This document shows, piece by piece, positions 1-64,000 of a stretch of 64,000 bases of DNA. The notes under the pieces were generated by a model that was not told where the DNA came from, ran no database searches, and saw only the letters and a program-made list of their open reading frames with translations. Each line of letters starts with the position of its first letter. Within the stretch, counting starts at the first letter, position 1. The position numbers were made by a program, and so were the translations under genes. Source of the DNA: Rhea pennata (lineage: Eukaryota > Chordata > Aves > Rheiformes > Rheidae); assembly GCF_028389875.1 (NCBI RefSeq), contig NC_084702.1:47243053-47307052 (forward strand). The letters run 5' to 3'.

Positions 1-564
1 AATGAATCATCATTTCTTCCCAGAAAGCAGCTCTTCTCAAATAAAAATGCATGGGGGTGAGGAAGCTATTTTTAGACAAGATTTGCATAAAAAATGATCA
101 ACATTCAACTGCCATGCTGAAAGAGGAATGAATTTTTAGGCTTGAAAAAAAAACAGTGTAATTACGTAGTCTGATCTTCGTGTGTGAGCCTAATATCATC
201 CCTTCTCTGTACATGAACAGAATTTTATTCTCGAACTCCTTTAGCAAATCCGTAACTTCTGTCTTTACTACAGCTTCTCCTTCATAAAGCAGAGATAACC
301 TATCTACTGTGGCAGCAGATAATTGATTTCCAAGTCAATTATCCTCATTAACAAATAATAATAAAAACGTCCAAAATTCAAATTCGAAAACACACATAAC
401 TTACTTCTAGCCTAAATTTGAGGCAGCTACTATATGCTGCCATACCAGTTGCGTACATGCTAGTAGAAGATCTGCTTGAGATCTCCTGCCCGTGTAGGTA
501 TTTATAGACTACGATAAATTCCACCCTTTAACCTTCTCCTGGATAAACTGGGGAGGGGGGAAAC

Positions 565-582
565 CACACACACACACACACA
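565..582. repeat. (CA)n microsatellite
   Basis: Nine CA dinucleotides directly after an A/G-rich stretch. Confidence 0.9.
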
Positions 583-2958
583 AAGGACTTCTTAAGTCTC
601 TACATTCAGCATAGCATTCCCAAGACCTGCTGCTATTACAGGATAACTTGTAGCTCTGTTAGAGGTGGGAGGAGGTACATGTATTTATTTTCAGAATTGG
701 GCCTATCATACAGCAAAAAGGAGAAATTATATAGTATCAAATAATAAGGAGTTGAGGGAGGGAAACAAAAAGAATTAAATTTTTTGGAGTGTAAACACAG
801 ATGAGTGTAAGGTAACTGTTTTCAATTTGCTGTTTAGCAAAATCATTAATTCAGTTGTTCAGTACGTTCTTATCACTTTTTGATAAGTTTTAATTAAACC
901 TGACTTGTTCCTCTGAATTGAGCGCTAACATTTGACTCCAGCACTAAATATACAGCTTCACTCCTGTTAATGTCTTTTCATTTCTTTTTTCCACAACTGA
1001 AAGCTTTTCAAATCTTTATTAATCACACAGACAAGAACCAAATTTTAAAACAGAGATTGAGAGGCAGGATGGGAAAAACAGGAAAAGAGCATATGATAAT
1101 TTTAATGCACTTTTAAACATCTCAAAAATTTCAATAGATGCTACTAACAAAAAGAATGGATGGAAGTATGTCAGGAGAAAGGTCAGATAGCAAGCATAAA
1201 TGTAACAAGACAGAGACTGCAGGGAAGGGAAGTGACAACCACTAGATGAAAAAGACTAACAAAACAGGAGGGTAGGAGGGATCTCAGCTTGAAGGAAGCA
1301 CAGCAGCTTCTGCCTAAGTAGGTATCTAAGCAGAAGAGATATAGTATGCAAGGCAGAAGAGGAAAAAAGAGATTTGTAGCTAATACAAATGGTACAACAA
1401 GCAGTGGTAAGAATGAAAACGCCAAAAAGAGTGGCGCAAGAGGCATCATGTCATCTCAAAAGAAATTTATGATGCAGAAGCATCATAAACCATTTGAAGG
1501 ATGATTCTGTGTATGGCATCATGCTGGAACCATGGGAAGCAGCAGTTTCTTTCCAGTCCAGGAGCAGCTAGTTACACAGCTAAAGTGACCAGCAGGGAAA
1601 ATTCATAATATCAACATTTAAAAAGGCACAATACATCCCATTTTTCACTACAAGGAGAATGGTTACAAAGTCGCATTTCCCAAACCTCCATTTTCAGAAG
1701 GTCTTCTATCTCCTCAGAAACAATATTGCAAAAGTATTTCAAAGAATGTTTCTCTGCAGCAAGAAAAGCAAAACTTGCATGTAAATAGGCCTTGAGGTGA
1801 GGAAGAAGAGAGATGCATTAATGATCTTACAGCAAAAGCAGCTCTTCAACAGATTTTCTCCATGTGGATGAAAGCTTGTGGTGTGCACATATGTCAAGTA
1901 TAAAACAGCTCTGACAGCACCAACAGAGCTGCCAGCTGCTCTGCAACAGTCTTCACAGTTGAGCAGAGACAGAAAAGGAAGGGGAGCAGCTCCCTCCTCA
2001 GCACAGAGCTCCACGGATACATGCTTTGTGTGACCGGGAATGCAAGGCAGAGGTTATGGGAAGATGCAAGAGTAATGCAAATAACAGTCTTTCTTTCCCA
2101 GAGTTAGTTTACATGTCTCTACACTGCAGGAGCCTGCTAGTTCCAGATTAATCACAGGATGATCCTCAGACAACAAGACAAGAAATTCACTAAAGAAAAA
2201 ACAGAGCTGCTCTTTCAGGCATGTTTGCTGAACCAGTCACTGAATTCAAATCACAATTCTTGCCAACACAGAGCTTCAGCTCCAAGTGGCTTTTCTGCAG
2301 ATTGTCTTGGGAAGGCTAAAACAGCTGCTCATAACTGCTGAAACTCACCGTGCGCTGCATCAGATGACCCACTTGCAAGTTTAGAGGAAGACCTGAACTC
2401 TCAAAGCCTTGCTTGATGCCAAAAACAAATGCACTGGTTCCCCAGATGACTTCTTCCTGCCCGCACAAAGTTGCACAAACATCTTGCGCAAAACATAGGA
2501 AAGCCGAGTGAACTCAGGGGAGAAAATAGGGAAGTTGACGGAATGACTAGATTAAATAACCAAACAAAGCACTTACCAAAGAAGGCAGGTTGGAGGCCTG
2601 CCCTATGGGGGAAGAAAGGCAAGGAAGTAGGTATGCCTGCTGCTATAGCGAGGGCCATTGCTTTTTATTCTGGACAAGGCTATTACTAACAACAGTGTGC
2701 ATTTACAGATATACTAAGAAAGCAGACAGGCAATGCTTTTCATTTCAAGCCTCTGAATAGGCATTAACGATTTCTAAATAGGGAAGATTTCCAGAAGCAG
2801 CAAAAAGTTATACTGAAGACATGTGATTTAAGGGACAGCACAGTAGATTTTAAAGATAGGTAAAATGAAACAGTAGCACCTAATGATCCTGATAGTTACA
2901 CAGATGGTTACATAGAATGGGTGAGGTTGGAAGGGACCTCTGGAGATCATCTAGTCCA

Positions 2959-2977
2959 CCCCCCCCCCCCCCCCCCC
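2959..2977. repeat. Poly-C run (19 C) inside CR1
   Basis: Uninterrupted run of 19 C at a place where the related CR1 copies have only a short C/G run next to the GCTCAAGCAGGGT motif. Confidence 0.9.
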
Positions 2978-3253
2978 GCTCAAGCAGGGTCACCTAGGGC
3001 ATGTTAGACAGGGTTGCATCCAGGCAGGCTTTGAAGATCTCCAGAGAAGGAGACTCCACCACTTCTCTGGGCAACCTGTCCAGTGCTCTGTCACTCTCAC
3101 AGGGAAGAAATTCCCCCTCACGGTCAGGCAGAACTTCTTGTGCTTCAGTTTGTGCCTATTGCCTCTTGTCTTTTCGCATGGGACAACCAAAAAGAGTTTG
3201 TCCCCATCTCCTTGACACCCTCCCTTCAGGTACTTGTACACATTGATAAGATT

Positions 3254-3275
3254 CCCCCCCCCCCCCCCCCCCCCC
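3254..3275. repeat. Poly-C run (22 C) inside CR1
   Basis: Uninterrupted run of 22 C where the sister copy at 6980-6995 has GAGGGGGGATC on the coding strand. On the minus strand it would encode a Gly run. Confidence 0.9.
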
Positions 3276-5140
3276 GTCTTCTCTTCTCCAAGAGGCTCCA
3301 AACAGACCTAGCTCTCGCAGCCATTCCTCATAGGGCAGGTGCTCCAGCCCTCTGATCATCCTCATAGCCCTACACTGGACTCTCTCCAGTAGCTCCATGT
3401 TTCTCTTGGAAAGCAGGTGTCTACCTGGGCTCCCCAGTACTAGAGCAGTAACACGATCTGGGAAGTAGAAGATACTTATCACAAGCTTCTGTTTATTTTA
3501 TGAATTTTCCCTGCATTGCAAAGACTCTTTAATTAACCTCAACCAATTTTCTCAGCTGGCCAACCACAGCTGAAGCAGAACTGATGGTTATTTTTCTCTC
3601 CACTTCCTTTGCCGGTCATTCGCAGCCAAGGAGCTAGATGTTAAGTGTGATAATTCTGTCTGACTCAACAGACACAAAAACTGTCACAGAATATTCTTCC
3701 TTATAATCATGTCCGTGAGCAAGAGAGGATACAGAAGATACAAAGATTACATTAGCAGCAGACTAAGGAATGACTTTCTATGGAAGTCTATGCTGGCAAT
3801 GTGGTGCAGCAGAAGAGGAAAAAAGAAAATTTTGCTGGCAAATGTGTCTTTCAGAGGACCCATCATTTGTGGAAGGTACACTTAAGAAAATGATAGACTT
3901 TTATGAACTATTTGCAATTGGCTCAGCAATGTCTGCTTCACATATGCAGCAATGTTAAATTGTGGTTTGCTTTCTACAGATGAAAAACTAAAGCTCTTTT
4001 ATGCAAGCTGCCTCAAGCCACATTCAACTCTTTAGCAGAGGAAAGTGAGCTAACACCCCTCCTTGCTTACATGAACAGGAAAGATGTCCATTGAAGTCTG
4101 TACTGCAATTCTTTCAGTGAAGAAAAGAACAGCAAATAAAATACTTTTAGGGCTGGAAACCAGTGCTGCAATCCTATAAAAGTAATGATTGAGAATGACC
4201 TCAAACCCATGAACTTACATATTCACCCAGTATGAGCAAGAGATTATTTCCCATGAGCACAGTTATTAGATTGGTTTTTGAAAACAAGATAGCTACATCA
4301 ATACCTTAGATAGCCTTCTGGAACCCTAACTGCACTGTATACATACATGTTCCATCAACATAAAGTGTGTAGTTTTTTCCATTACTGGTTAGATTAACAC
4401 CAATGTTAGTGTATCTCTATTGGGTGATAAAAAATGTTAAGTTTTTGATGAAAGGGGACCTCATTCAGAGACAGTATAGGTAATGAGTCAGTCTAGCAAG
4501 ACTGCCCAAATGAACTAGATTTCTACAGATATCTCCAAAGGCTTAATGGTCACCATAAAATGCAGATACACTCTTACAAGATTTTGGCTGCAAGGGTCTA
4601 GGTGATGGGACTTCAGACTCCTCATTCAAATTTCAGGATTTGAGTCCCTATTCACACCCTATTTCCTTCTGCCAAGACTTGAAAGCACACCCTTCCAAAT
4701 CAGGCATCTCTTTCACGGATTGTTCCTAGGGTACACATACTATTGATAGCTATATTCCAGTCTTCTACATATGCACAGTATCAGAAAACATAAAAACCTC
4801 AAAAGCGTATCTTAAGGTCATTTGAGACTGATGCAACCAACAACAAAAATCCTTATAAACAGTGATACATTTACATGTAACAGGAATCCCTTCTGTAGCC
4901 ATTCAGCTGTGCCCACAATATCCCTACATTATGCAATGTATTAAACAGTTGTTTCCTCTATAAAACTACTTAGTTTCTAGCCTTTGAGGAAGAGATGGTC
5001 ACTTCTTTATAAAGTCATACAGTTTATAGCTTACCTGTTTAAGTCAGTCTGCTGGACATCATCACAACAGAAACATACTAAAAAGCACTTAAATAGATTA
5101 CACAGAAGATAGCTCTACTAAAATTCTTCCATAAGAGTAC

Positions 5141-5279
5141 CTTTGGCATATTTGACAAGGTAGAAAGTTGCTCGTCTCTCTTGATCTTGATTAGAAACGT
5201 AGCTTTAAATGCTGGTTCATCAAAGCATGGAAAAGCAGACCTTGCTGCCAGAGGCTCAAACTGAGTTGCTGCAAACCAC
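5141..5279 (-). CDS. LNPEP: LNPEP coding exon 3
   Basis: Exon of 139 nt. The acceptor AG is at 5281-5280 and the GT donor at 5140-5139. The first base completes the Arg codon begun in exon 2 (AG+G), giving [10 protein letters not shown], then [14 protein letters not shown] and ending SNMPK. TQFEP..AR..FPC.DEPAFKA is a signature of the M1 aminopeptidase N-terminal domain, between the substrate-channel residues and the GAMEN loop. The exon ends in phase 0, at residue 333 of a protein that is about 1,025 residues long in mammals. An intron of 4,838 nt separates it from exon 2. Exon 4 and all later exons, including GAMEN and HEXXH, were not found between 1 and 5,140. Confidence 0.95.
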
Positions 5280-6014
5280 CTAATGAAAAGGGTAGAGGAG
5301 AGCAAGTTAAAATTTATGAAAAAGGAGAAATATCAGTTTCTGTACATTACAGTACAGTCGTTTTTCTACAAAATCTTTTGATATTTTGATATGGCAGAAC
5401 TTTTCCTATAACAGATGATTGGATTGGTCCAGTTAGACTAAGCATTTCCTTAGGATTAGAAACAAAAGGTTTTTTAAAACAAATTGTTTATTTGAGGGTT
5501 CACTTGCTTGAATTTTTTTTTGCTTTCTTAGCTTATACTTGGAACAACAACAGTCATGAAAATTTAAGTCCAGCAGCTTTAAAAGTCCCCCAATAAGAAG
5601 GAACAAAACTTAAAGCAAACTGAAAAATTCATTTTGTAGGCATGCCCACTAAATGAAAGTTTTGAAACCTCAGTGGCAGAGAGGACACAGGGAAACTTTC
5701 GCACCTAACCATTGAGCTTCCTTCTGCAGCTGTTCCTACAATTCATATGACTATCTCCCTGCTCCCTTTGCTGGCTGGTAGTTGGATGCTGTTTAAGTCC
5801 ATGCACTTGTCTGCCTTTGATCCAATAGCTAGTTTTATCAGAGAAGCACATTATCCATTTCCCAGAGGTGCATGTTCCCTTCTCCCCCTCCTGAGTATTT
5901 TGATATTAACTAGCTGCAGAAATTATGCCTTTTCCTAGAGGGCCTCTTTAAGCTGAATTCTACAAGACAACCTTGGGAGCTCAACAAGAATTTTGCCCAT
6001 TCAAGTCTAGTTAA

Positions 6015-7323
6015 GGACTAGGTGATACAACAGCTCATTCTGGATGCCATCTCCAGACATATGGAGGAAAAGAAGGTGATCAGGAGTAACCAGCATGGAT
6101 TCACAGAGGGGAAATCCTGCTTAACCAACCTGATAGCCTTCTACGATGGAGTGACTGGCTGGATAGATGAGGGCAACGGATGTTGTGTACCTTGACTTCA
6201 GCAAGGCTTTTGACACTGTCTCCCATAACACCGTCCTAGAGAAGCTCAGGAAGTGTGGGTTAGGTGAGTGGACAGTGAGGTGGATTGAGAACTGGCTGAA
6301 AGGCAGAGCTCAGAGGGTCGTCATCAGTGGCGTGGAGTCTAGCTGGTGGCCTGTGGCTAGTGGCGTCCCCCAGGGCTCAGTACTGGGTCCCATCCTGTTC
6401 AACTTCTTCATCAATGACCTGGATGAGGGGACAGAGTGCCTCCTCAGCAAGTTTGCTGATGATACCAAGCTGGGAGGAGTGGCTGATACACCCAAGGGCT
6501 GTGCTGCCATTCAGAGACATCTGGACAGGCTGGAGAGTTGGGCGGAGAGGAACCTCAGGAGGTTCAACAATGGCAAGGGCAGAGTCCTGCACCTAGGGAA
6601 AACCAACCCTAGGCACCAGTACAGGCTGGGGGCCAACCTTCTGGAGAGCAGCTCTGCAGAGAAGGACCTGGGAGTGCCGGGGGACAAGCTGACCATGCGC
6701 CAGCAATGTGCCCTTGTGGCCAAGAAGGCCAATGGTATCCTGGGGTGCATTAGGAACACTGTTGCCGGCAGGTCGAGGGAGGTGATCCTGCCCCTCTACT
6801 CAGCCCTCGTGAGACCTCATCTCGAGTACTGTCTCCAGTTCTGGGCTCCCCAGTACAAGAGAGACATGGAGCTACTGGAGAGAGTCCAGCGTAGGGCTAT
6901 GAAGATGATCAGAGGGCTGGAGCACCTGCCCTATGAGAAACAGCTGCAAGAGCTGGGCCTCTTCAGCCTGGGGAAGAGAAGCCTGAGGGGGGATCTTATC
7001 AATGTGTACAAGTACCTGAAGGAAGAGTGTCAAGGAGGTGGGGACAAACTCTTTCCAGTTGTCCCATGTGACAGGACAAGAGGCAATAGGCACAAACTGA
7101 AGCACAGGCAGTTCTGCCTGAATGTGAGGAGGAATTTCTTCACTGCGAGAGTGACAGAGCACTGGAACAGGCTGCCCAGAGAGGTTGTAGAGTCTCCTTC
7201 TCTGGAGATCTTCAAGGCCCGCCTGGATGCAACCCTGTCTAACATGCTCTAGGTGACCCTGCTGAGCAGGGAGGTTGGACTAGATGATCTTCAGAGGTCC
7301 CTTCCAACCTTACTGATTCTATG
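6015..7323 (+). mobile_element. CR1 LINE copy with 3' half of reverse transcriptase ORF2 and 3' end
   Basis: 5'-truncated CR1 retrotransposon. It begins within the ORF2 reverse-transcriptase region (ccagcatggattcac... at about 6090), passes through the C-terminal part and ends with the CR1 3' UTR (gttggactagatgatcttcagaggtcccttccaacc) and a ctgattctatga terminus, without a poly-A tail. It lies in LNPEP intron 2, antisense to the gene. The left boundary is approximate. Confidence 0.95.
6167..7252 (+). pseudogene. CR1 ORF2 C-terminal fragment: reverse transcriptase palm and thumb
   Basis: Open frame of 361 codons ending in TAG at 7250-7252. Residues 9-16 (YLDFSKAF) form RT motif A with catalytic Asp, [13 protein letters not shown] at 67-79 is motif B, and FADD at 96-99 is motif C with the second catalytic pair. 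The rest matches the conserved CR1 C-terminal domain ([41 protein letters not shown]). The upstream part of ORF2, including the endonuclease, is missing. Just before the ATG the sequence gatgagggcaacggatgttg looks one or two bases short against CR1 consensus, so the true frame enters by a frameshift. It is a dead fragment, not a host gene. Confidence 0.92.
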
Positions 7324-8913
7324 ACTAAACAGCAGAGAGAACAGCAGTTACAATTGCTTTTGTTTGTTTAAATAAAAAAAATTACTGCTAAACTACCCAC
7401 AGGTTTTTGTTGTTGTTGTTTCTGCTACTCACAGCTCTTTTTTGCCCTGTGAAGAACAAGAACTTATTCCAGATTTTCACTCCAACAGTTGTGACCTACA
7501 CCTTTTCTGAGGAGTCACATTGCTGCCTATTCCTAAGATTTGCCTCTATTTCCACTCTTGATGTCTTAGTCTTTCTTCCCCTCTGACCAACAGTCTTGTA
7601 GTTGATGTCAGAAGTTTTATTTTTCCTGAGATTTTACAAAAGGAAGAGAATGAAAAGCAAGGAATCTTTTTGCATAAAAATAAAAATAGCTCTCAACTTG
7701 TGCTTTCTTCTTTTTTTTTTTTTTTTAACTTTGCATTTGGCAATAATTAGACATCTTGCTATTTGACAGGCTTTAATACTTTTGTTGCAATGCAAAAAAG
7801 CCCTCCAAAAAGAAAAGAGAGACTAGTATGAAAAAATATTTTCACGTTGCAATAACAATTTGATAGCTCAAGTTTTACATGAAAATGTAATAAAAACAGA
7901 TGCCCTTGTAATAGCCCGTATTTCTAAAACCACTGACATTAACCATACAAAGCCCCTGGAAATAAAAAGGGGCAGGCAAGGCAACAGACATGCTGGTATA
8001 AGCAGAAAAGTTATCTGAAGAGCATTTACTAAAAACATGCAAGTTAAAGGGCGTACTACATCCACACCCTGCATGAAAGTAGGTACTGCTGCACTGAAGG
8101 GGAATCAAAAAAACAATCTCTAAAAAACTCAAACATGCTATTGACAGATCATTTTTGACCTTTGTCCACACTTACATATCCTCTTTCTGCTACAGCAAAA
8201 TAGAAGGAAAAAACTTAAAAGCTTCAGCAGCTACATCAGACTACAAAGAAATATGAAAACCAAAAAAAAATCTCATTTCTCTTCATATTTCATGGTAATG
8301 CATGTCTTGCAATGTCTGTGATAAGTTACTTAGCTCTGACAGCATTTCATTTAATCTTGTAGCAAGACAATCTTGTATTTTCTTTATAATGCCAGAATAA
8401 TGGGGCTATCAATAATTGATGCTTGATCAAAAAAAAAAGAAAAAAGCCCTCCAGACTACATTGTGTAAAGATCAACAGGAACACGTAGGAGGGAAGAAAG
8501 CCTCCACTTTATCTCAGTTGCTGATCAGTCTGAGAACCAGGTTGTGCTCTATAGTTCCTCTGAACACACCCGTTGTTTCAGCAGCACCAGTTGTTTCCCC
8601 GGTATGTGCAAACTTTTTCTACATTTCAGCAGTATGTCATAGATGCACTTCATCTATTCAAGGGGAAACTTTAAAGGTAAACTGTAAGTAGATTTTAGAA
8701 AAGATATTTTTCTTTTGGTTTAAAAGTCTCTTTTTAGCAGTAGTTAGCAGGAGGCTTCCTGAATCTAGAGCAAAGTTTACTGTACTTTTATTTAAAGAGT
8801 AAAGTAATAGGAATACTTCTTTCCTTATTCCAGACACCTTCCTAATGGTCTAGGAAATCATCTTTACACCGAGTAGCCTTGTTTCTTTCTTTCTTTTTTT
8901 TTTTTTTTTTTTT

Positions 8914-8960
8914 AATGAGCTATCCTTGAGGGATTTTTAAATGAGCTATCCTTGAGGGAT
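8914..8960. repeat. Two-copy tandem duplication (21-nt unit, 26-nt period)
   Basis: aatgagctatccttgaggga(t) occurs at 8914-8934 and again, identical, at 8940-8960, separated by TTTTA. It follows a T-tract at about 8890-8913. Looks like a recent replication-slippage duplication. Confidence 0.9.
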
Positions 8961-10117
8961 CTGAATAACTCAAGCACAAATGGAATAGTGATTAGATCTC
9001 AATTGAGAGAGAAAAGTTATGACTGATTATCCCACACTTCTGCTTTATTTTTCAAGAAGGCTCACAGAAAAAGCTAGTGACAGCTCAATGAACTGACTTT
9101 TAAAACAAGACTGTGAAGATAAATAAAACTCCAGTGTGATCCTCTCTCCAGAGCAAAATTTCAAGACTACATTGTCAATTTGTAAAAGGTAAGGCTAGTG
9201 GTGATTAATATTAAAACTGCATTCCCTTTTCAGGGAACAAAAGCTACTTAATCTTTTGGACTTTTTCACACAAACTCACTCTGGCAGCAGAAATTTTGTA
9301 ACTTTGATTAAACTTTTCTTGCTTCTTCCTCAGTGTCACATTCCTCCCCTCTGTTTTTTAACTCTAGGTCTTAACATTTCTTAGTGCAAGCTGTTACCTG
9401 TTTATATTCTTGTTTTACTTAGCAATTGTTTCGTAGACCCTTCTTGACTACTTCCCTATCAGCTAAAGAGTCTTAACTTGATCCCAACTATTCTTTCTAG
9501 TCTTTCATTTTTTGTGTCTGTCTTTGCTCCTAGATGACCTGCATAGACTGTCATATTCTAACAAGGAAACAAACAATCTTAACTCTATGATGAGCCTACG
9601 GCCCCTCTTGAGGGGGCTGGAGTGTGGCCTGTCCATATCAGCCTTCTTGGTAAGAAGCACTGATCCCCACAGCCATGTCGCTATCTACCAGCCAAGAACA
9701 TCAGCAGAGAGGAAAAAAAAATAAGCAAAAAGCCCCACACCGCAGCTATCTGTAAGTACAGAAAACACACTGAACTGAGGAAGAAGCTACCCTGCCTTAA
9801 TGAACTTCCCCACAAAAGTCAGTTTTTCCGGGTAATGCTGATTTTAGTCCTGGATAACTTCTCCTTCCCTGATAGCTCAGCTTTGCATAAAGTGTCAACA
9901 ACACAAGGAAAAGGTTAAAAGGATTTTTTTAAATTCTAGTTTAAAATAACAGGAGATTAAAGATCCCTTATGTCCTACAGGGATTAACTGTAGCGACCAA
10001 ACATCCAGGGAACCCAACCCTCGTCATCTCACTCAAAGCACAGTCACCAAGATCAGACATACGTATGAACACAGTCTACAGAAGAAGCAGAAATTAGAAG
10101 CAGCATTTGTGGCATAC

Positions 10118-10958
10118 CTTTGCTTAGATTTCTCATCCTTGTAAGAAATTTTGTAAAACCCATAGTAGGTATCTGATAAATTAGACGAATACTCTATGTT
10201 GAGGGTGTAATTCTGTCCTACAAGGAGAGCTTCAGGAGCCATGATTGCAATCTGGTCATGCAGTGGATATTCCAGGAATTCAACTGGCTTTGCTTGACTC
10301 CCTCCTGCTGAAGTAATAGTTGCCTTGGTGATATTAAGTCCTGAGCTGTGAAGCACAATCTTCCAAGTTACCTGGATGACATTAACCACTATCTTTACAG
10401 AACCTGCAAATTTCAGAGTGGTTAGGTTTGGCTGCAAGACAAGATCATAATGCAGTGGTACAACATCAGTAGGAAGTCTAACTTTTGCCCATGGAAATAG
10501 CTTTCCATTAGTTGCCAAAGGGTATATTAGTTCCATTGTATGATTTTTTTTATAGCATCCTTCTTTGGTAAAGGCACATTTGGGAAGAAGATAAATCACC
10601 ATTATTACTGAAACTGCAATCACCAGAAGAACTGTGCAAACCACCATGGTCCTCGTAGAGGGCACTGAGCACGATCCACCTGGACTTTGTCTATAGCCAG
10701 TCATGTTATTCCGGAGACCAGAGCTTCTGTTCATGAAGGACATGCCCAGCAATTTTGCTGATGATTCATAATCTTCTTCCTCATCATCCATTTCATGCTC
10801 TCCAAGACCACGCACCAAGAGCCGGGAGCTCCTTGGTTCATACTCCACTTCATCGGGCTCCAGGGGATGTAAGCAAGGCTCTTTTGCCAAATCAACCACA
10901 TCAGGCTCTTCTTCAAACATGCTGTTTTCAATCATATTCCTTGGCAACTGAACTCGAT
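10118..10958 (-). CDS. LNPEP: LNPEP coding exon 2: cytoplasmic tail, membrane anchor, start of ectodomain
   Basis: Large exon of 841 nt, with acceptor ttcctgtttcag before 10958 and GT donor (gtatgc) after 10118. It starts with two bases that complete Asp7 and ends with two bases of Arg287. It encodes an acidic cytoplasmic tail with two dileucine sorting motifs (Leu53-Leu54 and Leu76-Leu77) and the nearly invariant segment MIENSMFEEEPDVVDL near residues 15-30. A hydrophobic signal anchor follows at about residues 111-131 (VVCTVLLVIAVSVIMVIYLL). The N-terminal beta domain of an M1 aminopeptidase begins with KVRLPTDVVPLHYDL and contains several N-glycosylation sequons (NHT, NLT, NIT, NYT, NLS). 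An open frame continues past both splice sites into intron but is not homologous there. The active-site motifs are not in this exon. Family membership is unambiguous; LNPEP rather than ERAP is fixed by the long tail and anchor. Confidence 0.97.
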
Positions 10959-11520
10959 CTGAAACAGGAAAGAACATACGTTACCTGATAAAAAACAAAG
11001 GGCATGATTATAATACTCCAAAGATTACTGACTGAGTTAAAGCATGGGAAACATTAAACAGCACATCATTTCAAGAGCTCTGCAATTTTCTCTCTCAGGT
11101 TTGTTTCCGGAAAACATTTCCATGCTGTTTTGCCTACTGTTATCTTATTGAACTAAAATTACACCTTGTGCTTTTCTGCACTTCAAGAAGATGTTTTCCT
11201 TGCATGTAGTTGACCATGTCTCACATCACCACTGGGGATGAGCTACATCACTGCACAGCACTCCCACTACATTGATGTCACTGTCTTGGCTACATTTTTG
11301 CTACTCCAATAACCCATACTGTATTTAACAAAGGCAATTAACATAGAAAGCTCTATGTTGCAGGACAAACCAATACACTTTTTAAGGTGTTTCTGAATAT
11401 ATTAGTTACTGAGCTTTTTATTAAAGGACAGAGCTACCAAGGTGCTGGCAGATATAAACATAAAAAGGTCAATGGACCTTTTTCCTTAAAACAACTTTTC
11501 ACTCAATTCCTGAAAAAAAA

Positions 11521-11536
11521 GAGAGAGAGAGAGAGA
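11521..11536. repeat. (GA)n microsatellite
   Basis: Eight GA units following an A-run in LNPEP intron 1. Confidence 0.85.
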
Positions 11537-13274
11537 AATAAGTGCGTATTTTTCTTACACAAAAAGGGAAATATAAAAATTACAATTCTGATTGATCTCA
11601 TTGTTTAAGATACAGCTCATACAATCCTTGAAACATTCCCTGCAGGTAAGAAACTAGATCTGTGCCAATTAGAGAAAAGCTTGTCTCCATAAAATTTGTC
11701 TTTAACAGTTAACAGATCACTGAATATACAGTACAGAACGAGTTCAAATTCATCTAAATTTTAATAAGTATCAGATATTCCTCCTATTTCATATGTAATT
11801 ACATTTTAATCATCTCTGGTCACACCTATCTTTCAGCTAACCTGCTCATTGAAAAGCATGGAAAAGCTAAAAACACTGTGGGGAAGAAAGTAGATAGAAG
11901 GAGCTGATTCTGAACAGCCAAAACTGGATTACTTAAGAGCAAAAAGCTTGTTTGTATACTGAGTCCATATCCAGTGCACCATTAAAAAAAAAAAAAAATC
12001 TTACAAAGGATTTTAATTGGCCTTCGTTAGGATAACAGTTGTCTGGAGGAGAACAGAATAACTTGAATGGAAAAGCCCTCAATATGGAGGAGATTTCTTG
12101 CACAAAGAATCCCACTACCAACTTTTAGGCCTGTGCAATTTATAAGTAACCTGAATTAGGTCTCTTCTAACAGCTTCTTTCTATAGGAGTAGACAAAACT
12201 TTTGTCAAGCTGCATGACTTGCAGAAACAAAACTAAGCTCCTTCAAACACGAAGGAACTCTGTTAGTCAAAAAAAAAAAAAGCCTCTATCTTCCACAGTC
12301 AATGTTTTCATAATGAGAAAGAAAAAATTTTCTTTGAATTTGGAAAATACTGAAACGTAGGTTGACTTTTAATAATTTTTGACAAGAATATTCTTTTCCT
12401 AGAACTTGGTAGGGTAATCTATAGATTGAAGCATCAGTGCACCTATAATACATTACTGATTTGTTATATAAAATGCTAAGTTCCCACCCAATACTGGAGG
12501 TTAATATTGTATACAAAGTGATTAGACAAATAGCTTCAGGAATCTAGCTAACTAGTTGGTTGATAGGATGCAAGACTTGAAACAGACTAGCAGAAGAAAA
12601 AAAAAAAACATTGGGGGTATGTGTGAAGCTTCTTGATTTGGGAAGTTTGGGGGTGGGAAGAGTTGTTTTTTGAAGTCTGGTTTCCATATGACTGAAATTT
12701 CCAGAGACAAAAATAAAACACCTACAAGAAAAGAGGCAAGGATTTTTTCTGTCTCCCTCCAAACTACAAATAGCAAACCACTTAACATTTACTTTAAAAT
12801 GTATCAAGACTTTCTGTTTAAAGGCCACAAACTCTATACTTCGGTGTTTGTTGCTGTAACACTGAAAAGGATGGAAAGACTTATTTCAGCCCATGTTCCA
12901 TCCATCATGCTTTTTTCTTTGTGTGATATCCCTATATATTAAACATCTAAAAGATACTTAAGTCTGCCACTTCTTTCAGTATTAAACTGACATACCATTC
13001 TGATCCCTTCAAAATAACTTCATAAATAGGCATCTTGCATCTCAAAACAAAAACTACTCAGTTACTTTACAAAAGGCCAACTTGAAATATGTCTCCACAA
13101 AATTTAAAAAGAAAAGTGAAAAATAAAAAAAATAAAAAAATCCTATCCCACACAAACCAGTAAGAGCAAGGTGCACTGGTCAAACTCAACAAGCAGTACA
13201 GAGGTGGATTAAAGCAGGCAGTTTACTGGAATTTGGGTCTACTTGCTTATTCCTGGTCTAATTATGAAGAGAGT

Positions 13275-13332
13275 TGCAGGATAATTCAGGTTGGAAGGGA
13301 CTTCAGGAGGTCATCTAGTCCAACCTCTAGGT
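13275..13332 (-). mobile_element. CR1 3' end fragment
   Basis: The plus strand holds ggataattcaggttggaagggacttcaggaggtcatctagtccaacctct in pieces, the reverse complement of a CR1 3' terminus. The following 190 bp may be older CR1 sequence but I could not align it. Confidence 0.75.
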
Positions 13333-16300
13333 GAAAATGGCTTCTGGAAGTTGCTGTCCTTACGGTATTTCCCAGGGTAGTGCTCATGTTCAAACCTTCA
13401 GGCCCCGGTTGCACATCAGTGATTCAGTACTTTTGTCTCAGCATTGCAATATGTTTATCAGACGGATCAATTTCCTTGCTGTGCAAGGCCTCCAAGGGGA
13501 GGGATTTCCAAGTGAAAAGAGATAGATAAACTAGTGGTGGTGGGGGGGAATTGTGCAAGGAAAGCTCTCTTACAATTCCAAGAATAGTTCATAGATCCCT
13601 AAGCTACTTTTATGGTTGTTTCTCGATTACTCCCTCAACTGGTTGCTTTTCAAAACTGCTGGCTAACTTCAGTCACATTTGACAGCAGACTCAAGGATAA
13701 CCAAATTCCTTAAAATCCCACCCAATCCCGCCGCAAAATAATCAACTTCTGACAGGAGAAAGACACAGAAGTCAACATCTGTAGGAAAGGCAGGTATTAA
13801 AACTCACATCTTAACCACTCCAAAAGGTAGCAGTCAATCAGTACAGAGCTCCAACCCCAGCCATGGCACCTGCTGCCTCATGGCCAGCAAAAGAGGTAGA
13901 AGACAGGGGAGGCACTGCAGAAGGAAGGAGAAAGGTAACACAGAACATAAAACTGGCAGAAAGTAGGCTTCATCAGCTCTGCTACTCACAGAACCATTAG
14001 CTTTTTTAAGAGATTATTTTGTATGTTTCTACTAAAGCAAACTACCTTAGTATTTTCAAAAACCCTTTAGATCTTGAACATGTACACTAACAACTCTTCT
14101 GATCAAGAAGAATTATATGAAAAATCTGGAAAAAAATAAGACAGAAAAGCTAGAATGAAAGTTATTTTCAAAATAAGTCTGTTTTAGCACCTAAGAGACA
14201 TTCATTTCTAGAGAAACAGCAGTTAAAAATGAATTACTACGGAGCTGTTTGCAAAAACTGGAAGAAGTGAAGGCCTTGGTTATTCTGTACTGCCAAAAAA
14301 TGTCATACTGGCCTATCAGTTTGATCACCAGCTGCAAGGCCAGAACCTTACTCAAGGTCAAGGGCATCATCCACATCACATTCTTCCATTGGAATGCATC
14401 CAAAGTACCAAAAGGTTGCTGGAGTTATTTGTGTTGAAATATGCATGCACAGAAGCATAGAAGTCAGGCTACTTTTCAGACAGGAACCACAGCACACATG
14501 CTTAAAGCATTTACATTCAGATAAACTCTAAATTTGTTTGCTTCCTACTGGTTTACTGTGATTTATAACATGACAGTGTGAGACATCAGCCATGGAGATT
14601 GAACTCTGAAGACCTTTCAGTTTAAGCCCATGAGCTGCTGCAGCAAGAGCTAAATATCCCATAGGAAGGATGCAATAGGTATTCTTAACTGAAGCAAGTT
14701 GTAAGTAAAGCAGCAGGCTCAGGAACATGATTGCAACCATCATATTTCACCATCTTCTTGCATACTAAGTATAATCACAGACAAGCAACCAAACTGCAAA
14801 ACATCATAGCACGTTAATTTAGAGATTTGAACAGGTTAATTCAGATACCAATGAAGGGCTCTAAAAAGGGCAGAAAAAATGAGTATAACTCCGAGACTTG
14901 GAAAGTTCACCCTACAGAGAAGCAACATGGTTCTACTGGTCCACCACTCACAAGTCTATAGCATGGACAAAGCAAGCTGAAGAATCCTTAACAACAGATC
15001 CAGGTGTTATCACGGATAAGTGGTGTGATCCACGGTTAAGAAAGCAATTACTTGAGTTGCTAACACACAGCATAAATATTCTGTCATCACGCACAATTTA
15101 AATTTAAATTCTTACTAAACAACAGCTGCAGAATCCACTTAACACAAGGGTGTATAAACGGATAAAAAGATCCATTTGTCTGGGTTTTATGCTGCTCCTA
15201 GTTAGCTCTGATGAAATGGTACTCAATCCTTGATCCGAGTTCTTACAGTTCAAGAAGTCCAGATGGATAGCCAGCGCCCTTACAGCAGTTAAAAGGTGAA
15301 ATGCTTCCAAGTGAAAGTGAATTTACACAGTTTTCTCCCCCTACAAATTCTTCAGGTGCACTCATAATCTGCAAATTAAAGATTTCCAATAACTTCATTA
15401 CTACACGATCTATGTTACATCTAGCAGTGAGTAGTCCAAATACTCAGTTTAGAAACAATCCTGGGGAAGAGGTGTGAGGTTAAAAACTAGATGTGGTAGA
15501 CATTAATCCAGAAAGCCAGTCTTCCTACACTGCAAAGCTGGAGGAGGACAGACAACTTCCTAAAGTAGATGTTTACTCATAAATTTCTTTAGAGAGGCTT
15601 CTTGCAACACAGGTGCCTGAAAACATGTTACGAGGTATCTTCCCATTACACTATTCAGGAGACCATAATAAGGCTAGTCTGTTGGCTTCCATAAAGAGGA
15701 TACAAGTCTTAGATAGGAAATTCAGATATTGTTTAAAACAGGACACTACAATACAAAGGATGTGATATATTCAGCAGATTTAATGTGTCCTTGTCAACAG
15801 CACAGTCGCATCTAGGTAGTAAAAAGTGGTATGACTTAAGGACCACAAAGTAGAGAGTAATTAATCAGAACAAACTAAAGTAGGGCACTTTCCTTGTTCC
15901 TATAAAATACACATCTTTCACTTTTATATCCCTTTGCAAATTACAAAGCAACTTTACAACAATACTCAAGTTCAATATATTAACTAAGTTGGAACCCTTC
16001 ATCACACAGGAACAATCAGAGGGTGAAGTATAGTTGTCTAACATTTGCTGGGAGTGTTCGTTTTCTTCAAAAGAGCTACATTCCCATTAAAGAGGAGAAT
16101 GTAAGTTTTTTCCTGCAGTACAAAAGCCTCAGACAACACCACATAACGCATCCCAATGCTTTATGTACAACAATGAAGTACGTTACAACATTGTTTTGGG
16201 AATCTGTTACAAATATTCTATAGACCACAAAATCATTATCCTTTTATTTTTCTAAGTATCTTCCAATAATGCTAACAACAACATTTTATAATGATGTAAG

Positions 16301-16511
16301 TACACACTTCTCCCTTGCAAAAACAAAACAATCTTTTGGCCACATAGATTCTCCCACATGGGTGTTCTATTAAGAACTGAAATCTCAACACTCAAAGTCT
16401 CTACATGAATTCAAGTGATCTGTTTCTCAAATTCATGCCCCTTTAAAATGTGTGCAGTTCTACTGAAATGGTGGCTTTTTCCAGCTTTCTATATTCTAAT
16501 TAAGTGATTAG

Positions 16512-16515
<4 letters not shown>

Positions 16516-16552
<37 letters not shown>
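16516..16552. repeat. Poly-A tract (37 A)
   Basis: Longest A homopolymer in the window. It lies 27 bp left of a CR1 3' end, but CR1 does not use poly-A tails, so it is a separate feature. Confidence 0.95.
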
Positions 16553-16553
<1 letters not shown>

Positions 16554-16579
16554 ACAATTGAAACACAAGCTAACAATCG

Positions 16580-17018
16580 CACAGAATCACAGAATGGTTG
16601 GGCTTGGAAGGGACCTCTGGAGATTATCTAATCCAATTCCCTTGTTCAAGCACAGCCACCCAGAGCACATTGCACAGGATCATGTCCAGGCGGGTTTTGA
16701 CTGTCTCCAGAAAAGACAGCTCCACAGCCTTGCTGGGCAACCCGTTTCAGTGCTCCGCCACTCTCACGGTAAAGGAGTTTTTCCTCATATTCAGGCGGAA
16801 CTTCTTGTGGTTCAGTTTGTGCCCACTGCTTCTTTTCTTCTTGTTGGGCACAACAGAAAAGAGCCTGGCCCCATCCTCTTGACAGCCTCCCTTCAGGTAT
16901 CTGTAGACATTGATAAGGTCTCCTCTAAGTCTTCCCTTCTCAAGGCTAAACAGGCCCAGCTCTCACAGGCTTTCCTCATAGGCAGATGCTCCTGTCCCCT
17001 AATCATTTTTATAACCCA
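16580..17018 (-). mobile_element. CR1 LINE 3' fragment, reverse orientation
   Basis: Starts with cacagaatcacagaatggttgg, the reverse complement of a CR1 end with the ATTCTGTG terminal repeat. It continues through antisense 3' UTR and the ORF2 tail (reverse complement of LRELGLFSL-type sequence near 16,950). It is more diverged and of a different subfamily from the 6-7 kb copy. A 37-nt A-tract lies just to its left. Confidence 0.9.
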
Positions 17019-18332
17019 AAGGTCCAGCTAGACAGACTGTCATTGCTTTTTGAAAATGAAGCTCATTCCATTATTTTTAATTAACAAGCTGATGTTACGT
17101 AGCATTCTTACTAAACTAAAGTTAAAATAATTACAGTAATTCCTGGCACTTTGTAGCAACCAAGCCCTACTGTAGAGATTAAGCACAAGGTTATTCCAGG
17201 TTAACAGAAAGTCCCCAGAAGCCAACCAGCTATCAAGTGGTATGTTGTCACAGACCAGCAGAGAAGGGACAAAACCCCAAAGCAGACCAAATGGCTCTAT
17301 ATAAAGTCTACACATTTTTTTCACTGGAAGAAGGATCAATTCCTACAGAATTTAAAATACGTCAGCTGCATTTAGGTAGTGGAAAAGAGGGTACAGAATT
17401 ACTGCTGTCCAGCAATAGGTATTCACTGATCTTTTGATGTGTTCTATACTCTTCACTAATAGTCCAAGCACAGGAAAAGCATGAAGTGACTTGTTTTGCT
17501 ACCTAATGCTGAAATAAGCCACTTCATACAGAAGAAACAACACACACATGTGGGCGCAAGCACACCCCCATTCATCCTCATGTAAGCAGACACTGAGGAA
17601 GTGATGCATGTTCCAAGGAAATATATCATGACTTAATAAAATCAGATAGATTGTTTTATAAATCTGTAGTATAATTGATTCAATATTCATTGTCCTTCCC
17701 TTAGTATATTTTGACAGAGAAAATAGAATAGCAATATCTAACTGCTTCAGCAGTATTTTTTCCTGCTGTGCTAAGCAGCAAGAAAATGTCTAATAATGAA
17801 CTAGCTGATCCACTTTGATTAAAAAAGTCATTCCATAGGATTCAAGGCAAGCAAAGCAGAACGCAGCTCTTGTTCTAACACCTTGAACATCACAGTTCAA
17901 GTTATACAATAAAAGCCATACACACTGAAATAGAGTACTCAGCTACACAACTTTTTTTTAATGTCAAAAATTAATTATATGCAAAGAATGATTTTAGGAA
18001 GAGCTGCAGATTTTTAACAATAATTATTCAGGGTCACAAAACTGTTTTCTTAATAGAAACAGTTGCAGACCAAATAACATATCCCAAAAATAAACTACAT
18101 GAAATTTCTCCCTACTAAGTAGAGACTGGCTGCATTTGCTAAATCATGCAGTGGAGTGGGAGGGGGAGAGGGCAACTCATCATTATCTTTTCCTTTAAAG
18201 ATTTATTTTATGTTCTTGCATATTTATCAGTCTAAATGCCACCTTTTCTAGAAGTAGTGAAATACTTGCACAATTTCAGAAGAATCAGAAAGTTCAGAAT
18301 ATATGATTCCTGATACAAGGATTTAAAGCATT

Positions 18333-18368
18333 TCCAAGCACTTGCAAAAAACTTCCAAGCACTTGCAA
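18333..18368. repeat. Short direct repeat
   Basis: ttccaagcacttgcaa occurs twice in tandem, separated by a few A/C bases. Confidence 0.75.
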
Positions 18369-18419
18369 GTGCAACATATAAAGCATGTAAGCATATTTCA
18401 AGGGGACAGAGGTACTCTC

Positions 18420-18460
18420 ATAAATAAATAAATAAATTATATATATATACACATATATAG
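18420..18460. repeat. (TAAA)n/(TA)n microsatellite
   Basis: Four TAAA units followed by alternating TA and a few CA steps. Confidence 0.85.
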
Positions 18461-19122
18461 TAAGACCACATAGAACCTGATATTCCATCCTTTATTTGGG
18501 CTTTGGGGCTAGTAACAAGGGAAAATAATACGGCAATGAAGGCTAAGCAGGTCACATATGCAGCCATGGATACACAGATTGTACAAATGCTGATGTCCTT
18601 TATATTACTTAACTCACATCAGTAAATTAGATTATGTCATGCCACAGAGAAACTAAGTGGAAACAGACACATGTGAAGTCTCTTCACCATTTTATATCAA
18701 GAACAATAATTTCAGTCCATAAACACCCCCAGCAAAAAGGGGAAGGAAAAAAAAACACCTGCTACAGAACATTTCTTAAAAAAAAAGCAGATACAAAATA
18801 GAAGAACTTGCATCATATAGCTTATCTGAATGCAAGAAGGAGTAAAACAAGCTATCAAGTCTCACTAAGCAACACCCAGCAAACTTTCAGAAGCTTCAAC
18901 AAACAATTGTTGCAGCTCTTATCTCTGCCTCGGCTGAAGGGAAAGAAGGGAGATGGGCAGCCCAAAGGAGGGCTCCAAAGCACAGATTCATTTTCGCAGT
19001 TGCTGAAAATCATACACAGAAGCATTCTGAAGGAAGCTGAGAAAAATTCCACATAAACCCAAAAAGTGAGAAGTATCTCAAACGCAATTGCTTCCTCAAT
19101 GCAGACTACTTTCTTCAGCCGA

Positions 19123-19124
<2 letters not shown>

Positions 19125-19151
<27 letters not shown>
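19125..19151. repeat. Poly-A tract (27 A)
   Basis: Uninterrupted A homopolymer in LNPEP intron 1. No SINE or processed pseudogene body was recognised next to it. Confidence 0.95.
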
Positions 19152-19153
<2 letters not shown>

Positions 19154-20113
19154 AGTAGTTCTTCATACTGCTGGTTGAAAACATTACCACTGTAAATCAG
19201 TATTAGAGTTTAAGAAGTAAGCAGGCCCAATATAGATACATGCAACTTATTATCCAGTATCTTTTCAACAGTTTAAATGAACAGAGTGGCTTTGGCTTGC
19301 TAAGAGGTAGTGGCTTAACTGACATGCCTTCAACTAAACATCTGAACTGGAAGCTTTTGAATACGCAGACTTAAAAACAATCATTGTTAGCATTTCCATA
19401 ACAAGAAATTTTGTATTTTTCTAAATTTAAAACTAAAATAAAGTCAGCATAGTTAACACTATTTAAAAACTAACTGCATAATCAGGTAAGTCAGAAATAT
19501 GTTCCAGAAATCCAGGAGAGAAGGAAGCAACTCAAATACTGTTATGTTCCACCTCACTTAACCACTATAGCAACTGAGACATACTAATAGGGAAAAGGTC
19601 AGCAAATACAAATGACAGTTTGTACATTCTACAGTATTTTAAATCAAAAGTTTAATATGAAACACAAATAAAGGCTGTAATTAACATTGATTGCTTCAAT
19701 ATTCAGCTCTTTTAAGGATTTTTATTCTTATCTCCTTTAATTCCTTACTTCTACTCTTACTCAAACCCATCTATTATTTCCTACTTACACACTGTATCTT
19801 AAGATCTTCAGCACAGAATTTGAACATGTGAGTAATAGTATTTCATCATAAGGGGAGATTCTATTTCTTCTACAAGACTCAAAGAATATAAACAAATTAC
19901 ACTGAAGCTGGATCTAAACATTCAGAATGATCCTGAAATAAAGTTTCAGGTGAAGAAAAAAGCTTGGTTACTCACAGATGATTGCATTCTGAGCAGTTAC
20001 TGACATATGCAGCCAGGAATTCATTGAAGTTGCTTTATGTGTTAAATAAATTTCAAAACCTGCTGGTCACATCAGAAATAAACTCAGTTTAAAAAAAAAC
20101 TAGAACATGATTT

Positions 20114-20226
20114 AGCCCACCTGGATGCAACCCTGTCTACCATGCTCTAGGTGACCCTGCTTGAGTACGGAGGGTTAGACTAGATGATCTCCAGAGGTCC
20201 CTTCCAACCTTACCAATTCTATGATT
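20114..20226 (+). mobile_element. CR1 3' end fragment
   Basis: About 110 bp matching the last coding codons, the 3' UTR and the terminus of CR1: cacctggatgcaaccctg, then gttagactagatgatctcc, then cttccaaccttaccaattctatga. It is close in sequence to the 7.2-kb terminus and severely 5'-truncated. Confidence 0.93.
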
Positions 20227-22046
20227 TCTTAAAATAAGACTAGCATTTCCAGCAAATACATGTAAGAAAAGTCTCCTCAAATGATCAACTGTGCAGTAAC
20301 CTGCAGCAATAAACGCATTAGATAAGTTGGTAACGGTTCTAGTGAGTCACGGTTCTAGAGAGTCTCCACATTTCCCCAACCTTTCAACTAGTTGCTTGTT
20401 TAGATGAATAATTTTTGCTTCATGATCCAAACAAAGAATTATACCAGGGACACTTAAGACAGTTCAATGAAAGCAACTGGACTGCTAATTAACCTTTACT
20501 TTGACTTGAGCTGTAACTCCCTGTTGATGCAGCATCAAGGGCTAAGAGAAAAGCTGTGCTTTCTGAGCACAGGGGTATACCCATGAAGTAGAATCCATTT
20601 TTTAAACCAGATAGCTAATACAAACAGTGCCCCACTGATCTGCAGTACTGCTTGCCATCCTAATGTCCACAGCCAGTCTAGGAAGAGCAGGATAGAGCCT
20701 TTCAGTCCACCTGATTGTCCACTACCTAGCAACAGCTTCATCACCTACTGACCCACCTAAAAGGAGACCATCTCCAAAGTGACTGGTTTACCTGAATTTC
20801 CTTTCATCTCTGCTGAATCAGTGAACTGAACTGTAGGAATACAGTACTGACTGGGGTCACTCTTGCTGTCACAGACAACCAATAGAATTGATGGTCAGTC
20901 CAGACAGATTTTACATACAATTCTATTCAAACAATTCTGCAGAACCTAAAAACTTAAAGCGAAGCCTTCCAACTCCTTTACTTTATCATTAGCCCTACCT
21001 TCTTATCTTTTTCTCTGATTACTCATTACCTCAAGGTAGAATTCTTCAGCATCGCTTGCCTTGGAGATTCTTAATACTATGTATAAATCTTACAAAATCA
21101 AAGTTAATCAAGTAAATTGCTCAACTTGCACAGCCTTTCAACTCCTTTGCCTATGGTAAGGCCTCCTGGGTATCACATCTTCTCACAGGGAAAAAGCATA
21201 CTGCATTCCCAGTTATTAAAAGCTGGTAGAATAGCACAAAGTGAACATTATGGTTCCTAGGCCCCTCCCTGACTCATCATTTTTTACCATTGACAAGAAG
21301 GTACATCATCCTCTCATCATGTCCCTCCAAGTCTCCACCCTTTCCCAGGCACAGAGAGCATTCTGCATTTTTCATCCTTCCTTTTGCTCTCCTATTCCTT
21401 TCAGAGTAGCAGCTCTTGGGCTTCCTCCCATTGCTTCCCAGGAGAAGATGAAATGATTAAAAATGTGAGGTTCTTCTAGGCTCCTAATCCTCCTCAGAGT
21501 GCTACAGCCACGAATTCACTATAGGGTTTGTAAACCTACTTCCAAGATGAGTTACCAAAAAAAAAATTAACTTACAGTTCCTCACTTACAGCCCCTAACT
21601 AGCTCTTGCCTTACTTCAGTCTCCAAGCAGACATAGGATCCCCTTTCACTTTCAATTCTTCCTCTCTCTAACTGCCAGCTCTTCCTTGTCACAGAGCTTC
21701 TCCTTAGAGAGGTTGAAGACTGACCAAACCTGGCAACCCTCCATATATGAACAGGGGACTAAGATTTAGATTTTGGGTAGGTTTTTTAAACAGACTTTGT
21801 AGGGTTTACCTTCCATTATAAGCAATATATTTAATATACACACACAGACTGATGCAGCCTTTCCAGTACATAAAGCATTTACAGTTGCAAAGGTTTGAGC
21901 AAGTGTATCAAGTGACATTGCAACCTCAAACAAAATGCTACTAAATTTAGTTAGAAATTCTTAATTTTTCTCCTCTCTCCTTACTGCAAAACGCAATACT
22001 CTGTCCTATATTTGTATACTATTTACACATCCTTTCAGTTAACACA

Positions 22047-22165
22047 AGGCAGCATGGCCTAACGAACAGCAGAGTAACCCTTAGGACTTCGGTTTCATTT
22101 CTAGCTCTGCTAGCTTGGGAAACAAATTAATTCCCATGCACCTCTACTTTTCCACAATCCCTCTC
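22047..22165 (+). mobile_element. MIR-like tRNA-derived SINE relic
   Basis: gcagcatggcctaacgaacag resembles the A-box end of amniote MIR elements. ttcggtttcatttctagctctgctagcttggg resembles the B-box and core (GGTTCRAATCC, then AGCTCTGCCA), and the following cctctacttttcc resembles the C/T-rich core end. Diverged, ancient copy. Confidence 0.55.
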
Positions 22166-25100
22166 TTTTGGACTTGGGCTGCAAAGCTTTGGGACAATTA
22201 CCATTCCTTAAAATAGTCTCTCTTAAAAGTGACTGATTAAAATTGAGGTCTAGATTACTTGGAGCTGCTAGCAGATACCATCTATGTAATTTATTATTAG
22301 TTTCAAGTAACACACATTTCACTTTTACATAATGTCAAAACTTTCCCAAAAAGCATGATCAGTAGTACTGATGAATCAGATGGGCCCAGTCATAGCGGAG
22401 AGAAATTCAGCAGCATTCACAGAATGACTGCACCTTGTATTTAGAAAAGAAACAAAACTACAACTTCTTCATATTTCCCTTATTAAGGCCATTTAAAATC
22501 CTTACCTGTTGCTACCTTCTTTTGTGACCAATCAACACTGAAGTGCCTGAAGCACTCCTTTAAAATGCACTATTCCTAAGTTCAATGCACGAATCTAAAT
22601 GTTTCGGTAGTTATTGAACGGGTTAAAAAAAATATTATCAAGAATGGAATGCTGTTTCAGAACAGAGCTGAAAGAATGTATGTAAACACCTCAAAGGGCA
22701 ATTCAAGGGAAATAAACGCCTCAAAGCTTTGGAAGAACCAATAAAAAATTAAAATGCAAAAAAATGCTTAAATATCAAACTAATTTTTAAAATTGCTTTG
22801 TTCTTATGTTTTTAAAGCATCATCCAACAAAAATTATGTAGTGTTCCTTAAGTTTTCCCCAGGGACAACTGAGTCATAGCACAGTCAGCAAATAATCCCT
22901 GTTACTATTTTCACACACAGTGCATAGACACAGTTCTCTGGGACACAGCATGTCACTTGCAGAAAGGGTAAGACACTGGCACAGACTCTTGAGGATCACA
23001 TGCAAAAAAACCAAACATCTCCCCCAAAAAACAAATAAACCATACCACCCAACACAACATATTATAGAACCTACTCAAAAACCTAGCCAAAACCTCATGC
23101 TTCTGTGGGTCATGCAAGCTGCAATATTTCTGATCTTAGCTTTCCCCCTCCCCGAGGGAAGACAGGAAGAAAAAAAATCCCAAACTAAAATGTTCTATTT
23201 AGTCAGAATCATAGCTTAAAAGCAAATTACTCATCCTAAGGGATCCCTGGCCACGAAGCCTATAGAAAATCCCTGTACAGTAATATACTGCATAGACCTC
23301 ATGGATAAGGACTGTAACTTCCTAAATTCAAGCCAGGTTCACATCTCTGTCCACACATTATTAGCTGATTTATAGAAAATTCCTAAAATCTAAGAAACCA
23401 GAAACTGTTAACATAAGAAAACAGATTAAGAAATCTGCTGCTCTTTAAAGACACTATAATCTTCATATTTGAAAACAGTGCAAGTTCAAAAAAAAAAGAT
23501 CTGTATAATTTTCAAACGTTGCTGCGAAGTTGCATGTTCTTGGAGCAGTAACTAAGGTCACCCTCTATCATCTCTATATTACATTATATTCATGTTTTTT
23601 CTGGTGGCAAAATATGAAACAGGTGCATCACACACTTAAAATGACAGCATTCAACAAAGCAGTAAGTTGAGAAAAGACAGGCTTTTCATTTTCCTCTTTA
23701 AAACTCAAATGGATTGTAAATTTCTAATTTTAAGATGATACACAGTTGTGTTTGCTATTAGACATCTTTAAGTTTTCTAAACATACAAATGAAATTAAAT
23801 AGTGTATGCAATACAGATGTTGTATCTATGACTGTTCCAGTTTTGAAAAGAACTGATAGCATTCCCTCACCAATAACGAATGCATTTCGGATTACTTACC
23901 ACAAAGTAAGGAAATAATCATATAAGCGTATAACATAGATCTAGCAAAGAAGAAATCATTAAATCCAACTCCAATTGCGACATCCTGAATTTGACTTTAT
24001 CCAGTTCTTCGAGCTAGTAAAATCCCTTTGGCTTGCTCTAAGCCATCTACTTACTGGTTTATGACCATTATTTCTATCATATTGATTTAGTTCCTCCCAA
24101 TACACTGCAAAAGACTTCCTGCATTGTTATGCTTTGGGTTGTCTCCAACTAACCTATTAAAAAAAAAAATGAAAACAAAACAAAACAAGTAGACCATACT
24201 AATGTTTGTTATTTTGTTTTTTAAAAAGGGAGAAGTGCTCATCTTGTCTTTCCTAACAATCTTGTTTAACTGCTGCCTGCATCAGCAAGCACGTTAGTTA
24301 TGCTAACATTTTGACTAGTTTTTTTAATCAAGTCTTCCTATGTACACCATGCATTTCAAATTCTTTCTAAGCAAGAAAATACAATCCCACACTACATAGA
24401 GAAGTCAAGAGACGTGCATAATGTAATGCATGTTATTTAAAATTCACAGTAAGAAAACACATTTTTAACCTTCAGTTAGCTCAGAAATAGGAGAACATCT
24501 GGCTGTCAGAATTTCAGGTAAATCAGAAGTCCTAGCTGAAAGCATTTTGCCACCATCTCATCTACCACTGAAAAGCTGTCACAGACATGTCAGAGGGAAT
24601 GAAAGTCTTAGTAACAAAAATCAAGCAGAACAGAACACATACACAAAAAATCTTGCAAAATACAGAAACCCAGCACTCCAGAAGTTACAAGGCATCTTAG
24701 AAAATCCCATCTGCCAACAAACTACAGTTCCAGGCACTGTTAGTTTTTCATGCAAAAAGCAGCACTGAGACGTCCCAAATGCACTCACATACAACAAGGT
24801 GCTTAAAGTTCCTAAATTCCAAAACATTTCCAAAGGTACAACTAAAGGTTCAGTGGTTATAGCATCAGTTGAGCTGTGCTGAAACAACTCTCTCCAGACC
24901 AATAGGATCCAATTAATCTATGTTTCCTCTACAAAGGGCTCCCAAAAGACTGCCAGGTTCCCTAGCTCTGCAGCTCTTTTATCATTGCTCCACTTCGGTG
25001 CAAGGAGTGCTCCCACTTTCCACTTGCAGGAGAAAAATCATGAACTGCCAGAACCTTCTAAGAATTAAGGTTTTTCCTCACAGGAACACATGATCAAATC

Positions 25101-28100
25101 AGAGCTGTGCCCAAGATAGCATAGGCTCATTAACAGTGCATGCCAACGTTTCTATTATAAATAGTACCAAAGCATGGCTGTAAATATTTGCTCTGGAAGG
25201 AAACATTTATGGAAACATTAAGTGCCCTGTTCTCAATCTTCAAGCTGCATGTGTTTTTCAATTACTATGGAGAGAAGCAAGAGACACAGGAATCATTCAG
25301 AACTGGCCATTAGAAAGTGAGCTTGAAAATTTTCAAAAAAAGCTTAGGGATTTTACTCATAACACTAGCATATGCGACTTTCCATACACTCTCACAAGTG
25401 TTTTAGATGCCTGCACAGGAATTAATGCCTGCAGCCATGAAATTTGAACAGCAGCTCATATAACAGCAAAAATGATTATTTCAGTGATGGTACAATGTTA
25501 ACATTCAAATAACAAAGCACATACATAAGTAGTACTTCCAGAAAAATTATAATATTATAGAACCTACAAGAACCTGATATCAGAACGGCAGACTGTATTT
25601 GCAAATGACCTTCCTCGTCTGAGCGTATCTAATGAAGTCTCCTAAAAGCCAGTTTAGTACAGGTCTCTGGTGCTGGGAAGAATGACCACGACTATCAAGC
25701 AATTATGCTAAGACATTTTTCAAAGACTAAATGAAACGTGCAGCTAAATTCCCACATGTCTGCAGCCAATATATATCCCCTGCTACATTTCCTAGTGGCC
25801 TAATGGCAATACCCTACAACAGTATGTAGGAAGCTCAGATTTATTTTGTGATCCTTTTAGCATCCATAAATAAATAAGTAAAGAGAAATGAACCAATATC
25901 TATAATCATAAACACCAGTTTAAAATACTGAAAGAGTTTTAGGAAGTAACCAGAAGAGAGCAGAAAGCTGAGGCACATGCACACTTTTTTCTACCTTACA
26001 GGCATTACCTAACTTCTGACCTAATACAAAAATCTATCCAACACTACAATCATATTTCTCCCTTGCCATTTTCAGTGTTCCACAGAACACAATGCTGAAA
26101 GACAAAATTTCAATGGCACCAAAAAAACCAAACATACAGAGTGCGTGAGCTCTCGCAGAAAAATTAGTACTATATTTTTGATGTATGCTGCGTAACTGTT
26201 TTCTCATTGTAACATAACATGGTACAGTACAAATTCACACATGAAAGAAGTTATAACAAATAATGATGGAATGCACGTATTGCAGTGTTATACATACATA
26301 ACATTCAGAATTAAAGTCAGGGTGGCAAATAAATACCAAGTTTCCTAAAAAAACAAAAGAACGACAACTTCAGATAGATATATAAGCGATCATTTTACTA
26401 TCCCTATAAGACCAAATCTTAATTCCATGACTTGAAATCTAGTCTCAAATTTCCCATGCCACTAACTTTCATAGCTTTCATACCATTAACCTTCATAAAC
26501 AGCACTACCAGTTCTTTCTATTAGACACGCTTAGCTCAAATGTGACTGATAACCAACAAGGACAATCTAATACAGACCTCACATGCACACAGTATTATGC
26601 TTGTAATTTGATTTTCTTTTAAATACATAGAGCTGGTAAGGTCCACAGAGGAGACATCTAATCAATATCCACATATCCACAACATATTTTACTCCCTTAA
26701 GAAGCTTTTGAGTGCGGTAGCATGCAGCTACACAGAAGCCGTGGCTTCAGAGCCTGACATCAGTAGGGAGTACTAAGTACACTACTAAGATCTTTATACA
26801 ATAATTAGTCTTTGTTTACAGCAAAAGGCTCTTATGAAGCCAGTTTCACTCTTTAAAATAAAGTTTACTCAGAATCTTTATTCACTCATATAGCCAGCAT
26901 ACAGGAGCAACAGTCCATGAAATGTATAAGAGAGAAACCAAAAATAATTCAAATTAGAATCAAAAGCTTCCACACCTGTACTATTTTTTTTTTTAATTTG
27001 CTAAATCTTATTTTTAGATCCTTTTCATTAAAATACATTCCTGAAAACAAGAAAAATTAGGCTGCAACAGAACAGATTCACTGCTTTTAGATTTATGAAT
27101 TCAGGAGGTAGGGAGAATAATCCAATAGAAGAAAACACACCCAAGAGGTAATGGGAAACATTGCTACAAATGTTTGTATATCATCTCTGTGTGCCCTGCT
27201 GGCTTTTTAGAGACAGCATAGAAGCAAAAAGGAAGCTAACAGCACGTATTCACTTCCTATGAATAAAGAGTACATACATATGTGAGTACGTATGTATATT
27301 CTTATAAATAAAACACATACCTAAACACATACACATATGCACGTTAATGTGATCAAAGCAGTCATTTAAAAGAGAAGGAGATAAACAAGGTTACTTGTGC
27401 CTCTCATTGATAAGGAGCCTAAAATAGCATTTGCTGGTCCTCTTAATTGTCCATAAGCATCAAAAAGTCGCATGCGTTCACTCAGAGAGAACAAGCCCAT
27501 AAAGTCTCAGATAAAATTATAACTGTCCTGAAGGAAAGTGGGATTTTTTCTTTTATGGCTAGGAATTCACCTCTTCATCCACACAGATAAGAACTCCTCC
27601 GTTCAGAGCAGTGGAAAAAACTCAGACAACCTGTGCTGCTTTTTGCAGTGTCATTACTAACATGCAAACATATATGCCATCCCTCTACACACTTCAGTAC
27701 CTTTTAACTGCAAACTTTTATCAAAAAGGCATGCACCACCTTAAATGAAGTCTGTCCAACATTCAAAGTACTGGCAGTGTCCTAGTGACAAATGCCACTT
27801 TGCATGGGACTCATGTCAGGAGACTGAGCTACAGGAATAATCAAACTGGTAGAGGTTTGCAAGAATCTGTTTAGTTAATCTCACAACCTTGGCTTCTTGA
27901 ATTAGGCAACATGGGAAGGAAAAAAAAGGAGGGGACAGAGAAGGGAAATGCACATGCACTTGTTTAGGAAAAATAAGTTTTTAATAACTTCTATACTTTT
28001 TTTTAATAACTTAAACATGTACTGTTTCTCCTGTAAAGGAGGACCAGTGTCATTTTCCAAACTGAAGTAAGTAACAGAGTGTAAGTTCCAAGCCATACAA

Positions 28101-31100
28101 GGTCTCTACTCCCTCTCCTTCTCCCTGTACTGGAAGGACTACTTTTACAGGGTTTTGTTTATTCCACCTATGAATGATCAGATATTTCAATAGCTAGCTC
28201 CTGCACGTACCTTAGAGCAACATTTTGCCATAGGACTGTATCTTGGAAATTAAAACAATACATTATTATGTATTTTCAGACCCTCTCTTATCTTAGGTTG
28301 CCATAAAAAACAGAAAATAAGAGCGTAATATCATTTGAGTCACTGTTTATTATTCTTGGGTGCTTCTAAAAGGTTTTCTCAAAGTCTCTTCCTGATATTT
28401 AATGAAAGCACAAATGCATTTTCTTTGGCAGGACTTCAAGCTGAAAAAACACATGGATCAATCACATTTCAACATCTACCAATACAGTTTTAAGTACACA
28501 GCCAGGTTATATTGATATGCCATTTTGAATTACTACTTTTACATCATCAGCAGAAAGAAATTTTCATGGAAGGGGAGAAGAAAGCAGCTATCATTTACTA
28601 AACATTCCAACTACTCAAATGCAAAAACATAGGGTATTTATTCCATAAATATTTCCCTGAAGGTCAATAGAGATGAGCAAAGAATAAGACTAAGCACTAC
28701 AAGCTCAGTTTGGGTTTTGGTATCTAATGTAGGTTTATCATGTCCCTTCACACCTTGTAAAATATTTTCAAGTTCAAGCAAGTAGAATCAGTTTTCCACA
28801 GTAAAAAGGGTGAAGGGAAGGGCAGGGGGGACAAGAGGAAGTTGTTTTAAATGATCCTTTACTCTTTAGACACTACTGAGAGATAAAACCTCCCAGAAGT
28901 CTCAACAACGTCAAGCCAGCGTTTCATCCTCAATCACTAGTGCAACAAAACACAGGAAAATAGTGGGAAAGAGGGTACGGAGCATCAATTTTAGGAGACG
29001 GAGTTTTTTTGTTTTTAATTGCTAAGTATACCATTAACCATATTGGAAATGGAAAACATTTGTTTAAGATACCTTAATAAGGTACCTACCTCCTTAAGGT
29101 TATAAGGACTCTCCAAGACCCAATGCCTTTTCATAAAACCCGTAAGTTAGGTCTCCAATCTCTTGAGATAGTCAGTGGCCTTCAAGGATGGGACTTTGAG
29201 TATCTTCTTGACTATCGCTGTATAACCATGGTGGATGAATACTAGGCTCATGATTTCTCACAGTTCAAGTTGCAACAGATTTCTCTTCCAAAGCCAGTCT
29301 TTTCAGGGGATTTTTTTTTTTTTTTTTTAAGGAGAACTTGAAGTCATCTAACAGATCAGTTTATGAAACTACATACAATCTGGTGCTTGCTCACCTTCTT
29401 TTTCTTTCCCTTTTCAAACACAAATTCTATTCATCATACCCTCTCATCTTGAACAGTTTCTAAAAGACAACCTGATATGCCCTTCAGATTACTATTTTTG
29501 CTTAATGCACATTTGATGACTCCTAAGATACACTGCATAACAATACCTGTAGGTCACAAGCGTTTTGTTTACTGCTTCTTAACTGGTTTTTCAGCTTGTG
29601 GAACCAACAATGTTTAGAGGTTATTATCCATGACACACAGTACATGGTCTTAACAGAGCAACAATATATCTCCCAAATACCCATCAGTCTCATTTTATGA
29701 TTAGAGAAGGTGTTTTGATAGATAAAGAATTGGCAGTATGCCTGTGTGGTACCTCTAAGAAATACTGAAATTCAAATTGCTCCAAAGCCTTACACAGCCA
29801 CAAAATATACTGTCCGCTTGAAACCAGCTTAATTACAAGAATTACCCGCCACACACACTGGGGGGCAGGGGGGAAAAGCAGCATAAATATCAGAGACTTT
29901 GGAGGAAGCACCCTGGGGCCCCTAGATCATCTCTTCTGCTCAGTGTCACCATAGAAAAAAGCAGATGGGAGAGCTGCAGATCACACAGAGTGCCAGACCC
30001 ATGCACACAGCAGGTGAACATGCCCTCCAGGGTTTGTGACAGGTTTCCACAAAAATACCAACCCGGTCACTCCAGAGCCAGCCCCGAGGGAGCTCCCATC
30101 AGCAAGCTGTGCACATAAGCAGCTATTTTGATCTTGTGAGCACTCTGGACTGCTTTGCCCAGCAACTTATGTATCTTTGACTGCATCACTGTTATTAGAT
30201 TTACATGCACATCAGTACATGTGTACTGCTACTAAGAGAAGGGGAGGAGAAGAAGATGAGCGGAAAAGACAATAAAAGTAATACCCCTCTGAACTCATCT
30301 CAGTTCCTCTCTAAATAAAGTATTATTTTTTAAACCACCACTTTTTTATTTAGAAGAATTTCTGCAGCTCACAGCCCTGCTAATAACACACTTCCATCCT
30401 GAAGCTCCACACATGTTCTTCCATCTTCATTGATCTTAATCCCACAATCATCATTTTTGAAGGTGAAAAGTTAACATGGTTTTGCCTACTCTGCCTCTGA
30501 GAAGTACCTAAGTTTGGCAAAGACTAGATTTAGAATCCGCATATTGTTCTTTTCAATATTCTACATTAATGGTTGCTACTGCTTTATGTATACATAGGAG
30601 TGGAAAAAGAAATCCCAAAGAACTTAAGTACAAAGGGTACTGTCCCTCCTATATTTTAACATCTATTGTAGCCTCTTTTATCCCAGCACCGTTCCTCAGC
30701 ACAGCACTACCCTGAACTTTTGCCAGATTAATCAACAGAGTTGCCAACAAGTCAATCGCTATGATGGAGCTTGCTAGCCCAATCTGCATACATAATACAG
30801 GACAAAAACGGTGTTCCCTCCACTGCAATGCAGACCACCCTCATAATAGCATCACAGCACTATTCAACTCAGGGGAAAATGCTGTTCCATTTAACTTTAA
30901 TCCCACATAGCAGAGAACTGGGAAATTTGAATTTACATTTTTTTCTTTCAAGCACAAAGCCTTCACTCTTAAAGGGCATTAACTGCATTCCTTTATAACC
31001 ATAGAAGATAGATACGAAGGAACATTTAACCCATTTCCTTGGGGTTTTGGTTTTTATTTGTTCATAGCTTTTTTCAGGCTTGTGTGTTCTAAACATCACT

Positions 31101-32251
31101 AATAGTTGTCATTTCCTTCTGGTTTATATTTTTAAATTGCTAAAGTGCATATTCTGTAATGACTTACTTTAATTATTTTCCAGTTGTTTGGAGAACAGCA
31201 TTTTAATATATGTATACTCACACTTAAGACTGCTCAGTTGTGCCAAGAGATACCACAGCCTCATCGTCAGTAATAAAAAGCATAAATTTGGATAGCAAAG
31301 TTGACAGCTAATACATGCTGTATTCACTGCTCCATTTTCTTGAAGATCGCTCTTTATGTCGTTCTCTCACCTGCCACAGTTTACAGGTAAGGAGATTTCT
31401 AGAGCATTCTGGAGCTTTCTGAACTCCCACACATATAAGCCTAGCACTTTCCAAAAAGATCTGTTTACATGCATGAAAAACAGCTAAAATTATTCCACTG
31501 ATGTATTAATTTTTTTTCCATTATCAGTGCAGAAGCAACTGTTTTCAACTGCGAGATTCTATACAAAAAAAGGCTTAAACAAAAAGTAGTGTAAGGCTCC
31601 AAAGTTCTAAGTGAGCTTTAAGTGCATTCTTAATTTTAAACACAAGTGGTTCCCCATGAAAGCCAATGGTGCTGTGAGGGAAGCATTGTTACATGGGAAC
31701 TCAGGGGTTTGCAGAATTACTGCCTTCACCGCCACAGTGATACAGCTCAAGGGCAGCTCTTTGCACTCAGCTAGCTCTCACTAAAGCACAGTGAAATCAA
31801 TTTCCCCAAACAGTGCAAGTTCTTGGAAAAACAAAAACAAAAACTTTTTTCCATACAAACAAATAAAACACTGGATCAGTTCTCAGTGGCACCAGGATTC
31901 CTCAGTCTTTGCTGGCTGTAGTAAAAATGACCACTGCTGCAGCACATTACTACACGCACAGAGCAATGCAATAGAACTGGCCACTGAGATCTTACTTGAA
32001 TCTCTTTAGCACAACAACACTCAGGACTGAATAAACAACAGCTGTGCCTGAGGGAGGCAAACAGACCAGAACCCAACACATCCTATTACCCCCAAATTCC
32101 CCTCTCATTGATCAGCTGCCTGAGTCTTCTAGAGCTGTTCCTCCCCCTCCCCTCTTCTTTCAAGAGCCTCCATCTGTTCTCTCCCTTCCTGGCTGCAGGC
32201 TAAATAATCTTTCTGTGATTCTTACAATTTCAGCTCAACATACTTAAAGGC

Positions 32252-32283
32252 AAAAAAAAAAAAAATAAAAAAAAAAAAAAAAA
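32252..32283. repeat. A-rich tract
   Basis: Two A-runs separated by one T. Confidence 0.9.
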
Positions 32284-33737
32284 TCAAACACACAGCTACT
32301 AGCACATGCATACACACTCTTTAAAATACTCACAGACATGTAAAACCTAGTTCACAAGTTACATACTGCATTATGCTGATGTGTTGTTTTAAAACTTTTT
32401 TTTTTTTTTTTTTGAGATACTGCTGGACAGATGTTTAAGCAGCAGCTGCCAGGCAAAAGAATTTCTCTGAGAGCTAAATGAACAGTATTGACCTCTCTCT
32501 CGGAAAAAATTGACCATTTTTGTTCTTCTGGAGGTTTTTTGTTTCCATATTTAATGGAAAAAAAAAAAGATCTCTAGTGGAGTTGGAAATTCACTTGAGG
32601 CTGAACTTCTTTCACTCAAACCACTGGGAAAGGAGAAAGAAGGAAAAGACTTGAATTCAACCCTGGAAACCTAAAGCTGAATACGTCACTCATGAAACCA
32701 GAGTTAAGCATTAAACAAAGCTAAATTTGGCTTCTCTGTAGTTAATTATTATGCCAGTGCCCATTAAGTACAAAAAAAAAATAGTCTGATTAATTAGCTA
32801 AACAGACAGAAGTGGTTAGTACTTTCTAACATTCTTCATGGCTGTCATTATGGGTCTTTATCTAGCACACGTGAATGCAGCCTCTCAGATGTCAGTCATG
32901 GTTGCCAGACTATGCACCACCTTGCCAAAAAAAGATGACAAGAGAGACCTGAAATAGCTTTACAGATGACAGATATCGAGGTCAACATAAGCTTTCAACA
33001 TGACTCACGGGATAGCTTGCAGATATTCAGTGACTTCATTCATTTCTGCACATGGAATACCTCAAAAAAAAAATCTCAAAAACAAACAAAAAAGACATGG
33101 TCAATGATTAGGCCCTCAAGTTCAGATACTGTTTTAACAGGGGAAGTGATTTTCAAGCTCTTCTCAGCCTGCAATGTTTGGTCTTGCCAAAACAAAACAT
33201 TTCAAACAGACTAAGTTCTCTCTATCTCTCTCTTGCCTCCTTTCCCTTCACTTATCTATCTTCTCCCCTCATTATTCTGATCATCAAATGGCTTTTCACT
33301 TTATAACAAGTGCTGAAGTACTCTACTCCAAGTAGATATATACTATACATCCAGATCCAAGCTTGTAGCATAAAATGCCAGCAGAAAAAAAACAAGGAAC
33401 TCTTCGGCAGAGTGTAAACATAGACGGAGCCAAGAGAGAGATGATGTCTCCTCTACAGTTGCACAGACCACATCTGAATTACCACATTCATTTTGGAGCA
33501 TCAAATGCAAGACAGAGTTCACAGAACTACAATAAAAGCAAAAAAAAATCCAGGAACACAAGCTATAGACGCTAGAATATGGCTTTGTGGAAAAACAGTG
33601 CTTAGTAACGCACACGTGGACAACGGAAAACATGTATTTAGAAACAAATGGATGCAATTACTTTTTCCATCAGTAGTATTTACTTGACTACAAAAGAAAT
33701 GTTGGGATACTGAGAACCTGGAAAAAAGACATTGAGA

Positions 33738-33739
<2 letters not shown>

Positions 33740-33763
<24 letters not shown>
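33740..33763. repeat. Poly-A tract (24 A)
   Basis: A homopolymer followed by GAAGAAGAAG. Confidence 0.9.
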
Positions 33764-33768
<5 letters not shown>

Positions 33769-36700
33769 AGAGGTCTGTTATATTATCCTACCAACACATT
33801 ACTTAATCACTTACGATCAAGTAACACAACTCAAAACAAACAGTAACCTTTCTGCTTCACAACAGAAAAGTGCACAATACTGACAGTAAGTGTCTCGTCT
33901 CAGTAGACTTAAATTATGCATACTAAATATACTGCTGCAACCCATTTAAATAACTAACACTACTAGTACACAGGAAGAAATTATTTGGGAAGAGATAGGA
34001 ATTAGCTGAGATGAAACAGACTACACAAATTACGTTTTTTTCACAAATGATTTCACTACCTAGATTGGCTTATTTCTACTCCTACAAAAACGCAAAAACA
34101 GTATTTCCTCCTATGAGATCTTTTTTATTTTGCTCATCAACTTAGTTATTTAATAAGATTTCATTTTAAAGTTTCCATTTGTGAGGTTAAAAAAAAACAG
34201 AGATAAAAAGTGATTCAAGAAAGTGAATAAATGGATCACTCTAAGCATTTTCGCATCTCACAACAACCACCCATCCCTTCTGTATATACTTGCTTGTGTA
34301 AGTCACTTGTCTTAAGTGAGAAAAACTGCAATAGCTCACTTCTACTTTTTCCCCCCTCTCATCTCAAACAGGAAACTACATAGTTTAATGCTTAACGTGT
34401 TCAACAGGAAATGGGGAAGTTATCTATCAGAAATGTATGCAATCTGAAAGCAAAGACGAAAGCCTTACAAAATATTTTGTAACACTGTCAGAAAGAGACA
34501 CCCCAAATTACATGACATATTCCCTTCAGTTCGTATTTCACTTTTTTTGTTTAAAGTAGAACAATTTGCATAACAAATGATTGGTCAGAATTAATAAAAA
34601 TCTATCCTTTAATTTGCAGTCTCCAAATAACAGAGGAATTTGAGATCATATATCTTAGAAAAAGAAGAACATGCACATGTGCAACAATAAGCAAGTCTTT
34701 CGTGTATTTTTAATTACACTTTGATTATATATATTTCTGAAAAGGTCTCAAATTAAAAAGTCACGTAACATATAAGAATTTGACCAAAAATAAACATTTT
34801 ATCAGGAAGTATTTCTAAACATTTATTAACACAACTGTTCTAGGTCCTACCAAAAGAAAAAATATAAACTTTAAATATTTGTATTGATGTTATTTAAGGG
34901 AGGTGAGATTGACTCTTGAAATGAATTAAGACCATGTTTTTGTTTTTCATTAAAAAAAAGGACAATAATTAAACAGTGATCTTCCATTCCCACTTTAGTG
35001 TATTTGCTGCTTCAAAAGCTATTTTAAGATAAATACGCATTTGTATGCAGCTCTATATCTGGAAAATAAAAGAAGATTGTCTTCTTGTCATCCAACTAAC
35101 CTGTTCTCTGAAAACCTTAGGATCAAATCAGTACTCACTTTTGAAGGGTAAAAACCCCAGAAAGCTACAAACATAATAGTCTAAGGCCTCTTTGACAGTC
35201 ATCTTTTCCTCTAAGTTTATACAGCATGTTGCACAGTAAAATGATACAGATTCACAAACAGAACTCTTAACTACCATTTAGGATAAAAACCTTTTAGTAA
35301 CTGTGAAGCAGTTTATTTGAAAATGTGATGCTTCCAAAAGCTTCCAGACCACCAGCCCAAGAAACAAACACGCTATTCAAAAATGCAGTATTGTAAGCCT
35401 CCTCTTCATTTCAGAATTGAACGGTTGCTATTGACCACCAACACACATTAAGATCATCAACATAATAATCTAACATAATGATCAACATCTCTGCTCTGTA
35501 AATTCTCTTTAGTTTCTCTTTCAGCAGAGTCAGCTTTCTGGAAGAAATCTACAGACTAACTTCAAGTTTTCCTCTGAACAGTCTCACCATCATCGCTGTG
35601 CCATGGTTTTCACTTGAGGGGAATGGCACTATGCATGAACATGGCGTCTCAGAACAGCTGAAATTACTTTTGAGCTGTATTCTCAGGCCCACCAAATCAC
35701 TTCATCCATTTTCACAGAGAAAGAGCAGAATTCATTTCACCTTGTCTCGCGTAATACAGTAACTGTATTACGTCAAGTAGACTTTTTAGACTTTTAGAGT
35801 GATCTATGATGGCCATCTCCCTCAACTTAAACGACACAGGCTTAGTGAGTAACCTACCCCCCTCCCCAAAGAAAAGAAAAAAGTACAACTTCTCCAAAAA
35901 AATGAATTGTAGTTAAAGACAAAGTCCCTTTACCTTACAAGAGTGTAGACCACAACTCTACAATAGCAATAAGCTGCAGCAGAAAGATCTTCTACTAAGG
36001 TCAGGATTTAGCATGAATATAAAACATTATCTGCTTGTACAAGCCGCAATTATAACATGACAAAATATCCCTGCCCTAGAATGGTCATTTAATAAAATAA
36101 TAATAAAGTCCATTTTGTTAGTTAGACCACCAAAAACTGTCTAGAGTTCAGGCTGATATCCTGTGACAGCAAGAACTGTGTGTTCTGGTAAACTATAGGG
36201 TCTATAAGGCAAAGGGAATTTTAATGTAGTTGAGAATAAGGAAGCATAAGGCAATGATACTAAAATTTCTCAAGAGAAACAAAAAATTTAGTTTTTGCTC
36301 TATGTTTTTTTTCTGGATTTGGGAGAAGTTTTGTACTCCCAATGACAAATCCCAGAGAAAGTGAAATACAACGCAGTAAACTCTAGCTGGTGCTTCAGCT
36401 ATGAGTGCTTGTAATTTATCAAATCCTGCTCATAATAAAAGTGGTGCATTTTCAACAGGAAGGAAGATGTTTTAGCCAGTGTCTTGTCCAAATTCCATTT
36501 GGCTATTGCCTTCTGTCTAACCAAACATCCTTTGGTTTCAATTTGAAATGAGAACTTCATTTCTTCTTCTGTCCTGGTAGAATGCATTACTGTTGCCTCT
36601 GCAGTGGTAGTATGGCAAAAGGTAGGGCTTCATTTTTAGTCACATACACAGGTGCACATACACTGCTGTATCACAGAACTTCAACAAATACTCCCGCATG

Positions 36701-36839
36701 CTTATTCTAAAGCTACAACCAAATCATTATTTTAAGCATTTCTTGCAATGCAGGGGCAATTCTGAAAGCTTCCTTACTTACACGGGGGAAAGTAAATTCC
36801 TAGATCTTCCATTATTTACTGTATTTCTCACTTCCCTCG

Positions 36840-37960
36840 CCGGGATGGGATGCTGTTCAGAATGCCTCGACTGGGATCCTTACGTAAACAGAGGGCCCAG
36901 TTCCTCCCTCCCCGTCAGAAAGTCGTGACGGGTTCGGCACTGCTGGCACAAACCAGGCTCCTTCTTGCGGGGCAGCCCAGAGCAAGCACACTGCTTGCCT
37001 TAGAAGTTGCCCCAGCTTCGCTCTATCTACCTGATCCGCCGCCCGGCCGGGCAATAAAAAGCGCAACAGCACTGAAGCGGTAAGGGAGCCTGTTCTCACC
37101 TTCTCATTAAAAACGTGCGTGCCTGACGTGGGAATTATCCCAAAGAACCCCAAGTCTGGTGTAATCGTGTAGTTTATCCGCTACACCGGGCAGGGGGCGG
37201 CGGCTAAGCGGCCTGCCCGCTCCTCCAGCCAGCTGCACTCGCCAGAAGCCGCTCGCCCCAGCCCCGCCGCCGCCCCGGCCGCCGGCAGGGCCGCCGCGGG
37301 CCCGCAGCCGGCGGCCCGCCGGGGAGGCTCCGCTCCGCTGCGCTCCGCTCGGCCCGCAGCAGCGGTACTCACCGCTGGGGAACGGCTCCATTTTCCTGCC
37401 GGAGTCCCGCCGCCGCCCGCGAGAGCGAAACCCGAGCGAGGGGGAAGGAGGAGAGGCGCGGGGGAGCCGCCGCCGCTGCTCCTCACTCCTCCTCCTGCCG
37501 CCGCATGCTCCTGGGGCGGGCGCTCCCCGGCCGCTGCGGCGCCTCACGCCGCCGTCGCTGCCCCCGGCCCCAGACCGCCCCGCCGCCGCCGCCGGGCCCA
37601 GCCGAAGAGGAAGGGGAAGGCGCAGGCGCCGGCTCGGCCCGCGGCGCCCGCCTGCCCGCGCCCCTGCTCGGCCGCTTCGCCGCCGCGGCGAGCGCCCTCC
37701 GACCGCCTCCCGCCGGGGCCTCAGCGCCGGCCGCCGCCTCACGGCCGGGCCGCCGGCTCCGCCCGCCCCGCCGCGGCGCTGCCCGCTGCCGGCCTGGGCG
37801 GCTCCAGAGGCGGCCGCCGCCGCCGGGCGGGGCGCGCCCCCACCTGCGCGCCGGCGCCGCCGGGCGGGACCACCTGTGGCGCTGGGGGCCCGGCCCCGGC
37901 CCCTTGGCTTTTCGTTTCTCTGGTCTTATTTCCCGCTCAGCCTCCCCTCCGGCCTCTGCG
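36840..37960. promoter_or_regulatory. CpG island and presumed LNPEP promoter
   Basis: A sharp shift from AT-rich flanks to very GC- and CpG-dense sequence covers LNPEP exon 1 and about 570 bp upstream. Sp1-type GC boxes are visible, for example GGGCGGGGC at 37825-37833 and CGCCCGCCCCGCC near 37762. I see no clear TATA box upstream of the ATG, which fits a dispersed CpG-island promoter. Several long open frames on both strands here (for example plus 37505-38005 and minus 37107-37974) are Arg/Pro/Gly/Ala-rich by-products of GC content. Possible bidirectional transcription cannot be judged from sequence. Confidence 0.8.
37373..37391 (-). CDS. LNPEP: LNPEP (IRAP) coding exon 1, start codon
   Basis: First coding exon of leucyl-cystinyl aminopeptidase, a type II membrane zinc aminopeptidase of insulin-responsive and endosomal vesicles. 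The ATG is at 37391-37389 and reads M-E-P-F-P-S plus one base of the next codon. A canonical GT donor (gtgagt) follows at 37372-37371. Joined to the acceptor at 10958 it gives MEPFPSDRVQLPRN, close to the N-terminus I remember for mammalian LNPEP (MEPF...DRLQLPRN). The start context is strong, with A at -3 and G at +4. The exon sits in a CpG island, as expected for a broadly expressed gene. Only 19 coding nt lie here; the 5' UTR extends to higher coordinates with an unknown transcription start. Seen: start, donor and phase. Known: family N-terminus. Confidence is high because phase and sequence both fit. Confidence 0.93.
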
Positions 37961-40140
37961 CTTTCTGGCACCACCTTACTGATAAAACACCGGTGGTTGG
38001 TTTAATACGGGAAAATTGTAACCCCTGCTTGTGGGAAAATAAGAAAATATGACTTGCCTGTTCCCCGAGAATTATACATTCATTATTAAAAAGAAATCTA
38101 TGTTATTTTCATTCCTTTGGGAGAGGAGGGAAAGCTAGAGTCAAGCCAGAATTCAGGCGCTAGTCCCAGGCCTGTAGCTGTTCTCACTGTTCCATAAAGG
38201 CAAAAGTGCACTTTTTCACACCCAAAATGACTTAGTTACATTTGCAATCCTGTAGTATACACCAGGCCACAGTTAAGTTTCATATCTGGTGCTTGGGTAA
38301 TGAATATTTACTCACCAAAATGGTATCACAGCTCCAGCACGACATTTCTCAAAAGTAAAACGTCAGTATAGCCCATCCTGAAAAGGAAGAGTTACATTAT
38401 TAAATCAGTAACAGCATTCCTTTTAATGCCTTAACATGTCCCAGGAGGTCACCCAGCTTGGCCCGTATTTAAATACATAAAAGAAAAATTAATGATCAGG
38501 TATCTGACTCTGCAGTACCCAGATCCTGCACAGTGTCACACACAAACTACAAACGCACCTTAATAACTTCTTCTGATCCTCATCACTTGCTTTCACCATT
38601 CTTCATTTTCTCCAGTCATAAAATCTTTTATTAGCATTATACATGTCTATGAAGCAGAAGAGGCAAAATAAGGTCACACTCTATTACACATGCAGAAATT
38701 TCCTTATCTGTATTTTCCTATTAAAATCAAGTTTCAGGCGAATACAATGGGAGCTACTCACATATACAAAGTTCAATCCAGAGGTCATTCCACAGTAGGA
38801 ACTGTTCACACCTATCCAATATTAGGTGAATAAAGATTTCAATATAATTTATATAACATAATTTAGAACAAAATTGTAATTGAAACTTCAGCTAAAATTT
38901 CTAGAATACAATAAAAGCTCAATACCCAGCAGATACAGACTTTTTTTACTGTAAAACACAGCTTCTAGTCCTTGTTCTAATGTTATGAGTGATTAACAAA
39001 AGCAAAGAATGTTAAAATACCTCTCTTTTCAGGCCTTATGGCAACAATTATCACAATGTTGTACTGTTATTTACGATACAGAAGAAAACTTTTTTTGTAA
39101 ACGCTCAAAGCCCTAAATATATTTTTAAAGCAACTGGAACGATTTACATTTCACTTTTGTTTGGCAGCCGCCATCCAACAACATATTGGCTGAATGTTTG
39201 CCATGGTACAAATATCATAGCTACCAAGTGTGTCTCTTTCTCATCCTTGAAGACCTGCTTTCCCTAAACAATGGTTGAGATAATTGTGCTTTAAATATCA
39301 AGAAATATGACTCAGACCTTAGTTGTTCTGGTTTACTTTTCTGGTGAGAGGAACAGAGATTTGATCCCTGTGAACACTGCAAGTGTCAGGTGACGCCTCA
39401 GTGCTTTGACCCAGTGGAAATCCTCCAGTTACTTTCAGGCAGATATGCACAATCCATAGCACTGTATTTACAAAACAGAAAATGACCATCTTTATTTCTA
39501 CAAGTGTATCCATACCTGAGAGAAGCAGTTGCTTCCACTGAAGAACCATTGCTATGTATTTTACATTGCCACACAACCAACCTTTCAGCAATACTTCCTA
39601 GGTCTATATTACTTTTTTAATAGGTTGTAATTAAGTTTACACTGTTACCTTGTCTCTCTCTTTGCCTCCTTCAGAAGTTGAGACCACAGGTTCATTAAAA
39701 CACATTTGTCATAGGAAAAATGTCTCAAGGACAAAACAATTCTGCCAGTTAGGTGAAAATAGATCTATAGATCTAAGAAATAAGATAATACCATACTGTT
39801 TCAATGTGAAAAATATTCCAGTATGAAGTAAACACTAAAGAATCCTTACGTAGAAGTACTTACAATTGTGTATGTAGGGGTACACAAGAAAGAGTGAGAA
39901 AGAGCAGAGTTCACAATGAATTAAAAGATACAAGGTCTATTGCTCCCAGAATGGCTTAATTTAATTATATCTGTGTATTTTCTTAGAGTCCAGCAAATTT
40001 TGCATTTCCTATGGCTTAGAACAAGAGTTTGGCAACAGGCCAGTTACAATCTTCTTCTCAACAGGCACACAGAAGTGGCCAGTGGTGTATGTGCCCCCAG
40101 ATGAACTACAGTGCTGTATTACAAATCAAGAAACAAGCTC

Positions 40141-40170
40141 TAATGTAATATAATGTAATGTAATGTAATG
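40141..40170. repeat. (TAATG)n microsatellite
   Basis: About six imperfect copies of the pentanucleotide TAATG (one variant TAATA). Confidence 0.85.
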
Positions 40171-43100
40171 CTGACTTTATTTAGGTCATAAAAATAAATA
40201 AATTGCCATAAAACTTCCAGAAGTTAAATCCATGGACTTTTCTCTTTTCCATAGACTATTTTTAGCATGTTCATAACTCACCTCTAGATTGTAGAGAGTC
40301 ATGTGTTATTTGTGAGTTTTTTAAAGTGTGTATTAGCAAGAAATTATTGTGTATTATTAATATATCCTCCTAAGTAGCACAGAAATGGCTTGCCAGCTTT
40401 TGTGGCCAGAGTGTCCCAGGATGAAGATTCAGAGGCTGGTTTTTCCTTTGGTGAAGTTAAAATATAGTTAAACATGAAGGCTGAGGCAGATCTAACAGCT
40501 TGCCACTTGGCAAAATTTTAATATCCTCCTTCTCCCTGCTCAGCTCTTCCCTTCTGCTACACCTGCTTCATTCTCTCCCTGCTTGCCCTGCATCAGTATT
40601 GATGCTTGCAAATTCCCTTCACGGGATGATTCAGCTCTCCAACTCACTAACCTGGTAGAAAACTAATTCAACAAAACACTGGATAGTTTAATTCTGGTTT
40701 ACAGAGTTGTATCTCTGCAAAGGGTTCTGGATGACACCAGTACCCAAGAGGGCTCAGGAACATGCAGCTGAGCAACCTCAACTCAAAGAGAGAAGTGAAA
40801 CAGAGGAGAAGGGAGGTTTTCATCCTTTCGTAGTGACGAGCTGTTAGATCTGCCTACCTGTCTACTGTAATTTCTCCCTTGGGGTTCAGTTCTGCAGCTT
40901 TCTACAAGTATGTCTTTGTCCCTCTCCTTCCAGTGATTCCCTTCCCAGCTGAGGAGGCAGTCTGTTCTTCTTATTTAACACTGACTGAAACTTGATAGCA
41001 TTGAAAAGAACTATTTCTGAATCTTGAGGAAAAAGGTAGTAAACTGTTTCACTGAAGCAGAAACTTTATAAAGTAGCAAATCTGCTCAGAAAAAATCCAC
41101 ACTGAGAATTCTGAAAGTAATCAGGGCTGGCAGAACTTTTCTGCAGTTGAAATCAGCTTTTAGCTGCTGTTCATGTTAGTTAGTAAGAGCAACAATCATC
41201 ATTTTTGAAAATTTCAATTACAATGTTTAATTAATAAGTTATAAATAGGATGCATAAGTATCCTTGTTTTTATAGCCACAATAACATTTTAGAATTAAGA
41301 AGAGGTATCTAGTTTCATCGGGTACTTCCAAGATGAGATGTGAACAAACTAATTAGTAATACTTTCTCCTTTTGCAAACTGAGATACCCCAAAAGAAAGA
41401 TTAAGTGAAATGATCAGCGCCTTATAAGAAGAAGTGCAAAGGTAGCACCAGAGCTCTTGACATTATATATTCATTCATATTTGTGCTAGTATCAAAAAAA
41501 ATGAAGTTATGTGAATCATGGAAGTATTGAATTAGGGAATATGATACTCCTGTTATTATGCAAAGGAGGTAACCTGGCTTATGATAGGCATGTTCACAGT
41601 ACAGAACACCATGGGGTCCTATGTTGGTTGACTTCTTAATGATCTTTAGTACAGGGGGAGCAAGAACAAGGCACTATATAATGGTCAGGGTATTGCTACA
41701 TAAACATCTGCATACTTATTGCTTGTACTTCTCTGAAAAGTTCAATATTGACATCCCTAATTTGACTCCAGTTGCATAAGGCTTTCAGATGTGCAAGACC
41801 CCTTACTATCATCTGAAGAGGTTTATAAGAGAATATTATAAAAAACAGTGGGATTTATACTTCAGTAGCAATAAAATTTTCTTTGACAATGTTCTCTTGT
41901 AGTCTTAAATGATGTAGCAGGCGATGGAGCCTTTACTTGCTATAAAAACGTAGCCTTCAGTCAGATAATATATGCAACAGGCGAAATATCACAGTACATG
42001 GTAAACAAACTACACATCTCAGTGGCACCTTTTAAACAATGCTAACCTAACTTATAGCATTTTAAGACAAAAAGGAAGCATAGTCTCTACAGTATTTTTC
42101 AGCTCTGATTTAAGTATATTTTCAAGAGAGTCCTTTCCTTTTGCCTGTTGTGAATTTTCTGCTGTTTTATTTATTTCACTGAAAGTATACCCATTACATG
42201 CTGGCAGTACTTCTTCAAAAACAAATCTTAGAAGAAAGCAAAAAACAAATAACCTGATAATATTATGTTGAAGAGACATACCATTATTTCTAGTGGAACA
42301 GTATAATTACTCTGCTATGTTTTTAAATAAAAAAAATGAAAATAACTTTACAGTTTAACATAACTCCTTTCATTTTCTCTGTTTTAAGCAATACTTCAAG
42401 CTTTTGGCCTTTTCTTATTTCTATCACTCATTCTGAGCAATAGATTGGACTCAGCTGATGAAACAAAAGCCTATTTGCACTGCAAGTCTAATGGGCTTTT
42501 GTGCTTCTGCTTGATGCTGGTTGTGCTTGTTTTGTGGGAAAATAGTTAAACAGTTGTTACTGCCAATAACATTACAGATTACATTCTGACCATTGCAAAG
42601 TCTCTATCCATACATTTGTTCCACAACCACATTCCATAAGAAATACTGATTATGTGAGATTCTGGTTATCATATTATAATTATGACATTTTTACAGAGAA
42701 AAATCAATGCAGCCTCAGCACAAATGGTAAATAACCATGGACTAGATATATCCACACAATAAGATACATACACACAGGTACGTAAACTCTCCAAGTGGTG
42801 TCAACTGGAAATGATAGTCCTCAGTGGTATACAAAAATGACCAAAAGAATCAACATGCCACTTGGTTAGGATAACCTTGGAGCAGTAGATGGTACAGACA
42901 TGAAGAAACAGACAACACAAATACCTAAAAAAATCAACATGGCTTACCAGAGGGATATCACTGGCAAATAGCAGAAATTGGTTTGGGTTAGGAATGCATC
43001 ACCCCAACACCTCTGGCTCCAAAGGCAGGGAGCAATTATCAGTTAGTAAAGCACCTGTAATGCACAGAAGAGGTTTGTGGACATAAGACACTCTAGTACA

Positions 43101-44560
43101 GAATAATATAAATTAATCTGGAACAGCTTTCAAGTATCGACAAGCCCATGCACTAAGAAACAAGTCATTTTGTGGATCAGCTTTCCTCAGGGAATTTATC
43201 TACAGATCTCATGCTCCTATAAAATCCTTTTTCATCTTGGCACCTTTCACTGTAATAGCTCCTTCCAGACTTGAGTCATACAGTGAAACAAAATATTGTC
43301 ATAGCACTCAAAGAGAAGGAAATAAAAAGAACTTACTTGAGATTCAGACAACCCAAAATGTCAGTCCCAAAGGGCCAGGGTTAACCAGTCCTGCCTATTT
43401 TTATTCCCTTATTGCAATGAGTTTTAAATGTATGCATCAGTTTTTGGAAACTCTTCAGAAAGTCAGCCTCCAATTTTTAAGACTCTTCTTGTTACTATGT
43501 TACTGGGCTACATTGTTGATACAAATGGGTAGATTGGCATAGTCCTATTGACTTTAGTAGGCCTGGCATAGCTCTGTTGATTTCTGTAAGCTTACATTGA
43601 TTTACAATAGATAAGGATTTAACTGTTTTTTTCTAGGATGATGATTCATTTTGCCATAGATTGATCTGGAGAAATCAAAAGGTTGCTATCTTCTCTGGAA
43701 CTGAAAACATGGAATTCCTACACACATAACTGTACATTAACTACAAGAATATGTTAAGCTTTCACACTAGTGATTTCTATCCAACTGTAGAATCATCACC
43801 ATTATAATTCAATAAATTTCCTACAGCACAGTTACAGTTGCGAGGTAGGTAGAGGAGTAGCAGAGCTCAACATTTCACAGTAATCTAAATTTTCATGGTG
43901 GTTTGGTGAAACTAGGACATCCCTCTGCAACAATGCATATCACACTCACTTTCCAGCAAAAGAAGGGGAAAAAAAAACCCCACGAATGACATTCTCCAAA
44001 ATGGCCAACTGAAAGTATAAATGCACAACTACTAGCCTTCTCCTGCAACATCTTAGCTAGCTTCCCACAATACCCACAGCACATCTGGCATTTATCCATC
44101 CCCATTATACTGTCCTGTCCTTCTCCATCCACTCACATTACTAGGGTGCAAATCCTACATGGAGAACCTAATTGATGGTTCAGAAACCACAGACCAAGCT
44201 TCTGAGAATGGGAACGGAAAACAACTCTCCCAAAGCATACAGCTTTGAACTTTCCACACCAGCCTCCAGCCTTCTTCACTGACACATCAGCAACAGTAAT
44301 GAGAAAATAGTATGCTGTCAGGAACACTATAGTTATGCTGACAGGCTCAGAAAATGCATATCTATTGAAAATAAAATATAGGGCTGTGAACAACATCAAA
44401 GAGTTTTATGGTCCTGTTTCTAAGGAATTCACATAACTTCAGCTGTGCATGCAGCAGCCTGCTTGTATTCACTGTTATGAGAACTTCAGTACTCATCAAT
44501 GCTACCTGACTGGGCACTGAAAAATTGCAGTGCCTTGAAGTAGTAGGACAGAGTATATGC

Positions 44561-44590
44561 TAAATAATAATAATAATGATAATAATAAAA
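44561..44590. repeat. (TAA)n microsatellite
   Basis: TAA repeats with one TGA interruption. Confidence 0.85.
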
Positions 44591-45533
44591 AAGCAGGTAA
44601 GACTGCCCTGTAGATTAAACTTTCAAAGTACTTTTGATGTCTAGAGAGAATCTGCAAAATTGAATGATACCACCAGCATGCACCTACTACTGGAGCTGAG
44701 CAATGCTTGGTAGGGTGTCTGGCTGGAATGTAGAGTGGGTATTTTGGAATATCAATGTGCTATGTGGTGATACAATACAAGGCATAGGTAATATAATCAC
44801 CACTTAACAATGTGGGGTGTATCCACTGCGCATTCAACAACTGCCTCGGATCACTTAACACAGATACACAGCAGCCTGTTTCAAGCACAGACGTGCCCTA
44901 AGACTTAATGGTCCAGACAGTTTAACCAGGCACAGTTTACAAAACATTTTTAACCATGCAAAACAGTCAAGGTAATCATCTGTCTCTTCATTTCACCAAT
45001 GCTGTTTTTCTTTGTTGTTGTTTTTATAGCTTCAAATTAACAGACTATATCTGTGACTATTTAGTAATTTAAATGAAATTCAACTTTTATATAAATTGTT
45101 TTTATGTGCTTATATTTTGTGAATAATTTTAGAACTTGACTGCTCTTACTGTATCTGGAGAAAAATACCTTGTAAACACGGATCTCTCTTTTCACTCAAC
45201 TTCAACTTGATAGATACATTATAATGACGGTTGCTTGGATGCTAATGTAATGAGAATTACAAGTATAGATCTACTAAGTAGCATCTGCTTTCCAATAAAG
45301 GACAAAAAGAAGGAAATATTTTGACTAGTGCAATAATTTTCACTCTTAAGGAGACATACAAGTGGATCAGATTGTGATAAGTGCTGATTTGAGGACATAC
45401 TAAGTTTAAATGGTGTGGTGTATCACATAACTTTTTCATTTTTGCTGCCAAAAGGCTACTTATTTTGAAGAATGGTAGTATAAATACGTATTTTTTAAAA
45501 GGCAGGGGGAAGGGAGGAACAATATGACGGATG

Positions 45534-45850
45534 ATCACAGAATCACTGAGAAATAGTCTTGAAAGGGATAACAGAAAGCCAGCTAGAGCATTCTCTAGTC
45601 CTAAGGCATTCTATATTTAGTGTCCTGATACATGTTGATCTAATATGTTCTTAAAAATCCTCAGTGTTCTCCTACCCCAGCAATCTCCTCTAGTATTTCA
45701 CTTTTCTTGCTTTTAAGGAAACTTTCACCTTTCTTAAAATTTAAACTGAATTTACCTTACTGTTATTTAAGCTCATTTGTTCTTCTCCTATACATCATTA
45801 ATACACAAAGCAGACTATTCCCATTAAGATGATTTGTTCCTAAAATGGAA
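45534..45850 (-). mobile_element. Old CR1-like LINE relic
   Basis: Begins gatcacagaatcactgag and continues with degenerate antisense CR1 3' sequence: ctagagcattctctagtcc, gatctaatatgttcttaaaaatcctcagtg, cctaccccagcaatctcctctagtatttc in pieces. Strongly diverged from the younger copies in this window, so inserted much earlier. The right boundary is approximate. Confidence 0.6.
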
Positions 45851-48711
45851 CAAAAGAAATTACATTTTAGTAGCTGTTGCCCCAAAAATATATTGTCAGT
45901 TTTACTGTTAAGGAGAAAAAGGACCAACATGTGAACAGTTTACCCAATCACACTCTTTCTTCTGTATTCTCACAGTAAAAGATAATTGATTACATGTCAT
46001 CTTTCTTATCTAAAGGATGTTCATACTTTCTGTTTATTAATAATTAATGACAACAAATTCCCATTTATAATGAACAGTATTGATCACGTAGATAACCTTC
46101 TTGGTGAACAAAACATTTCACTGCCAAATGAAAAGACAAAGTACAAACTACAACAGAGTCACACTAATATGAGAAGGCTACCAACAGATAAAACATCTTC
46201 ATGGGCAGCAAACAAGCTGTCACTTCCAAATCTTAACAGAAAACTGCGTGATACAAATACATGCCAGAAGAACACCAGTCTCTAATAACAACATTGGCTC
46301 ACACAGGCTATTTCTATGGCAAAGGGTTCTGGATGTGCCTCCATATAGCAAAGCAGTTTTGCATAGAGAAATCTGGGCCGACCCAAAACAAGTCAGGCTG
46401 AGTACAGGAAACGCTGAGAGCATACTGCCCCGCTTGGGACAGTCAGCTTAACAGCACTAGTGTGGCACCTGCATTAAGCACTTAGGCTAATTTGTTTAGA
46501 AGATACTGGAGAGGAACCTGCAGAGAAGCTTCACAGCTGTTTGATTCTGCTTCTAAGAAAGAAACTCATGAACTTAATTTCCTAACTTTTTACAAATCCC
46601 AGAGAGAAAAAGCAGATCTGTGAGAAAGATAGAAAATACTCAGACACATAGGAAGGTCTAAACTCTCGTTGTATGTTTTGATGGTTTTACAAAATGTAGA
46701 TTGGTTTGAGGTTTGAATGCACATTGTTTTATCTATCCTCTTTTCTTTGAGCATTAGAAATTGCAATATTACCAAAAAATAGTTTAACAGTTGAGCTGAA
46801 GAAAAGCGCTTTTTTGTTCATTCATTTATGCTGAGAGACTAAAGACAAATTAGACAAAAAAAAATTAATTTACACCTCTGTTTTCTCTGACAAGATGAGA
46901 TGATGTCATATCAGGTTTATTTATCACCTCCAAAAGTCAACCAGTGAATCACAGGGCACAGACAGGATATTCTCAGAACAAACTTAACATGGGCTGAACT
47001 GATAACATTATAATATGTATTATGTTATAATTTGCCTAAATACCTTCGAGAGCTGATCATTGTTTGGGAGATGTCATCTTAAGGATGACCATCTTAAACC
47101 ATGGAAGATATATAGGCTTCAACTTTATGTAATTGGAGGCTCCCAGATTATTCTTGGAAAAGTTGAAAGTGATACATAGTAAAAAATTACAAAAAAACTT
47201 CATGCACTTACAAGAATTGTTTGGGAGTTTTTACAGTTTACTATAATTTTTTGAAAAAAAAAAGACATGTCATACAGCGTTTTTTCTCCCCAGAAATGCC
47301 AATGAAATGTTAGTTGGAAAGATGTGTCAGATCAGAGATGAAATTCTTAGTTAAATCTAGATAGTGATGAATCTAGCTAGTAACCTGATGGTTACAGCAG
47401 TCATCTGAAATGTGTTTTAGGATGTGTCTGCATTTGATATTTAATTCAACTTTGAAGTAGACAATCATGGTAAATTCACTTAATATATTTTATTTATCAG
47501 ACTAAGTGTCTGCACACAATCACTTATCATGTACCTGTTCATTTAGAAGTCATTCATTGCATCATTGTAACTGGATCTCTGGCTTGTATTTACCTATATC
47601 TTCAGAGTAGGCAGCTGTAGTATTGTCAGTAGGAGTATTTTCTTTCGAACTTCAGTTCACCTCCTTCAAATTATTCATCCTCCTCCACAATTATTTCCTG
47701 CAAAATGCTATAACATGGAGAAAACATGGAGTATCTCATGGAGCAAATCAACTACAGAAATTAAGAAATATTAACTGAGCAATGACTGGCTGCTGCCAGT
47801 AGCAGCCCCTTTGATTCTGAATGAATACCAGAGAAATCAGTAATGACCAAGGAGAAAAAAAAGCTGTGAACAAGCAGACTTATAGACAGTGAGTAATACA
47901 TTTTCTAGTCCTTCCTATCTTGTATTTCAGGGCTATTGTAAGACTTAATTATTCAGTACTTATAAAACTTTAATCTTAAATGTAAAGCCAAATATTGTTC
48001 CATCTAGTAGTATGTATTCCCCAAACTTTAAGTCCCCAAACTTCCTAGGGAATGTAATGTAACAGATACTATCAGGAAAGACTCCCCATTTTTTTTCTCT
48101 CTCTCAGCAATTTGTTTTCTCGTGGGCATAAAAAACAGAACAGGCTGCAAGCTTTTGTACTAGTTATCTACCTTTATTTGCTAGCAGCACAGAGCTCCCC
48201 GAAACTGTCCCCAAAGCAAGTTGTAGGTCTTCATCACTTGGCCAAAAGGATATTTCAGGCTGCACATTCAGACTGAAGCACATAGAATCCTTACATATTT
48301 TTGAAAACTTAGTTGTACAGTCTTAGCTTTTCACTGTGTGAGGCAGCTATCCACTTCATGAAAGACAGTGTGCTCTACCAGCAGATAAACTGATTTCTTT
48401 CCATTTAAAATATGTTAATTTCTTAATATGTTAACTTCTAGAATTTTTAAAAGTAAGAGTCAAAACACACTTACCTCCTGATTGACTGGAATGGCTTATG
48501 TAGAGTGCTCTGTCACCTAAATACTTCTTAGGGAACATACCAGTCAGAGCCCTCTAGAACGCTGTGCTATGGGTTCCTGAAAGAGAGCCAGCTGTCTTTC
48601 TGTGCTTTTACTGATTGCTCACAGATTTGGCAGGGGGGTGGGGGAAAAGTAAGGTGTGATATTGCACACTGTTTATCTCACCCATTCATGCTTTACCTAT
48701 TTTGAAAATTC

Positions 48712-48736
48712 AAAAAAAAAAAAAAAAAAAAAAAAA
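48712..48736. repeat. Poly-A tract (25 A)
   Basis: Uninterrupted A-run about 0.9 kb downstream (minus strand) of the pseudogene stop codon. Confidence 0.9.
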
Positions 48737-49620
48737 GTGAGGCAACAGCTTCTACTTTCAGCTAGAGGGAGAAACTAATTTGAGAACTTGCCATTTAAGA
48801 AAAGAGGAGAAATAGTATCCTGCTCCCCCAAGTCTGTGGTATTATTAATTCTAGTGAAATTTTCAGGCCCCTGCTGAGAAAAGAACCCATTTGGACCACA
48901 GTTGCAGAGAAAGCTTTGAAGAGGAAGTTGAAATAGATTGTGAAATCTTCTCAATGGAAGGAGATGAGAGAGGCCTTAGGGGAGACAGAAATACAGAAAT
49001 GGTTTGACTTCAAGTCATACTGCAGGTCAGTGACAGAGCCAAAAGTAAAAATGAGCTCCTGTAACCCCTTGTCATGTGTTTTCTACTAGACTGCTTCTCT
49101 GTAGCAATTCATCTCTGTATGAAAGCACCTTTTTTAAAAATCTAATTCCTATGTTCTTTGCCCTTCCTGTTGAGACAATTCAGTCTGCATCCAAAACACT
49201 TTTAGAAATAACACATTCATTTTCTTCTGTTACCAGACCATATAAAAGAAAAATAATAATTTGCTTGAACAATAGAACAGAGGGAACTAGGAAAAAATAA
49301 CATGCTCTACTTCCTATAGCCAAGCAGTAAACAAAGTGTATCTCCAGGCAGATGTTTACAGCATTGTATTATGACACTTTTGAACCAGTTCATACACCTT
49401 TTTTTTTTGGAGCAGATCTTCTTTCCAAACGTACTAGCCAATAGCAGATCAAGAAGAATGTCTGAATTTTCCTTCAGCTTTGTACAGCTATGTTTACTCT
49501 TGCCAGCTTCAAAACATCATAACTATCTGTCCTAAGATCTTCTGTCCTAACATTTTCTTTTTGAATGAACACTATATCCAGATCTCCATCACCAGCAGAG
49601 GTAAGAAACAAATTAATCTC

Positions 49621-49778
49621 TCATTTTAGGCCTTGAACATTATTCAGCAGCCAGTTTAAAAGGCTGTTAAGATTCTTCTCCAGCCATCTGATGCTTTTAG
49701 TGATGGTATCCAGTGCAAATCTGGTGATTGTCAGCTGAAATTCTTGGTTCTCCAGACACTTAAAAAGACAGCAACCAA
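49621..49778 (-). pseudogene. ERAP2-like pseudogene terminal exon with stop codon
   Basis: The acceptor (ttttcctatttag) precedes 49778. Two bases complete a codon from the previous exon, then 51 uninterrupted sense codons lead to TGA at 49623-49621. Diagnostic sequence: LFKCLENQEFQL, LDTITKSIRWLEKNL, NWLLNNVQGLK then stop. This matches the C-terminal helices of ERAP2 (LETITKNIKWLEKNL...TWL) clearly better than ERAP1 (ETIEENIGWMDKNF). It is the best-preserved exon, with no visible lesion apart from a one-codon length difference near its start. No AATAAA was identified close downstream. Confidence 0.93.
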
Positions 49779-52577
49779 CTAAATAGGAAAATTGAATTAA
49801 TAGCTTGGCTTGGTCAACTTTCAGTCAAGCACCTCTAGCAGTTTCTATCAGATATTACATACAATGTAAACCGCATGTCTAAAATATTTAACCATATTAA
49901 TGAGTTGTGAGCTTTCCCTTATCCTGATTTCTAAGGTGCTGTAGATGAGCAGAGGCTTACATCTTAACAAACCCCAGTTACTTCTGAAATTTCACAATAT
50001 CACACGAGTCCAAGTCAGCTTGTTTTTCTGCAGAGCAGTGCTCCAGCTAGTTATGGCTCTAGTTTGCCATAACTTCTGCCAGCTTTTGACCACATTCTTC
50101 TTTTAGGTGATCTTTATACCAAGGAATGTAAGAAGTCATCTTGTCATGTAATAGAGCACCAATCAGATTTTGCCCATCACTTTAATTATAATTAAAATAA
50201 ACTTGATTTTGGCAGTTCTCTCAAGAAAAAAACAGCTTGATTTTAATAAGAATCACATTTGTTGTAAAACTATCTGGACCAGTATCTCATCTCTAATGTT
50301 AACTTGTTCCTGATGGTTAGTGAACGAGTATAAGAAACCGAGGAGCAATAGAGAGATACAGACATATGCAGTCTCAGAAACATATAGACGTGTACAGTTT
50401 AAGCTTTCAGAACACTTCCTTGTGACATCTGAACACACTGATTTTAATCAGATGCCTGTCTGTGTTGTGAACTGTATATATTTTTCAAGGCAGAGCCAAA
50501 GAACAAGGATGGTTATCAGAATATTAAATCTCCTTCTGTATAAATGGAAAAGGGATATACATACTATAATAAGAACCACTATGCAAAGTGATACATTTGG
50601 AGAACACCAGATTATACCATGCTATATAGAGAGAGATCTGACTAGCACAAAAATTGGAGCAAACTTATTACAAATTATTACCTAAATCTCCAAACCCTCA
50701 CCTTAATGCTCTTTCCTTTTAGCATATTATCATGCCACATTACTGAAAGAAGTAATGCTAATAAGCGTATGTTAGGTTCCTTAGCTTTTTGGTTTGTTTA
50801 TTTGTATGCCTAAAATATGGAAAAATATTAATAGAAGGTCACCAATGTCTTCTAGCTTATCTTTGGGGGAAAAATAAGATATAGTCCTAGAGATAATAGT
50901 TCTAAAAGAGAAAGACACTAACTGAAACCTATAAACAAGAATATGAAAAAAACCCAGCAATAATATAGAAGTATAGAATACTGAAATTATATCTTCACAG
51001 TTTTTATAATAATTAAATATATTATTTTCCTTTTACTTAAGACAACACAGTTCCAATTAAAAATATGTCTTCACCCTAACAGACAATAACAGAGCAACTT
51101 TTTAAACAGAATTTTGTTTTAATCTAATTTATTACTTATTATTGTAGGAATATCAATCCATGTAAGTCTAACCTCCTGGCTGATATGAAATACATTGAGC
51201 AAAAGGTTACATTTTCTTCTACTTCCTCCTTCAATTCTTGCAAGATGTATAGATCAAGTGCTAAAGCAATTGTAAATGTTTTCTCTGCAATGGTGGTAGA
51301 TTATGACCCTTTTTCTCTGCTATTTTTGTTGCTAAACAAATCATTCTTTATTTTCCTTCTGCTTCTATGATAAAGACAATTCCCTGCTCCTGATACCCAT
51401 CCACACCATGAATGACTGATATTAAAAGCAAGTGCAAGAGATAGCAGAAAAATGAAAATGTAATTTATTAAATCTTGACTTGCAACAAAACTGTGAAGAT
51501 AGAATTGCACTGAGAAGCACTTCTCAGTAGTGAATCTACACTCCCACCTATCCAGTTATCCCAGAAGTTTGGTGCCCTATAAATAACACTGAGTTGCCTA
51601 TCAGAAGTAATCTAAAGACAAGCTGAGCATTTATAGCTTCTTTGAAGTTTACTGGGAGCAACGAATACCATGTGTAATAATCAGGCCGTTTTCATGCTGG
51701 TAGGATTTTAGAGACATCACATCACTTTGCAAACTTGTACAGGTTCACAAGTTTAGGGTTTTTTTCCTTTGAAGGTTCATAACGTATTGTAAGTGCTACA
51801 AATCACTTAAATCAGGCAAAAAACAAATGCCACTGAAGACAATTCACTGAACAGTTCAGTAAACAACAAACAACTTGTTTGGTATTAGTCAACAATAGCA
51901 TTTTTAACACTAAAATGCTCAAGCAGCAATAAGCATACAGTCCTGTTAGGAAGAATAATAAAAAATAAAAAACCAAATATTGGAGACTTTGTGACTCTGA
52001 CTTTAGGACTGCATCACCATTCAGACTAGCAGAAATTCAGATTACTGCAGTTAGATATTTGGCAATGAGAATACCCATTCTTCTGAAATGCTATTTTCAA
52101 TGGCATACAACAAGCGCAAGAGACAATAACTCTAAATTGTTTGTACTAGACAAAAAATACCTCAGTGAACAGCTGCTTTATTATGTAGCTCCAGAATCGT
52201 GGAAGTCTACTCTAACAGCACCTCTATTAATATTCTGCAGTGAATCACTTTCAAATTCTAAATTCTGAAAATCTAAGTTGCAAACCTTTTTACAGAAAAG
52301 AAAGACAAAAAAATTTCTCTTTTTCCTCCTAAAAATATTTTGGGTAAAAATTATATCACATTGAAATGCCACCCCAGAACTTTCAGAATTTAATTCTCCA
52401 AATAACAGTTCAGTGTTTTGTACTTTCTTCTTTAAAAATACTTAGTCTAACAAAAGGAAGGTAAATATCTTTATAAGCCAATGATAATCACAAAGGATTA
52501 ATAACAATAATTACTCTTTATCATGCTTATTCAGCAGCATGTTCTGCCAACAAGAGCTAAAGTATGCAAGCAGGTAC

Positions 52578-52705
52578 CAACTTTTTAAGAAGCTCAGTTC
52601 ACTCTTCCAAGCTTTTGTAACTTTGGGTTCAAGAGTATAGCATGAAGAAGAGCTAACAGATCTTGAGTCTCAATTTTGTCACCTTCCATACCCATTTTCT
52701 TTAAC
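52578..52705 (-). pseudogene. ERAP2-like pseudogene exon (GMEG...ALLHAI...)
   Basis: The acceptor (gtcagcag) precedes 52705. The minus strand reads LKKMGMEGDKIETQDLL then ALLHAI, LNPKLQKL, R-V-N-*. The family has LGMEG..IKTQ..AALLHAI..RPK..QLAWDFVRENW. ALLHAI is typical of ERAP2, where ERAP1 has a different sequence (ILTLIG). Lesions: about four codons (AWDF-like) are missing before RVN, and the following conserved Trp codon is TGA (52596-52594). LLKKL then follows only in another frame. A GT follows CTTAAAAAGTTG at 52577-52576 and could be the old donor. Confidence 0.93.
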
Positions 52706-53633
52706 CTGCTGACAACTGGTTGGTTACAGCTTTTATCCAGTTTGTTATCAACAGATATAGTTAAGGTTTTTTGATGTTCCAGACAAACATGCTAAGAAAA
52801 TGAAAGTTCTCAAGATGAAAGTTTTTTCAAGATACTTCCTTATTCAAGATAAAATGCTCAACAGACTGCTACAATATATATTCTATTTTTTTAGCAAAGC
52901 TATTCAGAATTTCAGTGGAGACTTCTGCATAAAACATAGCAGTTTAGTTGAGTGTATAATTATTGCTGAAAGAGATGTTCTACTATGCTTTTAATAGTGG
53001 TTTCATAGGACTGTTACAAATTAAACCTGTTCAGACTACAGAATTTGTTTTCAGCCACTGTTCTAACAGTCAGTCCTGAATATCCAGACATTAAAGAATG
53101 ATAAATTCAGTGTGCTTGCAGCTATGCAGGGACCTTGGAGGAGGCTCCAAGAGAGGTATTATTTTAGTCTCTAAACTCAAACATGATTTCAAGAAGTTAG
53201 AATAAATCTGATAAGTGGCATCATTAAATACTAGTTTATCAGAATACACTTTAAAAGGGTTTAGATTCTGTTTACAATAAAGGAAGTGTCTATTTTTAAA
53301 CTATGCAGTTTGATCTTCCTAATGCTCTGGTGTATCTGAATTATAGATATTAAACTCATTTCACAGTGGCTACAGTTGTCTTTATAGTTAATGTTCTAAT
53401 GTAAATGTTTCTGCAGCCTGGTAGTTGCAAAGAAGTCCAAAGAGATTGCCCAAAAACTGTTGCCTGGAAAACTGTTCTTCTTAACAAACTATGTAGGAAA
53501 GTGATTATATAAATCAAAATACGCCTCCACATTTTTAATGCTCTGCAAAACCACTATTGAGATTGTCATGCTCTCATGTTGAAAGAATTTAGTACTATCT
53601 TGGATTAAATAATTCAGTAAAGATGATTTCTAC

Positions 53634-53753
53634 CTTTTCATGATGCCTGCTAGTTGTCAAAGCATAGAGGTTTTTTATGCTTTTCTGCACCCGAATCTGA
53701 CAGAAAGTACTGCTTCAGGAGACAATTCCATTCTGCTGCTCCCGTTGCTCCAG
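53634..53753 (-). pseudogene. ERAP2-like pseudogene exon (GA..A.WN.LL.QY...)
   Basis: Acceptor cttcccag lies before 53753 and a GT donor after GAAAAG at 53634 (GT at 53633-53632). The first part reads GATGAAEWNCLLKQYFLS then SGAEK, matching GAQTTAGWNYLLEQYELS and SSAEQ of the family. After the AE codons the match moves to another frame: NLYALTTSRHHEK (family ILYALSTSKHQEK). The shift lies in an A-rich stretch at about 53671-53682; without it the frame runs into TAG and TGA. An open frame extends upstream beyond the acceptor on this strand but loses family resemblance there. Part of the helical domain IV. Confidence 0.9.
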
Positions 53754-56104
53754 CTGGGAAGGCTGTCTGTATAGCAGCAGCTGGAAGGCTGTAGTAGCAA
53801 AGCCATGGTAAGTGATAAGGCTTTTCCTTTTGTATGCGGACCCATACACTGTAGGCTATCCTGCTTGGTGTCAGCACAGACGTATGATGATAGTGTCACA
53901 CATGTACAATATATTTTTTCTTTTTGTTTTGCCCTCTTTTCTTTTTCTCTTTAAAAGGTTGCACTAAAGAACATCACAAGAGTCAATGTTTAGCTTTTTC
54001 CCTGCAATTTTGTTTGACTCATGTTCATGTACTTAACATTTCTCTCTCATATTTACTCAGAGGTAGAACATAAAACTTCGTGTCTCCATTCTGAAAACAG
54101 CTTATATGAGTTGGTTTGCTATGATTTTGCAGGAATTTTCCATAAAAATGGGAATAACAAGGGTTTAATAAAAAGCTAAGAAAATGTTCAGAGTTTTCAT
54201 ATACATCTAGCCAAATTATGTTTTCACTCACTTTCAGTCCTCCTATGAATTTATGTACAATCACGAAACAAGACTGGAGTGAGTCTAGCTGTCATATTAG
54301 AAGCTATTGAGCTCAATTGAAGTGATTAGTTGAATCCACACGCCAACTGCATTTTTCAAGCAGCTGGAAATCTGCCCAATATTCAAAAAGTCACAGATGA
54401 TTTCATCAGCTACTTATTACTCTGCCTTAATCTCTCCTTCTTGGGCAAGATAATTGTTGGCTAACTATGATGCTCACTTACTGCTAAGTTGGGGTATTAA
54501 AACTCAGGCTACAGCTTCTTAGTACATTAGATCACAAAGGCAAGGAACAGCATTCCAGTCCATAAGCAGAGTGGGGAACTGAAATAAACATCTGAGATGT
54601 TTTCATCACTCAACAATGAGCAGAACTGTTATAGTGTACTATTTAAATGTACTGACTGGCAGAATGAGGCATATAAAAGGTCAATGAAAGCATTTGTAAT
54701 CCTGTACCACATGGTGAGTGTAAGAACTGCAAATCAGAGAGTGGTGTTGCATCAAAATTGGCCATGTGACATTATTACAGCTGACAAACAGCAGCTGATA
54801 TAAAACAAGACTATCCCTAAGGACATACTGATATTAAATATTAAGCAAAATATAAGTTCATCTTCCATACTCTCAACCACTTCAGCAAAGTTCTTTTTAC
54901 ACTCTAACACAAGGACAATTATTTCCTTGTCTAACTGAGCAGAATATTTTAATTCTTCTCTTTTCCATTTCTTACTACTACAGGACAGAGAGATGCAGGA
55001 AAATAATTTTCTACTTGGCCTTGGAAGTTTCATGACAATTTTGCCAGGTGTTATTACACCCTTAGTTATAAATTCATTAGCAGAATAACAGTAAGACTCA
55101 AAACTATGTACTTTGTAGCATTGTTTAAAGGAAAAAATATAGCATAGGTGATAAAAAGAATACTTAAGTGGATAAATACAAGGACACATGACTCCTGAAA
55201 TACAGCTGCATTTTTACAGATGTAGAGCTGAGGTCTACATCTAAATCTCTACATGAGATCATGGGGAATGTCTACATACATGGTCTCTTTCAAGTCAGAC
55301 CCTTTAAATAACCTGAAAAACTATTCCAGCACACTTGAAAATCAGGAAAAAAAGTATTATGAATTGAAAGATGAAAAGTTCTAAAAAGCACTTGATAAAA
55401 ACAACAGATATTTTTATCTAATTACGATTACACCAAAACCACCGATTGTTCATTAGTTTCCATTAATATTCCTTTAAAACTTTGCTTGAAAAGTAAACCA
55501 TCTAGTTAAAGAACCTTAAATGAAACGACATATCTAAGCCACTTACTTTAATATCCTACTACTTTCAATCTACTTGTTTAAAAGCTCCTTTTCCTCTTGG
55601 ATACAGGGAGAGTACTGCAGGTCACAGATAAGCCCCATGAGTTTGGAACAAAGCATTCTGTTGGAAACAGGCCCTCATCACTCCCAGTCTGCTTTTCAAT
55701 CACTGGCTTAAACTACTTCAAAATGTATCGCTGCAGAGAGAATATGGACTGGTTAGTAAGTGCTGTTTTCCAGGACCACTCTAGTGCTCACTGACTATAA
55801 AGAAAATGACTTACATAAATATAAATCTCACTACTGCAACCCTTTCATTATGTCTATACCCTTGCACTCATTTTGGTTAGGACACTCACTCATAAACACT
55901 TCCACAATATACCTACAATTCCTGACCTTCCCCACAGGATTTAGCCTAGGGATCCATGTATTCCCCCATTATCATAATAAAAAATAGCTGTTGAGGGGAG
56001 TTCTGCTTAACTCAGTAAAACTGCTCATGATAGGTTAATGGCAAGCATTTTGCACCTGGTTATATGTCTTTATACAGAATGAACAGGAACTCATTGTCCC
56101 CCTC

Positions 56105-56345
56105 CCACTTCAAGGACACAGAAATTGCTTTATGTATCACTGTTCACTGTTTGCATCAACCTGTAACAGGGGTTGAAGGGAGTGGAAGGCTAAGAACACT
56201 AAAAGACAGTGAGAGCTCTCCTGTTTTCATAACCAGGCAGATCTTCAGACACAGAAATGCGAGTCTGAGGCTGTACCACTCAGTCTGCAAAACACCGTCT
56301 CAGTGCAATCCCAACGGCAGTTACAGCGGCTTCTTCTGAGCAAAT
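56105..56345 (-). pseudogene. Possible decayed ERAP2-like exon (LA.H..QPC region)
   Basis: Low-confidence relic, proposed because it lies between two certain exons on the right strand. A pyrimidine-rich stretch ending ctctaag precedes 56345. Minus-strand fragments resemble the helical-domain segment TWTDEGS...LLLLAC.HNYQPC: CRWDCTETV near the start, then LVFLAFHSLQPC at 56202-56167, then *-S-N about 12 codons later, where the family has ESNG. In-frame stops and an apparent insertion separate the fragments. Individual matches could be chance; boundaries are approximate. Confidence 0.32.
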
Positions 56346-56630
56346 CTTAGAGAACAAGAGAAGTAGAAATCAGTTACGGGTCATTAGAACACGAGTTAGT
56401 ACTGTGCTAAACATCATAAACCACAATATAGACAGAACAGATACGGCGTTTATAGCTCAGCCAGTTGATGAATATGGGCCTTCAGATTTTCAGGAGAGTT
56501 TATTTTCACTTTTAGTTTTTTTGGAAGAAGATGGTACTTTCAGTTAGGGAACTGCTCTGCGTGTTCCAATTTCTCGTAGACAAAATGTGTTTTAATGGTA
56601 CATTTTTTTTCTCCAAGTAAAATAATAGAT

Positions 56631-56795
56631 CTTAAGGTTTCCTGCAATGCCAGAAATCTTATTCTCTCTGTAATATGGTAAATCATGGTATAGGTAAATC
56701 AGGTATTCAAGGCCTTACTGGAGTACTATGCTGCTGCTGTCATGCTGAAAGTATGGGTCAGATCCAGGACTCTGGCTAGTGATTGCCTTCCTGCA
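56631..56795 (-). pseudogene. ERAP2-like pseudogene exon (AGR...LD.T...NLK)
   Basis: An excellent acceptor (gttttttcttttcag) precedes 56795. The minus strand reads AGRQSLARVLDLT, matching AGRLTLDKALDMT-type sequence of the alpha-helical C-terminal domain (domain IV) of ERAP2. The frame is then lost, and the match resumes in another frame with V-L-Q-*-GLEYLIYLYH (family: ALLEGLSYLESFYH) and ISGIAGNLK (family: ISDISENLK). Lesions are a frameshift between about 56755 and 56728 and TAA at 56715-56717. After CTTAAG at 56631 the sequence continues AT, not GT, so the expected donor appears lost. The start phase (two bases from the previous exon) fits the family exon structure. Confidence 0.9.
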
Positions 56796-56884
56796 CTGAA
56801 AAGAAAAAACATACACAAACATTAGCATGTGCTGCTTGGTTGCTCTTAGCATGCTGCCTGGATCTCACGCTGTGTTGTCAAAAG

Positions 56885-57162
56885 AATCCAGGACTATAAC
56901 TCATGAGACCTAGACTGCATTCCCAACTAGGCTGCTTACTATGTACTTACCAGTCTGTTGGGCTTGCAGACTTGTGCAACTCACTCAGCTAAACTTTGGG
57001 TCTAAGTTTTCCTGCTTTAAATCTGATATACTTTTTTGTTTATCTACATCAGTCCAGCACCACTACTTATGTTTTAGCACAAGGTGTTGTAGGGAATGAA
57101 GACTGAATCACTGTGAACTGCTTTGAGGTCATGGGCAAAAGGCAGTACAGATATACAAGGTT
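56885..57162 (+). mobile_element. MIR-like SINE relic
   Basis: The sequence follows the MIR layout: ccaggactataactcatgag, then cattcccaactaggctgctta, then cttgtgcaactcactcagctaaa, then tctaagttttcctgctttaaa. The 3' part gaactgctttgaggtcatggg..gcagtacagatatacaag resembles the tail shared by sauropsid MIR-type SINEs. It lies in a pseudogene intron, directly upstream of the exon at 56795. Confidence 0.5.
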
Positions 57163-58539
57163 AGGTTCCTTTACTGCCTAATCTAATTTCAGCTGGTTTG
57201 CAGTTGATAAAGATGCTGCCCATTGAAATCAACTCCTTGTGAAGTAGGCACTATAAAAATTTATTCTCTGTAATTTGAATCAGATAAACCACAGCAGCAG
57301 GTCAGATCAGGGTAAGCTCTATAGCTAGCCAGCAAATACAGTTTCACAGTTTAGCTAGAATTCTTGGCTCTCCCAAAAAGATTTTGCAAAGGATCCTGCA
57401 TGAACCATGAAGCAATGAACCATCCATCACAGTGAACTGCTCCTCTCCCTTCTAGAAGCATTGTCCCATCTTTATCTGAGCTCTGACCCCAGAGTATCCC
57501 TTTAGGAAACACTCTGGAGGAGAGGGGTAGCTAGTAAAGTAAATTGGAAAGAAACAAAGTACAATTCATCTGACCTATTTCAGAGGTCTGCTATAGGATG
57601 AAAGGAGTACTTAAAGTGCTCATTACTCTCCACTGACAACAAGGTGAGCCTAGGCAAATAGCTCAAATGTCGGTATTGCAGACGTCTACACTTAGGATGG
57701 TGGCCAAACTAGGTACTAAGTTGCATGCAGTCCCTAAGCAGTCAAATACAGTTCTCAGCACATGGCTAGTGATGGACTTGTGTTGATGGGAGGCTGCTGG
57801 GCAAGTAAACCCAAGGAGGTTTGGAGGAAGGGAGCCAGCAGGGCTGCTAAGATCACCAGTTATGTCGGGCCAGCAGTCCAGATAGCTCTGTCTACAGAGG
57901 AGTGGCAGAACACTTGGAAGTTACTGGCAAGCACTCCTAGAGCTTCCTTTGTCTTTCCTTCTGCAAAGTCCATGATACTATATTTGGGAACTCTTGGGTG
58001 CATGAAGTTTCTGGAATACAGCTGATGAGGCCAAGAAGGTCAATATCCTTTGACTGTTCCATATTTTCTAAAACCTGCTTGGAGGTGCCAGCAAAACCCA
58101 AACAGGACAACAACCCCTGCTTTTTCTAATAACACCAGTACCAACATTCAGGGCTTTTACTTGAACATCAGAGCACCTCTGGAATCACAGATGCCAGGCA
58201 TCCACCCACAGAACACCAACTCTGATGCCATTTTCCCTTTGTGTTCTTCCTCATTTGTATGGAAAGTACAGAAATGTTTCACATTCAGCCCCTACTTACC
58301 ATGATTTCATAGGCCTCCCACCTTCATCTCATTTCAAAACTTTAGACTCCTAGCTAACTTAATTTCTCCTCATATATAAGCCATTCCATGCTTCAGCTCG
58401 TTTTTTGCCCTTCTCTTTGCCTTTTCTACTCTGTTCCTTTAAGATGGGATCCATCTTCCCACATACTTAGAATGTGGCAGTGCCACAGATCAGCTCATTG
58501 GGTAGCAATGGGTTTTATATTGTTCTTTCTTAATTTCCT

Positions 58540-58695
58540 AATGATCCCTAACATTGCTGCAGTTAATCAAAGCACTTTAAAATACCGACGGTCACTTCCA
58601 AGACCTCCTTCCTATTAACTATTACTATGAAATATATCATGGTTTCTATTTTTACCCAAAATGCCTTATTTTCCCATGCAGAGCTCTAACAACTC
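58540..58695 (-). pseudogene. Probable decayed ERAP2-like exon (WVK...YFIV)
   Basis: Weak match in the expected place between the neighbouring pseudogene exons. The minus strand from about 58673 reads ENKAFWVKIE, then YFIV (58635-58624), resembling the family segment EK.SWVKFN....GYYIVHYE. Further on, GCTTTGATTAAC (58573-58562) gives A-L-I-N, like the R..LINN.FQLV end of this exon. The frame between these anchors is broken and residues are missing, so lesions are many or the match is partly chance. Exact boundaries cannot be given. Order, strand and spacing support it; a translated alignment would decide. Confidence 0.45.
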
Positions 58696-59083
58696 TCCTT
58701 TTGCTGATTTGTTTGTATGTGATCCTAGCTAGCACTTACAATTATAATAGTATACTACATTTATAGATAAAATTTCCATCAAGTATTTTTAAAAGACAGA
58801 AACTTGTCCAAAATATTATTTCCCACAGGAGTATAGTGGGAAAGGTTCCTAACAAAATAAAAAAGTACTCTGTCTTTATGGGAAAGAACAACGAGCCAAA
58901 AATTTCAAAGAAACTAAGAAAAATGACATGAAATGAAAGCCATATTTTTTTTCTCAGCCTCTGTCAATGGACTTGTGGCCATTGAGGTGAGCTGTCTTTT
59001 TCAGTTAGCATCAGCTGCAGGGTATAACTGACTTGTGTTATGCTCAAAATCTTGTTTATGAGTAAAGAGGAAGTACACCAGCT

Positions 59084-59104
59084 AGATAGATAGACAGACA
59101 GATA
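59084..59104. repeat. (GATA)n/(GACA)n microsatellite
   Basis: Short run of GATA units changing into GACA units, a class of repeat common in vertebrate genomes. Confidence 0.75.
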
Positions 59105-60035
59105 AAGCCAAGAATTGATTGTTAGTGTAACTGACATACTAAGGCTCTGATCATTATTAGTCCAGATCTAATTATTATGAAAAAAGAAAGACTAATAATA
59201 TAATTAAAACTGTTATATATACATGTGGTTTCTACCCCTTTTCCTGTTGATAACAATGCCTCACCCTTCCCCTGCTCCTCTGGGTCCTAAGATCGGTGGT
59301 TTCATTCTGGTGTTGAAGGGCGTGTTACGGTGAGTTGTCCTGTTGCCAGAAGGAATATGATGTTCATGTTGATGATTTCTTCTTCCTCACTCTAGAATTA
59401 GCTTGGGATCATGTTTATGTTTGCTAGCATGCTTTTATACCTTGCTCTTTCTTCACTGGTCTGTAGCTGCATATTACATCTGAATTTATTATACACAGTG
59501 CCTTTTACATACATTAGACACTATTTCTTTGTTCTCTCAGTTACCTCTAAAATCAGTTTTGTCCAGCTCCAGGTGTGCATTTCTCTTACCACTGGTGAGT
59601 TGTTTATAGTCATAGAGTCTCCTGTGGCAAGCCTGTACCCCACCTCTTAACATTTCATGCCTGTTCTCTATGCCACATCCTGTGTTGTCACTTCTCAAGG
59701 CCTCCACTGGCATAGCAAGCCTGTATTTCTCTATACGTCTTCATTGTGTTAGTGGTACCATACAAAGATAAGCAAAAGTAAAACAAATTACCTATAGACA
59801 CCTAGTCAATTAGAGGAATTGCTGTTACAGCTAAATTAAGTTAAACAAAGCTGTAGGTAGATCAAGAAAAGCTTAGAGCAGCCTGAAAAGTCTCAGTCCT
59901 GAGGCCTTGCAAACATGGTAAAAAACTTAAGATCTATTACTTGCAATGGCAATTACAGCTGGTAAAGTAGTGGCACTTTACCAGTTACTTTACCAGTTGT
60001 ACTGGTCCATGGGGAGGACTAACCCCCCACGCCCC

Positions 60036-60465
60036 CCACCAGTACAGGCTGGGGGCTGACCTTTTGGAAAGCAGCTCTGCAGAGGACCCGAGAGTCCTAG
60101 TGGACAACAAATTCACCATGAGCCTGTAACGTGCCTTTGTGGCCAAGAAAGCCAATGTTATCCTGGGATGCATTAGGAAGAGTGTCATCAGCAGGTCAAG
60201 GGAGGTGATCCTGCCCCTCTACTCAGCCCTCGTGAGGCCTCATCTCGAATACTGCATCCAGTTCTGGGCTCCCCAGTACAAGAGAGACATGGAGCTACTG
60301 GAGAGAGTCCAGCGTAGGGCTACAATGATGATCAGAGGACTGGAACATCTCCCCTACAAAGAAAAGCTGAGAGAGTTGGGCCTGATTAGTCTGGAGAAGA
60401 GAAGACTGAGGGGTTCTTATCAACACATACAAATACCTTAAGGGAGGCTATCAAGAGGATAATGA
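60036..60465 (+). mobile_element. CR1 LINE internal ORF2 fragment in a pseudogene intron
   Basis: Matches 6617-7040 of the other CR1 copy: caccagtacaggctgggggc, then [40 protein letters not shown] and [16 protein letters not shown] in one plus frame, with a stop and frame changes. It lacks the 3' terminus, so it is truncated at both ends. It lies about 370 bp from the pseudogene exon at 60833, antisense to it. Confidence 0.93.
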
Positions 60466-60832
60466 GGATAACAAAAATGACTGGAATTGAATCACATTAG
60501 ACACATTCTTATGTTTTACTTACTGGTATGAACAGAAAGTTCAGCATAGTTTTCTCTTTCATATATTAATGTTTAGAGTTACATAAAATTAAGAGGATCA
60601 TAAAGTCCTCAGGATTTGCATCTAGCTATTTTCAGTTGCATACAAGAAGGAATAAAAAATTGTAGGAAAGGGAATAAGCCTGGGATAGGGACAAACACCA
60701 AGGGACAACACTCAAAAATGCTGCCTACAATTAAAAAAAATGTTATTATTATGTATTTCTTAACTGATCAATAATTGTTCAGTCTGTTCTGAGAATCAGC
60801 ATACTTGCGACAAGACCAATCACTTTCAATGC

Positions 60833-61037
60833 CTGTTTTATTTTTTAACAGATATCTGTGAACAGCCCTGGAGCTGCTTGTGATACAAGTCAATGGGATA
60901 TGCCAGAAATACCTGTGTCCTTCAGAAATGCTATTTAAGAAATATTCTTGTTGCAATGTAACTATTTTCCCTTCATGTTTAACAAGAAATAGAGGGATTC
61001 CTTTCTGAAGTGTTCAGGTATTCATCACTTCTTAGAT
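60833..61037 (-). pseudogene. ERAP2-like pseudogene exon (TLQKG to VHRYLLKNKT)
   Basis: The acceptor (ttacacag) precedes 61037. The translation reads I-*-E-V-M-N-T-*-TLQKGIPL, then LVKHEGKIVTLQQEYFLN, FWHIPLTCITSSS and VHRYLLKNKT. This is the start of the beta-sandwich (domain III) of oxytocinase-subfamily M1 peptidases, where the functional sequence is VK.MM.TWTLQKG.PL. TAA (61032-61034) replaces the conserved Lys codon and TGA (61014-61016) replaces the invariant Trp codon. After ...AAAACAG the intron begins GC (60832-60831) instead of GT, either a rare GC donor or a decayed site. The 205-nt length is compatible with one exon of the family. IPL after QKG and TSSS are ERAP2-like. Confidence 0.93.
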
Positions 61038-64000
61038 CTGTGTAACTGAACTCCCAAGACTGAACTTAAACAAACTCAGATAAATCACACCCTGAGATCC
61101 CACCAGACTACACAAAAGAAGGTGATGGTTTAGTCTGGGCAAGTCAGGATTTCAACACCAGCTAGGCTCTAGGTCAGCTTTTGATTGATTCTAGGAGCAA
61201 ACTGTGACTTATTGAACACCAAGAATATGTGCCATGCAAAAAATAGTAATGCTTCTCCTAAGGAGGTCGGCTGCGTTTCAGACAAGTAGTTTGGTTAGCA
61301 CACCTAGTGAAGCTTTCACACTAGGGATGCAGTTATTTTTGTAAGAATGGTTGTGTAAATACTTACATGCACCTAGAATTCTTTGTACATTTTTGAATAG
61401 AAAAAGGCTCCCACACTACTAAGGAAATTCTCACACTTTCTAAAATATAAAAAGAACTTTAGAGCTAAAAAGTAGAATTGAGAGACAGTATAATTCTGTA
61501 ATGCTAGTGACAATGCCACAGATTTCATGTGACTAGGCTAATAATAATAACTGTTTGCTATAAGAGGCCTGAGAGCAAATTATATGATTTTCAGTGAGTG
61601 AGTATGGCCATTAACTTCAGTTTTCAGCAGATACTTGGGTAGACTAAGGCCAGTGTGGGCTGATACTACTGTATTTCTAGTGTTAGAAATACATCATGGT
61701 TCTCTGAAAAGAACTGATAGAGGGATTCACTTTACTGATCAAGTTGCTATGCAAAGTGTGGTGGGCTTTGCTCCTGAAGGTGTGCTGTTCCCTTGAATGT
61801 GGCCTTTTATTTTTCACTCTTTATGATGTTAAACTTATCTCCAGTGAAAAAAATTAACAGGCTCCACTGCTCCATAATTTAGGTTCAGAGTGTGCATCTT
61901 CTAAGCACAGTTTATCTGTACTCTCCCTGCAGCCTGAGAGCATCCAGTGAAGGACAAGCTCAGGTGGCTGCTGATCTGAAGAACTGGAATACACTGTTTT
62001 CCAAGCTCAACCCCCAGAGCCAGAAGTAGAACATCCTGTCATTTTATCATCTCCACAAGGCTGTATTTTATCTTCTAATAATGCCCTTACTGCACTGCTA
62101 ATGGCCTGGAAGCTACATGTTGAACACTAGCAGATCAGAAGTTGGAAAAGTGAATTCTGATATATTCAACATATTTCCTAATAGTTCAATTAAAACAGTT
62201 ATATATAAAGAGGCAAATAAAACTAGCTGACAAACCTGAGCCTAGAAAATCTACTTACTGTGAACAAACAGTCTTTAAACACAGATCCTCAACAGCTTTC
62301 TGTGAAACCTGTCATTCGAACATATACTCAGTGGATATGTTTGGATGCAGACACATGTACCAATTAAAATGTGCATCCACAGCTTAATATTTACCAATAT
62401 TATATCTAGGCTTCTAAGTGACTGAAGGACTCCATTTTTTTTTTCAAATATACTGTAAGGATGTAGAAGAATCCACATTGTCAGCACTCAAATAACTCAT
62501 TTGGTTTAATTCTGATGACTGCCATTGCACAGCTTTATTCTGCAACATTCCACTGTTTAACTGAGAGATTCATGATACACTCTAGACTAAAACTGTGAGA
62601 TAAATTTAGGACCTAGCTGGCAAAGGTTTGCTTATGGGCTACACCTTGTACTGTTTACAGCAGGTTAGCTGTGATATTGACTTCTTTTGCTAATATACAC
62701 TGCGATATTCTTACTAATTCAAAATCACCTTAGCATGGAGTTTGTTCAATGCAACAAGCTCAGCAGTAAACTAAAACTGTAAATTAAAGAAAACACTTAG
62801 ATGATACAGTAAAATCACAAGCAAGAATGCTTCTTGACTGATAAGGGATGACAGCAAAGAGGAAAATCTGATTCCTGATCTAATGCAGCACTGAAATTGT
62901 TACATAAAAGCTGCAAACCACAGCTGAATCACCTCTCTGAGATCAGAAGCAACAGAGTCATGAATGAGGCCTGAGTGACAGAAAGATATACACATTTTTA
63001 AGAAAAACAAGTTTTCGAAAATGATTATGAGAAGCCTAGAAAATTATGCAGGAGCACCTGTTGGCACACAAAAATTCCACAGCTATGTCCTTGAAAACTG
63101 ATTAAGTTTGCACCTGCCAGCATGACAACCACAGAACTTGGGCCTCTGAAGGTATCTTGCAAATAATTATGCGACTCTGGTGAACACATGGTTCATAAGA
63201 TGTTAGCACACCAGCTATTTCACAGCAATTGAATCAAAGTGTATCAGGGATACAGCAAGAGTGGGGCTGCTCCCTGAGTGAAAACAAGCTGGGACAAAGG
63301 GTAACAAAGCACAGGCAGTGCTGGGCACAGGCCCAAGACACATAAGCAAGGTGAGTGGGGCTGTGGCAGTGGCAGTAGTGGTTCCTGCCAACAGTCTGTC
63401 AGAGTCCAGTATTCCCTGACCAAGTTCTTTTAGATACTCTACACATATGGAGAGTGCAACGTTTAATATAAAAGTTTACTTTGAAGATATTTGCTGTTAC
63501 ATGGGATTTTTGATTTAGCAGATACAGCAATATACTGAAATCACAATTCAAGTGTACACTTACAAAGTTCAATCACAATACTAATGTAATTGCCATTACC
63601 AGTCTTTATAAGAAGTTCATCTCACAATGCTCAGCATCCCCAGTCACCAGGAAGGAATATATGGATTGAAGTCAGCTCAAGTCTGTTGCTCTCTTCAAAA
63701 TTCCTTTGTTAGTTGTTGAGGTTTTATACTGTGTGTTGGGCTGAGCCACATACACACTTCCCTCCTGCTGGTCTGGCTATCTCAGGGAGATATTCACATT
63801 CTTTGGATCAGCTCAGAAAGAAACATTTACACCTGGTCTATGGCTGCATGAAATTACCATTCTATGAAATTACTTATTTAAAACAAAGGTTTTAAACTGG
63901 CCCCTTTTGTGTTGAGACAAAGCCAGTTCTCTGTGCCTACACTATTCCTGAGCTTCATAGGCACTTCACCCTTGCCCATCTCCTCTGAGCCTTCTTCCAT
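61038..64000. other. Region upstream of the pseudogene, no secured feature
   Basis: AT-rich sequence where the 5' exons of an ERAP-like gene would be expected on the minus strand. I searched by eye for HEXXH, GAMEN and the exon before TLQKG and found only one short unconvincing match (near 61,890, listed under rejected). The catalytic exons are beyond the right edge, deleted, or too decayed to recognise. Confidence 0.5.

Follow-up and report, generated by a model that had tools for sequence, protein, structure and literature searches.

Rhea pennata carries its ERAP2 ortholog as a unitary pseudogene in the ancestral place (copy A), and beside it a second ERAP2-type gene, here called ERAP2L (copy B), is broken as well; we hold this reading with high confidence. 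The DNA analyzed was a stretch of 64,000 nucleotides (the window), on a contig which we take to be the Z chromosome. Human ERAP1, ERAP2 and LNPEP were compared by tblastn with the window plus 30 kb to its left and 70 kb to its right (Table 1; coordinates follow window numbering, those >64000 lying right of the window). The initial annotation of the window had described a bird-like genome, in agreement with its source, a palaeognath bird, and at least five exon-sized minus-strand segments in order, most of them with lesions. We found seven such segments, comprising eight exons, at 49636-61064; stops or frameshifts occur in four of the seven (exons 10–11, 13, 14 and 15), and none were seen in exons 16–18. 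The relic is real, but the extent first proposed for it, 49621..61037, proved too short at the right end, as exons 8, 7, 6, 4, 3, 2 and 1 lie further out.

Copy A lies between LNPEP and ERAP1, on the strand of LNPEP, which is the position and orientation of ERAP2 in the human gene order. By our reading, LNPEP itself extends to a first coding exon with the ATG at 37391 and a local GC of 0.69-0.81; human LNPEP likewise begins with MEPF. Most of the window from 12 to 38 kb is occupied by LNPEP intron 1. Scanning the window for Rfam families and tRNAs returned 0 matches.

Table 1. Features of the LNPEP–ERAP1 cluster in Rhea pennata (identities of copy A exons are to Chelonia ERAP2 P0034)
Feature	Position	Strand	Remarks
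LNPEP	37.4 kb, leftwards beyond the window's left end	-	tblastn with human proteins
LNPEP large 5' coding exon	10114..10962	-	208/283 identical to human LNPEP, no lesion
LNPEP first coding exon	37373..37391	-	MEPFPS..., then GT donor; our reading; in CpG island
Copy A (ERAP2 pseudogene)	49.6-73.7 kb	-	tblastn; right part beyond window end (64000)
Copy A, in-window part	49636..64000	-	exons 8, 7, 6, inverted 2-4 and 1 further right
Copy A exon 18	49636..49767	-	29/44 identical (residues 905-948), no lesion
Copy A exon 17	50844..50930	-	17/29 identical, lesion-free inside; GT donor kept in flank
Copy A exon 16 (partial)	52609..52710	-	20/34 identical; no stop or frameshift seen
Copy A exon 15	53631..53790	-	33/52 identical, 1 frameshift
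Copy A exon 14	55573..55739	-	36/55 identical, 1 stop, 1 frameshift
Copy A exon 13	56631..56803	-	29/54 identical, 1 stop, 1 frameshift
Copy A exons 10+11	60834..61064	-	46/77 identical, 2 stops; fused without intron, 8 residues short
Copy A exon 8	64547-64678	-	right of window
Copy A exon 7	66076-66204	-	right of window
Copy A exon 6	67258-67365	-	right of window
Copy A exon 2	70020-70166	+	inverted block, ascending
Copy A exon 3	70398-70469	+	inverted block, ascending
Copy A exon 4	70881-70988	+	inverted block, ascending
Copy A exon 1	73228-73669	-	right of window
Copy B (ERAP2L)	76.5-94.5 kb	-	right of window; tblastn
Copy B lesion	exon 1		frame change between signal peptide and WNQLRLPG
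Copy B lesion	end of exon 1		frameshift
Copy B lesion	exon 3		frameshift
Copy B lesion	exon 4 donor		GT lost; AT by ERAP1 phase
Copy B lesion	exon 8		TGA stop
Copy B lesion	end of exon 14		frameshift, our reading against emu protein
ERAP1	98.5-113.2 kb	+	right of window; tblastn

Copy A is the relic of an M1 aminopeptidase gene, in which 15 of the 18 coding exons are recognizable. In a frameshift-aware alignment to turtle (Chelonia) ERAP2, P0034, 417 of 715 codons are identical, and the alignment is interrupted by 12 stops and 6 frameshifts, 4 and 3 of which, respectively, fall within the window. Exons 5, 9 and 12 were not recognized: for each, the best score fell inside the spread of its 12 shuffled profiles. 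In the positive control, exon 2 reached 110.7, and its shuffles did not exceed 33.0. Since GAMEN and HEXXH belong to exon 5, copy A lacks the catalytic core; all that is left of the catalytic motifs (GAMEN, HEXXH-18-E) is WLNEGFA in exon 6. The introns are kept, as first annotated, and so are some splice sites (the exon 4 donor, the exon 6 and 7 acceptors and the exon 17 donor) of the several that had been claimed. Because of the kept introns, we rejected a processed copy. A chance match was excluded as well: with P0034, 17 HSPs between 48.5 and 74.5 kb reached 26 bits or more (best, 84.3), while 41 control queries (40 shuffled, 1 reversed) gave 8697 HSPs in the same interval, none above 25.8 bits, and the true query did not exceed 24.3 bits in the 12-38 kb region. 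With introns kept, the original place retained and several disabling lesions, copy A has the hallmarks of a unitary pseudogene; it is an ERAP2 ortholog by descent, without the status of a working member.

Which gene copy A descends from was assessed in an IQ-TREE phylogeny of 29 rows, a subset of the 45 in a preceding quick tree. In this tree of concatenated exons, the check proposed in the initial annotation, copy A, whose pieces had been picked by likeness to ERAP2-type proteins, joined the ERAP2 clade of amniotes, which holds the crocodile, turtle and mammal sequences (100/100). Its nearest relative was crocodile ERAP2 P0121 (91/77), a placement less sure than the clade because of the long branch of copy A (0.78, about six times that of copy B). 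When exon pieces were assigned by best bit score, turtle or crocodile ERAP2 was the best family for 14 of 16; one piece was tied with ERAP2L and one was ERAP2L, giving 15 to 1 if the tie is counted with ERAP2. A protein search with copy A returned turtle and Crocodylus ERAP2 as its top four rows (588-620 bits). The tree supports the original proposal of an ERAP2 ortholog decayed in place, and the retained introns, the orientation and the site between LNPEP and ERAP1 fit it.

Copy B, between copy A and the intact ERAP1, is an ancient second ERAP2-type gene, which goes by the name ERAP2 in databases for emu, ostrich and tinamous. Its alignment to emu P0001, made of overlapping pieces at 76488-94532, shows identity at 741 of 869 codons. 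The alignment total is 5 stops and 2 frameshifts, with 4 of the stops in two aligned-through introns; our reading of the sequence and alignment gives 4 frameshifts. The motifs have also changed, to WLNGGFA from WLNEGFA (altering a zinc-binding residue) and to GAMESWG from GAMENWG. Exons 17 and 18 were not found at 73.6-76.5 kb, where three minus-strand frames were read, nor among emu-protein matches of at least 26 bits at 74.5-97 kb. ERAP2L was the best-fitting family for all 14 pieces of copy B. In the tree, copy B grouped with emu, ostrich and Eudromia (100/100) and then with crocodile and turtle (100/99), and its union with ERAP2 was rejected by the AU test (2e-43). Copy B does not retain the open frame and active-site residues of a functional ERAP2L, yet it is a much less eroded wreck than copy A. 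The early statement that trimming relies on the remaining ERAP and LNPEP was thus incomplete, since this neighbor of copy A is likewise dead in rhea.

Elsewhere in the 1.27-Gb genome, no further copy of ERAP2 or ERAP2L, and hence no intact one, was seen in a P0034 search (49 matches; 48 of 91 first-look candidates scored), a PF01433 search (29 matches; 45 of 45 candidates scored) or a direct comparison of seven loci outside the cluster, none of which was close to either gene. The P0034 matches outside the cluster (C1, C4, C9, C10, C26, C61:40.4 Mb) were at most 65% identical and are presumably other M1 genes. Of the cluster, ERAP1 and LNPEP seem to be all that rhea retains.

The two ERAP2-type genes separate deep in the vertebrate tree. 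The ERAP2 clade includes Lepisosteus P0046 and Amia P0060, with a lungfish protein (100/99), and the ERAP2L clade includes Atractosteus P0017 and Amia P0031 (88/90), so that this side of the split is held less firmly; sharks fall outside both (97/94). Because gars and bowfin occur in both clades, the split is at least as old as the bony vertebrates. Database names do not follow it: the labels ERAP2 and ERAP2-like both occur in each clade, and the latter term was not found in the literature searched. Among the proteins listed, ERAP2L is present in other palaeognaths, crocodile and turtles.

Proteins of other birds were surveyed among the best 120 matches, rather than in genomes. With copy B as query, five bird proteins occurred among the best 120 of 7751, all from palaeognaths (emu, ostrich and three tinamous) and four of them partial models. 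With copy A, four occurred among the best 120 of 342, again all from palaeognaths (415-444 bits); three lie on the ERAP2L side of the 45-row quick tree and the fourth, P0004, is outside that tree, so no bird protein from this set was placed on the ERAP2 side. Any ERAP2 of a bird, like a complete ERAP2L of a neognath, should have outscored much of these best-120 lists. Dozens of neognath proteins were among the matches listed for ERAP1.

Some features would suit another origin for copy A, as a tandem duplicate that arose from ERAP2L or ERAP1 and decayed, rather than as the ERAP2 ortholog: it adjoins ERAP2L and shares its orientation, ERAP2L is a slightly better fit for the second half of exon 14, and exon 13 is tied. 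We consider such an origin very improbable. AU tests rejected a grouping of copy A with tetrapod ERAP2L (p 8e-24), one with only copy B (5e-83) and one with ERAP1 (1e-123), the last being the outcome that the initial annotation had set against its own reading. Moreover, of six DNA matches between copies A and B, five are in exons (64-75%) and the sixth, outside exons, spans 59 bases at 76%; the introns thus have no general likeness. Even less credible is that both genes work and their lesions are sequencing or assembly errors: copy A has 18 lesions plus missing exons and an inversion, and copy B has several kinds of lesion, yet ERAP1 and LNPEP on the same contig are lesion-free. The same method, applied to ERAP1 (against emu P0178 and Rhea pennata P0177) and LNPEP (against human), gave 0 frameshifts, and the stops reported (4 and 1) lie, by their coordinates, in an aligned-through intron or just beyond exon edges. 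ERAP1 matched P0177 at 948 of 974 aligned residues, with the mismatches taken as exon-edge overhang. With no real lesion in either control, the contig is not error-ridden here. There is also very little to recommend the idea that copy B still yields a useful non-catalytic protein, such as a partner or decoy. Most of its exons have open frames, with about 85% identity to emu, but the frameshifts in exons 1, 3 and 14, the exon 8 stop, the exon 4 donor without GT and the two final exons that were not found all argue against it.

Given that copy A is ERAP2, the date of its loss is a separate matter. Neutral rates in birds are about 1-2 per billion years. Estimated from stop density, neutral changes per site amount to about 0.153 in copy A (95% 0.079-0.267) and 0.011 (0-0.063) in copy B; frameshift counts (6 and 4) show no such large age gap. 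At these rates, the middle estimate for copy A is older than the palaeognath crown, the low end is not, and copy B is younger. The crown is reported at 62-68 million years (PMC12368558), which the low end of 0.079 per site could fit. This, and the fact that our genome reading covers rhea alone, would allow a loss in the rhea line only, without affecting the identity of copy A. We find this unlikely, as an ERAP2-side bird protein is absent from the best 120 of 342, many bird ERAP1 proteins are among the matches listed, and the copy A branch is about six times that of copy B. Loss of ERAP2 on the bird stem, ahead of the divergence of living birds, is probably the better, if less sure, reading, with a rough date. 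ERAP2L would have broken in rhea after copy A decayed, as its lower stop density suggests. Under the order given in PMC12368558 (ostrich first, then rhea, then tinamous plus emu-kiwi), which is disputed beyond ostrich according to PMC13182139, the loss of ERAP2L would be rhea's own.

Tree, position and lesions show copy A to be the ERAP2 relic, still at the ancestral site that separates LNPEP from ERAP1, and it yields no working enzyme, with its catalytic exon not found, its frame broken many times and an exon block inverted. On the wider history, we think it likely that two ERAP2 genes existed at the origin of bony vertebrates, that birds lost the true ERAP2 before diversifying, that palaeognath 'ERAP2' is the other gene, that rhea (and perhaps neognaths, independently, to judge from the protein lists) lost this one too, and that many birds would have only ERAP1 to trim MHC class I peptides in the ER, with no ERAP2 to partner it.

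Some known losses are comparable. In rodents, as described in PMC7390905 and PMC2954825, ERAP2 is gone and ERAP1 stays, with a truncated ERAP2 beside LNPEP reported in Mus pahari; in contrast, rhea shows most exons in place and a second ERAP2-type gene broken. PMC7390905 also describes birds as almost completely without ERAP2, apart from a tiny group with it by NCBI annotation; this survey is annotation-based and, in its accessible part, names no relic and draws no distinction between ERAP2 and ERAP2L. STK33 is reported as a unitary pseudogene of neognaths (PMC4509753), like copy A a set of exon remnants in the original place, and a bird gene gone in one branch and kept in another. It differs in gene and pathway, and STK33 was kept by palaeognaths whereas ERAP2 was lost in a palaeognath. 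Our literature search found no avian ERAP2 relic, ERAP2/ERAP2L split or double loss in rhea; as far as it shows, all three are new.

ERAP1 and ERAP2, two enzymes of differing specificity, act in the ER to trim class I peptides at their N termini (PMC2954825, PMC7573153). From gene content and these enzyme roles, we infer that MHC class I peptides in rhea would be trimmed by ERAP1 alone in the ER, and by LNPEP in endosomes. In PMC7390905, 29 birds are listed as lacking ERAP1 and 11 as lacking LNPEP; unless they reflect annotation gaps, these absences would limit how far 'ERAP1 alone' extends. The relic represents the remains, in place, of a gene for an MHC class I trimming enzyme in a bird. The name ERAP2 in vertebrate databases spans two ancient genes, and surveys counting 'ERAP2' may mix both. 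Emu, ostrich and tinamous, with ERAP2L, and rhea, without it, offer a natural comparison for the effect of a second trimming enzyme on the peptide repertoire.

In copy A, the decayed ERAP2 ortholog, exons 2–4 lie in the orientation opposite to that of the remaining exons. The intron between exons 10 and 11 is absent and 8 residues are lost; a deletion probably accounts for both the junction and the missing residues. Where exon 12 would be expected sits a stretch (60037–60460) that is 83% identical to 6614–7034 and contains a plus-strand reading frame resembling that of a CR1 element.

Features of the cluster, in window numbering
Feature	Position	Remark
CpG island	37001–38000	CpG observed/expected ~1
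Copy A exons 10+11	60834–61064	joined
Copy A exons 2–4	70020–70988	inverted block; right of window
ERAP2L (copy B)	76488–94532	second ERAP2-type gene; right of window
ERAP1 exon 8	104144–104293	right of window

In the flanking genes, the start codon of LNPEP (37391) falls inside the CpG island, with a donor directly after it, and 26 kb separate this exon from the next coding exon found (10114–10962). The splice donor of ERAP1 exon 8 appears to be of the GC type, with GCAAGT following AAG.

Among the database proteins, P0007 from squirrel (1365 aa) is labelled LNPEP and gave a high score with ERAP2L; it is possibly a fused gene model. Like copy A, ERAP2L is a pseudogene in rhea, whereas in emu, ostrich and tinamous it is present as an annotated protein, albeit partial in some.
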